Assembly: GCA_017545865.1 (NCBI GenBank)
Contig: JAFWXO010000026.1
Location: forward strand, 1-51,886
Direction: 5' to 3'
DNA length: 51,886 bases
DNA from: Clostridia bacterium
GTDB taxonomy: Bacteria > Bacillota > Clostridia > Christensenellales > Borkfalkiaceae
Shown here: piece after piece, positions 1 to 51,886 of the stretch
Position numbering within the stretch: the stretch's first letter is position 1
Layout of the letters: the number at the start of each line of letters is the position of its first letter
Position numbers and translations under genes: made by a program
The notes under the pieces: generated by a model
What the model saw: the letters and a program-made list of their open reading frames with translations, nothing else
Databases searched by the model: none
Told to the model about the DNA's origin: nothing

Positions 1-443
1 ATGGGAAGCATTATTAAAGTTCCGATTAGTTCTATAACAAATATTCCTTTTATTATAAAGCCAACTAAACGAACTATGCCGCCTACGCTTGGAGCAGATA
101 TTGCTTCTTTCATCGTGCCACGACCAAAAAGACCAATTTTTTTACCCGAAAGTAGCGCAAACGATATCGCTACCGTTACAATACCCATACCACCGATTTG
201 GATTAAAATCAATATTATTATTTGCCCAAAAATCGTCCAATGCGTTGCCGTATCAAAAACAACGAGCCCCGTCACACATACAGCTGACGTTGACGTAAAC
301 AAAGAATCAATAAAGGAAGTCCATCCGCTCGATTTACTTGATATAGGAAGGCAAAGCAAAAATGCTCCAATAAAAATTACTGCTGCAAAACCGAGTAAAA
401 TTATTTGAAAGGAAGATAATTTGAATTTTGTTTTAACTTCCAT
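1..443 (-). CDS. ktrB: TrkH/KtrB-family potassium uptake channel subunit, N-terminal part (runs off the window)
   Basis: Reading minus from the ATG at 443 gives an open frame of 147 codons that leaves the window without a stop. The start is MEVKTKFKLSS, then a hydrophobic helix and the segment TSTSAVCVTGLVVFDTA, which is the first pore loop of the TrkH/KtrB family with the selectivity-filter glycine in CVTGL. A second helix ends in GGMGIVTVA, typical of the family, followed by an interhelical stretch and the start of M3. It would form the membrane pore of a K+ (or Na+-coupled K+) uptake system, normally gated by a cytoplasmic KtrA/TrkA RCK protein, which is not seen here. The ATG follows AGAGGTGCGTTT, a good ribosome binding site. 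No strong promoter hexamers were found in the leader. Family assignment is firm; KtrB versus TrkH is not resolved. Confidence 0.88.
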   Translation of the reverse strand, partial: MEVKTKFKLSSFQIILLGFAAVIFIGAFLLCLPISSKSSGWTSFIDSLFTSTSAVCVTGLVVFDTATHWTIFGQIIILILIQIGGMGIVTVAISFALLSGKKIGLFGRGTMKEAISAPSVGGIVRLVGFIIKGIFVIELIGTLIMLP

Positions 444-576
444 AAACGCACCTCTATAATATCTTTCTTCGCTAATTATTGTACTATAATTTTTATAAAG
501 AATACGTTATGATTTTTCTCGTCGACATTAAGATTGTATAAAGAAAACTCTCGCCATTTAATAACGAGAGTTAAAC

Positions 577-611
577 AAAAAAATCAGACCCCGTAATGGA
601 ATCTGATTTTT
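577..611 (-). terminator. Intrinsic terminator after recA
   Basis: A 10-bp stem (579-588 with 602-611, core ATCAGA/TCTGAT) is followed on the minus strand by a T-rich run, so it ends the ftsK-to-recA transcript. A second, weaker hairpin with 8-bp arms lies at 546-553/565-572. The stem is A/T-flanked on both sides and could also work in the plus direction. Confidence 0.75.
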
Positions 612-691
612 CTCCGCTTGAAAGTGCAATTTCCTATAAATTTTTAATGTTTCAAAAAATCCCTAAGAGAAGAGCAATTTGTTGCTTAATT

Positions 692-1693
692 TTATTTGTT
701 TTCGTATTGTTCTTTGTGGGCTTGGCGAATTTTTTGTTCAACTTCAAGCATAATATCGGGGTTTTGAGTTAAATAATCTTTAGCTTTTTCCCTACCTTGA
801 GCGAACTTATCTCCGTTATAACTAAACCATGCGCCAGACTTTTCAAACACGCCGTATTGAACGCCAAGGTCAACTAAACAGCCTTCTTGAGAAACGCCGT
901 GACCGTAAATAACGTCAAACTCAGCGGTCTTGAACGGAGGAGCAAGTTTGTTTTTAACGATTTTAGCCTTAGTTCTATTACCAAACAAACCGTCGCCATC
1001 CTTAAGCGCATCTGCCTTTCTAATATCAATGCGAACGGAAGCGTAGAATTTAAGCGCTTTACCACCCGGGGTTGTTTCGGGGTTACCAAACATTACGCCA
1101 ACTTTTTCACGGAGTTGGTTGATGAAAATAACGCAAGTTTTGCTCTTGCTCGTAATACCAGTAAGTTTTCTAAGCGCTTGCGACATAAGCCTTGCTTGAA
1201 GACCAACGTGGCTATCGCCCATTTCCCCTTCAATTTCCGCCTTAGGCGTTAATGCGGCAACAGAGTCGATAACGATAACGTCAACAGCGCCACTTTTAAC
1301 CAAACTTTCAGTAATATCAAGCGCTTGTTCACCCGTATCCGGTTGAGAAACGTATAAATCTTCAAGGTTAACGCCAAGTTTTTGAGCGTAAGACGGATCT
1401 AACGCGTGTTCCGCATCGATAAACGCCGCAATACCGCCCTTCTTTTGAGTTTCCGCAATAACGTGGAGCGCAACGGTAGTTTTACCAGAAGATTCAGGAC
1501 CGTAAATTTCAACGATTCTTCCACGGGGAACACCGCCAACGCCAAGCGCTAAGTCAAGCGCCATACAACCCGTGGGGATAACTTCAATATTGATATCCGC
1601 CGAGCCTGCGCCAAGTTTCATAATAGCGCCTTTGCCATATTGTTTTTCGATTTGACCGAGCACTTGCTCTAATGCTTTTTGTTTTTCGTTCAT
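692..1693 (-). CDS. recA: RecA recombinase
   Basis: RecA forms ATP-dependent filaments on single-stranded DNA, catalyses strand exchange in homologous recombination and triggers LexA autocleavage. The Walker A motif GPESSGKT is at residues 65-72, followed by the conserved IDAEHALDP, the Walker B region [10 protein letters not shown], loop L1 around [18 protein letters not shown] and loop L2 around [15 protein letters not shown]. The product is 333 residues, near normal, ending in a short C-terminal tail less acidic than that of E. coli RecA. A GTG codon 12 bases upstream is in frame, but it lies inside the ribosome binding site AAAGGTGG, so the ATG at 1693 is taken as the start. It is the last gene of the ftsK-rimO-pgsA-cinA-recA operon, 29 bases after cinA. 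Confidence 0.97.
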
Positions 1694-1722
1694 AATTTTA
1701 TCCACCTTTAATTTTTCTTATA

Positions 1723-2418
1723 TTAAACGTCAAAATCACCGCTTCTAAGCGCTGTAACCGCGTGAAATAACGCAGTGGTTACGCCTAAATTAGTTATATC
1801 TTCTCTCGTGCCTTTAAACTTATGTTTAAAAACGGTGATTTTACTCTTACTGCCTATACCTATATAACAAAGCCCTACCGGAAAATCAGAATCATCTGAC
1901 GTTGGGCCTGCAATACCCGTTGTTGAAATTGCAAAGTCACAACCTTTTTCTAACAAGCCTTTGCACATTTCAGATGCTACTTGACTGCTAACGGGCTTAA
2001 ACGTATCGAGAATTTGATAACTAACGCCCAGCCTATCGTGTTTAGCATCGGGCGAATATGCAACAACACCTTCGTAAAAGACCTTGCTTGCGCCCGAAAC
2101 CGACGTTATTGCGCTTGATAACCTTCCACCCGTAAAACTCTCTGCAACGGAAATCTTTGCTTTTCTAAGCGTTAAAATTTTAAGAAGTTGCTCTTTTAAA
2201 GAAATATCCGCTTCCGCGTAAATATACTTGGAAAATTTTGATAAAAATTCCTTTAAAAACCCGTCTACCATAGTAGCCATCAAAGCGGAATAATCAATCT
2301 TCAACAAAACGTCACTCCCGCTTGTTGATAGCGAAAATTCAACGGCTTTTTCTTTTAAAAAAGAAGAAAGTTCATCCGTTTGAACGCCGTAAAGTTTAAA
2401 AATTTGCGATGGTTTCAT
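1723..2418 (-). CDS. cinA: CinA C-terminal domain protein (nicotinamide-nucleotide amidase type), lacking the N-terminal domain
   Basis: The C-terminal 160 residues are the CinA/PncC amidase domain, with KISVAESFTGGRLSSAITSV, a YEGVVAYSPDAKHDRLGV segment and AISTTGIAGPTSD. This domain deamidates nicotinamide mononucleotide in NAD recycling. The first 70 residues resemble the linker region of full CinA. The family in this recA-linked position is usually about 410 residues with an N-terminal molybdopterin-binding-like (COG1058) domain; here only 231 residues remain and no trace of the missing part lies upstream, because pgsA ends exactly there. The ATG at 2418 overlaps the pgsA stop (TGATG), implying translational coupling; a TTG one codon earlier is less likely. 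The amidase function is inferred from the family. Confidence 0.9.
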   Translation of the reverse strand: MKPSQIFKLYGVQTDELSSFLKEKAVEFSLSTSGSDVLLKIDYSALMATMVDGFLKEFLSKFSKYIYAEADISLKEQLLKILTLRKAKISVAESFTGGRLSSAITSVSGASKVFYEGVVAYSPDAKHDRLGVSYQILDTFKPVSSQVASEMCKGLLEKGCDFAISTTGIAGPTSDDSDFPVGLCYIGIGSKSKITVFKHKFKGTREDITNLGVTTALFHAVTALRSGDFDV

Positions 2419-2984
2419 CAAAACACGTCCCTATTCTTTACGAGATAATAAACGCCCGAATATACCGTTAACGCAACCGAAATTAAAAATAACACTATGC
2501 CTGGAATATAAAGCACGTTAAAGTGAACGGCAACGAGTAAGAAAAGCATAGCAAAATCGGTAGCAAAAGTTTTAATCTTGCCAACGTTTTCCGCAGCGAG
2601 AACTTTGCCCTTGCCCGCCGCAATCATGCGAAGGAAACAAACAACGAGTTCTCTTGCAACGATAATAGTTACACCTATTCCCCCTGCAAGAGCGCCGAAA
2701 GTAAAGCCGAAAGTACCTGCAAACACTAAGGGATTAGTGAGCATTACCGTTAAAACGGCAAGAACTAAAACCTTATCTGCAATCGCATCTAAGAACTTGC
2801 CTAGATCAGTTACGAGATTATATTTTCTTGCAATATAGCCGTCTAAGAAATCTGTGAAAGATGCAATAGCGAAAACGCCGGCGCAAATAATATAGTTATA
2901 CGGTATAAACGTCATATAAAAGAGCGCAACCGCAATAGGAACCATAACAATTCTCGTAAGTGAAAGTTTATTTGGTAAATTCAT
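2418..2984 (-). CDS. pgsA: CDP-diacylglycerol-glycerol-3-phosphate 3-phosphatidyltransferase
   Basis: This integral membrane enzyme makes phosphatidylglycerol phosphate, the committed step to phosphatidylglycerol and cardiolipin. The complete CDP-alcohol phosphatidyltransferase signature is present: D45, D48-G49, A52-R53, G62, D66 and D70. About five or six hydrophobic helices surround it, and 188 residues is the usual length. The start is the ATG at 2984, nine bases after GGAG; this puts the first 17 bases inside the end of rimO. An upstream in-frame ATG at 2999 has no ribosome binding site of its own and itself overlaps the GGAG. The gene is followed by cinA with a one-base overlap. Confidence 0.95.
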   Translation of the reverse strand: MNLPNKLSLTRIVMVPIAVALFYMTFIPYNYIICAGVFAIASFTDFLDGYIARKYNLVTDLGKFLDAIADKVLVLAVLTVMLTNPLVFAGTFGFTFGALAGGIGVTIIVARELVVCFLRMIAAGKGKVLAAENVGKIKTFATDFAMLFLLVAVHFNVLYIPGIVLFLISVALTVYSGVYYLVKNRDVF

Positions 2985-4302
2985 TTGATACTTCTCCATA
3001 TAAATCGTATTCTTCTCCGCGAGTAATTTTTACCGCGTACTTTTCCCCTTGGGAAATAATGCCGTCACTTGTAAAGTAAACCCTACCGTCAACGTCGGGC
3101 GCGAACCCGTAAAACCGCCCGTAGAAAGATTGCTTTTCGTAATCAACCCCGTCGCAAACAACTTCAAGCGTTTGCCCTACGAAACTGCTAAGTAACTTTT
3201 TGGAAATAGACTTTTGAACGGCGTAAAGTTTCTTAACCCTTTTTTGCTTAACCTTTTCATCTATTTGATTTGGAAGTTTATAAGCAGGCGTAAACTCTTC
3301 CCTTGAATAAGCAAAGAAACCTGCGTTTAAAAACTTTGCTTGCTTTATAAACTTGATAAGACCTTTAAAATCTTTTTTCGTTTCCCCCGGGAAACCAGCG
3401 ATAAACGTTGAGCGAATAGCAATACCCGAAATTTCGCTCTTTAACTTTTCAACGAGCGCAAGATATTCTTCTCTCGTACCACGCCTATTCATGCGTTTTA
3501 AAACGGAGTTTTCAGAGTGTTGAAGGGGAATATCTATATACTTTAACACTTTATCGTTAGTTTTTATCTCGTTGATAAGTTCATCGGTCAAAACGTCAGG
3601 ATAACAATAAAGTAAGCGAAGTTTTTTAACGTTATCAAGTTTTGAAAGTTCTTGAATAAGCGAAACGATTTTCTTTTCGCCGTATAAATCTTCGCCGTAA
3701 CGAGTAACGTCTTGCGCAACTAAGATAAGTTCTTCAATATCGCCAAGTTCTTTGGCTTCTAAAACTAATTCTTCAATCGGGGTTGAAATATATTTACCCC
3801 TAATCTTAGGAATTAAACAGTAAGTACACTTATTGTTGCACCCGTCTGCTATTTTAAGGTATGAATAGTGACAAGGTGTTGTCATAATTCTATCTTTTAT
3901 TGCAACTTTTTTATTTTTTCCTACGAAATTTACCCTAAAACCTTTGTAAGTTTCTAAAATAGCGTCAACTAAAAGGTCGTAATCGTTTACGCCTAAAAAA
4001 GCGTCAACTTCAATAAGTTCGTCAAAAACGTCATCTATAAACTTTTCGGGAAGGCAACCCGTAACGATAATTTTTTCAAGATTGCCGTTATCTCTTAAAG
4101 CGTTAACGGAAAAAATCGTTTCGATGGCTTCCGCCCTTGCGCTTTCTAAAAAGGCGCAAGTATTGATTATAACTACGTTTGCCTTTTCAACTTCGTTAAC
4201 GATAGTGGCGTTTTTATCTATGAGAGCAAGCGCCCTTTCGGAGTCTACTCTATTTTTATCGCAACCGAGTGATATAAGCCCGATTTTTTTATCTTTAAGC
4301 AT
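2968..4302 (-). CDS. rimO: Ribosomal protein S12 methylthiotransferase RimO
   Basis: RimO is a radical-SAM enzyme that adds a methylthio group to the conserved aspartate of ribosomal protein S12. The N-terminal MTTase domain has its three cluster cysteines at C14 (SLGCDKNRVDSE), C49 (NTCAF) and C83 (TGCLPE). The radical-SAM CX3CX2C motif is C155, C159 and C162 (CNNKCTYC). The last 70 or so residues form a TRAM RNA-binding domain. The SLGCxKNxVDSE signature separates RimO from the tRNA enzyme MiaB. At 444 residues the length is normal. Its ATG overlaps the ftsK stop (TAATG), and its end overlaps the start of pgsA by 17 bases. Confidence 0.96.
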   Translation of the reverse strand: MLKDKKIGLISLGCDKNRVDSERALALIDKNATIVNEVEKANVVIINTCAFLESARAEAIETIFSVNALRDNGNLEKIIVTGCLPEKFIDDVFDELIEVDAFLGVNDYDLLVDAILETYKGFRVNFVGKNKKVAIKDRIMTTPCHYSYLKIADGCNNKCTYCLIPKIRGKYISTPIEELVLEAKELGDIEELILVAQDVTRYGEDLYGEKKIVSLIQELSKLDNVKKLRLLYCYPDVLTDELINEIKTNDKVLKYIDIPLQHSENSVLKRMNRRGTREEYLALVEKLKSEISGIAIRSTFIAGFPGETKKDFKGLIKFIKQAKFLNAGFFAYSREEFTPAYKLPNQIDEKVKQKRVKKLYAVQKSISKKLLSSFVGQTLEVVCDGVDYEKQSFYGRFYGFAPDVDGRVYFTSDGIISQGEKYAVKITRGEEYDLYGEVSNEFTK

Positions 4303-7055
4303 TATTCCGCACCGAATTTTTCTTCAAAATCTTCTTTGGTCATAATCATTTGGCGTTTACCACCCACCGCGTTAGGCGTGATATAGCCGTTATCGGTAAG
4401 CCAGTCTATAATCTTACCTGCTTTTGGGAAACCAACGGCAAGTTTTCTTTGTAAAAAGGACATTGAAAGTCCGCCAAAACTATACCCAACGCGCATCGCT
4501 TTGATATAGATGGGATCAATTCCACCGTCTTCCCCACCGCCAACCGTTGAAGAAACTCCACCTTCAGAAGATGCCCCGTCTTCACTAGCAGTAGAAGAAG
4601 ATACCCTTGATTTGATTTTGGACCAGTTGTTAAGATCGAAATACTTGTCGTTATTTTCGCTAACGTAGTCAATAACGGCGTACATTTCCTCATCTGAAAC
4701 GTAAGCGCCCATAACACGCTCAACGGCAAGCATACCGCCCGTTTTATACAAACAGTCGCCCCTGCCGAGCAATTTTTCAGCGCCCGGCTCGCCAAGAGAT
4801 ACTTGCGAGTCTATCGCAGATGACGCTCTAAACACTATTCTTGCGGGCAAGTTAGATTTGATAGGACCTTCAACAACGTCAACTGACGGTCTTTGCGCGG
4901 CAAGAACTAAGTGAATACCCGCCGCTCTTGCCTTTTGAGCAAGAAGGCATACCTTTGTGGCAACGCCCTTTTTATCTTGCAACATAATATCGGCAAACTC
5001 GTCCATTATAATAACGATTCTTGGCATAATGCGTTCGCCGTTCGCCTTGGCGCGCGTGTTGAAGTCTTTAATGTTTTTAGCCCTTGCAGCAGCAAGTTGG
5101 CGATACCTTGATTCCATTTCTTCAACAGCCCAAGTAAGCATTGAATTAGTCATAGGAACGTCTTCAATAATTTCGCCGAACATCATGTGCGGAATTTCTT
5201 TGAACGGTTCTAAATCAACGCGCTTGGGGTCAACGATAACGAACCTAAGTTCATCAGGACCGTATTTAGTTATTAAACTCAAAATGAGCGTGTTTAAACA
5301 TACGCTCTTACCCGAACCCGTAGTACCCGTTACTAAAACGTGTGGCATATCCGCTAAATCTAATGAAACGGGAGTACCGATAACGTCTTTACCCAAAGCA
5401 AAGGTAAGCGAGAAAGGTTTAGAGTTGATAAATTGATCGGATACGATAATATCTTTGATATTAACGGTATCGGCTTCTTTGTTTGGAACTTCAATACCAA
5501 CGAAAGAAGTATTAGGAACGGGCGCTATCATACGGATTGCGCTCTTTGCGGCAATTCTAAGGTTTAAGTCGCCTTGAAGTTTGGTAACCTTGCTCATTGG
5601 AACGTTTGGCGGAATTGCAATATCAAACCTTGTTACCGCAGGGCCTTTGAACACCCTTGGAATTTCAGTATCAACGCCGAACGTTTTAAGCGTGGTTAAT
5701 ATTTTAGCCTTAACTTCCGCCTTGAAAACTTCCGTTTCGTAGTTATTTGAAGAATTATCCGCCGTTTTAAACAAGGATACGGGCGGTTTTTTATACTTGT
5801 AGTTAATCGGCATATTTTCAATAAGCCGTTTTGCATATTCGAGATTTTCTTCGGGCTGAGTTTCTTCCTTAATAGGCTCTTTTACTTCATTTTCAACCTT
5901 AGGCTCGGTCAAGGTTTTTAAAAACTCGGTTGTTGAATTAACGATAGGCTCGTCAATCTCTTGAGTTTCAGTAACAACGGGCTCAATTTTAACTTCTTCT
6001 TCCTTAGGGGAAACGTTAAAGGAAAAACTATCGTCAAGCGTATAATCTTTAACCACTTCTTCTTTTTTAATAGGGGAAGAAACGCCATCGTCAAAAATCT
6101 TCTTGCGCGCGTCTTCTTGGCTAACGCTATCAACCCTTAAACCGCTTGAAGAAAACCCGTCGCTAAACGTTTGAGAATAAGTGTTTTGCGAAGGAGCGCC
6201 GTATAAAATCTTCATATTTTCTTCGTGCTTTTCTCTATCGTTATATACGGGCGGTTCGGGGTACGGCGTTTGATAATTGTTAGGTTGAGCGCCGTAAAGT
6301 TCGTTCCTTTCGTAACTTTGGTATCCGCCTGTTTGATAGCCGTTTTGCATAAAGGGCGGGCGATCTAACGGTTGTTGAGTGGGATAACCACCGCCAAAAG
6401 CGTTATAGCCGTTATTATAGCCAAACGGGGTTTGCGGTTGAGAAAAGTTTTGCGGTGGTTGAGTAGGAATCGTAGGCTCAACGCTTTGCTCTTTACTTTC
6501 TTGATTATCTTCTCCCCTTTCCGATTTTTTAACGCGGAATTTTACCGATAAGAACAAATAACCGAGTATCAAAAGCAAGAAGGAAAGCCACGCGCCGAGA
6601 TAAGTTATATACCTAACGGGGAAATAAGTTACGAGCGAGAACAACGCTCCGCCCGCTACGGGGCTACCAAGCCTTGCCGACTCAAAGCAGAAAGATAAAT
6701 AAGAAGAATAATCGCTTGCCTTATTTTGCCCAGTCCAAACGGTTAAAAGGCAAATAAATAAGAACAAGAAAATAAACAAACTTTTAAACTTCTTTATAGG
6801 TTTATTTGTTTTTGGCTTTTTGCCAACGAGCATTGTAAATCCGATAAAAACGAGCACGAGCAAAAGCGGGTACGACAAATACCCGAAAAGACCCAAGATA
6901 AACACCTGAACTTCTTTGCCGATTTCAAACAAAACGTTTTCGCCAAAGAGAAGGCAAACCGCAAGTAAAAAGGCGGAAACTATTAAAGTTACACCCCAAA
7001 ATTCAACGGTGAAAAATTTATCTTTATTCGGTTTTCCTTTAACTCCGTTACTCAA
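4302..7055 (-). CDS. ftsK: DNA translocase FtsK/SpoIIIE
   Basis: This septum-anchored ATPase pumps chromosomal DNA during division, or into the forespore if the organism sporulates. The N-terminus (to about residue 172) has four membrane helices. A linker at about 180-410 is rich in Gln, Asn, Pro and Tyr and then in Glu. The motor follows, with Walker A GTTGSGKS at 577-584 and Walker B ending in MDEFAD near 685. The gamma winged-helix domain that reads polar DNA motifs is at about 845-915. The 917-residue length fits FtsK/SpoIIIE; the two cannot be told apart from sequence alone. Translation starts at TTG (7055), seven bases after GGAG; no in-frame ATG is better placed. It is first in the operon, behind the promoter at 7097-7125. 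Confidence 0.96.
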   Translation of the reverse strand: MSNGVKGKPNKDKFFTVEFWGVTLIVSAFLLAVCLLFGENVLFEIGKEVQVFILGLFGYLSYPLLLVLVFIGFTMLVGKKPKTNKPIKKFKSLFIFLFLFICLLTVWTGQNKASDYSSYLSFCFESARLGSPVAGGALFSLVTYFPVRYITYLGAWLSFLLLILGYLFLSVKFRVKKSERGEDNQESKEQSVEPTIPTQPPQNFSQPQTPFGYNNGYNAFGGGYPTQQPLDRPPFMQNGYQTGGYQSYERNELYGAQPNNYQTPYPEPPVYNDREKHEENMKILYGAPSQNTYSQTFSDGFSSSGLRVDSVSQEDARKKIFDDGVSSPIKKEEVVKDYTLDDSFSFNVSPKEEEVKIEPVVTETQEIDEPIVNSTTEFLKTLTEPKVENEVKEPIKEETQPEENLEYAKRLIENMPINYKYKKPPVSLFKTADNSSNNYETEVFKAEVKAKILTTLKTFGVDTEIPRVFKGPAVTRFDIAIPPNVPMSKVTKLQGDLNLRIAAKSAIRMIAPVPNTSFVGIEVPNKEADTVNIKDIIVSDQFINSKPFSLTFALGKDVIGTPVSLDLADMPHVLVTGTTGSGKSVCLNTLILSLITKYGPDELRFVIVDPKRVDLEPFKEIPHMMFGEIIEDVPMTNSMLTWAVEEMESRYRQLAAARAKNIKDFNTRAKANGERIMPRIVIIMDEFADIMLQDKKGVATKVCLLAQKARAAGIHLVLAAQRPSVDVVEGPIKSNLPARIVFRASSAIDSQVSLGEPGAEKLLGRGDCLYKTGGMLAVERVMGAYVSDEEMYAVIDYVSENNDKYFDLNNWSKIKSRVSSSTASEDGASSEGGVSSTVGGGEDGGIDPIYIKAMRVGYSFGGLSMSFLQRKLAVGFPKAGKIIDWLTDNGYITPNAVGGKRQMIMTKEDFEEKFGAE

Positions 7056-7096
7056 AATAATGCTCCATAGTAAATTATCGCTATTTTATCATAAAA

Positions 7097-7125
7097 AGTA
7101 TACCACACCTTATCGGTTTTGGCAA
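7097..7125 (-). promoter_or_regulatory. Sigma-A type promoter of the ftsK-rimO-pgsA-cinA-recA operon
   Basis: On the minus strand TTGCCA (7125-7120) is separated by exactly 17 bases from TATACT (7102-7097). The predicted transcript starts near 7090, giving a leader of about 35 bases to the TTG start of ftsK. No LexA-like operator was recognised beside it, so SOS control of recA would have to act elsewhere. Confidence 0.8.
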
Positions 7126-7146
7126 CGGTTAATTAAAAATTAACCG
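7126..7146. repeat. Inverted repeat directly upstream of the ftsK promoter
   Basis: Perfect 9-bp arms (CGGTTAATT and AATTAACCG) are separated by three A residues. It touches the -35 hexamer of the ftsK promoter. On the plus strand it is followed by a T-run, so it could be a terminator against antisense reading, or a protein binding site. The sequence does not decide between the two. Confidence 0.5.
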
Positions 7147-7157
7147 CTTTTTTCTAA

Positions 7158-7190
7158 ATAAAAAATTGCCACGCTTGGTAGCGTGGCAAT
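7158..7190 (-). terminator. Intrinsic terminator after the acyl carrier protein gene
   Basis: An 11-bp perfect stem (7165-7175 with 7180-7190, core TTGCCACGCT/AGCGTGGCAA) with a 4-base loop is followed on the minus strand by TTTTTATTT. It separates acpP from the ftsK operon. Confidence 0.9.
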
Positions 7191-7203
7191 AATTTAATTA
7201 AAA

Positions 7204-7431
7204 TTACTTATTGTCGATAATGTCAACAATGTCTTTAACGGTTTTGATTGATTCAGTTTGTTCGTCAGTAATAGTAACGCCGAAGCCTTCTTCCATAGAT
7301 AAAAGCATTTCAACAAGATCTAACGAGTCAGCGCCTAAATCTTTAATAATTTCGCTTTCTAAGCAAACCTTATCTTCAGAAATACCAAGTTTTTCAACTA
7401 ACATAGCTTTAACTTTTTCAAAAGTAGACAT
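7204..7431 (-). CDS. acpP: Acyl carrier protein
   Basis: This carries growing acyl chains in fatty acid synthesis as thioesters on a 4'-phosphopantetheine arm. The 75-residue product has the canonical DLGADSLDLVEM helix-II motif, with the attachment serine at position 36, and the expected acidic four-helix composition. The ATG at 7431 follows AAGGAGAAAATTT; longer upstream in-frame readings lack a ribosome binding site and cross the promoter. It has its own consensus promoter and terminator and is not next to fab genes, so it appears to be a single-gene unit. Confidence 0.97.
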   Translation of the reverse strand: MSTFEKVKAMLVEKLGISEDKVCLESEIIKDLGADSLDLVEMLLSMEEGFGVTITDEQTESIKTVKDIVDIIDNK

Positions 7432-7467
7432 AAATTTTCTCCTTATGATTTTAAATTTATCTTTAAT

Positions 7468-7496
7468 ATTATAACAGTTTATTGATTTGTTGTCAA
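7468..7496 (-). promoter_or_regulatory. Consensus promoter of acpP
   Basis: TTGACA (7496-7491), a 17-base spacer and TATAAT (7473-7468): both hexamers match the sigma-70/sigma-A consensus perfectly. High constitutive expression of acyl carrier protein is the natural inference. Confidence 0.92.
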
Positions 7497-7525
7497 TTAT
7501 TTTCTCAATCTTTAACAACTGCCTA

Positions 7526-9697
7526 TTATTTCAACCCTTTCATAGAAAGGGAAATTCTATTTTTCTTTAAGTCAACACCCTTTACTCTAACTTGAACATG
7601 CTCACCAACTTTAACAACAGACTGCGGATTTTTAACGAAACTATCGGAAAGTTCGGAGATGTGAACTAAACCGTCTTGATGAACGCCGATATCAACGAAA
7701 GCGCCAAAGTCGGTAACGTTTCTAACAACGCCGGAAATTACCATACCTTCTTTAAGGTCTGAAAGGGAAAGAATATCTGAGCGTAAAACGGGTTTTGGAA
7801 GATCTTCTCTTACGTCGCGCCCCGGCTTTACGAGTTCGTTTGCAACGTCGGTTACCGTATCCAAGCCAAGCCCGCAATACTCCGAAACTTTTTCGACGCC
7901 AAACTTTTGGATTTTTGACGGTAATTCCGCAATTTTTCCATTTTCAACGTCAACGGGAGTATAGCCGAATAACGACAATAATTTCTCAGCGCCTTCGTAA
8001 GATTCGGGGTGAACTGCCGTGTTATCTAAGATGTTTTTACCACCGACAATTCTCAAAAAGCCTGCGCATTGAGTATACGCCTTTTCGCCGAGTTTTTTTA
8101 CCTTTAAAAGTTGCTTTCTCGAAGTAAATTTGCCGTTTTCTTCACGGTATTCGATAACGTTTTTAGCGATGGCTTTGTTAAGCCCTGCAACGTAAGAAAG
8201 TAGCGATGCGCTAGCAGTATTAAGATCAACGCCAACGGTGTTAACGCAGTCTTCAACCGTACCGCCTAAAACCTCGTCAAGACGGGCTTCTGGCATATCG
8301 TGTTGATATTGCCCAACGCCTATTGATTTTGGATCTATTTTAATAAGTTCGGCAAGGGGGTCTTGAAGTCTTCTTGCGATAGAAACTGCGGAACGCTCAG
8401 CAACGTCAAAATCGGGGAATTCTTCAGCGCCGAGTTTAGATGCCGAGTAAACGGATGCGCCCGCTTCACTAACAACGATATACGAAACCTTTCTATCGCA
8501 CTCTTTGATAAGATCGGCAATAAAAATTTCAGATTCTTTTGACGCAGTTCCGTTACCTATTGCAATAACGTCAACGTTGAAAGTTGAAATGAATTTTTTA
8601 AGTATAACTTTTGCTTGTTCTTTCTTCTTTTCATCGGGAAGCGTTGCAAAAACAACGTTTTTACCAAGAACTTTGCCCGTTTCATCAACGACTGCAATCT
8701 TACAACCAGTTCTTAGCCCCGGGTCAAAACCCATAACCACTTTGCCTTTTAAAGGAGATTGCATTAAAAGGGGTCTAAGATTGTTTTCAAAAGTCTTTAT
8801 CGCTCTTTCTTGAGCGTTTTCGGTAAGAACGTTTCTAACTTCCCTTTCGATTGACGGCTCTATAAGGCGTTTATACGCATCTTCAACCGCCAAAGTTATA
8901 AAATTAACGTAAGGGCTGTCAAGTTTTATAACGCTTCTTTTAATAACGTTATGCCCTACCGTTTCGGGAATTGAAAGTTTAACTTTAAGTATTCCGTCCT
9001 TTTCGCCACGGTTAACGGCTAAAACTCTGTGCGACTTTAAATCTTGAACAGATTCGGAAAACTCTTTATACATTTCGTAAACGCCGGCTTTTTCCGAGTT
9101 TTCCATAGCGCCCTTAGAAAAACTTGAACTTAATACGCCAAGCCTTATAAACATACGCCTTAAAGCCTTTCTAATCTCAGCGTTATCGCTAATCATTTCG
9201 GCGACAATATCGGAAGCGCCGTCAAGCGCGTCTTGAACGGTTAACACGCCCAAGTCTTCATTGATATAATCCTTTGCAAGTTCTTCAAGCGGTAAGCCGT
9301 TTTTATCTTGCTCAAATATTGTTTCGGCAAGCGGTAACAAACCTTTTGCGATAGCCTTGGTTGCTCTCGTTTCCTTTTTCTTTTTGAAAGGTCTATAAAT
9401 ATCTTCAACTTCAGTTAAAGTTTCCGCCTTTTCAAGCGCTAAGGCAATTTCTTCGGTGAACTTGCCCTGCTCGGTTATCGACTTTTCAACTTCTTGCTTT
9501 CTCGTTTCTAAATTTCTAAGATAGTTAAGCCTATCCACGAGCGAACGCAAAACTTGATCGTCGATATGCCCTGTGAGTTCTTTTCTATAACGGGCGATAA
9601 AGGGAATAGTATTCCCCTCGTCAAGCAAAGAAACAACGTTGTCGGTATGTTCTTTAGTTAAGTTGAATTCCTGCATCAATCTTTCATTTATGTTCAT
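7526..9697 (-). CDS. tex: Tex family RNA-binding transcription accessory protein
   Basis: Tex proteins bind RNA and are linked to transcription fidelity and stress tolerance; their exact role in Firmicutes is poorly defined. Visible in order are the N-terminal helical Tex region (IPFIARYRKE, VEDIYRPFKKKKETRA), a YqgF/RNase H-like domain beginning near residue 320 (GFDPGLRTGCKIAVVD), helix-hairpin-helix repeats around 490-570 (LNTASASLLSYVAGLNK), and a C-terminal S1 domain (DFGAFVDIGVHQDGLVHIS). At 723 residues it is full length. The ATG at 9697 follows CGGAGAACTC and overlaps the end of the upstream amylase by 14 bases, so tex is the last gene of the glycogen operon. Confidence 0.96.
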   Translation of the reverse strand: MNINERLMQEFNLTKEHTDNVVSLLDEGNTIPFIARYRKELTGHIDDQVLRSLVDRLNYLRNLETRKQEVEKSITEQGKFTEEIALALEKAETLTEVEDIYRPFKKKKETRATKAIAKGLLPLAETIFEQDKNGLPLEELAKDYINEDLGVLTVQDALDGASDIVAEMISDNAEIRKALRRMFIRLGVLSSSFSKGAMENSEKAGVYEMYKEFSESVQDLKSHRVLAVNRGEKDGILKVKLSIPETVGHNVIKRSVIKLDSPYVNFITLAVEDAYKRLIEPSIEREVRNVLTENAQERAIKTFENNLRPLLMQSPLKGKVVMGFDPGLRTGCKIAVVDETGKVLGKNVVFATLPDEKKKEQAKVILKKFISTFNVDVIAIGNGTASKESEIFIADLIKECDRKVSYIVVSEAGASVYSASKLGAEEFPDFDVAERSAVSIARRLQDPLAELIKIDPKSIGVGQYQHDMPEARLDEVLGGTVEDCVNTVGVDLNTASASLLSYVAGLNKAIAKNVIEYREENGKFTSRKQLLKVKKLGEKAYTQCAGFLRIVGGKNILDNTAVHPESYEGAEKLLSLFGYTPVDVENGKIAELPSKIQKFGVEKVSEYCGLGLDTVTDVANELVKPGRDVREDLPKPVLRSDILSLSDLKEGMVISGVVRNVTDFGAFVDIGVHQDGLVHISELSDSFVKNPQSVVKVGEHVQVRVKGVDLKKNRISLSMKGLK

Positions 9698-11492
9698 GAG
9701 TTCTCCGTTTTAAAATTAAGTAAGAATTTTTATCTAAATCGTAAGATTTTTGTGTTTTACCACTAATAAGATCAATATAATTTTCGGCTTTTACGCTAAA
9801 AGCGTAATTCCCCGCATTTATCGCTACGACTATTTCGCTACTTCCTTTCGTTCGCTTAAAGGCAAAAACCCCGTTTTCGGCGTGCAAAATTTCCACTTTG
9901 CCGTCAATAAACAAGTCGTTTTCACGCCTTATCTTAGAGAGTTTTTTAACGAGTTTTAAAATATCTTTATCGCCATCGTTAAAGTTCATACACGCGCGGT
10001 TAAAAGGGTCTTTCCCCCCTTCAAAACCTATTTCATCGCCGTAGTAAACGGATGGAACGCCGTATATCGTAAAAATAAACGCAAGCGCTTGTTTAAGCCG
10101 AGATTTTCCTATCTCTCGCTCAAAAGGCGTGAGTTTAAAGGTCGATAAAACATCTCTATCGTCGGGGATTTTAGCGCCCGATAAAACGGATAATATTCTT
10201 GGCGTGTCGTGAGTGCCTAAGATATTCATTAAAGAGTTTAAAACACACGGCGGATAGTTGTGAATTTGCTCTAACACCGTTTGTTTTAAAAGGTTTACTT
10301 TTCCAGTCAAAAGATAGTCGATTATAGCCGTTTTTAAGGGATAGTTCATAACCGAATCAAGCTCGTCACCCCAAAAATATTCGCAACGGCGGGAATACGC
10401 TATCTTGTTTGACGCATCTTCCCAAACTTCGCCTATGATAACGGCGTCTTTATTGCTTTTTTTAACCGATTTTCTTATCTTTTTAACAAAGTTTGAAGGG
10501 AGTTCGTCAACAACGTCAAGCCGAACGCCCGAAACGCCGAAATCAAAATATCTCGGCATAACTTTTTCAGTTATAAAATCTTCAAAATCAGTTGCGTTTT
10601 TATTGATCGTTGGCAGTACGTTTATTCCCCACCAAGACGTGTAAAGGTTAGGAAATTTTTGAAAGGTATACCAACTGTGATACTTTGATTTTTCCGACTG
10701 GTAAGCGCCAAGTTCTGGATAATTACCGTATTTATTAAAATAAACGCTATCGTCGCCCGTGTGATTGTAAACCCCGTCGAAAATAATTTTTATTCCAAGT
10801 TTTTCCGCTGATTTAACAAGCGAAGAAAACTCTTTATCAGTTCCAAGCAAACTATCAAACTTTAAATAGTCGGAAGTATCGTATCTATGGTTTGAATAAG
10901 ACTCTGAAACGGGGTTTAAATATATTGCGGTAACGTTTAACGATTTTAAATAGGATAGTTTTTCTTCAATTCCTTTAAAATTACCGCCGAAAAAGTCGTT
11001 ATTTAAGATTTTACCTTGCTCGTTTGGTTTCCAAAGCGGTGTTTCACCCCAAACTCGCATATTTTCTTTAAGTTTTACGTTTGCTTTTTTCGACCTATTA
11101 AACCTATCTGGAAAAATTTGATAAATTACCCCGCCTTTTAACCAGTTTGGTGTTTTAAAGGTTCTTTTATATACGGTTAATTGATATTTTTGTAAAAGAT
11201 TTTCGCTTTCATAGCGCGAAGCTAACAAAAACTCATCTCTACCAAACAACTCGCCGTCAACTAAAAAATAATAAAAATACAACCCCACTTGCAAGCCTTG
11301 TAGCGTAACCGAAAACAAGCCGCCTACTTTTTGCATAGGGTAAACGGCTTTTTTTCCACTTTTGTCGTTACGGAGTATTAAAAAGCACTCTTTTGCGTTT
11401 GAACTTGCGAAAATATTAAGAGTTTCGCCACTTTTTATACTACCGCCGTGACTATTAAAGTTTATATCAAGGGGGTTATACTGAAATATCAT
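9684..11492 (-). CDS. GH13 alpha-amylase family hydrolase (neopullulanase/cyclomaltodextrinase-like)
   Basis: This probably hydrolyses alpha-1,4 (and perhaps alpha-1,6) bonds in maltodextrins or released glycogen chains in the cytoplasm, since no signal peptide is seen. The first 110 residues form a beta-rich N-terminal domain, followed by the GH13 barrel beginning with GGVIYQIFPDRF. Catalytic residues are the nucleophile D326 (GVRLDVVDE), acid/base E355 (GEVWED) and transition-state stabiliser D429 (GTHDTPR). The layout matches the neopullulanase/cyclomaltodextrinase group; exact substrate is not deducible. The ATG at 11492 overlaps the glgP stop by four bases and has only a weak ribosome binding site, indicating translational coupling. 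Confidence 0.9.
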   Translation of the reverse strand: MIFQYNPLDINFNSHGGSIKSGETLNIFASSNAKECFLILRNDKSGKKAVYPMQKVGGLFSVTLQGLQVGLYFYYFLVDGELFGRDEFLLASRYESENLLQKYQLTVYKRTFKTPNWLKGGVIYQIFPDRFNRSKKANVKLKENMRVWGETPLWKPNEQGKILNNDFFGGNFKGIEEKLSYLKSLNVTAIYLNPVSESYSNHRYDTSDYLKFDSLLGTDKEFSSLVKSAEKLGIKIIFDGVYNHTGDDSVYFNKYGNYPELGAYQSEKSKYHSWYTFQKFPNLYTSWWGINVLPTINKNATDFEDFITEKVMPRYFDFGVSGVRLDVVDELPSNFVKKIRKSVKKSNKDAVIIGEVWEDASNKIAYSRRCEYFWGDELDSVMNYPLKTAIIDYLLTGKVNLLKQTVLEQIHNYPPCVLNSLMNILGTHDTPRILSVLSGAKIPDDRDVLSTFKLTPFEREIGKSRLKQALAFIFTIYGVPSVYYGDEIGFEGGKDPFNRACMNFNDGDKDILKLVKKLSKIRRENDLFIDGKVEILHAENGVFAFKRTKGSSEIVVAINAGNYAFSVKAENYIDLISGKTQKSYDLDKNSYLILKRRTHEHK

Positions 11493-13921
11493 TTAATTTC
11501 TTTTAAGTTCCAAATATTATCTGCGTATTCTCTAATCGCTCTATCCGCAGCAAATCTGCCTGCGCCTGCGACGTTGATAAGAGATTTTTCCGCCCATTTA
11601 AGTTTGTTTTCGTAAAGTTTTTCAAGGCTTGCGCGCGCCGTTTGATAATCGTTAAAGTCCGCCATACACATATACGGGTCTGCAACTCTATTGTTAGTTA
11701 ACAAGTAGTCGGCTATCATAGCAAAACTTTCGCCGTTGTAACCGCGTTTTAACGCATCGATAACCTTTTGAAGTTTAACGTTATTGTTATAAAATTCAGT
11801 TGCGTTATAACCGGACTGCCAAAGCTCGTCAACTTCGTGAGATTTAAGACCAAATATGAAGATATTATCAAGACCAACCGCTTCGCTCATTTCAACGTTA
11901 GCCCCGTCAAGCGTGCCGAGAGTTAAAGCGCCGTTAATCATAAACTTCATATTACCCGTACCGCTCGCTTCTTTGCCTGCGGTTGAAATTTGCTCGGAAA
12001 CTTCAGCGCTCGGCATAAGTTTTTCAGCCATGGTAACGTTGTAATCTTCAAGATAAACAACTTTAAACTTTTCTCTAATCTTGGGGTTGGGGTTTTTATT
12101 GATATCTTCTGCTAAATAGCAAATAAGTTTGATAATTTGCTTAGCAAAATAGTACCCCGGCGCTGCCTTCGCTGCAAAAATAAACGTTTTTGGAAGCATA
12201 GGAAGGTCAGGATTTTCTTTAAGGTCGTTATATATAGATATAACGTTCATAGCGTTTAAAAGTTGGCGTTTATATTCGTGAAGGCGTTTTGCTTGCACGT
12301 CAAACATAGTTGCGGGATTGATTTTTACGCCTTGCTTTTTGAAAACGTAATTACTAAACTGCTCTTTCTTGATTGCTTTAATCTCGTTTAAGCGTGCAAG
12401 AACCGCTTTATCTTTCTTAAACGCTAAAAGTTTTTCAAGTTCGCTTGCATCTTTAACAAACCCGTCGCCTATAAGTTCGGTTAAAAGAGCGGAAAGCTCT
12501 TTGTTAGACTGGCAAAGCCATCTTCTATGCGCGATACCGTTGGTAACGTTAGTAAACTTATCGGGCGTTACTTGATAAAAATCTTTGAAAACGCTTTCTT
12601 TAATAATGTTACTGTGAAGCGCAGAAACGCCGTTTACCTTATGCGAGCCTATAACCGAAAGGTTAGCCATCCTAACTTGCCCGTGGCTAAGAATTGCCAT
12701 TTTTTCAATTTTATTCCAGTCGCCGGGGAATAAATTCCACATTTCACCGCAGAAACGTTGGTTGATTTCTTTAATAATAGCGTGAATTCTTGGAAGCCTT
12801 CTTTCAATAAGATCTTCGTTCCACTTTTCAAGCGCTTCGGGCATAACGGTGTGGTTTGTGTAAGCCACCGTGTTTGTAACGATATACCAAGCGTCGTCCC
12901 AAGTAAAGCCGTGCTCGTCCATTAAAAGACGCATAAGTTCGGGAATACAAAGCGCGGGGTGCGTATCGTTTATATGAATAGCAGCCTTTTCGGGTAGATT
13001 TTGGAGCGTACCGAATCTATGCAAATGGTCGCTCAAAATGTTTTGCAACGTTGCCGAAACTAAGAAATATTGTTGTTTAAGCCTTAAAGACTTTCCTTCG
13101 TAATGGTTATCCGATGGATATAAAACTTTGCTTATAAGTTCTGCTTCGTTGTTTTCTTTTAAACTTTCCATATAATTTCCTTGCGAGAAGGAATTCATAT
13201 CGAATTTATCAACTGCTCTTGCCGCCCAAAGCCTTAAAATAGAAACGGCTTCGCTATCTTTTCCCGAAATCATCATATCGTAAGGAACGGCTTCAACTTC
13301 GTTGTAGTCAACGAGCCTTGCCTTCATGCCGTTTTCAGTCCAAGTTTCTAAAACTTTTCCGTCAAACTTAACCTTAAAGGTTTTATCAAGGCGTTGAGTA
13401 AGCCAAACTTCACCACCGGGAAGCCAAATATCGGGAAGTTCCGTTTGCCACCCGTCAACGATTTTTTGCTTGAACAAGCCGTATTCGTATCTTATTGAAA
13501 AGCCCATAGCGGGATAATTGCAAGATGCAAGCCCGTCCATAAAACAAGCGGCAAGTCTACCTAAACCGCCGTTGCCAAGGCCAGCGTCGGGCTCGTGTTC
13601 GTAAAGATTGTCAAGCGAAAAGCCTTTCGATGATAAAATTTTATCAAAAACTTCTTCTAAGCCTAAGTTGTAAACGCTGTTTTTAAGCGTTCTGCCGAGC
13701 AAAAACTCCATGCAGAGATAGTATACTCTTTTCCCCTTAGCGTCTTTAATTTTATAGTGATAGTTTTTTCTTTTTTCAAGCAAGATATCTCTGACCGACA
13801 TTACTACCGCTTTGTAGATTTGGTCTTCAGTTGCCTCTTGAAAGGTAACGCCGAAATATCTTGAAAGTTTGCCAAGAAGAAGGGTTTCGGCTTCTTTTTG
13901 AGTCATTGTAGTTTTGCTCAT
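11489..13921 (-). CDS. glgP: Glycogen/maltodextrin phosphorylase
   Basis: This PLP enzyme releases glucose 1-phosphate from the non-reducing ends of glycogen. The N-terminal segment YYLCMEFLLGRTLKNSVYNLGL and the DAGLGNGGLGRLAACFMDGLA motif are characteristic. The PLP lysine lies in KEASGTGNMKFMINGAL near the C-terminal third. The length, 810 residues, is standard. The ATG at 13921 follows AAGGAGAATT. It sits 21 bases after glgA in the operon, next to the amylase, so synthesis and breakdown genes share one transcript. Confidence 0.97.
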   Translation of the reverse strand: MSKTTMTQKEAETLLLGKLSRYFGVTFQEATEDQIYKAVVMSVRDILLEKRKNYHYKIKDAKGKRVYYLCMEFLLGRTLKNSVYNLGLEEVFDKILSSKGFSLDNLYEHEPDAGLGNGGLGRLAACFMDGLASCNYPAMGFSIRYEYGLFKQKIVDGWQTELPDIWLPGGEVWLTQRLDKTFKVKFDGKVLETWTENGMKARLVDYNEVEAVPYDMMISGKDSEAVSILRLWAARAVDKFDMNSFSQGNYMESLKENNEAELISKVLYPSDNHYEGKSLRLKQQYFLVSATLQNILSDHLHRFGTLQNLPEKAAIHINDTHPALCIPELMRLLMDEHGFTWDDAWYIVTNTVAYTNHTVMPEALEKWNEDLIERRLPRIHAIIKEINQRFCGEMWNLFPGDWNKIEKMAILSHGQVRMANLSVIGSHKVNGVSALHSNIIKESVFKDFYQVTPDKFTNVTNGIAHRRWLCQSNKELSALLTELIGDGFVKDASELEKLLAFKKDKAVLARLNEIKAIKKEQFSNYVFKKQGVKINPATMFDVQAKRLHEYKRQLLNAMNVISIYNDLKENPDLPMLPKTFIFAAKAAPGYYFAKQIIKLICYLAEDINKNPNPKIREKFKVVYLEDYNVTMAEKLMPSAEVSEQISTAGKEASGTGNMKFMINGALTLGTLDGANVEMSEAVGLDNIFIFGLKSHEVDELWQSGYNATEFYNNNVKLQKVIDALKRGYNGESFAMIADYLLTNNRVADPYMCMADFNDYQTARASLEKLYENKLKWAEKSLINVAGAGRFAADRAIREYADNIWNLKEIK

Positions 13922-13942
13922 AATTCTCCTTATAGTAAAAAA

Positions 13943-15409
13943 TTAAAGTAAATTTTCGTAAACTTTTTCGTATTCCTTAGCCGATTTTTTCCACGAGAAA
14001 TCGGTTTTCATCGCCGTTTGAACGATTTTATCCCAAACGGGCTTATCTTTATAGGTGTAAACTGCGTCTTTTAAAACGTATAACATTTCGTGGGCGTTAT
14101 AGTTTTCAAACCTAAAACCGTTACCGGACTTTCTATCAAGATTGAACGGTTTTATACTATCGGCAAGCCCACCCGTTTTTCTAACGACGGGCACAGTTCC
14201 GTATCTTGCGGCAATCATTTGCGATAAACCGCACGGCTCAGATTTAGACGGCATTAAGAAAATATCCGCCCCTGAATATATCTTTGACGACAAGTCTTTA
14301 TTGTATGCAATAACCGCCCTTGCTTTGCTCGAATACTCGTCTTGAATTTTTCTAAAGAAATCTTCGTATTGTTTTTCGCCTTTACCAAGTATAACGAGTT
14401 GAACGTTTTCACATAAAAGTTCGTCGATAACGCCTTTTAAAAGGTCAACGCCCTTATGCCCTACGAGCCTTGATATCATAGCGATAACGGGAACGTTTTC
14501 CTTTTCGGGAAGACCGAGCATTTTTTGAAGTTCCTTTTTGCAAACGGCTTTACCAGATAAATCTTTAGCCGAGTAATTTGCAAAAACTCTCTCGTCTTTT
14601 TCAGGGCTATAAACTTTTTGGTCAATGCCGTTGAGTATTCCAACCGTTTTATGCGCAACCGCCGTAACAATGGGCGATAAGCCGTGTGAGAAATAATCGT
14701 ATTTAATCTCGGTTGCATAGGTTGGAGAAACGGTGGAAACAACGTCAGAAAGCATCATTGCGCCCTTTAAAAGATTAACGCAGTTATCGTATTCAAGGTC
14801 GGGATAAAACTCGTTTGAAAGCCCAAAAACGTCACCTAAAATATCTTTGCCGAACTTGCCTTGATATTCGATGTTGTGAATTGTGAACATCGTTTTAATC
14901 TTATCGTATCCGTATTCATACTTAAACATCGTTTTAAGATAAATTACCGATAACGCCGACTGCCAGTCGTGCGCGTGAACGATATCGGGATAAAAATCGA
15001 GATAGCGCATTAACGTTAAAGATGCTTTTGAGAAGAAAGCAAATCTTTCGCCGTCATCGTAAAACCCGTAAAGCCCATCGCGAAGGAAATAATATTCGTT
15101 ATCTAAAAAATAAAACTTAACGCCTTCGTAATCGTATTCAAAAAGCCCGCAATATTGATTTCTCCAAGAAAGCGGAACGTTGAAATTGCCTAAAAAACGA
15201 AGTTTGTCGCGATAAAGGGAAGAAAAATCTTTATAAAGGGGGATAACCACCCTAACGTCGTATTCTTTATTTTTAGCAAGCGCTTTGGGAAGAGAACCTA
15301 TAACGTCTGCTAAGCCACCCGTACCTGCGAACGGGTTTGCTTCAGACGCGATGTATAATACGCTTTTTTTCTTTTCAATAACTACTTCTTTTTTGGTTGT
15401 TTTAGCCAT
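13943..15409 (-). CDS. glgA: Glycogen synthase (ADP-glucose type)
   Basis: This GT5 retaining glycosyltransferase transfers glucose from ADP-glucose to a growing alpha-1,4-glucan. The N-terminal domain opens with VLYIASEANPFAGTGGLADVIGSLP, split here as VLYIASEANPF and GTGGLADV. The C-terminal domain has SRLVGHKGVD and SKSEPCGLSQMIAARYG, which bind the nucleotide sugar. The usual N-terminal KTGGL motif reads GTGGL, so the lysine of E. coli GlgA (K15) is glycine. About 17 extra lysine-rich residues precede the first beta strand. The 488-residue length is typical. The ATG at 15409 follows AAGGAGTTAAA; glgD ends 9 bases upstream. Confidence 0.95.
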   Translation of the reverse strand: MAKTTKKEVVIEKKKSVLYIASEANPFAGTGGLADVIGSLPKALAKNKEYDVRVVIPLYKDFSSLYRDKLRFLGNFNVPLSWRNQYCGLFEYDYEGVKFYFLDNEYYFLRDGLYGFYDDGERFAFFSKASLTLMRYLDFYPDIVHAHDWQSALSVIYLKTMFKYEYGYDKIKTMFTIHNIEYQGKFGKDILGDVFGLSNEFYPDLEYDNCVNLLKGAMMLSDVVSTVSPTYATEIKYDYFSHGLSPIVTAVAHKTVGILNGIDQKVYSPEKDERVFANYSAKDLSGKAVCKKELQKMLGLPEKENVPVIAMISRLVGHKGVDLLKGVIDELLCENVQLVILGKGEKQYEDFFRKIQDEYSSKARAVIAYNKDLSSKIYSGADIFLMPSKSEPCGLSQMIAARYGTVPVVRKTGGLADSIKPFNLDRKSGNGFRFENYNAHEMLYVLKDAVYTYKDKPVWDKIVQTAMKTDFSWKKSAKEYEKVYENLL

Positions 15410-15418
15410 TTTAACTCC

Positions 15419-16531
15419 TTAAACGATTATATTTTTACCTATATAGAAGGGATGAGTTTCAGACCCCGATAATACACGGCGGTCTTTTATTACAACGTTT
15501 TTATCCGTTACTATTGCATTTAAAGTAACGTTTTCGCCAGTTATCGTGCCTTGCATTAAAATACAGTTTTTAACAACCGTTCCCCTACCGATTTTAACCC
15601 CACGGAATATAATTGAGTTTTCAACCGTGCCTTCGATTACGCAACCGTCTGCAATCAAAGAGTTTTTAACAACGGCGTTTGCGCCGTAACGAGTGGGAGC
15701 GCTGTCTTTAACCTTAGTGAAAACGTCTGTCTTTCTAAAGATTTCGTCACGAACGGAGCGATCTAAGAATTTAAGTGACTCCGTGTAATAACTTTGAAGG
15801 GAATTAAGCGCAACGTAATAACCCTTATGCTCGTAAGCAAAAATTCTCAAGCCGTTAACGTTTCTTACCAAAACGTCTTTCCCGAAATGCGAAAAACCGT
15901 GAGAGAACGCGTCTGCGATCAAAGTTTGAAGTAAAGTTCTCTTTAAAAGGCAAACGTTAGTGTAAAAATTAAGTGTGCCTTGAGTTCTTGGCGAGAAGGA
16001 AATTCCCTTTACCCTACCGTTATTTGCAACGTCAACCACTATCTTATTTTGAACGTCTTTAACTTCTTGAGAGTCTTTTTTAACGTAAATCAAAGTAACG
16101 TCTGCATTCTTTTCAACGTGTTCTTCTAAAATCTTATCAAAGTTTAAAGTGCAAACGTTATCGCAGTCAGTCATAACCACGTATTCTTCATCAGAACGAG
16201 CAAGGAAGTTCTTTGCGCCCCTTAACGCTTCCAAACGAGTGTTGTAAAGCATGTTTTCTTTAAGACCAAAGGGCGGTAAAATGTGAAGACCACCGCGGCG
16301 GCGAGCCAAATCCCAGTCTTTACCCGAACCAACGTGGTCCATTAAAGATTGATAGTTACTCTTAGTGATAAGACCAACTTTGGTTATCCCCGAATTTACA
16401 AGGTTTGAAAGAGCAAAGTCGATAAGGCGGTATCTTCCTAAGAAAGGAATTGAACCCATAGTTCTATCTTGAGTGAGTTCAGGAACGTTATTATCGTGAA
16501 TATTTGAAAAAACTAAACCTAATGCGTTCAT
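15419..16531 (-). CDS. glgD: Glucose-1-phosphate adenylyltransferase, GlgD-type subunit
   Basis: GlgD is the Firmicutes-specific partner of GlgC. Known systems form GlgC/GlgD heterotetramers in which GlgD alone has little activity but modulates catalysis. The nucleotidyltransferase start is degenerate (LGLVFSNIHDNNVPELTQDR) compared with the GGxGxR loop of GlgC, as expected. The family regions RYRLIDFALSNLVNSGI and GLHILPPFG are intact, and the C-terminal 90 residues form a left-handed beta-helix of hexapeptide repeats (SLIADGCVIEGTVENSIIFRG region). Length is 370 residues. The ATG at 16531 follows AAGGGGGTATATT, 11 bases after glgC. Confidence 0.95.
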   Translation of the reverse strand: MNALGLVFSNIHDNNVPELTQDRTMGSIPFLGRYRLIDFALSNLVNSGITKVGLITKSNYQSLMDHVGSGKDWDLARRRGGLHILPPFGLKENMLYNTRLEALRGAKNFLARSDEEYVVMTDCDNVCTLNFDKILEEHVEKNADVTLIYVKKDSQEVKDVQNKIVVDVANNGRVKGISFSPRTQGTLNFYTNVCLLKRTLLQTLIADAFSHGFSHFGKDVLVRNVNGLRIFAYEHKGYYVALNSLQSYYTESLKFLDRSVRDEIFRKTDVFTKVKDSAPTRYGANAVVKNSLIADGCVIEGTVENSIIFRGVKIGRGTVVKNCILMQGTITGENVTLNAIVTDKNVVIKDRRVLSGSETHPFYIGKNIIV

Positions 16532-16542
16532 AATATACCCCC

Positions 16543-17727
16543 TTAAACGTCCTTTTCAACCATATCGCCGGGCGCAACGACTTTTCCGCTTGAAACGGTT
16601 ATTCCGCCACCCACAACGGCGATCTTTCTATCTTCCGTTACTCCGCCGACTTTAGCGTTTTCTTCAATAACTGCATATTCCGCTATTATTGAATTTTCAA
16701 CGTATGCGCCAGCCTTGATTTTTACACCGCTAAATATAATACTGTTTTTAACGACTGCGCCTTCTTCAACTTCAACGTTGTTAGATAAAACGGAATTTTC
16801 AACCGTACCGTATATTTCACAACCGGAAATAACGGCGCTATTTACAACCCTTGCCTTATCGCTTATATAATGCGGTGGCTCAACTGGGTTTCTCGACCTT
16901 ATTATCCAAGACTTTTCATCAACTTGGAAGTTTGGCGTGTCGCCAAGCAAATCCATATTAGCATCGTAAAGCGATGCAATCGTTCCAACGTCTTTCCAGT
17001 ATCCCGAAAATTCGTAAGACATCATCTTTTCACCAAGAGATAACATCCTTGGCAAAACGTCCCCACCGAAGTCGTTACGGCTACCTTCAAGCTTTTCGTC
17101 TTCTTCTAAGTATTTGTAGAGTTTTTCAGCCTTGAAAATGTAAATACCCATTGACGCTAAATCGCTCTTTGGCGCTTTGGGTTTTTCTTCAAACTGATAA
17201 ATCTCACCGTCGTCTTTTACGTTTAAGATGCCAAATCTTGACGCTTCTTCCATAGGAACTTTAAACGCTGCAATAGTACAGTCTGCGTTAGTTCTTATAT
17301 GGTGGTCAAGCATCTTAGAATAGTCCATCTTATAAATATGGTCACCCGATAAAATTAAAACGTGTTCGGGATTATAGCGCTTTATAAAATACAAGTTTTG
17401 ATATATAGCGTTCGCCGTACCCTTAAACCACTCAGAGCCTTCCTTTGCTTGATACGGCGATAAAATGTGAACGCCACCGAAGTTTCTATCCAAGTCCCAC
17501 GGTTGACCGTTGCCGATATACTCGTTGAGTATAAGCGGTTGGTATTGAGTTAAAACACCTACCGTATCAATGCCAGAGTTTACGCAGTTTGAAAGCGGAA
17601 AGTCGATAATTCTATACTTTCCACCGAAAGAAACCGCAGGTTTTGCTATTTTGTTAGTTAAGGCGTATAGTCTACTGCCTTGCCCACCAGCAAGAAGCAT
17701 AGCCATACATTTTTTCTTGTAAATCAT
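16543..17727 (-). CDS. glgC: Glucose-1-phosphate adenylyltransferase, catalytic subunit
   Basis: This makes ADP-glucose from ATP and glucose 1-phosphate, the committed and usually allosterically controlled step of glycogen synthesis. The intact nucleotide loop is [16 protein letters not shown], followed by [19 protein letters not shown]. The product-site region [15 protein letters not shown], the substrate-site region [18 protein letters not shown] and the C-terminal beta-helix are all present. At 394 residues it is full length. The ATG at 17727 follows AAGGGGGAAATT. It is the second gene of the operon, 37 bases after glgB. Confidence 0.97.
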
Positions 17728-17764
17728 AATTTCCCCCTTGTTATTTACAATTCCTTAATTTATT

Positions 17765-19624
17765 TTATACCTTTTTTAGGTATATAAACGAAAGTTTCGG
17801 GATTTTAATTAAAACGCCCGTTCCACCGTTTTTGTTCTTTTTTGATTTGTATAGCGTTTTTCTAATTTTCCCAAAGCCACCAAAGCGAACTTTATCGGAA
17901 TTAAACGCCACCTTATATTCCCCTGCGGGAAGTTTTATATAATACTCTCTATCTTCCCCACTCATATTGATAACGGCAATTATTTCTCCGCCGCTCGTAT
18001 CTCTGCGAATAAAGGAATAAAGATTTTCATCTTTTAGGTCAGCGTCAATCCAAGAAAAACCTTGCCAGCCGTCGTCAATCTCATAAAGGGCTGGGGTTTG
18101 CTTGTAAAAACTGTTGAGTTCTTTATAGAAAGTGGAGAGTTTTTCGTGCATAGGATAATCTTTTAAGAAAAACTCCAACCCTTCTTTATAGTCCCACTCT
18201 TTAAACTGACCGAATTCCTGCCCCATAAACGTGAGTTTTTTGCCGGGGTGAGCCATCATATAGCCCATTAACGCGCGATTCCCCGCAAACTTATCTTCAT
18301 ATTCGCAAGGCATTCTGTTAAGAATTGATTTTTTGCCGTGCACCACTTCATCGTGAGAAAGGGGCAAAACGTAATTTTCGCTAAACGCGTAAGTTAACGA
18401 AAAGGTAAGTTTATTATGGTCGTAACGCCTAAACAACGGGTCTGTTGACATATAGGAAAGCGTGTCGTTCATCCAACCCATATTCCACTTAAAATTAAAA
18501 CCTAAACCACCTTCGTGAACGGGCCCCGTTATCTTTATATTAGCGGTAGATTCTTCCGCTATCATAAGCGCCCTTGGGTGTCTGCCGAAAACTTCTTTGT
18601 TAAGTTTATGGAAAAATGCAATCGCTTCTAAGTTTTTATTCTCGCCAAACCTATTAGGAATCCACTCTCCTGGCTTTCTATCGTAATCGAGATAAAGCAT
18701 TGACGCAACGGCATCAACCCTTAACCCGTCAACGTGGAACTTTTCAAAAAGGAAAAGCGCGTTAGAGATTAAAAAGCTTTGAACTTCTTCCCTACCAACG
18801 TCAAAATACCGAGTGCCCCAAACTTCGTTTTCTTGCCTATCTTTGCCTTGGTATTCGTAAAGGGGCGCGCCGTCAAACTCGTAAAGACCGTGCTCGTCTT
18901 TCGGGAAATGCGCGGGAACCCAGTCGACTATAACGCCGATACCCGCCTTATGAAAGGCGTTAACGAGTTTCATAAAATCTTTTGGAGTTCCAAAACGAGA
19001 AGTTATTGAATAATATCCCGTTACTTGATACCCCCAAGACCCGTCGAACGGATATTCGGATACGGGCATAAACTCAACGTGAGTGTAACCCATATTCTTA
19101 ACGTAAGGCACTAACTCCTTTGCTAAATCTAAATAGGTATAGTAATCGCCGTTTGCCTTTCTTTTCCAAGAGGCAAGATTAACTTCGTAAACGTTCATGG
19201 GCGATTTTAAATGATTTTTGCCGTTTTGTAAATTTAAATACTCCCCGTCACTCCATTTAAACCCTTCAAGGTTATATACCTTTGACGCTGTGTTAGGCGG
19301 TGTTTCAGAGTGGAACGCGTAAGGATCGGCTTTTAAAACTGTTTTGCCGTTTTTACCAGTTACAGCAAACTTATAAGACGCAAATTCTTTAACGCCTAAA
19401 ATAAACGTTTCGTATATCCCCTGTGATATTTTTTGCATGGGGTTTTTACCTACTTGCCAGTCGTTAAAATCACCTACTACCGAAACGGAAACGGCGTTAG
19501 GCGCCCAAACTCTAAACACAACGCCACGCTTACCGTTTCTCAAACAAAAATGCGCGCCGAGTAAATCGTAAGCGTTATAGTTCGTTCCCTGATGAAAAAG
19601 ATAACAAGGCAAATCTGTTTTCAC
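17765..19624 (-). CDS. glgB: 1,4-alpha-glucan branching enzyme
   Basis: This GH13 transglycosylase introduces alpha-1,6 branches into glycogen. An N-terminal CBM48-like domain covers about residues 30-110 (VFRVWAPNAVSVSVVGDFNDW), then the barrel begins at NVYEVNLASW. Catalytic motifs are DGLRVDAV (D304), AEEST (near 356-360) and LSHDEVVHGK. At 619 residues it matches the shorter Firmicutes form. Translation starts at GTG (19624) after a GGGGGG ribosome binding site. It is the first gene of the glycogen operon, downstream of the promoter at 19654-19682. Confidence 0.97.
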   Translation of the reverse strand: MKTDLPCYLFHQGTNYNAYDLLGAHFCLRNGKRGVVFRVWAPNAVSVSVVGDFNDWQVGKNPMQKISQGIYETFILGVKEFASYKFAVTGKNGKTVLKADPYAFHSETPPNTASKVYNLEGFKWSDGEYLNLQNGKNHLKSPMNVYEVNLASWKRKANGDYYTYLDLAKELVPYVKNMGYTHVEFMPVSEYPFDGSWGYQVTGYYSITSRFGTPKDFMKLVNAFHKAGIGVIVDWVPAHFPKDEHGLYEFDGAPLYEYQGKDRQENEVWGTRYFDVGREEVQSFLISNALFLFEKFHVDGLRVDAVASMLYLDYDRKPGEWIPNRFGENKNLEAIAFFHKLNKEVFGRHPRALMIAEESTANIKITGPVHEGGLGFNFKWNMGWMNDTLSYMSTDPLFRRYDHNKLTFSLTYAFSENYVLPLSHDEVVHGKKSILNRMPCEYEDKFAGNRALMGYMMAHPGKKLTFMGQEFGQFKEWDYKEGLEFFLKDYPMHEKLSTFYKELNSFYKQTPALYEIDDGWQGFSWIDADLKDENLYSFIRRDTSGGEIIAVINMSGEDREYYIKLPAGEYKVAFNSDKVRFGGFGKIRKTLYKSKKNKNGGTGVLIKIPKLSFIYLKKV

Positions 19625-19653
19625 GGCTTATCCCCCCATAATGATATATTATA

Positions 19654-19682
19654 ATTATAATATATAAATTTTCTTTTTTCAA
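19654..19682 (-). promoter_or_regulatory. Promoter of the glycogen operon
   Basis: TTGAAA (19682-19677), a 17-base spacer and TATAAT (19659-19654) on the minus strand, with the predicted start about 20 bases before the glgB ribosome binding site. A second overlapping TATAAT-like sequence lies just downstream. No catabolite-control (cre) palindrome was recognised. Confidence 0.82.
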
Positions 19683-19722
19683 GGTCTAACTGATATTTTC
19701 TGCTCGTAAAATAGCATATTTT

Positions 19723-19767
19723 GGCAAAAAAACAAGGGCAAAACGATTTTATCAACTCGTTTTGCCC
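19723..19767 (-). terminator. Intrinsic terminator of the phosphatase/TIM-barrel/unknown operon
   Basis: A perfect 11-bp stem (19736-19746 with 19757-19767, GGGCAAAACGA/TCGTTTTGCCC) and 10-base loop is followed on the minus strand by TTGTTTTTTTGCC. It ends the operon of 21803-19793 and isolates the glycogen promoter. Confidence 0.88.
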
Positions 19768-19792
19768 TAAATTTAAAAAGGTTAAAAAAAAG

Positions 19793-20293
19793 TTATCTAA
19801 CAACGGTTACGATTATTTCCTTTCCATCATAATCAATCTTGGAAACGAAATTAACCTTATTGTCGTAAGAAATTGCTCTAACCGTTATATCTTTGTTTTC
19901 TTTAAAGAACTTAATTAAGCCTTCTTTTGCTTGTTCAACGCCACAACTATAACAATCGATAATACCGTCAAGCGTATCGAACTTTACGGTTGAAGAAAGC
20001 CTTGAACCACCAAACACGTCTTTTTCGCCGACGAAAAATTCAACGGAAGAATATTCGCTGTTTAAATACTTTTTGGTATGCTCTGCGCAAGAGAGAGCGT
20101 CGTCCCCTGCAAAGTGGGCGTTTTGGAAACCAAAAGTCATAACCATTTCGTCTTTTTTAATAAAAATAACGAGATCGCTACTGCCGTTTTCGTTAGGAAA
20201 ACCTATAACTTTATCCTTGCCGTAATCAAGCGTTACGGGGCTAAAATCTTTTAAAGCGTCTTCTAAAAACGCAACGTTTTTACTAATACTCAT
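19793..20293 (-). CDS. Uncharacterised 166-residue protein
   Basis: I do not recognise a family. The product is soluble, with no signal peptide or membrane helix. It looks alpha/beta, with a beta-rich first half (DLVIFIKKDEMVMTFGFQNAHF), a helix-rich middle and a C-terminal strand pair (NFVSKIDYDGKEIIVTVVR). Two cysteines occur close together in IIDCYSCGVEQ, a CX2C spacing that could be structural or redox-active. Its ATG overlaps the stop of the TIM-barrel gene by four bases and has the ribosome binding site GGAG, so the two are coupled. Context suggests a role tied to the sugar epimerase-like neighbour, but this is only inference. Confidence 0.8.
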   Translation of the reverse strand: MSISKNVAFLEDALKDFSPVTLDYGKDKVIGFPNENGSSDLVIFIKKDEMVMTFGFQNAHFAGDDALSCAEHTKKYLNSEYSSVEFFVGEKDVFGGSRLSSTVKFDTLDGIIDCYSCGVEQAKEGLIKFFKENKDITVRAISYDNKVNFVSKIDYDGKEIIVTVVR

Positions 20294-21099
20294 TGAAACA
20301 TCTCCGTTATAACGTACATAGCCGATTTTTCTATCTTTTCAAACAAGTTCTTTTCCATAAAAGGAAACTCTAAAACGAGCGGAACGGCAGGATAAAATTC
20401 CTTTATCGTTTCGTAAACCTTTAAGCAATCTGATCCACCTTCACCAACAACGGCAACGTAAGAGGGCTCACCCTTGGTTGTGAGTTCGTTAAAATCGCTT
20501 AAAGTTTCGCCGAGCGCCCTGTCTTTTAAGTGATACCTTTGAACGAAAGGAGCAAGATCGTAAACGCATTTTAAAGGGCTAACGCCGTTTAAAGTAAAGT
20601 TACCGCCGTCAAAAATCAAATGCAAACCTTTAACCGACTTTAAAACGTCAAGCGTGTTTTCAAGGTCGTTACAAGGAAAATCTAAATTGCCAACGTTTTC
20701 AATGCCGATTGAAACGCCAAACGCCTCGGCATACTTAACAACTCGCCTTAAATTTTGCTTTAAGTTGAACGTGTCCGTTTCGCTATATCCACCCTTTTTA
20801 AAATCGGGCAAGAACATAATTTCTTTTACCTTATACTCGGTTGCGAAATCTACGATTTCGATTGCCTTTTGAATATTGTCTTGCTCGTAAAGAGGGCAAA
20901 ATGCAAAAATAGAGCCGATAGTGAAACCTGAAATTAAAATTTCTTTAAGGTATGAATTCTCGCCAACGAGCCTTTCATACTTTACGTCAAGCGAAGTGAT
21001 GCCAACACTTTTTAATTTATTAAGCGTTTGCAATAAGTTTATGTTAAGCTCTTCTTTAACAGAGAGCGCGTTTTCAAAATTTATACCAAGTTTTCTCAT
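20290..21099 (-). CDS. Sugar phosphate isomerase/epimerase-like TIM-barrel protein
   Basis: This 269-residue protein belongs to the xylose-isomerase-like (AP endonuclease 2) TIM-barrel superfamily. Signs are KSVGITSLDVKYE near the start, GVSIGIENVGN with a metal-ligand glutamate, HLIFDGGNF with an aspartate ligand, RYHLKDRALGE with histidine and aspartate, and VLEFPFMEK with a final glutamate. These fit a divalent-metal-dependent sugar or inositol isomerase/epimerase. The substrate cannot be told. The gene overlaps both neighbours by four bases (phosphatase upstream, unknown protein downstream). Confidence 0.85.
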   Translation of the reverse strand: MRKLGINFENALSVKEELNINLLQTLNKLKSVGITSLDVKYERLVGENSYLKEILISGFTIGSIFAFCPLYEQDNIQKAIEIVDFATEYKVKEIMFLPDFKKGGYSETDTFNLKQNLRRVVKYAEAFGVSIGIENVGNLDFPCNDLENTLDVLKSVKGLHLIFDGGNFTLNGVSPLKCVYDLAPFVQRYHLKDRALGETLSDFNELTTKGEPSYVAVVGEGGSDCLKVYETIKEFYPAVPLVLEFPFMEKNLFEKIEKSAMYVITEMFQ

Positions 21100-21803
21100 A
21101 ATTCTAATACGAAAGGTTCGTTACCATCTCCAAAAACTTCATCAAATCGCGCCATAAACGACGGGGTTTTGCCGTTTACCGTTAAGTGCGCGTAACTACC
21201 GAAAGACTGCATTCTAAATAACGCCCTACCTTCTTCCCTTTCTTCAGTATACACGGTGGTTACTGAACTTGGAGCGGCGCAAGTGTGATTTAAAAGCGCG
21301 TTTACGGGAATATTTAAAAGGTGGGATAAAAGATGACTTTCAAGCCCGAAATGGCAAACGAAAACCAAGTGATCGTGATTTGATTTCAAAACGTCAAAGC
21401 AAACGCCGTTTTTCTTGTAACCGTGTTTTTCAAGCAAAGATAAAAACTCTTTTTTAACAAACTCATAACTTTTAACAAGTTTTGGATTGTTCATAAAATC
21501 AACTTCTAAAAAACGGTCTTTATCGTAAAGCCTTGTATCGCTTTCAAGATAAGGAATATCCCTATCCCACATAAACGGCTCGAACTCATGCAAAAAATCT
21601 AAAACCTTATAGGTTTTAGTTTTGTTATATTTAACTATCGCATCCGCTGTAAAATACGCTCTTGGAAGCGGAGAAGAATAGATATAATCTATCTTTTCAT
21701 CCTTTAAAAACTTACCCAAAAGATCGGCTTCAATAAAGCCGTTTGCAGTTAAAGTATTGTTTTCGTAATCAGGTTCAGCGTGCCTTATAATGCTAATTTT
21801 CAT
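21096..21803 (-). CDS. Histidine phosphatase superfamily protein (phosphoglycerate mutase-like)
   Basis: The RHAEP motif at residues 7-11 carries the phospho-accepting histidine, followed by the YIYSSPLPRAYFTADAI segment with a second conserved arginine and the second active-site histidine in LVFVCHFGLESHLL. The 235-residue length and the inserts make a phosphatase acting on a small metabolite more likely than a glycolytic mutase. There is no convincing ribosome binding site before the ATG, and the ATG lies only 17 bases after the pfl terminator. It is the first gene of the three-gene coupled set; no promoter was identified in front of it. Confidence 0.88.
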   Translation of the reverse strand: MKISIIRHAEPDYENNTLTANGFIEADLLGKFLKDEKIDYIYSSPLPRAYFTADAIVKYNKTKTYKVLDFLHEFEPFMWDRDIPYLESDTRLYDKDRFLEVDFMNNPKLVKSYEFVKKEFLSLLEKHGYKKNGVCFDVLKSNHDHLVFVCHFGLESHLLSHLLNIPVNALLNHTCAAPSSVTTVYTEEREEGRALFRMQSFGSYAHLTVNGKTPSFMARFDEVFGDGNEPFVLEL

Positions 21804-21819
21804 AGTTTGTCAAAATGGA

Positions 21820-21850
21820 ATAAAAGACGGTGAAAAACACCGTCTTTTAT
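21820..21850 (-). terminator. Terminator after the pyruvate formate-lyase operon
   Basis: Perfect 13-bp arms (21820-21832 and 21838-21850, core AAAGACGGTG/CACCGTCTTT) with a 5-base loop of A on the plus strand. The T-rich tail on the minus side is within the stem (CTTTTAT), so some read-through into the phosphatase gene is plausible. Confidence 0.8.
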
Positions 21851-21858
21851 CTTTCAAA

Positions 21859-22092
21859 TTACATGGATTCGTGAATAGTACGTGCGATAACGTCATCTTG
21901 TTGTTCTTTGGTGAGTTTAATGAAGTTAACGGCGTAACCCGAAACTCTAATGGTGAGTTGGGGATATTTTTCAGGGTGTTTTTGCGCGTCAAGAAGCGTT
22001 TCTCTATTGAAAACGTTTACGTTTAAGTGGTGACCACCATCTGCGCAGTATGCATCTAACATATTTACTAAATTTTCAACTTGTTGCGACAT
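21859..22092 (-). CDS. Stand-alone glycyl radical domain protein completing a split pyruvate formate-lyase
   Basis: The 77 residues match only the C-terminal end of pyruvate formate-lyase: [34 protein letters not shown] and the tail [12 protein letters not shown]. The radical-carrying glycine is G52 in RVSGYAV. The preceding gene, pflB, ends exactly where this domain would begin, and has none of its own. The gene has its own ATG and a strong AAGGAG seven bases before it, 26 bases after the pflB TAA, so this is a true second gene rather than a frameshift. E. coli GrcA (YfiD) and phage T4 Y06I are known stand-alone radical domains that repair a full-length enzyme; here the domain would be obligatory. 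Activation by the PflA encoded upstream is inferred. Confidence 0.93.
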
Positions 22093-22118
22093 AATTTTTC
22101 TCCTTATATATTATTATA

Positions 22119-24152
22119 TTAGTCTTCTTTACCGAGCGATGCCGGAGTGATTGAGAAAGTATTAGAAATACCGTCTCTTGAGTGTTCATAGGGAAGTTTT
22201 GCAACCGATTCAAGAGAAGCGAGCGCGCCGTGAGAATCTCTGCCGTGCATGGGGTTAGCGCCCGGAGCAAGAGGTTCACCTGCTCTTCTACCGTCAGGAG
22301 TGTTACCAGTCTTTTTACCGTATACTACGTTTGAAGTAATGGTAAGGATAGACATAGTGGGAACTGAATCTCTGTAAGTATAGTGAGTTCTAATCTTGTT
22401 CATAAAGCGTTTAACAAGGTCAACTGCTAAAACGTCTACTCTATCGTCGTTATTGCCGTATTTGGGGAAATCACCTTCGATTTTGAAATCGGTTACGATA
22501 CCGTCTTCATTACGGATAGGATATACCTTTGCGTACTTGATAGCGGAAAGCGAGTCAGCAACGCAAGAAAGACCTGCAATACCAGTTGCGAAGAATCTTC
22601 TAACTTGGCTATCGTGAAGAGCCATTTCGATTGCTTCGTAAGCGTATTTATCGTGCATGTAGTGGATAAGGTTTAAAGCGTTAACGTAAACGCCTGCAAG
22701 CCAAGTCATCATATCGTCAAACTTTTCCATAACTTCGTTAAAGTCAAGCGCGCCATCAGAAGTGATTGCTTGGTACTTAGGACCAACTTGCATGGGTTTA
22801 CCGGTAACTTTGTCCTTCATAAGTTCGTCTTTACCACCGTTGATAGCGTAAAGTAAGCACTTAGCAAGGTTTGCGCGAGCGCCGAAGAATTGCATATCTT
22901 TACCAGTCTTCATGCAGGATACGCAACAAGCGATACTATAATCGTCACCCATTTCAGGACGCATTAAATCGTCTGATTCGTACTGGATAGACGAAGTCTT
23001 AATAGAAATCTTCGCGCAGAAGTTTTTGAAGTTCTTGGGAAGGTTTTTAGACCAAAGAACGGTAAGGTTCGGTTCGGGCGCAGGACCTAAGTTAATAAGG
23101 GTGTGAAGTACACGGTAAGAGTTTTTAGTAACTAAAGTTCTACCGTCAACGCCCATACCACCGATAACTTCGGTTACCCAAGTGGGATCGCCAGAGAAAA
23201 GTTCGTTGTAAGATTGAATTCTCATAAATCTTACCATACGAAGTTTCATAATGAAGTGATCCATAAGTTCTTGCGCTTCAACTTCGGTAAGAATTCCGTT
23301 TTTAATATCTCTTTCAATATAAACGTCAAGGAAGGTTGAGTTTCTACCGATACTCATTGCTGCGCCGTTTTGATCTTTAACTGCGCCTAAGTAACCAAAG
23401 TATAACGCTTGGATTGCTTCTTGAGCGGTAGTTGCGGGTTCGCTAATATCGAAACCGTAAGACTTAGCCATTTCTTTAAGACCTTTAAGAGCCTTGATTT
23501 GTTCAGAAATTTCTTCTCTATCTCTAATCTTATCAGGAGTCATTTCGCCACAGATTAAAGACTTGTCTTCTTCCTTTTTCTTGATAAGGTAATCAATACC
23601 GTAAAGGGCTACTCTACGATAGTCGCCGATAATTCTACCACGACCATAAGTATCGGGAAGACCAGTTAAAATGTGAGAAGAACGAGCCGCTCTCATTTCT
23701 GGAGTATAAGCATCGAAAACACCGTCGTTATGAGTCTTTCTATACTTGGTGAAGATTTCTTTTACTTTTGGATCGATTTCATAACCGTACATCGAAAGGG
23801 CTTCGGAAGCCATTTTGATACCGCCGAAAGGTTGTAAAGAACGCTTAAGCGGATGATCGGTTTGGAAACCTACGATTTTTTCAAGATCTTTGTCAATGTA
23901 ACCGGGAGCGTGACTAGTTAAAGTTGATACTACGGAAGTATCAGCATCTAAAACGCCACCGTTATCTCTTTCCTTCTTGGAAAGTTCCATTACCATTTCC
24001 CGAAGTTTCTTAGTAGCTTCCGTTGCGGGAGCAAGGAAGGAATCGTCACCTTCATACGGGGTGTAGTTCTTTTGAATAAAGTCACGAACGTTAATTTCGT
24101 CGTTACTCCACTTGCCGGGAATAAATCCTTCCCAACCTTTGTATTGTTTCAT
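22119..24152 (-). CDS. pflB: Pyruvate formate-lyase core subunit lacking the glycyl radical domain
   Basis: This converts pyruvate and CoA to acetyl-CoA and formate in anaerobic fermentation. The adjacent catalytic cysteines are C409-C410 in SIACCVSC, followed by [20 protein letters not shown]. The protein runs colinear with E. coli PflB up to [17 protein letters not shown] and stops there at 677 residues with TAA, whereas PflB normally continues about 80 residues through the glycyl radical loop. Core plus the following 77-residue protein gives 754 residues, close to the 760 of E. coli PflB. The ATG at 24152 follows AAGGAGTACTAAT. A TATAAT at 24175-24180 could be an internal promoter, but no matching -35 was found. 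Confidence 0.95.
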
Positions 24153-24200
24153 ATTAGTACTCCTTAAAAAGTTTATTATAATCGTGGCGTATTCGCCTTG

Positions 24201-24524
24201 TTACCTTTGTTTTGATAAATGCTCGTCAACCATCGCGTCAATCCAGAGTTCGAAAATCTCTTGCGGTTGAAAACCCACCGCCCTTGCAAACTCCTTCCCG
24301 TCGTCTAAAAGTAAAACGGTGGGAACTCTGTCAACCGAGTATTCTTGTAAAAAGCCCTTTGTGTTTTCATCGGCTTCTATATGCAAAAGGGAAAGATTAT
24401 CCCTTGCGCCGACTACTTCAAAAAGCATTGGCATCAAAGTTAAACAGTTAGCGCAAGATTCGCCACTAACTTCAATAACCTGAAGACCTTTTAATTTTTC
24501 TTTATAATTAGAGTCGTTAATCAC
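24201..24524 (-). CDS. Thioredoxin-like protein embedded in the pyruvate formate-lyase operon
   Basis: The 107-residue protein has a thioredoxin fold: strand LQVIEVS, the active-site motif C24-A-N-C27, a long helix, and the cis-proline loop DRVPTVLLLDDG. The CANC dipeptide differs from the CGPC of classical thioredoxin and the tryptophan before the first cysteine is replaced by serine-glutamate, so redox potential and partners probably differ. No signal peptide is present, so it is cytoplasmic. Its start overlaps the pflA stop by four bases and it precedes pflB, which ties it to pyruvate formate-lyase function, perhaps keeping cysteines of PflB or PflA reduced. That role is inference. Confidence 0.9.
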   Translation of the reverse strand: MINDSNYKEKLKGLQVIEVSGESCANCLTLMPMLFEVVGARDNLSLLHIEADENTKGFLQEYSVDRVPTVLLLDDGKEFARAVGFQPQEIFELWIDAMVDEHLSKQR

Positions 24525-25249
24525 TTTAAAACTCCTAAAATTTTCTTTGCGTTCAATACCCTTTCTTTCGTTGGCGGTTCAACCCCCTTTAAAGGATATT
24601 CGTAACCAAGTTTTTGGTATTTAACTTCGCCCATCGTGTGATATGGCAAAACTTCAACCTTTTCAACGTTTATCGTTTTGATAAAATCAGCAAGTTTTTC
24701 CAAACTTTCATCGTTATCGGTATATCCCGGCACTAAAACGTGGCGAATCCAAATTCTTTTACCGCGATCGCTAAGCCACTTGGCGTATGCAAGCGTGTTG
24801 TCATTATAAACGCCCGTTAAACTTTTGTGCTCGTTTCTATCGATATGCTTAATATCTAAAAGATACAAGTCAACGAATTTATCAAGTTGTTCGTGTTTTT
24901 TAACCGATTCGCTATCGCTAGGGTTAAAAGTGAAACCCGAAGTATCGATAGCGGTGTTAATACCGTAATTTTTAACTGATTTTAATAGTTCCGTTACGAA
25001 ATCTATCTGCAAAAGCGGTTCGCCACCGGAAACGGTAAGCCCACCCTTTTCGCCGTAATAACTCCTATAACGGATAATTTCTCGAGTAAGGTCTGAAACC
25101 GTTCTTTCTTCCCCGTCACTCAAAAGCCAACTGTCAGGATTATGGCAGTATTTACACCTTAGCGGACAGCCTTGCATAAAAACGACGAATCTTATTCCCG
25201 GACCGTCAACCGTTCCGCCTGAAAAAACTGAGTGTATTTTTCCCGTCAT
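24521..25249 (-). CDS. pflA: Pyruvate formate-lyase activating enzyme
   Basis: This radical-SAM enzyme creates the glycyl radical of pyruvate formate-lyase using S-adenosylmethionine. The CX3CX2C cluster motif reads CPLRCKYC, preceded by TVDGPGIRFVVFMQG as in PflA, and followed by GGLTVSGGEPLLQ for SAM binding. At 242 residues it matches E. coli PflA (246). It is the first gene of the operon; the ribosome binding site is weak (AAAGGTT just before the ATG). In this organism its substrate should be the separate 77-residue radical protein bound to the PflB core. Confidence 0.96.
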   Translation of the reverse strand: MTGKIHSVFSGGTVDGPGIRFVVFMQGCPLRCKYCHNPDSWLLSDGEERTVSDLTREIIRYRSYYGEKGGLTVSGGEPLLQIDFVTELLKSVKNYGINTAIDTSGFTFNPSDSESVKKHEQLDKFVDLYLLDIKHIDRNEHKSLTGVYNDNTLAYAKWLSDRGKRIWIRHVLVPGYTDNDESLEKLADFIKTINVEKVEVLPYHTMGEVKYQKLGYEYPLKGVEPPTKERVLNAKKILGVLK

Positions 25250-25291
25250 AACCTTTAACCGTAAAATTTATTAGCAACCTTGCCACACAGT

Positions 25292-25320
25292 ATTATAGCA
25301 CGGTTACATTAAAATGTAAA
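25292..25320 (-). promoter_or_regulatory. Promoter of the pflA-trx-pflB-radical-protein operon
   Basis: TTTACA (25320-25315), a 17-base spacer and TATAAT (25297-25292) on the minus strand. The leader to pflA is about 35 bases. Confidence 0.85.
25304..25319. promoter_or_regulatory. Candidate operator inside the pfl promoter
   Basis: TTACAT-N4-ATGTAA is a perfect inverted repeat with 6-base arms, lying within the -35 hexamer and spacer. Bound protein would block RNA polymerase. The spacing resembles small-winged-helix or CRP/FNR-type dyads, but the sequence does not match the usual Rex or FNR consensus, so the regulator is unknown. Confidence 0.45.
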
Positions 25321-25336
25321 CACCTAAAATTGATAT

Positions 25337-26116
25337 TTAGGCAACTTTTTTAAAAGATTTTTTATCAAGCCTTGACTTTTCCTTCTCGTAGCAAAGCACC
25401 GCCCACTCTTTCATTGCGATATTAAACACGCTTGAAACGAGCAAAGATGAAAAACTGTTCGAAAAAACGTTATTTGCTAATTTTTTGCTCGCGCCAACGG
25501 GGCTTATAAATCTTGAAATGAAAAAACAAAATTCAAAAAACGCCGAAACGATAACAACGAAAGTTTTCCCTTTAAATTTGGAAACGCTACGAGCAACGTC
25601 AACAAAGTGTAGCGCTGTGGAAATCTTTAAAGTTTTAAGCCAGATAACGCCTGAACTTTCAAAGATTAGATCAAGCCTTTTAATAAGCGTTTTGAGCATT
25701 GAGATGAATTCGTTTTTCGAATAGTTCAAATACCCGCCCGCGCCTTCAAAAACCGCCGTTACTTCCTTTAATAGAGAAAGTGATAACTGTTTAATTGAAA
25801 GGTTAAGTTCAATCGGTTTAATCTCTTTAAGGCGAAAGAATTTTCTTATCTTATTGCGCCTATTTATCTTCTTGTTTTTTCGAGCGGTTTCGTGATATAA
25901 AAGATATTTTTCAATCTTGTTTTTAACGATTATATCGCACCTTGAAGTTTTTTCAATATCACCGATATTATCGTAAATTCTATCACTTTCTCTAACGAGA
26001 TTTTTAACCGTTTTAACTGCGAAAATCTTGGCGGAAAAAGATATGCCAAACACGATTGAAGACAGAACTAAAGTTACAAATAAAACGTTAGATACGATAG
26101 AGAGAAAATCAATCAT
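25337..26116 (-). CDS. Uncharacterised membrane protein, last gene of the ATP-grasp/YhcH operon
   Basis: I do not recognise a named family. The 259 residues start with one strong membrane helix (residues about 5-30), followed by a very basic stretch (ARKNKKINRRNKIRKFFR) that would sit in the cytoplasm, then a helical domain (LSLSLLKEVTAVFEGAGGY onward) and a hydrophobic segment near 185-200. The central helical part appears similar to the one in the upstream gene: LSLLKEVTAVF against LSIVKEIASIY, and KRLDLIFES against GVIDLVDS. The ATG at 26116 follows GGGGAAAACAAAA and overlaps the upstream gene by eight bases. A weak 6-bp hairpin at the stop codon may end the transcript. Confidence 0.8.
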   Translation of the reverse strand: MIDFLSIVSNVLFVTLVLSSIVFGISFSAKIFAVKTVKNLVRESDRIYDNIGDIEKTSRCDIIVKNKIEKYLLYHETARKNKKINRRNKIRKFFRLKEIKPIELNLSIKQLSLSLLKEVTAVFEGAGGYLNYSKNEFISMLKTLIKRLDLIFESSGVIWLKTLKISTALHFVDVARSVSKFKGKTFVVIVSAFFEFCFFISRFISPVGASKKLANNVFSNSFSSLLVSSVFNIAMKEWAVLCYEKEKSRLDKKSFKKVA

Positions 26117-26891
26117 TTTTGTTTTCCCCCTTTATTATATTACCGTTTTTTTCATACGTTTCAAAGGCTTTAAAGCCAACGAATTTAACAATATCCGTTA
26201 CCGCGTTTTCAATCTTTGATTTGAATAAAAACGTTGATAGCGTCACCACCTTTAACCCTATCTTTTTAAGAAGGGAAACCTTTTGCGGTTGGGTGGTATC
26301 TTCTTCGTTTATATCTTCTGTTTCTATCGCCTTTTCAAGCAGGTTTTCAACCACTTTTAACGGCTTATCTTCTGCCTTTATAAGTTTAAATATAGGGGTA
26401 ACTTTACTATCAACAAGATCGATAACGCCGTTTAAAACACTTGTTAAATCGTAAACGGTGAGCCTTGCAAAATAGTATTTATCTTCTCCACTTCCGTAAA
26501 TTGAAGCAATTTCTTTTACGATAGAGAGCGCGTCTTTCTTAAGCGTTAAAACGTTTTCAGATAGGGAACGTTTTTTATCGTACTTAAACCTGTAGGAGTT
26601 GTTTTCAAAAAATTCACTCGCCCTATCGTCACAAGTAATTTGACTTTTTAAAAGTTTTTTTGCTCGCCGTTTAATTTTTAGCAAAGTTATCAAGTAGCAA
26701 ACGGCAAAGATTAGCCAAAACAAAGCCGAACCTATCAAAAAACAAACAACCAAAATTATCAGTTTTTTGTTAGTTTGATAAAAAGACGACGTTATTACCG
26801 AGAGCGTGTACGATATCGCTAAAACGATCGCTATAAAAACAGTTTTTATCGCACTCTTTATTCTTAATTTTTTAACGGAATTATCGTTCAT
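26109..26891 (-). CDS. Uncharacterised membrane protein with two N-terminal helices
   Basis: No family was recognised. The 260 residues begin with two adjacent membrane helices (about 14-34 and 42-68), a basic juxtamembrane stretch (KIKRRAKKLLK), then a soluble helical domain with SENVLTLKKDALSIVKEIASIY and DLTSVLNGVIDLVDSKV, and an acidic region (ETEDINEEDTTQ). The soluble domain looks paralogous to that of the following gene. It lies two bases after the YhcH-family gene and overlaps the next gene by eight bases, so all four genes are likely one transcript. No clear ribosome binding site precedes the ATG. Confidence 0.8.
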   Translation of the reverse strand: MNDNSVKKLRIKSAIKTVFIAIVLAISYTLSVITSSFYQTNKKLIILVVCFLIGSALFWLIFAVCYLITLLKIKRRAKKLLKSQITCDDRASEFFENNSYRFKYDKKRSLSENVLTLKKDALSIVKEIASIYGSGEDKYYFARLTVYDLTSVLNGVIDLVDSKVTPIFKLIKAEDKPLKVVENLLEKAIETEDINEEDTTQPQKVSLLKKIGLKVVTLSTFLFKSKIENAVTDIVKFVGFKAFETYEKNGNIIKGENKND

Positions 26892-26893
26892 TA

Positions 26894-27343
26894 TTAAACT
26901 TTAAGCTTAAAAACAAGTTTTTTAACGTTTGATTCTTCTTCAATAGTAACGTTTCCAACGTGCAAATCGTTAGGGAAAACTAAAGCAAAGTTGGTTTCAT
27001 CTAAAACAACTGAGCTATGATATGGCGCAGTGTAAAACTCCACGTCTTTCTTTTTATCGTACGAGATAGCGGGTTCGCCAAGATCTATTGCTTGGAATAA
27101 AAACGTTTCCGTTCCCCTAACCACCATTTGAAGATCTAAATATTCCCTGTGCGCTTCAAGTAAAACTTCTTCGGGCTCATCGTGGGTTAAGTATTCCATA
27201 ACCTTACAAACGCAGTCGTCACCTAAATCGTACTTGCCGTTTTCTAAAGCCAAAACGTCATGAGAATTTAAGAATTCAACTACTTTTGAAACGCCCGGAA
27301 TATAATCGTATCTTGACAAAAATTTTACTTTATCTGAAATCAT
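26894..27343 (-). CDS. YhcH/YjgK/YiaL family protein
   Basis: The 149-residue cupin-like protein carries family marks: LENGKYDLGDD near residues 35-45, EAHREYLDLQMVVRGTE with the metal-binding histidine and glutamate, and FALVFPNDLHVGNV near the end. Family members include EbgC (the E. coli evolved beta-galactosidase beta chain) and YhcH/NanQ, which acts as a sialic acid anomerase. A role in opening or epimerising a sugar is therefore likely, but the substrate is unknown. The ATG follows AAGGAGATAGACCA, located inside the end of the ATP-grasp gene, and overlaps it by four bases. Confidence 0.9.
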   Translation of the reverse strand: MISDKVKFLSRYDYIPGVSKVVEFLNSHDVLALENGKYDLGDDCVCKVMEYLTHDEPEEVLLEAHREYLDLQMVVRGTETFLFQAIDLGEPAISYDKKKDVEFYTAPYHSSVVLDETNFALVFPNDLHVGNVTIEEESNVKKLVFKLKV

Positions 27344-28227
27344 TGGTCTATCTCCTTAATTTTGTTAACTATATGTTCAGCGTAGCGCTTAGCAACGTTA
27401 ACGCCTGCAACTTCGTCCATCGCGCTAAAATAAGCGTTTGAGTTAACTTCGCAAACGATCGGCTCGCCACTTTCCCCTATCAAAAGGTCAATCCCCATAT
27501 AATCGAGATTGAGAAGGGTTGCAACCTTTTCAGCAAGCGCAACAAACTCTTTTGAAGGCTCAACTTTTCTCGCCTTACCGCCAAGAGCGGAATTTGAGCG
27601 GAAATCAGTTTCCGAATAGCGTTCAATCGCCGAATAGAACTTTTTGCCTATGCAAATTATTCTTATATCTCTGCCAACGCTTGATTTTATAAATTGTTGG
27701 TAAATTTTAGGCTCAAACGGGTTTTTATTGATAAAATCAATAAGTTCTTCCTTAGTATTTATTAAATAAACGCCTTTACCAAGCGAGGAAAAACTCTTTT
27801 TCGCAACGAGCGGTAGCGATAAAATATCGATAATCTTTTGCGCGTCTTCTTCTAAAACCTTTGCGCCACTCGTAAAACAAAGGGGCGCGGAAACGGTTTT
27901 TGGAACGGAAACGTTACTTCCTGATAAAGTTAAATAAGTTAGCATCTTATCATCGCAAATCTCGATTGACGACGGGGGATTGAAAACGGGAATTCCAAGT
28001 TTTTCAATCATTTTGCCAAGGTATTTATCTTTATCTAAAAAAACGCAAAAATCATAGCCACTTAAAGTTGAACTTAGCGAACAGTCGCTATCAACGAAAA
28101 CGTCATACCCGTTTGGCAAAACGTCAACCGAAACGCCAAGTAGTTTAAGTTCTCGCTCAATGGAACTTAGTTGATAATTGAGTTGTTCGCTATCATAATA
28201 CGCGTTGCGAATAATAAGACCTTTCAT
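27340..28227 (-). CDS. RimK-like ATP-grasp ligase
   Basis: ATP-grasp enzymes of this group join an amino acid to a carboxylate using ATP, through an acyl-phosphate. The 295 residues show the N-terminal Rossmann-like region (MKGLIIRNAYYDSEQL), then IEICDDKMLTYLTLSGSNV as in RimK/LysX proteins, the ATP-binding SLPLVAKKSFSSLGKGVYLI, RDIRIICIGKKFYSAIER, and the metal site GIDLLIGESGEPIVCEVNSNAY. RimK adds glutamates to ribosomal protein S6, LysX makes lysine precursors, and others build peptides or cofactors; the substrate here is open. The ATG at 28227 follows AAGGTGGTTT. It is the first gene of a four-gene operon. Confidence 0.92.
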   Translation of the reverse strand: MKGLIIRNAYYDSEQLNYQLSSIERELKLLGVSVDVLPNGYDVFVDSDCSLSSTLSGYDFCVFLDKDKYLGKMIEKLGIPVFNPPSSIEICDDKMLTYLTLSGSNVSVPKTVSAPLCFTSGAKVLEEDAQKIIDILSLPLVAKKSFSSLGKGVYLINTKEELIDFINKNPFEPKIYQQFIKSSVGRDIRIICIGKKFYSAIERYSETDFRSNSALGGKARKVEPSKEFVALAEKVATLLNLDYMGIDLLIGESGEPIVCEVNSNAYFSAMDEVAGVNVAKRYAEHIVNKIKEIDQ

Positions 28228-28235
28228 AAACCACC

Positions 28236-28253
28236 TTTTACCTTTAGGTAAAA
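28236..28253. promoter_or_regulatory. Candidate operator in the leader of the ATP-grasp operon
   Basis: TTTTACCT-TT-AGGTAAAA, perfect 8-base arms, starts three bases downstream of the -10 box and covers the expected transcription start. It is a good repressor site; an mRNA hairpin next to the ribosome binding site is the alternative. The regulator is unknown. Confidence 0.5.
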
Positions 28254-28255
28254 CT

Positions 28256-28284
28256 ATTGTAACACTATTTTAAGTATTATTCAA
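28256..28284 (-). promoter_or_regulatory. Promoter of the ATP-grasp/YhcH/membrane-protein operon
   Basis: TTGAAT (28284-28279), 17-base spacer, TACAAT (28261-28256) on the minus strand, immediately upstream of the palindrome at 28236-28253. Confidence 0.78.
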
Positions 28285-28293
28285 GCGAGCGCG

Positions 28294-28470
28294 TTACTTT
28301 TGTTTAAAAGAATTAACGTTTTTATCGTAAAAATACCCGATAGACGAGAGTAAATTTTCTATCTCTTCACCGTCAACGCCAGTATCGTAACAATAATCTT
28401 CGAAAGAAGAATATTTATCTCTAAGCGCAGTGTTTACTAAACTTAAAAGTAAAAACGGGTCTGACACCAT
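28294..28470 (-). CDS. DUF4250 family small protein
   Basis: The 58 residues match the small Clostridia family DUF4250: a start of the type DPFLLLSLVNTALRDKYSSFED, a middle of acidic residues and SIGYFYDKNVNSFKQK at the end. Function is unknown. The start is taken as the ATG at 28470, six bases after GGAG; an in-frame TTG four codons earlier lies on the ribosome binding site. The ribosome binding site comes directly after the T-run of the rubrerythrin terminator, so expression probably depends on read-through. Confidence 0.82.
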   Translation of the reverse strand: MVSDPFLLLSLVNTALRDKYSSFEDYCYDTGVDGEEIENLLSSIGYFYDKNVNSFKQK

Positions 28471-28480
28471 AACCTTCTCC

Positions 28481-28511
28481 AAAAAAGAAAGGCGCCTATC
28501 AAGGCACCTTT
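28481..28511 (-). terminator. Terminator after rubrerythrin
   Basis: A 9-bp stem (28488-28496 with 28503-28511, one G-T pair) with a 6-base loop is followed on the minus strand by CTTTTTT. It lies between rubrerythrin and the DUF4250 gene and ends only about 10 bases before the latter's start codon. Confidence 0.8.
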
Positions 28512-28518
28512 TAACTTA

Positions 28519-29052
28519 TTAGTAGTTTTGTTTTCTAACTTCAAAGTATGCCTTGGGGTGAGCACATACGGGGCAAATTTCAAGAGCGTTCTTACCGGTG
28601 TGAAGGTGACCACAGTTTCTGCATTCCCAAACAACTTCTTCATCTTTAGCAAACGCCTTTTCATCTTTAACGTTTGCTAAGAGAGCAAGATATCTTTCTT
28701 CGTGGGATCTTTCAATCTTTGCAACCATTCTAAATTGAGCTGCGATTGCTTTGAAACCTTCAGCTTCTGCTTCTTCAGCCATGCGCCTGTACATTTCAGT
28801 CCACTCGCCGTTTTCGCCTGCTGCAGCAGCAACTAAGTTTTCAGCGGTGTTACCAAGTTCGCCAAGGTGCTTGAACCATAATTTTGCGTGTTCTTTTTCA
28901 TTATCAGCAGTCTTTAAGAATAATTCTGCGATTTGTTCGTAACCTTCTTTCTTTGCAACGCTTGCAAAATAAGTATATTTGTTACGCGCTTGGCTTTCGC
29001 CTGCAAATGCTTCTCTTAAATTCATTTCAGTTTTAGTACCCTTAAGTTCCAT
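28519..29052 (-). CDS. rbr: Rubrerythrin
   Basis: Rubrerythrin reduces hydrogen peroxide in anaerobes using a non-haem di-iron centre and a rubredoxin-like iron site. The ferritin-like domain (residues 1-140) has [28 protein letters not shown] and the second iron-ligand set [11 protein letters not shown]. The C-terminal rubredoxin-like domain has two CX2C pairs, CRNC and CPVC. At 177 residues it is slightly shorter than the classic form. The ATG at 29052 follows AAGGAGAACATT; an earlier in-frame ATG is upstream of that site. It is 43 bases after the Fur-family gene and probably shares its Fur-controlled transcript, which fits peroxide defence. Confidence 0.96.
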
Positions 29053-29095
29053 AATGTTCTCCTTAAAATTCATTTTTATATTTACGGCTAAGCCG

Positions 29096-29464
29096 TTAGT
29101 TCAAATTTAAACAAGACTGACAAACGCCTTTAAAAGTAACGTCAACGTCTTCCACTTGATTAGCAATTCCGTTTAAGCCTTCTTTAATACAAGAAAGGTC
29201 AACCCCGTCAACGTCAAACACAACGTTGCAAACTCTGCACTGAAAGTGCGCGTGAGTTCCTAAGGTTTTATCAAACCTATCCCCTCCGTCTACCATAATT
29301 TTTTGAATTGCGCCCTCTTTAATAAGAGCGTTTAAGTTGCGGTAAACCGTTGCAAGATTTATTGAAGGCATTACTTCTTTGCACCTTGATAACACCATAT
29401 CAGCAGTAGGATGGTCTGAACTCGACATTACCGCATTATAAACAACCGTTTTTTGCTTGCTCAT
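29096..29464 (-). CDS. Fur family metalloregulator (PerR-like)
   Basis: This is a winged-helix repressor that senses iron or peroxide. The 122 residues contain [11 protein letters not shown], the recognition helix region [36 protein letters not shown] with metal-ligand histidines and an aspartate after RF as in PerR, and two zinc pairs, CRVC and CQSC. The neighbour rubrerythrin favours a PerR-type peroxide role, while the operator sequence is of Fur type, so Fur versus PerR is unresolved. The ATG at 29464 follows GGAGGTTGGCT; an in-frame TTG two codons earlier lies between the two. The operator downstream of its own -10 box implies autoregulation. Confidence 0.92.
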
Positions 29465-29486
29465 AGCCAACCTCCTTAAAATAAAT

Positions 29487-29509
29487 TGATAATGATTATC
29501 ACTATCAAT
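29487..29509. promoter_or_regulatory. Fur/PerR operator at the fur-rubrerythrin promoter
   Basis: The core TGATAAT-G-ATTATCA (29487-29501) is a perfect 7-1-7 Fur-box palindrome. It is embedded in a wider imperfect dyad with outer arms TTGATA and TATCAA, as in classical overlapping Fur boxes. It begins one base after the -10 box and covers the expected transcription start, which would block initiation when the repressor is bound. Confidence 0.88.
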
Positions 29510-29538
29510 ATTATATATTATCGAATTTTACTTGTCAA
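29510..29538 (-). promoter_or_regulatory. Promoter of the fur-rubrerythrin unit
   Basis: TTGACA (29538-29533), 17-base spacer, TATAAT (29515-29510): perfect consensus on the minus strand, directly followed by the Fur-type operator. Confidence 0.92.
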
Positions 29539-29607
29539 TACTTTTTTAAAAAAAAATTCAATATTTTTTGGTGACCTGTAAAATATGTTATATTTTAAGT
29601 ATAAATA

Positions 29608-29636
29608 TTGCAATTCAAGTCGAATTATGCTAAAAT
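29608..29636 (+). promoter_or_regulatory. Promoter of the lipid kinase gene
   Basis: TTGCAA (29608-29613), 17-base spacer, TAAAAT (29631-29636). The predicted leader to the ATG at 29663 is about 20 bases and contains GGAG. Confidence 0.7.
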
Positions 29637-29662
29637 TTAATCAATTTAGATTTGGAGAAACA

Positions 29663-30568
29663 ATGAAACACGTTTTTATTATAAACCCCGTTGCCGGGTT
29701 TGAAAACTCATTTATAACTCTTTCTGAAAAACTCAAAGGGTTTAAGGATAAATACGATATTACCGTTCACGTTACGTCAAGCGTTAAAGATGCAACGGAA
29801 TACGTTAGCGATTATCTTAAAAACCACTCGGGCGAAGAAGTCCGCTTTTACTCTTGCGGTGGCGACGGAACGCTTGGCGAAGTTGTTAACGGCATTGCCG
29901 ATAATGAATATGCGAGCGTAACGTGTTTTCCGTGCGGCAGCGGTAACGATTTTGTTAAATCGGTTGGCGGAAAAGAATTATTTAGCGATTTAGAAAGCCT
30001 TTTTAACGCTAAAAATAAGAAAATTGACCTTATTAAAGTTAATAACGGCGTTTACTCGTTAAACGCTATTAACGTTGGTTTTGAAGCAAGAGCGTGCAAA
30101 GTTGCAAATAACGCTCGTGGCAAATCTAAAAACCCTTACCTTCGCGGTGTTGCTAACGCTCTATTTACTGCGATGAGAAATAAAATTTCAGTTGAAGTTG
30201 ACGACGAGATTATAAACCAAAGCGGAACGATGCTTTTATCATCTTACGCTAACGGCGGTTACGTTGGCGGAAAGTATAACTGCGCGCCGAGATATAAAGT
30301 TGACGACGGGCTTATTGAAGTTTGCCTTGTTAAACCCGTTTCAATATTCAAATTTTTAAGGCTTATCAGTAAATACGAGCGTGGCGAACATTTAGATAGC
30401 CCAAAATTTAAAAAGATAGTAACCTATCGCCAAGCAAAAAAGGTTAGAATTTTTTCGGATAAAGAATTCGATTTTTGCGTTGATGGAGAAATGTATTTAG
30501 GAAAAGAATTTATTTTGGAAATTTGCCCCGGCATTTTGAACTTTGCCATACCCGAAACTACAAAATAA
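29663..30568 (+). CDS. Diacylglycerol kinase catalytic-domain lipid kinase (DagK/YegS family)
   Basis: These enzymes phosphorylate diacylglycerol or related lipids with ATP, recycling diacylglycerol made during cell-envelope synthesis. The product (301 residues) begins with KHVFIINPVAG, has the nucleotide-binding CGGDGTLGEVVNG and FPCGSGNDF motifs, and the C-terminal beta domain with GGKYNCAPRYKVDDGLIEVCLV. The ATG at 29663 follows GGAGAAACA; the reading frame is open further upstream but without a ribosome binding site and across the promoter. It is likely co-transcribed with the glycosyltransferase 58 bases downstream, suggesting joint work on lipid carriers or glycolipids. Confidence 0.93.
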   Translation: MKHVFIINPVAGFENSFITLSEKLKGFKDKYDITVHVTSSVKDATEYVSDYLKNHSGEEVRFYSCGGDGTLGEVVNGIADNEYASVTCFPCGSGNDFVKSVGGKELFSDLESLFNAKNKKIDLIKVNNGVYSLNAINVGFEARACKVANNARGKSKNPYLRGVANALFTAMRNKISVEVDDEIINQSGTMLLSSYANGGYVGGKYNCAPRYKVDDGLIEVCLVKPVSIFKFLRLISKYERGEHLDSPKFKKIVTYRQAKKVRIFSDKEFDFCVDGEMYLGKEFILEICPGILNFAIPETTK

Positions 30569-30626
30569 TAAAATTTTCGACTAAACGAGCCTAATTTTTT
30601 TGCAAAAAACAGTTTATCATAGGCTT

Positions 30627-31712
30627 ATGATAGATAAAAAAATTATAGTTGTTATACCATCTTACGAGCCACCTTCAACTTTTGAAAGTTACGTTTTGTC
30701 GCTACTTGATAACGGCGTTTATAAAGTTGTTATAGTAAACGACGGCTCGTGTGACAAATATAACACAACGTATAAAAAAATTGAAAATATAAACGGCGTA
30801 ACCTTGCTTTCCTATTCGGATAACCGTGGAAAAGGTTACGCCTTAAAATTTGCATTTAACTATATAAAAGATAATTTTGACGGCGACTATATAATAGTTA
30901 CCGCCGATTGCGACGGGCAACACGACGTTTTTGACGTTTTAAACGTTGCCTTAGAAGTTTCAAGTAGCAATCTTTTAGTTTTAGGATCAAGAGATTTTAA
31001 GTTGGAAAACGTGCCAAAGCGCTCAAGTTTTGGTAACGTTTCAACGAGAAAGCTTTTTAAACTTTTATACGGGCTTAACCTTAAAGACACTCAAACGGGG
31101 CTTAGAGCGTTTAGTTCATCCCTTCTTGATTTTATGCTAAATATTAGCGGAACACGGTTTGAATACGAGATGAACGTTTTAATAGTTTGTCATAAAAACG
31201 ACGTTACGGTAAAGGAAATTCCCGTCAAAACTATTTACGAGAGTAAACCAAGCGACGTTCTAAAACGCTCTCACTTTAAAACCTTTTCCGACAGTTTAAG
31301 GGTTTGGACAGTTCTTTTTAGAAACGTTAATACTTACGTTTTAGCCGTGGTTTTATCCCTTATCATAGAAATTTGCTTTTTTATTATCGGCGAATACTCG
31401 TTATATAAAAACCTTTACCCCGCTCTTAGAACGCTTTTATCTTCAGTTACGGCAAGGGTTATATCTTCAGCCTTTAACTATTTTGCAAACTATAAGTTCG
31501 TGTTTAACGGCAAAGGAAAATCAACCGTTTTTAAGTATTACGCCTTGTGGGCGGGGCTACTTGCAAGTTCATACCTACTAACAAACTTTTTCGGCAACGT
31601 TTTAGGTTTGCCAGTCGTTCTATTCAAAGTTATAGTTGACGGCGCTCTTTCAATAATAAGTTACCGCATCCAAACTACTTGGGTATTTAAGCACAAAAAA
31701 AACTCCGCATAA
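30627..31712 (+). CDS. Family 2 glycosyltransferase fused to a GtrA-like membrane domain
   Basis: The N-terminal 210 residues are a GT-A fold like dolichyl/polyprenyl-phosphate sugar synthases: IIVVIPSYEPP, VVIVNDGSCD, a DNRGKGYALKFAF segment, and TADCDGQHD as the DXD-type metal site, then DTQTGLRAFSS. The last 125 residues contain four membrane helices of the GtrA family, with ARVISSAFNYFANYKFVFN and a TTWVF ending. Such fusions charge undecaprenyl phosphate with a sugar and move it across the membrane. ATG at 30627 is preferred because the conserved strand starts four residues later; its ribosome binding site is weak. Its stop codon lies in the loop of the terminator. Confidence 0.92.
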   Translation: MIDKKIIVVIPSYEPPSTFESYVLSLLDNGVYKVVIVNDGSCDKYNTTYKKIENINGVTLLSYSDNRGKGYALKFAFNYIKDNFDGDYIIVTADCDGQHDVFDVLNVALEVSSSNLLVLGSRDFKLENVPKRSSFGNVSTRKLFKLLYGLNLKDTQTGLRAFSSSLLDFMLNISGTRFEYEMNVLIVCHKNDVTVKEIPVKTIYESKPSDVLKRSHFKTFSDSLRVWTVLFRNVNTYVLAVVLSLIIEICFFIIGEYSLYKNLYPALRTLLSSVTARVISSAFNYFANYKFVFNGKGKSTVFKYYALWAGLLASSYLLTNFFGNVLGLPVVLFKVIVDGALSIISYRIQTTWVFKHKKNSA

Positions 31713-31727
31713 GCGGAGTTTTTGTTT
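31695..31727. terminator. Bidirectional terminator between converging genes
   Basis: An 11-bp perfect stem (31698-31708 with 31713-31723, core ACTCCGC/GCGGAGT) with a 4-base loop, A-rich on the left and T-rich on the right, serves the glycosyltransferase (plus) and the oxidoreductase (minus). Confidence 0.92.
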
Positions 31728-32801
31728 TTAGAATTTAACTTCAAGCGGGTTTTGAGCGTGAGCAGTTTCAATAACGCTTATAACCATTGCTGCTTCTTCA
31801 GGAGTTACGAAAAGTTTTTCACCTTTCGTGATAGCGTTATAAACGCTCTTATAAACTTCTGCAGTACCGATATCGAAAGCAGTACCGTCGTAAGTGCCTT
31901 CTTCTTCGTGAGTGATAAGTTTTTCAGAGCAATATTTGGGGTTGCCGTTTTCATCTTGCAAGAAAGTTTCAATAACGGGTTGAGGAGCGTTTTCGCCTTC
32001 GACGATATATTTAAGTTTATAACTTGCAAGGTTGGGGCTAATAAACGTACCCTTAGAGCCTTGAATTTTAAGATTATAATAACTAAACGCGTCAGTTGAG
32101 TTGATTTCGATATCAACGAGCGGTTTGTTAGGCGCGGAAAGTAAAATCTTAACGTAGTCTTCAGCGTCACCACTCGTTAAAGCAAGGTCAAGTTTAGAGT
32201 AAACTACTTGAGTGTTCTTATCGAAATCTAAGAAACCTAACGCCATAGCGATGGGGTGCGGACCGGTGTTATACGCGCTACCGCCAACCTTCTTTTGTAA
32301 AGTTTGCCAGTCCCAACGGCGAGCAAAACCGTTATAGCAAAGGCTAATTTGCTTAATATCGCCAAGAACGCCTTCATCAATAAGTTTTCTTGCGTGAACG
32401 TTAACGGGCGCAGGTTGAGAGTTGTGGAATACTGCAAGTAAAACACCCTTTTCTTTAGCGATTTTAATAAGATTATCGCACTCGTAACGAGTTTTAGCGA
32501 AAGGCTTGTCAACCATAACGTTAAAACCGTGTTCTAAAAGGTCTTTAGTGATATCGTAGTGCATTTCAGAATACGATACGTTTACTACAAGGTCAATATC
32601 CTTTTTGTCAAAAAGTTCAGTATAATCCGATAATGCCGTGCAACCAGGATATCTTTCTTCAGAAATTCTGCGACGGCGTTCGTCTTTATCAACAACGTAT
32701 AAAACGTTGAAGTATTCGTTTCTTTCGGAAATATAGTAAGAACCGTGAATATCCTTACCAGATCTTCCTTGACCAATAATTGCTAAATTTAGTTTTTTCA
32801 T
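31728..32801 (-). CDS. Gfo/Idh/MocA family oxidoreductase
   Basis: This NAD(P)-dependent dehydrogenase family oxidises sugars, inositols and amino-sugar derivatives. The Rossmann start is NLAIIGQGRSGKDIHG, followed by VVNVSYSEMHYD and the signature DKPFAKT (EKP-type lysine motif). The C-terminal alpha/beta domain has GGSAYNTGPHPIAMALGFL with the catalytic-region histidine. The length is 357 residues. The ATG at 32801 follows GGAGATTATT; the in-frame ATG four codons upstream overlaps that site. It is divergent from an AraC regulator, which probably controls it; the promoter has no good -10/-35 pair, which would fit dependence on an activator. Confidence 0.92.
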   Translation of the reverse strand: MKKLNLAIIGQGRSGKDIHGSYYISERNEYFNVLYVVDKDERRRRISEERYPGCTALSDYTELFDKKDIDLVVNVSYSEMHYDITKDLLEHGFNVMVDKPFAKTRYECDNLIKIAKEKGVLLAVFHNSQPAPVNVHARKLIDEGVLGDIKQISLCYNGFARRWDWQTLQKKVGGSAYNTGPHPIAMALGFLDFDKNTQVVYSKLDLALTSGDAEDYVKILLSAPNKPLVDIEINSTDAFSYYNLKIQGSKGTFISPNLASYKLKYIVEGENAPQPVIETFLQDENGNPKYCSEKLITHEEEGTYDGTAFDIGTAEVYKSVYNAITKGEKLFVTPEEAAMVISVIETAHAQNPLEVKF

Positions 32802-32833
32802 AATAATCTCCATAAAAAGATAAAAATATTTCT

Positions 32834-32859
32834 AAAATTAAACGAAAATCGTTAATTTT
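32834..32859. promoter_or_regulatory. Imperfect inverted repeat in the AraC/oxidoreductase divergent region
   Basis: Arms AAAATTAAACGA and TCGTTAATTTT (one bulged A) around a short A-rich centre. It lies between the two divergent genes where a binding site for the AraC-type regulator would be expected. Assignment is speculative. Confidence 0.4.
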
Positions 32860-32861
32860 AA

Positions 32862-32890
32862 TTGTAACAAAATAAAAACTGTGCTAAACT
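32862..32890 (+). promoter_or_regulatory. Promoter of the AraC regulator with no room for a leader
   Basis: TTGTAA (32862-32867), 17-base spacer, TAAACT (32885-32890). The expected start, about seven bases after the -10 box, falls at the A of the ATG at 32897, so the message would be leaderless. No ribosome binding site is visible, consistent with this. Confidence 0.6.
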
Positions 32891-32896
32891 TACAGT

Positions 32897-33694
32897 ATGA
32901 TTATTGATACTGAACATTTAACTTATAACCACGTTACGTTTGAAAACCCCAAGAAAAACTCTGACTTTAAAAACCACTCTCACAACGTTTACGAACTTTT
33001 ATATTTCGTTAAAGGCGACGCGGACTACGTTATTGAAAATAGGCGCTATCATTTAAAGAAGAACGATTTGGTTTTTATAAGACCTAATCTTTACCACTAT
33101 ATTGAAATTCTTTCTAACGCCGAATACGAAAGATTTAATCTATCTTTCACGCCTTTTGTTATAAAAAGTGATTTATTAAAGAGAATTCCCAAAGAGATTG
33201 AAGTTGTTAACTGCCCTACCGACGGAATCGTTCAAGAACTATTCGGCAGAATTAACTACTACTCTAAAAACCTTAGCGAAAGCGAATTTTCTGACGTTTT
33301 GACCGCTATTTTAAAAGAACTTTTTTATTCTTTAATCTTAACTGCGGATAAAACTTTGAATATTCCGCTTGAAATTTCCCCGCTCCTTACTAAAATTTTA
33401 GAGTACATTAACGAAAACTTGCTCTCGTTAAAGTCAATTAAAGAAATCAGCGAGAACTTTTTCGTTACCGAGCAGTATCTTCACAAGATTTTTAAAACGC
33501 AACTTAAAACCACGCCCAAAAAGTATATCAACGCTAAAAGGCTTATGCGCGCTCAAAAACTAATTCAACGCGGTAAAAAACCTATTGACGTTTATTCCCT
33601 TTGCGGTTTTGAAACTTACGTTGGCTTTTACAAGCAATACCTTGCAACTTTCGGCTATTCGCCAAGCAAAGAAAAGTTAACCGACGTTAAATAA
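32897..33694 (+). CDS. AraC family transcriptional regulator with cupin domain
   Basis: The 265 residues comprise an N-terminal cupin-like sugar-sensing domain (FKNHSHNVYELLYFVKGDADY, then LVFIRPNLYHYIEI) and a C-terminal pair of AraC-type helix-turn-helices (SIKEISENFFVTEQYLHKIFK, then VYSLCGFETYVGFYKQY and FGYSPSKE). It probably activates the divergent oxidoreductase gene or the neighbouring amino-sugar operon in response to a sugar ligand. Its last eight bases overlap the end of nagA on the other strand. No ribosome binding site is present before the ATG. Confidence 0.92.
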   Translation: MIIDTEHLTYNHVTFENPKKNSDFKNHSHNVYELLYFVKGDADYVIENRRYHLKKNDLVFIRPNLYHYIEILSNAEYERFNLSFTPFVIKSDLLKRIPKEIEVVNCPTDGIVQELFGRINYYSKNLSESEFSDVLTAILKELFYSLILTADKTLNIPLEISPLLTKILEYINENLLSLKSIKEISENFFVTEQYLHKIFKTQLKTTPKKYINAKRLMRAQKLIQRGKKPIDVYSLCGFETYVGFYKQYLATFGYSPSKEKLTDVK

Positions 33695-34832
33695 CCTTTT
33701 CCCCACCAACGAAAACGTTTGAAACGTTAATTTTATCGTCAAACACAACGATATCTGCATCAAAGCCCGCTTTAAGTTCGCCTTTATTAAGTTTTAAAAG
33801 GCTTGCGGGCGTTTTTGTTATCATTTTAACCGCAAACGGAACGCTATAACCACACTCGAATATAAGCGTTTTTAAAAGCATATCTGCAGTTGCAATACTT
33901 CCTGCAAAACCAGTGCCGTCTTTAAGTTTGCAAACCCCGTCTGAAACCTCAAACTCAACACCGCTCATAACACCGCTTAACACGTTTGAGCCTGCAATTT
34001 CCAAACTATCGGTAACTAAGCAAACTTTATCCGCGCCCTTTATTTTAACTATCATTTTGATAAGTTCAGGTGGAAGGTGCTTGCCGTCTGCTATAATTTC
34101 AACGAAAAGTTCGTCCATTAAGTATGCGCTTTCAATAACGCCAAGGCTTCTAAAACCTTTGTTTCTTGTAATAGTTGAGGTGCAACTATATAAGTGAGTT
34201 ATTAAATTACAGCCGTTTTCAACGGCTTTTTTCATATCTTCATACTTAGCGTCAGAATGCCCAGCGGAAAGTATAACGCCTTTGCTTGATAAATATTTTG
34301 CAAACTTTTGGTCTTTATCAACTTCGGGCGCGTAAGTCCAACGCGCGATAATATCGCCGTATTTTTCAAAAATGGCTTGGTATTCGGTAGCATCGGGAGA
34401 TTTGATGTGACCGCCCGCTTGCGCTCCGCTTTGTTTTTTGGATAAATACGGACCTTCTAAGTGAGCGCCCAAAATGTTCGCCTTAGTTTCTCCGCTAAGT
34501 TTTGCCTGCTTGATAGAATCAACCGCTTTAACCATAACGGAAATATCGTCAGTTGAAACGGTTGGCATAATACTCGTTGTGCCGTGCGCTAAATGGAAAT
34601 CACAACCTTTAATAACGGAATCTTTATTATCCGTTATAAACGCGTTGCCACCACCGCCGTGAGTGTGCATATCAATAAAGCCAGAGCTTACGAATTTACC
34701 CGTGTAATCGTATAACTCATCGGCATCTAAATTTTCAGTAGAAACTGAACTTATAAGGCGGTTATCGATATATAAGTACCCGTCAAAAAGAGTATCGTTT
34801 ATAATAATTTTATCACTTTTAATTTTAATCAT
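33687..34832 (-). CDS. nagA: N-acetylglucosamine-6-phosphate deacetylase
   Basis: This removes the acetyl group from GlcNAc-6-phosphate. The amidohydrolase signature SSGFIDMHTHGGGGNAF is near residue 53, AHLEGPYLSKKQSGAQ supplies the metal-ligand glutamate, SAGHSDAKYEDM and ITHLYSCTS the histidines, and LVTDSLEIAG the catalytic aspartate. The middle GHIKSPDA segment is also typical. 381 residues is the usual length. The ATG at 34832 overlaps the nagB stop by four bases and lacks a ribosome binding site, so it is translated by coupling. It ends the amino-sugar operon and converges with the AraC gene. Confidence 0.95.
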   Translation of the reverse strand: MIKIKSDKIIINDTLFDGYLYIDNRLISSVSTENLDADELYDYTGKFVSSGFIDMHTHGGGGNAFITDNKDSVIKGCDFHLAHGTTSIMPTVSTDDISVMVKAVDSIKQAKLSGETKANILGAHLEGPYLSKKQSGAQAGGHIKSPDATEYQAIFEKYGDIIARWTYAPEVDKDQKFAKYLSSKGVILSAGHSDAKYEDMKKAVENGCNLITHLYSCTSTITRNKGFRSLGVIESAYLMDELFVEIIADGKHLPPELIKMIVKIKGADKVCLVTDSLEIAGSNVLSGVMSGVEFEVSDGVCKLKDGTGFAGSIATADMLLKTLIFECGYSVPFAVKMITKTPASLLKLNKGELKAGFDADIVVFDDKINVSNVFVGGEKVI

Positions 34833-35587
34833 AATAATTTCGAGCTGTCGTTATCTAAGTATAATTTCGCACCCTCTCTAGTTCTTAAAATACTTGCGGG
34901 GCAAAGTTCGGTTATTTCTCCGTTAACGGTGTTGTAAACCGCTTGCGCTTTAGTTTTTGCAGGAACTATGCAGAAAAGATTAGGCGCTTTAACAAGTGTT
35001 GGAACGGTTAAAGTGAGCGCAGTTTTAGGAACTTCATCTAAAGTTTTAAAGCAACCGTCGTTTACTTGTTGTTGACGGCAAACTTCATCAAGTTCAACTG
35101 CTTTAACAACCATTTTATCGTTAAATTCAGCAACGCCCGGATCGTTAAACGCGATATGTCCGTTTTCGCCGATACCTAAAACAACGATATCGGTAGGATA
35201 TTTTTTCAAAAGTGAAGAATATCTTTCAATCTCAGCGTCAACGTCGGTTGCGGAAACGTTAATAAGGTTAACGCTCTTAAAGGGAACGAGCGAGAAAATA
35301 CTTCTCATAAGGAAGTTGCCAAAGCCTTGAGGAGCATCAGCCGACAAGCCGATATATTCGTCCATGTGGAAAGCGTTAATTCTATTCCACTCAATATCTT
35401 TATATAAAGTGAGCGACTTTAAAACTTCGTTTTGAGAAGGCGCTGCGGCGAAAATCATATTGATTTCGCTCTTGGTTTTTAAAAGAGATACGATGCAGTC
35501 TTTAATATCTTTTGCAGACGCTTTTCCCATCTCTTCACGAGAATCGTAAATATTAACTTGAAGTTTGTCTTTTAAGTAAGTTTTCAT
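34829..35587 (-). CDS. nagB: Glucosamine-6-phosphate deaminase
   Basis: This converts glucosamine 6-phosphate to fructose 6-phosphate and ammonia. The family regions are present: MIFAAAPSQNEVLKSL, NAFHMDEYIGL with the catalytic-region Asp-Glu, VVLGIGENGHIAFNDPG with the catalytic Glu-Asn-Gly-His, and KTALTLTVPTL. The product is 252 residues. The start is the ATG at 35587, following AAAGGAATTATT, which overlaps the upstream stop (ATGA). A longer reading from 35605 lacks a ribosome binding site. With nagA it feeds GlcNAc-6-phosphate into glycolysis; no sugar transporter or kinase is in the same operon. Confidence 0.94.
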   Translation of the reverse strand: MKTYLKDKLQVNIYDSREEMGKASAKDIKDCIVSLLKTKSEINMIFAAAPSQNEVLKSLTLYKDIEWNRINAFHMDEYIGLSADAPQGFGNFLMRSIFSLVPFKSVNLINVSATDVDAEIERYSSLLKKYPTDIVVLGIGENGHIAFNDPGVAEFNDKMVVKAVELDEVCRQQQVNDGCFKTLDEVPKTALTLTVPTLVKAPNLFCIVPAKTKAQAVYNTVNGEITELCPASILRTREGAKLYLDNDSSKLL

Positions 35588-36420
35588 AATAATTCCTTTA
35601 AGCATTTTACCGCATCTTCAAATGCGAGTTGTTGATTTTCATATTTATAAGGATTGTCAAACGATTTACCAACGAGCGCGTTAAGACCTGAAAAGGTTTG
35701 TAAATGCGGTTCTAAAGTAATCGTAACACTTGAATTTTTAGCCCTATAATCATCTAAAATTTCTTTAATTTGCGCTTCGCCTTTACCTGCTGGCACGATT
35801 GCGCCTTCGTAAAGCGCGTCTTTTATATGGAAATACTCAATATAATCGTATAATTTAAGGTAAGCATCGTAAGGATTATACCCGTCTAACACGAAATTGC
35901 CCATATCTAACACGCATTTAAGTTTACCGCCGAAATACTCTAAAAGTTCTAAGCAACTTTCGGGGCTTTCGCCGTAAATTAACGCTTCGTTTTCGTGGCA
36001 AAGAGTAACGCCGTAACTTTCAGCAAGTTTAAGGAGTTTTTCTAAACACTCGATAACTTTTTGCTTAGAAGACTCACGGGTTTCCCCGTCTGCTAAGTAA
36101 AAACTGAAAATTCTAACGTTTTTTGCGCCTAACACGTTTGCATACTTGAACACGCGTTCAGCCATTTCAAAATGCCCGCATAAATCCCCGTCAAGTTTAA
36201 TCTTGCCGATAGGCGAACCGATTGAAGAAACGGTTAAACCGTAACTATCAACGACTGCTTTTACGTTTTCAATTTCTTCAAGTGATAACGTTGAAACGTT
36301 TTTGCCGTTTACTCCCCTTACTTCAATGGAGTTAAAACCAAAGGTTTTAAGAGCCGAGCATTGAGCCGTAAAATCATCGGCGTACTCGTCGGCAAAAGCG
36401 GATAAATATAATTTATTCAT
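35584..36420 (-). CDS. Sugar phosphate isomerase/epimerase-like TIM-barrel protein (amino-sugar operon)
   Basis: The 278 residues have the xylose-isomerase-like barrel pattern: FADEYADDFTAQCSALKTF, GFNSIEVRGVNGKN, GVTLCHENEALIYG with a glutamate ligand, KCVLDMGNFVLDGYNP with an aspartate ligand, YFHIKDAL with histidine and aspartate, and VTITLEPHL with the last glutamate. It is probably a metal-dependent epimerase or isomerase. The ATG overlaps the stop of the oxidoreductase by one base (TAATG) after AAAGGAG. Association with an oxidoreductase plus nagB and nagA suggests that an amino sugar or a derivative passes through both before reaching NagA and NagB. Confidence 0.87.
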   Translation of the reverse strand: MNKLYLSAFADEYADDFTAQCSALKTFGFNSIEVRGVNGKNVSTLSLEEIENVKAVVDSYGLTVSSIGSPIGKIKLDGDLCGHFEMAERVFKYANVLGAKNVRIFSFYLADGETRESSKQKVIECLEKLLKLAESYGVTLCHENEALIYGESPESCLELLEYFGGKLKCVLDMGNFVLDGYNPYDAYLKLYDYIEYFHIKDALYEGAIVPAGKGEAQIKEILDDYRAKNSSVTITLEPHLQTFSGLNALVGKSFDNPYKYENQQLAFEDAVKCLKELL

Positions 36421-37301
36421 TAAACTTCAAACTCCTTTACTGCAACTTCTTTTCCAGTTTCAATAGACTCGTTGATAGCGTCTAAGATAAACACGGTTGC
36501 AATAAAGTCTTTATAACTAACCGCTTGTTCGCCACCGCTTAAAATTCTATAAAATTCATCAAACTCAGTCTTGAAACAATACAAATCATCCGAAACTACT
36601 GGAACTTCGTGAAGCTTAACGCCTTGTTCAGCAACGCGCATAGCGTAATACGTCCAAGCGTTTCCTTCAAAGAATAAGGTGTTAATATCAAAATCGTTAT
36701 ATCTAACGATAACGTTGGTTTTATTGTCGTTCACGAACGCTTTTACACTCTTTGGGTATTTACCGAAAATTGCGCCCATAATTGAAATTAAGTGATCGGT
36801 ATAGAAATAGAAACCGCCCCAAGGATTGTGCATGTTAAGCGGCGCTCTTACGAAACCGCCGATAGTCTTACCGTCAACTGCGTTTTCGTGCTCGCTTTTT
36901 AATTGCTTAACGATATCCGCGTAAACTGCGCAAGAACCGCCCGTAAGCCTAACGCCTGCTTTTTTACACTCTCTCATAAATTCAACGGCTTCATCTCCGT
37001 TAACGGTAACGGGCTTGTCAATAAACATTGGAACTCCGCTTTCAATATAAGGCTTAGCGTATTTATAGTGGTTTGCGCCGTGGCGAGCGGTAACGATAAT
37101 ACCATCAACCTTGCCAACCGCTTCGTCATACGAGTTCATATTAGGAACACCGTAATGATCGGCAAATTTTTTAGCAACTTCACTATCTTCACTGAAAACA
37201 CCGATAACTTCAACGTCACTATACTTATCGTTAGCCTTCATGAAATCTAAAAACATATTTGCGTGGCTGTTTTCACAACCTAAAATAACTATTTTTTTCA
37301 T
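36420..37301 (-). CDS. Gfo/Idh/MocA family oxidoreductase (first gene of the amino-sugar operon)
   Basis: The 293-residue dehydrogenase starts with KKIVILGCENSHANMFLDF, where the dinucleotide loop GxGxxG is degenerate (GCENSHA), followed by VDGIIVTARHG, MFIDKPVTVNGDEA with the family lysine, and a short C-terminal domain with HNPWGGFYFYTDHLISIM. The unusual first loop and short length separate it from the second family member at 31728-32801, so it may bind the cofactor differently or have lost dehydrogenase activity. The ATG follows AAGGTGCGTT and the promoter at 37335-37363. Confidence 0.88.
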   Translation of the reverse strand: MKKIVILGCENSHANMFLDFMKANDKYSDVEVIGVFSEDSEVAKKFADHYGVPNMNSYDEAVGKVDGIIVTARHGANHYKYAKPYIESGVPMFIDKPVTVNGDEAVEFMRECKKAGVRLTGGSCAVYADIVKQLKSEHENAVDGKTIGGFVRAPLNMHNPWGGFYFYTDHLISIMGAIFGKYPKSVKAFVNDNKTNVIVRYNDFDINTLFFEGNAWTYYAMRVAEQGVKLHEVPVVSDDLYCFKTEFDEFYRILSGGEQAVSYKDFIATVFILDAINESIETGKEVAVKEFEV

Positions 37302-37334
37302 AACGCACCTTGTTTAAGTTTACTTTGTAATTTT

Positions 37335-37363
37335 ATTATAGATATAAATAATAGAAAAGTAAA
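37335..37363 (-). promoter_or_regulatory. Promoter of the oxidoreductase-epimerase-nagB-nagA operon
   Basis: TTTACT (37363-37358), 17-base spacer, TATAAT (37340-37335) on the minus strand, about 30 bases before the ATG. Confidence 0.75.
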
Positions 37364-37395
37364 TAAACAAAAACAACTAAATATATTAACAAAAC

Positions 37396-37426
37396 TAAAC
37401 AAAAACTCCGCGCTTGGCGGAGTTTT
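37396..37426 (-). terminator. Terminator after the lysyl-tRNA synthetase gene
   Basis: A 10-bp stem (37402-37411 with 37417-37426, AAAACTCCGC/GCGGAGTTTT) with a 5-base loop, followed on the minus strand by a T-rich run. Its arms resemble those of the terminator at 31698-31723. Confidence 0.88.
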
Positions 37427-37434
37427 GATTTATT

Positions 37435-39003
37435 TTAGAAATTTAATAAGTTTAAGTATTCGTTTTTATCGATTGCCGCAAGGAAAAGATAAAGCCTTGG
37501 GCCCATATCAGTGCCGAATAAAAGATTGTAGAACACTTTGAAGAAACGTTGTTGGCGAGCCATATTTTCTTTTTTAGTAAGCGTTTCGTCATTGATGAGA
37601 GAGTATAAATATTGTTGAACGTCTTTCTCACCGATACTGTCGCTTGCTAAAACGTAATCGTAAAGTTTTTTAACGGCTACCTTTTCTTCTTCGGTTAAGG
37701 TTGAATAGTATTCTTCGTTTTTACCTTTTAAAAGTTTGTAAAGTTTAGAAGGTTGATGATCGGTTATCCAGTTTTTAACCCTTTCAAGTCTAACGGTATC
37801 GTTTTCAGTAAACTCAACGCCAACTTTTGCTAAAATATCTTTAACTGACGCTGGGTTGAAATCAACGATAGTTGCAACGGAAGATAAAACGCCAAAGGGA
37901 ACTTTGGAGCGAGTTTTATTACCGTCAAGCATAGCAAGGTCGTAAACCCACTCGTTATACTCGTCAACTTCGCCGTTCTTATACGCTTCTAAACCTTTAT
38001 CAAATTCAGAATAGTGGCGAATAATAGTATCGTCAAAATTGAAAGAGAAACCTGCTTTTGGCTCGTATTTAGCAAAGAGCCATCTAATCATATCAGGCTC
38101 GTATACCTTTAAAACAGTTGCGGGGGTAATGTTGTTACCCGTTGAAGAGTGCATATCGCCAAGACCTGCGATTGACAACCAGCCATAACCTTGGAAAAGC
38201 GGAGGCTCAACGCCTAAAACTTTTCTTGCAATATCGCTTGCAACCACGAAACTACCGCTTGCCGCAGCGTGATCGATACCACCCGGTTCAAAGTCAACGC
38301 CTTCGTATCCCCAACGCATAGGCCAGTCAACCTTCCAAACGAGTTTAATCATGTGGTATTCTCTAACCTTAACGGTGTGAGTTGCGCCACACTTACAAGT
38401 AAAGGTAATTTCTTCGCCGTCACTAGAAGATGAAATAACTTTAGTGGTGTCCTTACCGCAAGTCGAGCAGTAAACGTTTAAAGGATAGTAGTTTTCTCTC
38501 TCGCCTTCATCGCTATCTTGCGTTTTATATTCCATCAAAACGTCGTAAATTTCTTTTCTCTTTTTGATAGCGTTGATTATACCTTCAGTATAATCGCCGT
38601 TCATATATTTTTTCGCTTGATATCTAAAGTCAACGTCAATTCCAAGTTCTTCTAAAGAAAGTTCAAACTCCTTTTCGTTGTGCTCAGCGTAAGACGAGTG
38701 CGTGCCGTACGGATCGGGAATAAGCGCGTAAGGCATACCCAAATATTTATCAAAATCAGGACAAATAGGCGCTACGTTTGAAGGAACTTTTCTAAGCCTA
38801 TCAAACTCGTCCCAAGAGAATAAAAGCCTTGCTTTCTTACCCATTTTGCGGAGCGCTTTAACAACGTAATAACTGGTTGCAACGTCTCTAAAGTTACCGA
38901 TATGAACAGAGCCCGACGGACTAATACCCGCCGCGCAAACGTATTCTTCTTTGTTTGGATTTCTACTAATAACGTCTAATGCTAATTTTTCAGCCCAATG
39001 CAT
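37435..39003 (-). CDS. lysS: Class I (archaeal-type) lysyl-tRNA synthetase
   Basis: This charges tRNA-Lys. The protein is of the class I form: the Rossmann HIGH-like motif SGSVHIGNFRD is at residues 34-37, the KMSKS-like loop reads DMHSSTGN in place of a standard KMSKS, and a cysteine pair set (CSTCGK and CKCG) near residues 185-215 may bind zinc. The 522-residue length agrees. Class I LysRS is typical of archaea, spirochaetes and some other bacteria, whereas most Firmicutes have the class II enzyme. The ATG at 39003 follows TAGGATTAAG; an in-frame start ten codons earlier overlaps the upstream gene. It lies seven bases after the kinase gene, so both are co-transcribed. Confidence 0.95.
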   Translation of the reverse strand: MHWAEKLALDVISRNPNKEEYVCAAGISPSGSVHIGNFRDVATSYYVVKALRKMGKKARLLFSWDEFDRLRKVPSNVAPICPDFDKYLGMPYALIPDPYGTHSSYAEHNEKEFELSLEELGIDVDFRYQAKKYMNGDYTEGIINAIKKRKEIYDVLMEYKTQDSDEGERENYYPLNVYCSTCGKDTTKVISSSSDGEEITFTCKCGATHTVKVREYHMIKLVWKVDWPMRWGYEGVDFEPGGIDHAAASGSFVVASDIARKVLGVEPPLFQGYGWLSIAGLGDMHSSTGNNITPATVLKVYEPDMIRWLFAKYEPKAGFSFNFDDTIIRHYSEFDKGLEAYKNGEVDEYNEWVYDLAMLDGNKTRSKVPFGVLSSVATIVDFNPASVKDILAKVGVEFTENDTVRLERVKNWITDHQPSKLYKLLKGKNEEYYSTLTEEEKVAVKKLYDYVLASDSIGEKDVQQYLYSLINDETLTKKENMARQQRFFKVFYNLLFGTDMGPRLYLFLAAIDKNEYLNLLNF

Positions 39004-39010
39004 CTTAATC

Positions 39011-39562
39011 CTACCTTTTAAGCCAATTTTCAAAATTGTTTATTATAATTTCGGCAACTTCCATAGGGGTTTTGCCGTTAGTGTCCACTACTAAATCGTA
39101 ATTTGACATATCCATTATGTCAACGTGGTAAAGGGAATTATATCTAAGTATCTCACTCGCCCTGCGCTTTTTAATTTCCGCTACCGCAGTATCTATATCG
39201 CTATAAGTTTCATCTTGCCTATCCGCGTTCATTATGCGCTCGGCGGAAGTTTTAATATCAACTTGCATATAAACCGAGAAACTTGACGGAACGAAATGCC
39301 AAGCCATTCTCGAATCGAAAAGAAATCTGCCGTGCAAATCTTCGTAACTTTTAAGCTTATCGTCAACGAGTTTATCGTATTCGGGGTGGGCTTCAATATA
39401 CCTATTAAAGTCGGCTACGCTAAGCCCTCTTTCAGAAGCCATCTCGCGCATAATCTTGCCGATTGAAACCTTTTCAAACCCGTATTTTTCAGTTAAAATC
39501 TCGCCAACGGTAGTTTTGCCACTACCTAAATCACCAGCGAGAGAAATCTTTAAATCTTTCAT
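39011..39562 (-). CDS. Cytidylate kinase-like P-loop kinase of archaeal type
   Basis: The 183-residue kinase has Walker A GDLGSGKT at 10-17, GFEKVSIGKIMREMASERG with the monophosphate-binding region, and a helix EIKKRRASEILRYNSLYHVD. The short form with no CMP-binding insertion, plus ERGLSVADFNRYIEAHPEYD, resembles the archaeal cytidylate kinase and cytidylate-kinase-2 family more than bacterial Cmk (about 220 residues). It probably phosphorylates CMP/dCMP, but a different nucleoside or tRNA-related substrate is possible given its partner LysRS. No ribosome binding site is seen and the promoter leaves a leader of only a few bases. Confidence 0.85.
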   Translation of the reverse strand: MKDLKISLAGDLGSGKTTVGEILTEKYGFEKVSIGKIMREMASERGLSVADFNRYIEAHPEYDKLVDDKLKSYEDLHGRFLFDSRMAWHFVPSSFSVYMQVDIKTSAERIMNADRQDETYSDIDTAVAEIKKRRASEILRYNSLYHVDIMDMSNYDLVVDTNGKTPMEVAEIIINNFENWLKR

Positions 39563-39572
39563 AGTCTTATAT

Positions 39573-39602
39573 ACTATAACTTAAAAAGTTATCTTTTGTC
39601 AA
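39573..39602 (-). promoter_or_regulatory. Promoter of the kinase-lysS unit
   Basis: TTGACA (39602-39597), 18-base spacer, TATAGT (39578-39573) on the minus strand. The expected start is about four bases before the ATG at 39562, giving an almost leaderless message. The -35 begins right after the stop codon of the upstream gene. Confidence 0.65.
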
Positions 39603-40277
39603 TTATTTAAGGCGGTTAAACGGGCAAACTTTTATGCAAATTCCACAAACCGAACCGCGACCTATATCTTTATACGTTTTCATGTGGTTAGAACATTTTT
39701 CAGCAGAGAAAAAGTCTTCCCTTTCCATACCGCTTTTAAAAACTATTCCGCTAATTGCTCCGCCGGGGCAAGCCTTAACGCACAAATTGCAATCCTTGCA
39801 TCCGTTTTCAATAATATCTTGCTCGGGAGAAACTTGCATATCGGTAAGAATAGTTGCCAAGCGAATTTTAGAGCCGAACTCACTGCTTATAAAAAGCGCG
39901 TTTTTCCCTATAAAGCCAAGCCCTGAAAGCCTTGCCCCCGTCTTATGAGAAAACGCTCCGCGATACGAACTTTTATCATCCGCCGTGGACTGCGATGCGG
40001 GTATAGGAAACGCCTTATAGCCTTGTTTTTCAATTAACCTTGCGCCTAAAAAGGTTATTCTATCAAGAAGGGCGTTTGCCGTTCGATAGGTATGAAAATA
40101 CTCTATCGTGGGCCTTTTATCAATAGTTTTTAAAACCGCGTCTGGAAGTTTTACGGCAACGGTTATAGCGTAAACTAAATCGCTTTGACCTTCAATGGGG
40201 CTTTTATCTAAGCGAGAAAAGCCAACCAAGTCCGCTCCAAGATCGGTAAGTTTTTCTTTAAGTAAATTTTCGTTCAT
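39603..40277 (-). CDS. QueG-like double 4Fe-4S protein (short form)
   Basis: The 224 residues carry two ferredoxin-type clusters near the end: CKDCNLCVKACPGGAI and a second set CSNHM, then CGICIKVCPFNR. The region KTGARLSGLGFIGKNALFI is typical of the epoxyqueuosine reductase QueG, which reduces the last queuosine precursor in tRNA using cobalamin. QueG is usually 300-380 residues with a C-terminal HEAT-like domain and a longer N-terminus; here the protein stops after the clusters. Function as a true QueG is therefore doubtful; annotation as a QueG-like reductase is safer. It sits one base after dtd and has only a weak ribosome binding site. Confidence 0.8.
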   Translation of the reverse strand: MNENLLKEKLTDLGADLVGFSRLDKSPIEGQSDLVYAITVAVKLPDAVLKTIDKRPTIEYFHTYRTANALLDRITFLGARLIEKQGYKAFPIPASQSTADDKSSYRGAFSHKTGARLSGLGFIGKNALFISSEFGSKIRLATILTDMQVSPEQDIIENGCKDCNLCVKACPGGAISGIVFKSGMEREDFFSAEKCSNHMKTYKDIGRGSVCGICIKVCPFNRLK

Positions 40278-40278
40278 A

Positions 40279-40716
40279 TCAAATATCGTAAATTATAGTT
40301 ACAGGCCCGTCGGAAAGTTGTGATATTTTCATATCCGCTCCAAACATGCCTTTTTTAACGGCGACGCCGTTACTTTTAAGTTTTTCACAAAAATAATCGT
40401 AAATAGGCTCGGCAACGGCGGGAATTTCGGCTTCGGTAAAACTCGGCCTATTTCCGTGAGAAACGTCCCCATACAAAGTAAATTGCGAAACGCTCATTAT
40501 CTCACCGCCAACGTCAATAACCGATTTATTCATCTTGCCGTTTTCGTCTTCAAAAACTCTAAGTTTTGCAATCTTGTTGGCAAGGTATTCCGCTTGCTCT
40601 AAAGTATCGCCTTTTTTAACGCCGAAATAAACTATTAAACCAAACGGGATTTCGGAAATCAACTCTCCGCTAACTCTTAAACTCGTTTGCTTAACCCTTT
40701 GAACTACCGCTTTCAT
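40279..40716 (-). CDS. dtd: D-aminoacyl-tRNA deacylase
   Basis: This hydrolyses D-aminoacyl-tRNAs (D-Tyr-tRNA and others), keeping D-amino acids out of proteins. The 145 residues begin MKAVVQRVKQTSLRV, carry the chiral-proofreading motif SQFTLYGD and the cross-subunit GPVT motif near the C-terminus, with NRPSF between them. It is full length. The ATG at 40716 follows GAGGAGTTTTA and overlaps the ROK kinase stop by one base. Confidence 0.95.
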   Translation of the reverse strand: MKAVVQRVKQTSLRVSGELISEIPFGLIVYFGVKKGDTLEQAEYLANKIAKLRVFEDENGKMNKSVIDVGGEIMSVSQFTLYGDVSHGNRPSFTEAEIPAVAEPIYDYFCEKLKSNGVAVKKGMFGADMKISQLSDGPVTIIYDI

Positions 40717-41669
40717 TAAAACTCCTCGGCAACGAGTGACGCTGCGCCTATAATTCCCGCGTCGTTTTTAAGCATAGCGGTTAAAATTTCAGTTTTGGGC
40801 GTTCCTTTATAGCCGTATTCGTATTTTTCAAGGTATTTAACTACTTTTTCGGTAAGATATTCGCCTTCTTTACTAATTCCGCCACCAAACACAATAGCGT
40901 CAGGACGGAAAATATTGCAGTAATTTAAACAGCCTTCGGCAATATACGAAACGTATTTATCGACTACTTTTTTAGCCGTTTTATCGCCTTGTTTTGCAAC
41001 GGTGAAAGCAGTTTTGCCGTCAACTTTATCAATATCACCCAAAACTTCACTCCAAAGCAAAGAATTTTTATCTTTAAGCATAGCAGATTTAGTTTGCCTA
41101 ATAAGCGCCGTTGCAGACGCGTATTGCTCGTAGCAGCCACGCCTACCGCAACCGCATTTTATACCGTTTGATTTAAGGGTGATATGCCCAAGTTCGCTAA
41201 CCATACCGTTAGTGCCTTCGTAGAGTTTTTTATCGATAACTATTCCACCGCCAACTCCCGTGCCAAAGGTTAAAAGTATAACAACCCCGTAATTTTTAGC
41301 AACGCCGAAAATAACTTCGCCAAGTGTAGCGGCGTCTGCATCGTTGGCAACCCTAACGGGCTTTAAGGTTACGCTTTCTAAAACGTCTTTCAAATGAAAG
41401 TTAGTCCATTTTAAGTTGGAAGAATAGCCAACTATTCCTTTTTTGCCGTTAATAGCGCCAGGGCAACCAACGCCTATACCCGAAATATCGTCAAAAGATA
41501 AGTTGCTACTTTGTAGCAACTTTTCTATCTGCTTCCCCACCTTTTGCATTTGAAGTTCGGGGGCTATGTTTTCAGTTTTTATAGCAGACTTTACAACGAT
41601 GTTGCCAAGTTTATCAACAACACCAGTTTTTATAGTAGTTCCACCTATATCAACGCCTATATAAAACAT
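40716..41669 (-). CDS. glk: ROK family glucokinase
   Basis: This phosphorylates glucose or a related hexose with ATP in the cytoplasm. The phosphate loop DIGGTTIKTGVVD is at the N-terminus, GVGCPGAINGKKGIVGYSSNL and the catalytic aspartate in ANDADAATLGE follow, the zinc motif reads CGCGRRGCYEQYAS, and FGGGISKEG closes the fold. The 317-residue length fits ROK kinases; glucose is the most likely substrate, though N-acetylmannosamine or GlcNAc kinases look similar. No helix-turn-helix domain is attached, so it is an enzyme rather than a ROK repressor. It is one base after the unknown gene and overlaps dtd. Confidence 0.92.
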   Translation of the reverse strand: MFYIGVDIGGTTIKTGVVDKLGNIVVKSAIKTENIAPELQMQKVGKQIEKLLQSSNLSFDDISGIGVGCPGAINGKKGIVGYSSNLKWTNFHLKDVLESVTLKPVRVANDADAATLGEVIFGVAKNYGVVILLTFGTGVGGGIVIDKKLYEGTNGMVSELGHITLKSNGIKCGCGRRGCYEQYASATALIRQTKSAMLKDKNSLLWSEVLGDIDKVDGKTAFTVAKQGDKTAKKVVDKYVSYIAEGCLNYCNIFRPDAIVFGGGISKEGEYLTEKVVKYLEKYEYGYKGTPKTEILTAMLKNDAGIIGAASLVAEEF

Positions 41670-41670
41670 A

Positions 41671-42465
41671 TTAAATCACTTCTTCTTCAATTAAAATTTC
41701 AGTTATTCTTTTGATGTTGGTTTTAAGTTTCTTAAACGGCCTAACAGCGTAAAGGTAAGCAAGGTATATAAGTTTGATTTTCTCTTTATCCTTTTCTCTA
41801 ATCTTTTCTTCGAAAAGGTCGATAACGTAAGTAAGTTCGCTAACGTCTGCTTGAGAAATTCTACTATCTTTAACGGAAAGCCTTTCAAGATCTAAAAGCC
41901 TAACGAGTGTTGCAAGGGAATTTTCATAACTACCAACCTTTTCAACCGCATCTTCAACCATTTTTTGACCGTCATCGTAACCAAGCGGTTCTTCTTCAAC
42001 GGGTTTTTGAGTTGCGATAAGTTCTTCACGCGTTTGAGTGCTATTTATCATTTGAATACCTATTTGATAAACGTACGACTTAAACGGTAGTAAAACCGTT
42101 TCGGCAAAATTCTTATAAGCAACGTCGTAATTCTTATGCGGATCAAAGAAATCTAAAAGGTCGGTAAGTTGAAGGTTTTTATAGTTAATTTCTTTAAGCA
42201 AAGAGTAAACGAAAGCCAAAACGTCGGTATTTCGTTCGGGCAAAATAAAATACTTTTCATCTCCGCGTTGAACAAAGGAATCTATAAGAGCAGATTGAAA
42301 ATCATACCCGTCTGAAAAATAATTGAAAATATCGCTTAAAAGTTTTGAAGAATTGATTGCCGTTGTTACTTCAAACACTTTTGAGTTGGCAAAAAGGTAT
42401 TTTGACGCAATAAGCTCGTCAACTAATTTTATAAAACTGTTAAGAGATTCTTCTCTCGTTCTCAT
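41671..42465 (-). CDS. Uncharacterised helical protein upstream of the ROK kinase
   Basis: I do not recognise a named family. The 264 residues are mostly helical and charged, with no signal peptide or membrane segments. A middle region (EEPLGYDDGQKMVEDAVEKV) is acidic, and the C-terminus carries a coiled-coil-like run around LFEEKIREKDKEKIKLIYLAY. The good ribosome binding site AGGGTGG and the strong promoter at 42497-42525 make it a real gene, first in the ROK-dtd-QueG-like operon. A role linked to any of these neighbours is not supported by visible motifs. Confidence 0.82.
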   Translation of the reverse strand: MRTREESLNSFIKLVDELIASKYLFANSKVFEVTTAINSSKLLSDIFNYFSDGYDFQSALIDSFVQRGDEKYFILPERNTDVLAFVYSLLKEINYKNLQLTDLLDFFDPHKNYDVAYKNFAETVLLPFKSYVYQIGIQMINSTQTREELIATQKPVEEEPLGYDDGQKMVEDAVEKVGSYENSLATLVRLLDLERLSVKDSRISQADVSELTYVIDLFEEKIREKDKEKIKLIYLAYLYAVRPFKKLKTNIKRITEILIEEEVI

Positions 42466-42496
42466 AATCCACCCTATCGTTAGTTTTATTGTTATT

Positions 42497-42525
42497 ATTA
42501 TAACATAAAAAAATCATAGTATCAA
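42497..42525 (-). promoter_or_regulatory. Promoter of the unknown gene-glk-dtd-QueG-like operon
   Basis: TTGATA (42525-42520), 17-base spacer, TATAAT (42502-42497) on the minus strand. Confidence 0.85.
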
Positions 42526-42542
42526 GATTTTTGCAAAAAGTC

Positions 42543-42571
42543 TTGCATTTTAATTTTATTTTATGTATAAT
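42543..42571 (+). promoter_or_regulatory. Promoter of the DUF4364-TSCPD unit
   Basis: TTGCAT (42543-42548), 17-base spacer, TATAAT (42566-42571), divergent from the previous promoter and 41 bases before the ATG. Confidence 0.85.
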
Positions 42572-42612
42572 TACAAATACACGTTTAAAAAATTTTAACC
42601 AAGGAGAAAGTT

Positions 42613-43137
42613 ATGCTTGTCAAAGGCGAAGCGTTCGTAACAAAATTAATACTTTTATTCGTCTTTGATAAGATGGAGTGCCCACTGTCGGAAAACACGG
42701 TGATTGATATGTGCTGTTCTTCTAACGACTGGATAAGTTATATGGATAGTAAACCTATTTTAAACAAACTCTTAGACGAAGGCTTTATCTATAACGCGTC
42801 TGAATACGGCGAGCCACTTTATTCTATCACTCCCGAAGGCAGATATTGTTTAGCCGAATTCTACGTTAAAATTCCTTCTTCTCAAAGGGAAGCGATTGCG
42901 GAGTTCGTTAAAAAGAACCGCGCGCATTATAGAAGAAAGCAAGACTGCTCTGCCGATTACTATATGAATAAAGACTCCACTTACACCGTTTACTTAAAAA
43001 TAAACGATATGGGTCAACCGCTCCTCGAACTTAAATTCAACGTTCCCAACCGCCAAACGGCTAAAAATATTTACAAGAAATGGGAAGAAAAAGCGGGCAA
43101 CGTGTACGCGCTTATTTACGACCACTTAGTAGACTAA
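42613..43137 (+). CDS. DUF4364 family protein
   Basis: The 174 residues match the Clostridia family DUF4364, a winged-helix-like fold related to PadR-type proteins with an extra C-terminal alpha/beta part. Marks are the N-terminal KLILLFVFDKMECPLSENTV, LNKLLDEGFIYN with ITPEGRYCLAEF as the wing region, and the later LLELKFNVPNRQTAKNIYKKW. DNA binding is plausible but unproven. The ATG follows AAGGAGAAAGTT. It is co-transcribed with the TSCPD protein 12 bases downstream. Confidence 0.88.
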   Translation: MLVKGEAFVTKLILLFVFDKMECPLSENTVIDMCCSSNDWISYMDSKPILNKLLDEGFIYNASEYGEPLYSITPEGRYCLAEFYVKIPSSQREAIAEFVKKNRAHYRRKQDCSADYYMNKDSTYTVYLKINDMGQPLLELKFNVPNRQTAKNIYKKWEEKAGNVYALIYDHLVD

Positions 43138-43149
43138 CAAAGGAGAATT

Positions 43150-43395
43150 ATGTACACTTTTAATACACACGGAACTTGTAGCAGACAAATTATGTACGAC
43201 GTTGAAAACGGCGTTGTTAAAGGAGTTAAGTTTATCGGCGGTTGCTTAGGCAACCTTCAAGGCATATCAAAACTCGTTGAAGGAAGAAAAATTGAAGAGA
43301 TTATCCCCTTGCTTGAAGGTATTAAATGCCGAAACGGCACGTCTTGCCCCGACCAACTTTCAAAAGCCCTCAAAAAACATCTTGAAGAAAAATAA
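43150..43395 (+). CDS. TSCPD domain protein (TIGR03905 family)
   Basis: The small protein (81 residues) has the TSCPD motif (GTSCPDQLSKAL) near its end, GTCSRQIMYDVENG near the start and VKFIGGCLGNLQGISKLVEG in the middle. Similar domains occur at the C-terminus of vitamin B12-dependent ribonucleotide reductases and as free proteins; the conserved cysteines (three in family positions) suggest metal binding or redox function. The role of the free form is not known. The ATG follows AAGGAGAATT. Confidence 0.93.
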   Translation: MYTFNTHGTCSRQIMYDVENGVVKGVKFIGGCLGNLQGISKLVEGRKIEEIIPLLEGIKCRNGTSCPDQLSKALKKHLEEK

Positions 43396-43424
43396 AAAAG
43401 CACCCAAGCGGGTGCTTTTTTGTT
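43394..43424. terminator. Bidirectional terminator between TSCPD and cadA
   Basis: A 12-bp perfect stem (43394-43405 with 43410-43421, core AGCACCC/GGGTGCT) and 4-base loop, A-rich on the left and T-rich on the right, serving both converging genes. Confidence 0.93.
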
Positions 43425-43429
43425 GCAGT

Positions 43430-45670
43430 TTAGATTGATTTTTTGCCGTTTCTTAAAGAATTTAAGATTGCAAGTACTAAAAGACCAACGTCGCTTGCGA
43501 TTGCAAACCATAAACTCGTTGTTACGCCGAGCATTGAAAGGGCTATTATCGCAATCTTTATAGCGAGCGAGCCAAACACGTTTTGCCTTGCTATATTTTT
43601 AGTTCGCTTTGCTAGTTTTATAACGTAAGGAATTTTTTGCAAATCGCAGTTTGTTAAAACCACGTCTGCACTGTCGATAGAAACGTCTAAACCGTTACCC
43701 ATCGTAATACCAACGTCAGCGCGCTTCAATACTGGCGCATCGTTAACCCCGTCGCCAACGAAAGCGACAGTTCCAACAGATTTAGAAATAATCTTTTCAA
43801 GCCTTGAAACCTTTTCATCAGGTAAAAGGTTTGCTCTAACTTTGTCAACGCCAAGGTAATCTTTGATTACGGTTGCTTCCATCTTATCGTCGCCAGTTAA
43901 CATAACCGTTTGATAAACGCCTAAATCTTTAAGTTCGCGTATCATACCGCGGGCGTTCTTTCTTGGCACGTCGCTCAATATTACAGCGCCTGCATACTCG
44001 CCGTTAACTGCAAGATAAACCTTAATTCCACTATCTTCGTTTTCAGAAACTTTAATTCCGTTTTCCATTAAGAAACGAGCGTTTCCAACCACTAAATTAT
44101 CGCCGTTTAAAGCGCAAGTAACACCCTTGCCTGCAACAGAGTGATAATCGGTTATTTCAAGGTTGCTATCCCCTGCCTTTTTCCTAATTGCTAAGGCTAT
44201 AGGGTGATTAGAGTATTTTTCACAAGCGTTGACCAAACTTAAAACTTTGCCTTGATATTTCTTTACGGAAAGAATTTTTGCAACTTTTAATTCGCCTTCG
44301 GTTAAAGTTCCAGTCTTGTCAAATGCAACCGTTTCAACAGCGGATAATTGCTCTAAACTCAAAGTGTTTTTAACTATAACGCCAACTTTTGCAGACGTTG
44401 CAACGCCTATAAAATAAGCAAGCGGAACTGAAACGATTATAGAACACGGACAAGATACGCAAAGTACCATTACCGCGCGTTTCCCCCAAACGGATAAGCC
44501 AAGTTTATAAGTTTCGCTAAATATCGGGAAAATAAACGCTACCACAAGCGCTAAAACAACCACTAAAGGCGTGTACCACTTAGCGAATTTATCAAGGAAT
44601 TTTTCGGCTTTCGATTTGTTTTTTGCGCTTTCTTCAATGGTTTTTGCAACCACGTTAACGGCGCTTTCGCCGTAAGTTTTTGAAACCTCTATTTTAACGC
44701 TACCGTTTGCGGAAAGATAACCGCCCAAAACGCTATCGCCAACGGTTAAATCTTTATAGGCAACTTCGCCAGTTATAATCTTTGTGTCGAACGATGCGCT
44801 TCCGCTAACTATAACCCCGTCAAGAGCGCATCTTTCCCCGTCTCTTACAACGATGATATCGCCAACCGCCACTTTATCTGGGGAAACTCTTTCTTCAATT
44901 CCACCCTCTTTAATAACGGAAACTTTTTCATTTTTAAACGACTTTAAGTCGTTTATAACTTTATCTGCGCTTGCTACTGCGCTATGCTCGAAGAGTTCGC
45001 CCACTTGGAACAAAATCATAATTCCAACAGCTTCTAACGTTTCGCCCAAAATAATTGCCGCAACGGAAGCGATTGTCATTAGCGTGTTTTGGTTAAACGG
45101 CTTTTTCTTAAACACGCTCGTTATTCCAGAAAGCACGGCGTTATAGCCCGCGATTGCAAAAGCAACGATTAAAACGTAATCCGCCATTTTACTGGTCTTT
45201 TCAAATTTTGAAAAAATTACGCCTAAAATCATTATTATTATAGCAGCGGAAAGTTCTAAAAACTTATACTTTCTCTCTTTTTTATCGTCCAAATTTTCAC
45301 ACGAACAATCGTGCGAGTGAGAGTGAAAATGCGAACGCTCGTTATCGCTACAATCGTGACAGTGGCAACTTTCGTGTTCGTGCTCGTGTTCGTGTTCATT
45401 ATCAAATTCAAAATTTTCTTCTTCAGTTGAAACTTTTTCAGCGCCAACGAACAACGGCTCTGCGTCAAACCCTTTTTCTTCTAAGTGGTTTAAGATTTCA
45501 ACTAAAACGTCGTAATCACTTGCCCACTCTGAAAGATCGTAACTCAAAACCCCGTCTACAATCTTTGGCGAAATAACCCCTTCAAACGCTCCTATTTTAG
45601 ATATAATTTCTTTCGTTTGCGACTGAGTTAGTTCGCTATTTATTTTTATTAAAGACTTTTCTTTACTCAT
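43430..45670 (-). CDS. cadA: Heavy-metal P1B-type ATPase (Zn/Cd/Pb efflux, CadA-like)
   Basis: This pumps divalent soft metals out of the cell. The N-terminal 75 residues resemble a ferredoxin-like HMA fold but lack the CxxC metal motif; instead a histidine/cysteine-rich stretch follows at about 92-124. Membrane helices start near residue 139. The ion-binding motif C407-P-C409 lies in VSCPCS, the phosphorylation site DKTGT at 451-455, the HP motif in SNHPIALAI, and the hinge GDGVNDAPVL near the end. The actuator loop reads TGEV (300-303) instead of TGES, keeping the glutamate. The ATG at 45670 follows AAGGAGCGTT. It is the second gene after arsR, whose metal-sensing repressor should control it. 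Confidence 0.94.
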   Translation of the reverse strand: MSKEKSLIKINSELTQSQTKEIISKIGAFEGVISPKIVDGVLSYDLSEWASDYDVLVEILNHLEEKGFDAEPLFVGAEKVSTEEENFEFDNEHEHEHEHESCHCHDCSDNERSHFHSHSHDCSCENLDDKKERKYKFLELSAAIIIMILGVIFSKFEKTSKMADYVLIVAFAIAGYNAVLSGITSVFKKKPFNQNTLMTIASVAAIILGETLEAVGIMILFQVGELFEHSAVASADKVINDLKSFKNEKVSVIKEGGIEERVSPDKVAVGDIIVVRDGERCALDGVIVSGSASFDTKIITGEVAYKDLTVGDSVLGGYLSANGSVKIEVSKTYGESAVNVVAKTIEESAKNKSKAEKFLDKFAKWYTPLVVVLALVVAFIFPIFSETYKLGLSVWGKRAVMVLCVSCPCSIIVSVPLAYFIGVATSAKVGVIVKNTLSLEQLSAVETVAFDKTGTLTEGELKVAKILSVKKYQGKVLSLVNACEKYSNHPIALAIRKKAGDSNLEITDYHSVAGKGVTCALNGDNLVVGNARFLMENGIKVSENEDSGIKVYLAVNGEYAGAVILSDVPRKNARGMIRELKDLGVYQTVMLTGDDKMEATVIKDYLGVDKVRANLLPDEKVSRLEKIISKSVGTVAFVGDGVNDAPVLKRADVGITMGNGLDVSIDSADVVLTNCDLQKIPYVIKLAKRTKNIARQNVFGSLAIKIAIIALSMLGVTTSLWFAIASDVGLLVLAILNSLRNGKKSI

Positions 45671-45678
45671 AACGCTCC

Positions 45679-45975
45679 TTAACAATCGAGATGCTCGATT
45701 GACTTTTCAATAATCGTTCTAACGTGCCCGTCGGCAATATAATAGTAGTTTACGTTGCCGTTTTTCTCTAAGGACAAAATCTTTGCGTCTTTCAAAATTC
45801 TAAGCGCGTGAGAAGTTGCCGACTGCGAATACCCAAGCGCAAGCGAAATTTCACCAACGCTCTTTTTCCCGCCGAGTAAAAATAAAATTATTTTTAAACG
45901 CCCCGCATCGCCAAGCGCCTTAAAATCGGTAACGAGTTCGCTAAGCTGTTCGTTTGTTAAATCAAAATTTTCCAT
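45679..45975 (-). CDS. ArsR/SmtB family metal-responsive repressor
   Basis: This winged-helix repressor (98 residues) releases its operator when metal binds. The recognition helix region is GYSQSATSHALRILKDAKIL, followed by a wing with NGNVNYYYIADG; the C-terminus HVRTIIEKSIEHLDC contains histidines and a final cysteine that fit an alpha-5-type metal site as in SmtB/CzrA. No N-terminal cysteines of the CadC type are present. The ATG at 45975 follows AAAGGGGTGTTT. It leads the arsR-cadA operon and probably represses it via the operator at 45993-46014. Confidence 0.93.
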   Translation of the reverse strand: MENFDLTNEQLSELVTDFKALGDAGRLKIILFLLGGKKSVGEISLALGYSQSATSHALRILKDAKILSLEKNGNVNYYYIADGHVRTIIEKSIEHLDC

Positions 45976-45992
45976 AAACACCCCTTTATGAG

Positions 45993-46014
45993 AATATGAA
46001 AATATATTCATATT
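45993..46014. promoter_or_regulatory. ArsR/SmtB-type operator of the cadA operon
   Basis: AATATGAA-N6-TTCATATT, a perfect dyad with 8-base arms, fits the TGAA-N6-TTCA (12-2-12) operator pattern of ArsR/SmtB repressors. It overlaps the end of the -10 box and the transcription start. Confidence 0.85.
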
Positions 46015-46040
46015 ATAATATTCTTTTTTTAATTTGTCAA
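46012..46040 (-). promoter_or_regulatory. Promoter of the arsR-cadA operon
   Basis: TTGACA (46040-46035), 17-base spacer, TATAAT (46017-46012): perfect consensus, overlapped by the metal-repressor operator. Confidence 0.9.
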
Positions 46041-46102
46041 TACTAATTTTGTAAAAAAAGAGTGAAAATTGAAGTAAATATTTCAAAAAAAATTAAAAAC
46101 CG

Positions 46103-46131
46103 TTGAAAAATCGTTTTATTTATGTTAAAAT
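46103..46131 (+). promoter_or_regulatory. Promoter of the CtpE-like P-type ATPase gene
   Basis: TTGAAA (46103-46108), 17-base spacer, TAAAAT (46126-46131). The leader contains a small CGCCTT/AAGGCG hairpin (46163-46176) that could hide a GGCGG sequence upstream of the start. Confidence 0.72.
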
Positions 46132-46192
46132 CATAAATAAATAAACTAACCTTTTAAAAAATCGCCTTTTAAGGCGGAATTTACGGTGAATA

Positions 46193-48718
46193 ATGAATAA
46201 AAAAACAACGAGTAAAGCGGTTCAACCGAAAAATGAAGAAGTAAAAGTTCTTCCACAAAATCCCGTTCCGCAAAATAAAGTTAGAAAAGTTTTGCAACGC
46301 GATGCCGTTAGGTTTGAAGTTAGCGCAACGAAAGGTCTTTCAAGCGAACAAGTTGAAAGGCGCGTTGAAACTGGGCTAACAAACTTTGTTAAGGCAAGAA
46401 ATTCTAAATCAATCCCCGCTATAATTTTGGGCAACACTTTAACGTTTTTTAACTTATTGTGCGCGATAGTTATAGTGGCGTACGTTGTGGTTGGAGCGGA
46501 TCTTGGTAACTTTACCTTTATTATCCCCTTTGCTTTAAACCTTGTTATCGGTATTTTCCAAGAAATAAGGGCTAAACTTTCGATTGAAAAGTTATCCATT
46601 TTGCAAGCCCCCACCACTATGGTTATTAGAAACGGGCAAGAATATGAAATTTCAACGAGCGACTTAGTGCTTGACGACGTGTTTAAGGTTGTTGCAGGCA
46701 ATCAAATCCCAGTTGACGGCGTTGTTTTAGACGGTAACGCCGAAGTTAACGAATCGCTTCTTACCGGCGAATCTGTTCCCATTAAGAAAAAAGCGGGCGA
46801 TTTTATCCTTGCAGGTAGTTTTATAACAAGTGGTTCACTCGTTGCAAAGGCTGACAAGGTTGCCGAAGAGTGTTACGTTCAAAAACTTACCGAAAGGGCT
46901 AAAAAACACAAAAAACCCAACAGCGAACTTATGGCAACGCTTACGTGGATCGTTAAAATCGTTGGTCTTATAATAATTCCTATCGCAATCGGCATAGGCT
47001 TAGTTAACTATAAAAACCCGATTATTAGCGAAACGTTTGATAATATTCAAAAATTCGTTGTAACGAGAACTGGCGCAGTTGTTCTCGGTATGATACCCGC
47101 AGGTTTAATTCTTTTAACCACAATCGCTTTATCACTCGGCGTTATAAGGCTTTTCAAGCGAAACACCTTAGTTCAAGATATGTATTCACTTGAAATGCTT
47201 GCAAGGGTTGACGTTTTGTGCCTTGATAAAACGGGCACTATAACAGACGGTAGAATGCAAGTTATTAAAGACATTATGCTTACCGATAAGCATCCCTTCC
47301 CCCTTTCCGATATAGTTGGAACTATGCAAGGCGTGTTTGAAGATAACAACGCAACGTCTTCCGCGCTTAGAGCGCATTATCAATCTAACGCAGAATTTAC
47401 TGTTGTTAAGACTATCCCCTTCTCATCCGCAAGAAAATATAGCGCGGTTACCTTCTCCGAAACGGGAACTTACGCTATCGGCGCGCCTGAATTCGTGCTT
47501 AAAGAACTCTCTCCGTTTATCAGAGAGCAAATGGATCACTACATAAATCACGGCAACAGAGTGTTGCTTCTTGCCCACTCTCCCGCGCAAATAACTTCTA
47601 AAGGCGAACTCCCGTCAACACTTAAACCTATTGCGTTAATCGTTCTTAGCGATAATATCCGCCCTGAAGCCATTGAAACTATTAACTGGTTTAAAGAAAA
47701 CAAAGTTGAAGTTAAAGTTATTTCGGGCGATAACCCGATAACCGTTTCTGAAATTGCAAAGCGCGCAGGTATTGAAAACGCTTCTAACTGGATAAGCCTT
47801 GAAGGTTTGTCGGATAAAGAAGTTGCTTCAATCGCCGATAAATACACGGTGTTTGGCAGAGTTACCCCCGACCAAAAATGCGTGCTTATTAAAGCGCTTA
47901 AAATGAGCGGACACACCGTTGCTATGACGGGTGACGGCGTTAACGATATTCTCGCTATGAGAGAATCTGACTGCGCTGTTACCGTTGCCACGGGCGCAGA
48001 CGCGGCAAAGAGCGTTGCTCACATCGTTTTAGCGGACAATAACTTTAACTCAATGCCCAAAGTCGTTGCCGAAGGTAGACGAGTTATTAACAATATTCAG
48101 CAATCGGCATCGCTTTTCCTTATGAAAACGATATTCACAGCGCTTCTTGCGTTTATCTCGATTGCAACGATGTCCCCCTTCCCGTTCGAAACAAAACACC
48201 TTACCATGCTTGAACTTTTCGTTATAGGTTTTGCATCGCTTGCGCTTTCACTCCAACCCAACGAAAAGCGTGTTGAAGGCGATTTCTTAACGACGATATT
48301 CTCAAACGCTATCCCGGGCGCTTTACTTCTTTTAATGAACGTTTATATCATCAAACTTATAAGTTTGTTCGGTATATTCCCAAGCGAAGAATTCACTATG
48401 ACTATGCAAGTTGTTGCGTTTAGTATAGGTGGCGTTGTTTATCTCCACAAAGTATGTAAGCCGTATAACGTTTTAAGAGCGGTTATAATCTCTATAGTAA
48501 TAGCGGCGATGGCCGTTTGGGTTGTATTCCTGCTTGACACGTCAAAGACGTTGCACATTGATAACTTCTTCGGTTTAGTTGCGCTTTTCCCACTTACTAT
48601 GGAAACTTGGGAATATCCGCTTATCCTGTTTGCGATTATCGAACTAAACTTACTTTTAAACCAACCGCTTAGCAACTTAAACAAAATGCTTTTCTCATCG
48701 TTTAGAAGAAAGAAATAA
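46193..48718 (+). CDS. P-type cation ATPase of the CtpE-like group
   Basis: This 841-residue membrane pump has the actuator motif TGES at 191-194, phosphorylation site DKTGT at 345-349 and hinge TGDGVNDILAMRESDCAV. The last third contains about six membrane helices. The cation-binding M4 motif reads PAGL (302-305), where calcium pumps have PEGL, and the following LLTTIALSLGVIRL is close to mycobacterial CtpE, a calcium-uptake ATPase. Calcium or magnesium transport is thus the best guess, but the Glu-to-Ala change leaves substrate open. The first 40 residues are a polar tail. The ribosome binding site is weak (GGTGAATA). It stands alone between divergent arsR-cadA and a terminator. Confidence 0.9.
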   Translation: MNKKTTSKAVQPKNEEVKVLPQNPVPQNKVRKVLQRDAVRFEVSATKGLSSEQVERRVETGLTNFVKARNSKSIPAIILGNTLTFFNLLCAIVIVAYVVVGADLGNFTFIIPFALNLVIGIFQEIRAKLSIEKLSILQAPTTMVIRNGQEYEISTSDLVLDDVFKVVAGNQIPVDGVVLDGNAEVNESLLTGESVPIKKKAGDFILAGSFITSGSLVAKADKVAEECYVQKLTERAKKHKKPNSELMATLTWIVKIVGLIIIPIAIGIGLVNYKNPIISETFDNIQKFVVTRTGAVVLGMIPAGLILLTTIALSLGVIRLFKRNTLVQDMYSLEMLARVDVLCLDKTGTITDGRMQVIKDIMLTDKHPFPLSDIVGTMQGVFEDNNATSSALRAHYQSNAEFTVVKTIPFSSARKYSAVTFSETGTYAIGAPEFVLKELSPFIREQMDHYINHGNRVLLLAHSPAQITSKGELPSTLKPIALIVLSDNIRPEAIETINWFKENKVEVKVISGDNPITVSEIAKRAGIENASNWISLEGLSDKEVASIADKYTVFGRVTPDQKCVLIKALKMSGHTVAMTGDGVNDILAMRESDCAVTVATGADAAKSVAHIVLADNNFNSMPKVVAEGRRVINNIQQSASLFLMKTIFTALLAFISIATMSPFPFETKHLTMLELFVIGFASLALSLQPNEKRVEGDFLTTIFSNAIPGALLLLMNVYIIKLISLFGIFPSEEFTMTMQVVAFSIGGVVYLHKVCKPYNVLRAVIISIVIAAMAVWVVFLLDTSKTLHIDNFFGLVALFPLTMETWEYPLILFAIIELNLLLNQPLSNLNKMLFSSFRRKK

Positions 48719-48724
48719 CAAACT

Positions 48725-48747
48725 AAAAAGGAGCGTTTATGGGCGTG
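48725..48747 (+). repeat. Left copy of a 23-base imperfect inverted repeat flanking the XRE/DUF6442 pair
   Basis: The segment begins AAAAAGGAGCG and contains TTATG; it matches the reverse complement of 49624-49646 at 20 of 23 bases. It reads as a ribosome binding site plus start codon. The ATG at 48739 opens an 80-codon frame that crosses the terminator at 48776 and overlaps the XRE gene on the other strand, so I do not call it a gene. Confidence 0.5.
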
Positions 48748-48775
48748 TTCCATAGAGGTTTTTTAGGGCATTATA

Positions 48776-48813
48776 AAAGAGTAGCAAAACTTTGCTACTC
48801 TTTACTTTTTTTG
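48776..48813 (+). terminator. Terminator after the CtpE-like ATPase
   Basis: A 12 to 13-bp perfect stem (48776-48788 with 48791-48803, core GAGTAGCAAA/TTTGCTACTC) followed by ACTTTTTTTTGC on the plus strand. Confidence 0.9.
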
Positions 48814-48910
48814 CTTAACCAAAACACACGACGTTGCTTGCAAAGTATAGTGTGCTACACTTTTGAAAATTTTTCCACAAAGATTAACAACTCAATAAAT
48901 TTGTTTTTGA

Positions 48911-49117
48911 TTAAAAGAAAAACAAATCTTCAAATTTTTTATCCAACGCTATACACAAAATCAATGCAAGTTTTGCGGTAGGATTAAACTGCCCTGTTTC
49001 AATAGAACTTATTGTGTTTCTTGATACGCCTACCATATCCGCAAGTTGTTGTTGAGATATATCCTTTTCAAGGCGAATAGCCTTCAAGTTGTTTTTTAAT
49101 ACAAGTTTATCATCCAT
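48911..49117 (-). CDS. XRE-type helix-turn-helix regulator
   Basis: The 68 residues form a single Cro/C1-type DNA-binding domain: NNLKAIRLEKDISQQQLADMVGV, recognition helix SRNTISSIETGQFNP and the family ending KLALILCIALDKKFEDLFFF. Such small proteins are usually paired with a membrane protein, as here. The ATG at 49117 follows GGGGTAAACT, three bases after the DUF6442 gene on the same transcript. It is the likely repressor binding the twin operators at 49478-49528. Confidence 0.94.
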   Translation of the reverse strand: MDDKLVLKNNLKAIRLEKDISQQQLADMVGVSRNTISSIETGQFNPTAKLALILCIALDKKFEDLFFF

Positions 49118-49120
49118 AGT

Positions 49121-49450
49121 TTACCCCAAAGTAACAACGCAACGCGTAACTGCAAATGCTATTGCAAAGGCAAGAGCGACGATACCATACACAAGGTGTT
49201 TATGGACTTTCAGCTTTGTGTATAACGTGATGTGATGGCTTCCTTGCATTGCAAAATATACAAGCCAAGCAACTAACCCTATTTCGTTAACTTTGAAAAG
49301 GAATTCTGACAAGATTACCAATACCGCACACAGAATACCACCTACGAGCATTCCCACTCTTGATGCCGTTCCAAAAGCAGCCATCTCTCTTTCATCGTGC
49401 TTGCCTGCGTTCTCTTTACGGCTCATTTCTAATATTTCATCTTTTTTCAT
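49121..49450 (-). CDS. DUF6442 family membrane protein
   Basis: The 109 residues start with the family-like MKKDEILEMSRKENAGKHDERE, followed by three or four membrane helices (about 32-52, 57-70, 85-106) and no catalytic motifs. Genes of this type are commonly coupled to a small XRE regulator; the function is unknown. The ATG at 49450 follows GGAGGCTATT; an in-frame ATG four codons earlier lies upstream of this site. It is the first gene behind the promoter at 49502-49530. Confidence 0.85.
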   Translation of the reverse strand: MKKDEILEMSRKENAGKHDEREMAAFGTASRVGMLVGGILCAVLVILSEFLFKVNEIGLVAWLVYFAMQGSHHITLYTKLKVHKHLVYGIVALAFAIAFAVTRCVVTLG

Positions 49451-49477
49451 AATAGCCTCCATAAATGATTAAATTTC

Positions 49478-49493
49478 GCCAAGTGTACTTGGC
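49478..49493. promoter_or_regulatory. Operator 1 of the XRE/DUF6442 unit
   Basis: GCCAAGT-GT-ACTTGGC is a perfect dyad with 7-base arms, located just downstream of the transcription start. The XRE protein encoded by the second gene is the natural ligand. Confidence 0.7.
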
Positions 49494-49501
49494 ACGCCAT
49501 T

Positions 49502-49530
49502 ATTATATCATTGCCAAGTTTTCTTGTCAA
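49502..49530 (-). promoter_or_regulatory. Promoter of the DUF6442-XRE unit
   Basis: TTGACA (49530-49525), 17-base spacer, TATAAT (49507-49502): perfect consensus on the minus strand, flanked by operators 1 and 2. Confidence 0.9.
49513..49528. promoter_or_regulatory. Operator 2 of the XRE/DUF6442 unit
   Basis: GCCAAG-N4-CTTGTC repeats the operator 1 dyad with one arm mismatch and overlaps the -35 hexamer and spacer. Its centre is 35 bases from that of operator 1, a spacing of between three and four helical turns. Confidence 0.6.
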
Positions 49531-49687
49531 GATTTTTAAAACTACAGGTGTCAAATATTTCTCATTACCACCTTTTAAGTCAAGCTGCTAATTTTGTTAC
49601 TCGTAACTTCTGTAATATTAAGTGACGCGCATAACCGCTCCTTTTTCTATACTATAAAATATTACAATCAATAATCGCACAAACAAA
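49531..49687. other. Non-coding stretch between the XRE/DUF6442 promoter and gyrA
   Basis: No gene is seen. On the minus strand two ribosome-binding-site-like sequences are each followed by an ATG with only four codons before a stop (near 49632 and 49572), which looks like remains of decayed reading frames. The stretch includes the right repeat copy. Confidence 0.5.
49624..49646 (-). repeat. Right copy of the 23-base imperfect inverted repeat
   Basis: Read on the minus strand it starts AAAAAGGAGCG and matches 48725-48747 with three differences. The ATG at 49632 is followed by a stop after four codons. The two copies point towards each other around the XRE/DUF6442 pair, about 0.9 kb apart. 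Confidence 0.5.
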
Positions 49688-49720
49688 AAAACACCGCGTT
49701 CAAACCGAACGCGGTGTTTT
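49682..49720 (-). terminator. Terminator after gyrA
   Basis: A 14-bp perfect stem (49688-49701 with 49707-49720, core CACCGCGTTC/GAACGCGGTG) with a 5-base loop, followed on the minus strand by TTTTTTGTTT. A strong terminator just after the gyrA stop. Confidence 0.92.
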
Positions 49721-49728
49721 AATTTAGT

Positions 49729-51886
49729 TTATTCTTGTGTTTCGGGCGCGCTTTCGCCGTTTTCAGCGTTTTCTCCGCCTTCGGCAAGTTCTTCTTCATC
49801 TTCGTGCGGAACAACTGCTACGGTGGAAACTTTGCCACTGTCAAGACGCATTACGATAACGCCTTGAGTATCTCTGCCAAGTTTAGAAATTTCGCCTGCG
49901 GGCGTTCTCATAATAATGCCCGTGTCGGAAATCATCATAACGTCTTGCTCGGGAGAGATAAACTTCAAGCAAACAAGGTCACCAGTCTTTTCGTTGAACG
50001 AGCCTGCCTTAATGCCCTTACCTGCTCTATTTTGAAGCCTGTAATCTTCAACGCTTGAAAGTTTACCGTAACCGTTGGTTGTAACGGTTAACACGTCACA
50101 TCCGTCTTTAACAACGCTCATTGCGATAAGATAATCGTCATCCGCTAAATCCATCGCCTTAACACCTTGGGTATCTCTACCTATCGGTTTAAGACCGTAA
50201 GAGCCGTTTTCGTTTAAGCCTTCGTAGAACTTAATGCACTTGCCTTTTGCAGTACCGATTAAGATTTGATCTTCGCCGGACGTAAATTGAACGGAAATAA
50301 GTTCGTCACCTTCGTTTAAGTTGATTGCAATCTTACCAGTTTTTCTAATGCTTGCAAATTCAGAAAGCGCAGTCTTTTTGATAAGACCGTTTCTCGTTGC
50401 CATAGCGATAAAGCCTTCAGTTCCGTCTTTCATAGGAATAACGGCGTTAACCTTTTCGCCTTCGCTAAGTTGCAAGATGTTAACTATTGCTCTACCACGA
50501 GAAGTTCTTGACGCTTCTGGGATTTCATAACCCTTAATCGAGTAAACCTTACCAAAGCTTGTAAAGAACAACAAGTAATCGTGAGTGGAAGTTATGAACA
50601 TATCGGTAACAAAATCTTCTTCCTTGGGCTTATGGCCTGTTATACCTTTGCCACCACGGTGTTGCGATTTGTATTCCGTTACGGGAATTCTCTTAACGTA
50701 ACCGAAGTGAGTTCTTGAAATAACAACGTCTTCTCTCGGAATAAGTTCTTCGTCTTCAATACTGCCTTCTAAAACTGAAATTTCAGTCTTTCTTTCTCTG
50801 CCGTATTTTTCTTTGATTAAAATTAAATCGTCTTTAATAATAGCGTCAACCCTTGAAACGTTAGCCAAAATGTCTTTATAATCGGCGATGAGTTTGTGAA
50901 GATCTTCAAGTTCAGATTGAAGTTTAGATACCGCAAGGTTGGTAAGAGTTTGCAATCTCATATCGAGTATTGCGTTTGCTTGCTTGCCTTCCGCATCTAA
51001 ATCAAACTCACGGATAAGCCTTTCGCTCGCTTCAAGCCTATCTTTACTCGTTTTGATAATTTTGATAACGCTGTCAATATCCGAAAGGGCTTTTACAAGA
51101 CCCGTTACGATTAAGCATCTTTCTTCCGCTTTATCAAGATCGAATCTCGTTCTTCTCGTAATAACGTCACGTTGGTGCTTGTGGTATTCAACTAAAATCT
51201 CTTTGAGATTTAAAACTTTTGGATCAGTGCCAACGAGCGCTAATAAAATAATACCGTCAGATACTTGAAGTTTGGTTTGTTTGTATAAAGTGTTGAGTAC
51301 GACTTGGGGGTTCGCATCCTTTTTAATGTCGATAACGATTCTCATACCGTGACGGTCAGATTCGTCGTTAATATCGGCAATACCTTCAATCTTCTTGTCG
51401 GTAACGTACTCTACGATAGTTTTGATGAGCCTTTCCTTGTTTACTTGGTAAGGAAGTTCAGTAACGATAATTCTATTCTTAGTTCCACCTGCGTATTCTT
51501 CAATCTCACACTTAGAGCGAAGAACGAAACTACCTCTGCCCGTTCTATAAGCGTTTCTAATACCGCTTCTACCCATCAAGATACCACCGGTTGGGAAGTC
51601 GGGAGCGGGAACGTATTCCATAAGATCGTCAACTGAAATATCGGGATTGTCAATAACCGCAATAGCGCCGTCAATAACGTCACTTAAATTATGCGGGGGA
51701 ATATTAGTTGCCATACCAACCGCAATACCGTCCGCACCGTTTACTAAAAGGTTTGGATATCTTGCGGGAAGAACGACGGGTTCTTTACGCGTATCGTCGA
51801 AGTTTGACTTGCAATCTACCGTGTTTTTATCAATATCACGGAGCATTTCAAGCGCAAGTTTGGTCATTTTTGCTTCGGTGTATCTG
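49729..51886 (-). CDS. gyrA: DNA gyrase subunit A, C-terminal part (start lies outside the window)
   Basis: GyrA carries the DNA-cleaving tyrosine and wraps DNA to introduce negative supercoils. The frame enters the window at RYTEAKMTKLALEML, so the visible part starts at the catalytic tyrosine (Tyr122 in E. coli). LVNGADGIAVGMATNIPPHNL follows, then the tower and coiled-coil regions, and a C-terminal beta-pinwheel. The GyrA box reads QHRGGKG (consensus QRRGGKG), which identifies gyrA rather than parC. The tail is acidic (EDEEELAEGGENAENGES). About the first 120 residues are missing, beyond base 51886. Upstream gyrB is expected but not visible. Confidence 0.97.
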   Translation of the reverse strand, partial: RYTEAKMTKLALEMLRDIDKNTVDCKSNFDDTRKEPVVLPARYPNLLVNGADGIAVGMATNIPPHNLSDVIDGAIAVIDNPDISVDDLMEYVPAPDFPTGGILMGRSGIRNAYRTGRGSFVLRSKCEIEEYAGGTKNRIIVTELPYQVNKERLIKTIVEYVTDKKIEGIADINDESDRHGMRIVIDIKKDANPQVVLNTLYKQTKLQVSDGIILLALVGTDPKVLNLKEILVEYHKHQRDVITRRTRFDLDKAEERCLIVTGLVKALSDIDSVIKIIKTSKDRLEASERLIREFDLDAEGKQANAILDMRLQTLTNLAVSKLQSELEDLHKLIADYKDILANVSRVDAIIKDDLILIKEKYGRERKTEISVLEGSIEDEELIPREDVVISRTHFGYVKRIPVTEYKSQHRGGKGITGHKPKEEDFVTDMFITSTHDYLLFFTSFGKVYSIKGYEIPEASRTSRGRAIVNILQLSEGEKVNAVIPMKDGTEGFIAMATRNGLIKKTALSEFASIRKTGKIAINLNEGDELISVQFTSGEDQILIGTAKGKCIKFYEGLNENGSYGLKPIGRDTQGVKAMDLADDDYLIAMSVVKDGCDVLTVTTNGYGKLSSVEDYRLQNRAGKGIKAGSFNEKTGDLVCLKFISPEQDVMMISDTGIIMRTPAGEISKLGRDTQGVIVMRLDSGKVSTVAVVPHEDEEELAEGGENAENGESAPETQE

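Follow-up and report, generated by a model that had tools for sequence, protein, structure and literature searches.

Our sequence and profile data indicated that the window, the whole 51,886-nucleotide stretch of Clostridia bacterium DNA that was analyzed, encodes a pyruvate formate-lyase (PFL) that is probably an obligate two-subunit enzyme and not an enzyme accompanied by a spare part (probability roughly 0.85, with the function deduced from genomes). On the minus strand, pflA is followed by a thioredoxin-like gene, the pflB core, a gap of 26 nt, a 77-aa open reading frame (ORF), and a hairpin (Table 1). The core ends in the segment SLGKED and is closed by a TAA stop. The core alone scored 1081 bits against TIGR01255 (PFL1), over the curated cut-off of 994.2; its stop corresponds to position 662 of the 744 model positions and the remaining part of the model is found in the next ORF, so that the core has no radical domain on the same chain. 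Taken together, the two parts covered the model almost without a gap. The small protein scored above the NF038360 cut-off (GrcA3, approximately 78 aa) over positions 3–78 of 78; its score against TIGR04365 (GrcA/YfiD, approximately 126 aa) was only 97.8 bits, below the cut-off of 170, and was confined to model positions 62–126. In an alignment with the E. coli chain (759 residues), core residue 677 fell opposite residue 678, and the break therefore lies 56 residues before Gly734. Both direct reading of the sequence and profile matches thus agreed with the gene anatomy described in an earlier sequence-only reading of this DNA (core stop after SLGKED, Cys409-Cys410, 26-nt gap, AAGGAG, and Gly52). 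In a scan for consensus promoters and terminators, sites were no more numerous than in shuffled sequences, and the hairpin at the end of the gene set was not listed there.

Table 1. Features of the split pyruvate formate-lyase locus in the window
Feature	Position	Strand	Evidence
pflA, radical-SAM PFL-activating enzyme, 242 aa	24521..25249	(-)	TIGR02493, 300.5 bits (cut-off 231.75)
Thioredoxin-like gene, 107 aa, CANC, signature GxxCxxC ... GxQPxEI	24201..24524	(-)	Pfam Thioredoxin, E 6.7e-9; family alignment A1
pflB core, 677 aa; barrel with catalytic Cys pair, lacking the radical domain	22119..24152	(-)	TIGR01255 positions 2-662 of 744
Codons of catalytic Cys409-Cys410	22923..22928	(-)	Read in sequence; invariant in 43/43 aligned cores
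AAGGAG ribosome-binding site of small gene	22100..22105	(-)	Read in sequence; inside 26-nt gap 22093-22118
Radical subunit, GrcA3 type, 77 aa	21859..22092	(-)	NF038360, 160.6 bits (cut-off 158); TIGR01255 positions 665-744
Gly52 codon, predicted site of the radical (Gly734 in E. coli PflB)	21937..21939	(-)	RVSGYAV motif; Gly52 lies 25 residues before the C-terminus, the same distance as in E. coli
14-bp hairpin, likely transcription terminator	21819..21851	(-)	Directly 3' of small gene; -19.2 kcal/mol, z -5.96 against 200 shuffles

PFL is one of the main ways in which anaerobic gut bacteria convert pyruvate to acetyl-CoA. In the proposed two-subunit enzyme, the barrel, the cysteine pair (Cys409-Cys410), and the sites for substrate and CoA would come from the 677-aa core, and the 77-aa protein would provide the helix, the strand, and the Gly52 loop that constitute the C-terminal radical domain of one-piece PFL. 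PflA would generate the glycyl radical on Gly52, and the small protein may dock at the barrel mouth and pass the radical between chains to the cysteine pair, with pyruvate and CoA then being converted to acetyl-CoA and formate. An oxygen-cleaved radical chain could subsequently leave and a fresh copy could take its place, a replacement that would be made possible by having the radical on a chain of its own. If the radical domain is an obligate separate subunit in the many lineages found to carry the pair, many "autonomous glycyl radical cofactor" annotations would mislabel an essential subunit as an optional repair part, PFL tests expressing the large gene alone would fail, and radical-domain swapping in a living glycyl radical enzyme would become directly testable in a natural system.

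The proposal of the sequence-only reading that the radical subunit is obligatory was well supported by the search for an uninterrupted full-length PFL1. None was found in the own draft genome (94.85% complete, 33 contigs; a missed copy is possible), whose other glycyl radical enzymes, on contigs 29, 26, and 30, each carry their own radical segment. The full-length form was likewise missing in 20 of 20 split relatives (the absence being less sure in G012, whose core lies in two pieces on two contigs) and in 48 of the 49 split genomes of a second set (less sure in G117, G123, G129, and G135, where the cores are partial); this set comprised 50 genomes, the other being Enterococcus casseliflavus with a fused gene. 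All 26 genomes of a third set, taken from 392 sampled genomes of which 50 gave a strong match under a strict score that favors stand-alone forms, held the core and the small protein and no uninterrupted full-length PFL1. The exception, in the second set, was Claveliimonas bilis (G128), which carries both forms; in total, a full-length PFL1 accompanied the split pair in 1 of the 96 genomes searched (1 own + 20 + 49 + 26). None of four fused relatives contained a stand-alone PFL1-type radical ORF. As a separate observation, a third glycyl radical enzyme, on contig 26 of G000 (L009, 1385-3832), has an odd radical loop, RIHGTFV, and was not reported by the Pfam Gly_radical search.

These data bear directly on the scenario in which the small protein serves, as YfiD/GrcA does, as a conventional replacement part for a full-length PFL encoded elsewhere in the genome, with the truncated core being secondary. 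Such a function would predict a complete PFL, which was missing in 95 of 96 genomes, including the own draft genome and all 20 split relatives. The NCBIfam name of the family (GrcA3, "autonomous glycyl radical cofactor") and the coexistence of both forms in C. bilis speak for a spare part, as does the terminology used for Candidatus Mycoplasma girerdii, whose PFL may or may not be split and whose small radical protein is called a replacement part (PMC5476646, in excerpt) or a potentially associated cofactor (PMC9239101, in excerpt). However, the core has no radical domain of its own, and the small protein has no counterpart of the N-terminal half on which, according to the accessible part of PMC8683613, measurable binding of YfiD to cleaved PFL depends. 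This scenario is accordingly improbable.

The split PFL shares its family, catalytic Cys pair, radical-domain sequence, and activase with one-piece PFL (E. coli PflB, TIGR01255), from which it differs by having the radical domain in a separate gene, the core ending at the residue that aligns with E. coli residue 678. Like GrcA/YfiD, the small protein in the window is a stand-alone radical domain, and it shares the C-terminal 60–65 residues of YfiD; unlike GrcA/YfiD, it is only 77 aa long, lacks the N-terminal half, and has no complete PFL1 that was found for it to repair. According to the available text of a 2021 study (JBC 2021, PMC8683613), only YfiD and phage T4 Y06I, another stand-alone radical domain, had been validated at the time of its publication. 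In E. coli, GrcA supplied in trans permits formate production with PflB G734A (FEBS Lett 2025, PMC12338860, in excerpt). An engineered combination, tPFL:truncYfiD, resembles the split PFL in pairing a core without a radical domain with a free radical domain, but the engineered cut was made at E. coli residue 695 and the natural cut is located 17 residues earlier, so that the residues leading up to the radical loop belong to the small protein (engineered cut from the accessible part of PMC8683613). The same excerpt describes poor in vitro activation (32-fold less) of E. coli PFL cut at 695 and combined with YfiD, and a separate radical domain is therefore not automatically efficient.

The gene pair is already known to databases (NF038360, the RefSeq Collinsella pair, and PDB 38LA/38LB), and the view of the sequence-only reading that the split PFL is a local novelty did not hold: the pair is widespread and database-recognized (RefSeq grcA3), a common variant of a known enzyme. 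Collinsella aerofaciens NZ_OY725717 contains RefSeq pflB and an adjacent grcA3 (NF038360), the same kind of gene pair as in the window, although its core extends as a 17-residue tail after LG whereas the window core ends three residues after LG. The chain of PDB 38LA ("Formate acetyltransferase") ends exactly at SLGKED, as does the window core, and represents either a natural core or an engineered truncation; PDB 38LB, with the same name, differs from 38LA by continuing into a CDMC tail. The nearest loci in our sample to both entries were split cores, and a PDB search with the small protein listed the radical domain in neither of them. Literature searches, with thin coverage of subscription papers and preprints, returned no paper on split PFL, and it is not mentioned in the accessible portions of PMC12288474 and PMC13252398.

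A search of related genomes for a short PflB accompanied by a small radical protein, as proposed by the sequence-only reading, recovered the split architecture at 99 non-duplicate loci. Among 80 loci in named genomes, which were picked by likeness to the small protein and do not constitute a census, 64 had a core at most 450 nt from a stand-alone radical ORF and 2 were fused; at the other 14, the fetched stretch contained no core. All loci pooled (n = 164) comprised 105 split, 43 fused, and 16 without a core in the stretch, and removal of six same-record duplicates from the split loci gave the 99. RVSGYA was kept in all 99 small proteins (76–84 aa), and ACCVS was kept in 95 of 99 split cores, the other four beginning past that point owing to the contig start. 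By record title, the pair occurs in Lachnospiraceae, Oscillospiraceae, Erysipelotrichaceae, Gastranaerophilales, Anaeroplasmataceae, and other lineages. The census of the window's GTDB family revealed a PFL1-type radical domain in 127 of 201 genomes, of which 68 were stand-alone (defined as an open frame below 300 aa), 57 fused, and 2 unclear. Within the window's genus, all seven genomes with this domain, the own genome included, were split, and a further genome (G002) had no match. In an even sample of the phylum, a match was present in 97 of 299 genomes and was clearly stand-alone only in G000 and G354, with short open frames also in G331 and G175.

Comparison with seven congeners gave dN/dS values of 0.013–0.066 for the small gene and 0.035–0.091 for the core, and both genes are under strong purifying selection. 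In a draft such as the window genome (33 contigs), a split might be mimicked by faulty assembly or sequencing or by gene decay; however, the identical architecture in 68 of the 127 family genomes with the domain, its presence on contigs of 0.98–1.56 Mb that are nearly whole genomes, and dN/dS values far below 1 are incompatible with this explanation. Because seven of seven genomes in the genus are split, the split is no sequencing error, and recurrence leaves error or decay with practically no probability. At one other locus (L125), the core shifts frame near its end, the 835-aa frame departing from the PFL match at position 595, possibly through a sequencing error.

A single polypeptide could in principle still arise from the two frames by stop read-through or frameshifting, as both frames are in register with one stop at some loci (e.g., L109, 12 nt after a TAG). 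Across the 99 loci, however, the frame was kept in only 22 gaps, gap length ranged from 1 to 449 nt, and the core stops were of all three kinds (73 TAA, 18 TGA, and 8 TAG). A Shine-Dalgarno-like four-letter motif preceded all 99 small genes, under a start choice that was biased toward such motifs, and the core and the small gene were unlinked in some genomes. Read-through was rejected on account of the mixed stops, the off-frame gaps, and the unlinked genes, and we regard it as very improbable. One in-frame protein formed from the core and the small gene was also ruled out for TGA-recoded genomes, since the core was closed by a genuine stop codon (TAA or TAG in genomes with TGA as a sense codon) in 20 of 20 split genomes read (17 and 3 genomes from the 26- and 49-genome split sets, respectively; 15 read with TGA as tryptophan). 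In TGA-recoded genomes assembled as one contig of 1.2–1.5 Mb, the core and the small gene were approximately 100 kb (G621 and G863) or 470 kb (G674) apart, and both chains must therefore act in trans; the small gene was immediately upstream of pflA in G621 and G674.

To describe the history of the split, core trees of 129 and 62 rows were analyzed, in which split loci were over-sampled, a bias that favors a re-fusion result. Long-tail split cores, with tails such as QVFMGDLDVDL, formed one clade, and short-tail cores of the window type formed another, with 16 fused PFLs nested inside the latter. By the AU test, monophyly of the split cores as a whole was rejected (p 4.8e-53); monophyly of the 13 nested fused PFLs was rejected weakly (p 0.02, 62-row tree). 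The two-state model reconstructed the short-tail ancestor as split (P 0.978–0.997), and the model without re-fusion was 12.5–14.6 log units worse than the free two-rate model. The LG-to-NL spacing was exactly 8 residues in 37 of 37 readable fused proteins (6 of 43 were not readable), whereas the spacing summed over short-tail split pairs was 7–12 residues, with 8 in 25 of 58, suggesting that joining restores a fixed linker. From these data we infer re-fusion within this family, a proposal that is new; many independent splits would be a costlier, although not impossible, alternative. Recombination bringing a distant fused 3' end into the re-fused genes was unsupported, the radical domains of these genes resembling those of the split clade (RTIH ending) in a 77-column tree that was poorly resolved. 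Slower evolution of the stand-alone radical protein was also considered. At core distances of 0.2–0.3, the mean radical difference was 0.061 for short-tail split (765 pairs), 0.095 for long-tail split (450 pairs), 0.116 for nested fused (57 pairs), and 0.219 for other fused (38 pairs), but the order was opposite at core distances of 0.1–0.2 (short-tail split, 0.058; nested fused, 0.047) and the pairs are non-independent, and the idea was dropped.

In the short-tail clade, the thioredoxin-like gene was located between pflA and the core at 47 of the 54 split loci that could be decided (one further locus was undecidable) versus 0 of 16 nested fused loci. Profile A1 of this gene retrieved its own family (E <1e-20) in 11 of 16 split genomes searched, always at the pflB locus; there was no such match in the 16 nested fused genomes, where the lowest E value was 9e-14, or in eight other genomes. 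Among the seven split loci without the thioredoxin, L096, L257, and L260 cluster with fused rows; L059 is placed as the sister of L068/L069. On supported branches, four independent pairs related the thioredoxin to the split, two changing the same way, none the opposite way, and two showing no difference (p 0.5); with only four such pairs, the link is a lead and not proof. A dedicated thioredoxin appears to accompany split but not re-fused PFL, a lead that is new, and we would guess that its role is to maintain the exposed cysteines of an open core in the reduced state. Cysteine was also present in 17 of 40 long-tail core tails, as CC or CxxC in 15 of 40; these tails have been likened here to the C-terminal cysteine pair of some ribonucleotide reductases (PMC5704485, in excerpt). 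Five loci from Gastranaerophilales and kin (L130, L134, L151, L174, and L175) combined a core tail of GCCEGTC or GCCEN with a small-protein tail of SCGC or NCGC. These small-protein motifs do not occur in the second radical copies that were compared from G126, G135, and G136. The paired cysteine tails of the core and the small protein could possibly form an inter-subunit disulfide or a metal site.

The further suggestion of the sequence-only reading, that the radical subunit is exchangeable, gained indirect support from near-identical second radical genes, the unlinked genes on large contigs, and viral copies. In the 12 genomes compared, which do not include all with such a copy (G127 was left out), the second, core-free radical ORF differed from the core-linked copy at 0–6 of 71–73 residues, with zero differences in three. 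The second radical gene was located 28 nt after rubrerythrin in G104. In G855 it precedes, by approximately 110 nt and in the same orientation, a Fur-family gene (PerR as the top NCBIfam match, scoring below the cut-off) and rubrerythrin. The core-free copy was divergent from a Crp-type regulator at L129, L140, L141, L143, and L162, with ferritin near L162; by eye, no obvious oxidative-stress neighbor was present at L099, L117, L121, L160, L322, and L326. The radical subunit may, tentatively, be a consumable: the costly core would be kept while the 77-aa chain is burnt by oxygen and swapped, with reserves beside rubrerythrin or Fur-family genes and copies supplied by phages. In the window's clade the operon thioredoxin would guard the exposed Cys pair, some CC/CxxC tails of long-tail cores might do likewise, as in some ribonucleotide reductases, and the state would be reversible, with re-fused genomes lacking the thioredoxin. 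Alternatively, an obligate two-subunit PFL might owe its split to gene dosage or to easier activation, there being no tethered domain to flip out to PflA, and not to oxygen repair. Unequal expression would be permitted by unlinked genes and by long gaps (median 218.5 nt at 40 long-tail loci), and most core-free radical genes examined had no obvious oxidative-stress neighbor, but the placement of second radical genes next to rubrerythrin (G104) or before the Fur-family gene and rubrerythrin (G855) argues against this possibility, which we consider less likely than not.

In IMG/VR, a relative was encoded at 43 viral loci, 14 in the short form and 29 N-terminally extended. The short form (L268-L281, some near-duplicates) was 76–79 aa long where an ATG start was read, and most of these 14 loci presumably derive from rumen metagenome samples, to judge by sample number. 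The extended proteins (L282-L310) were YfiD-like, on contigs mostly of approximately 110 kb, which we take to be T5-like, and two of approximately 355 kb. Neighbors of the short form included matches to the phage nrdD and nrdG families (L268 and L272), a Gp23-type capsid gene (L275), and an exonuclease gene (L278), and three viral contigs (L269, L280, and L270) carried a PFL core besides the short radical gene. On the viral contigs of L269 (73 kb) and L280 (79 kb), the small gene precedes the PFL core, and the core match contains three in-frame TGA codons, at least two of them at tryptophan positions if no gap is present, which suggests that TGA encodes tryptophan there.
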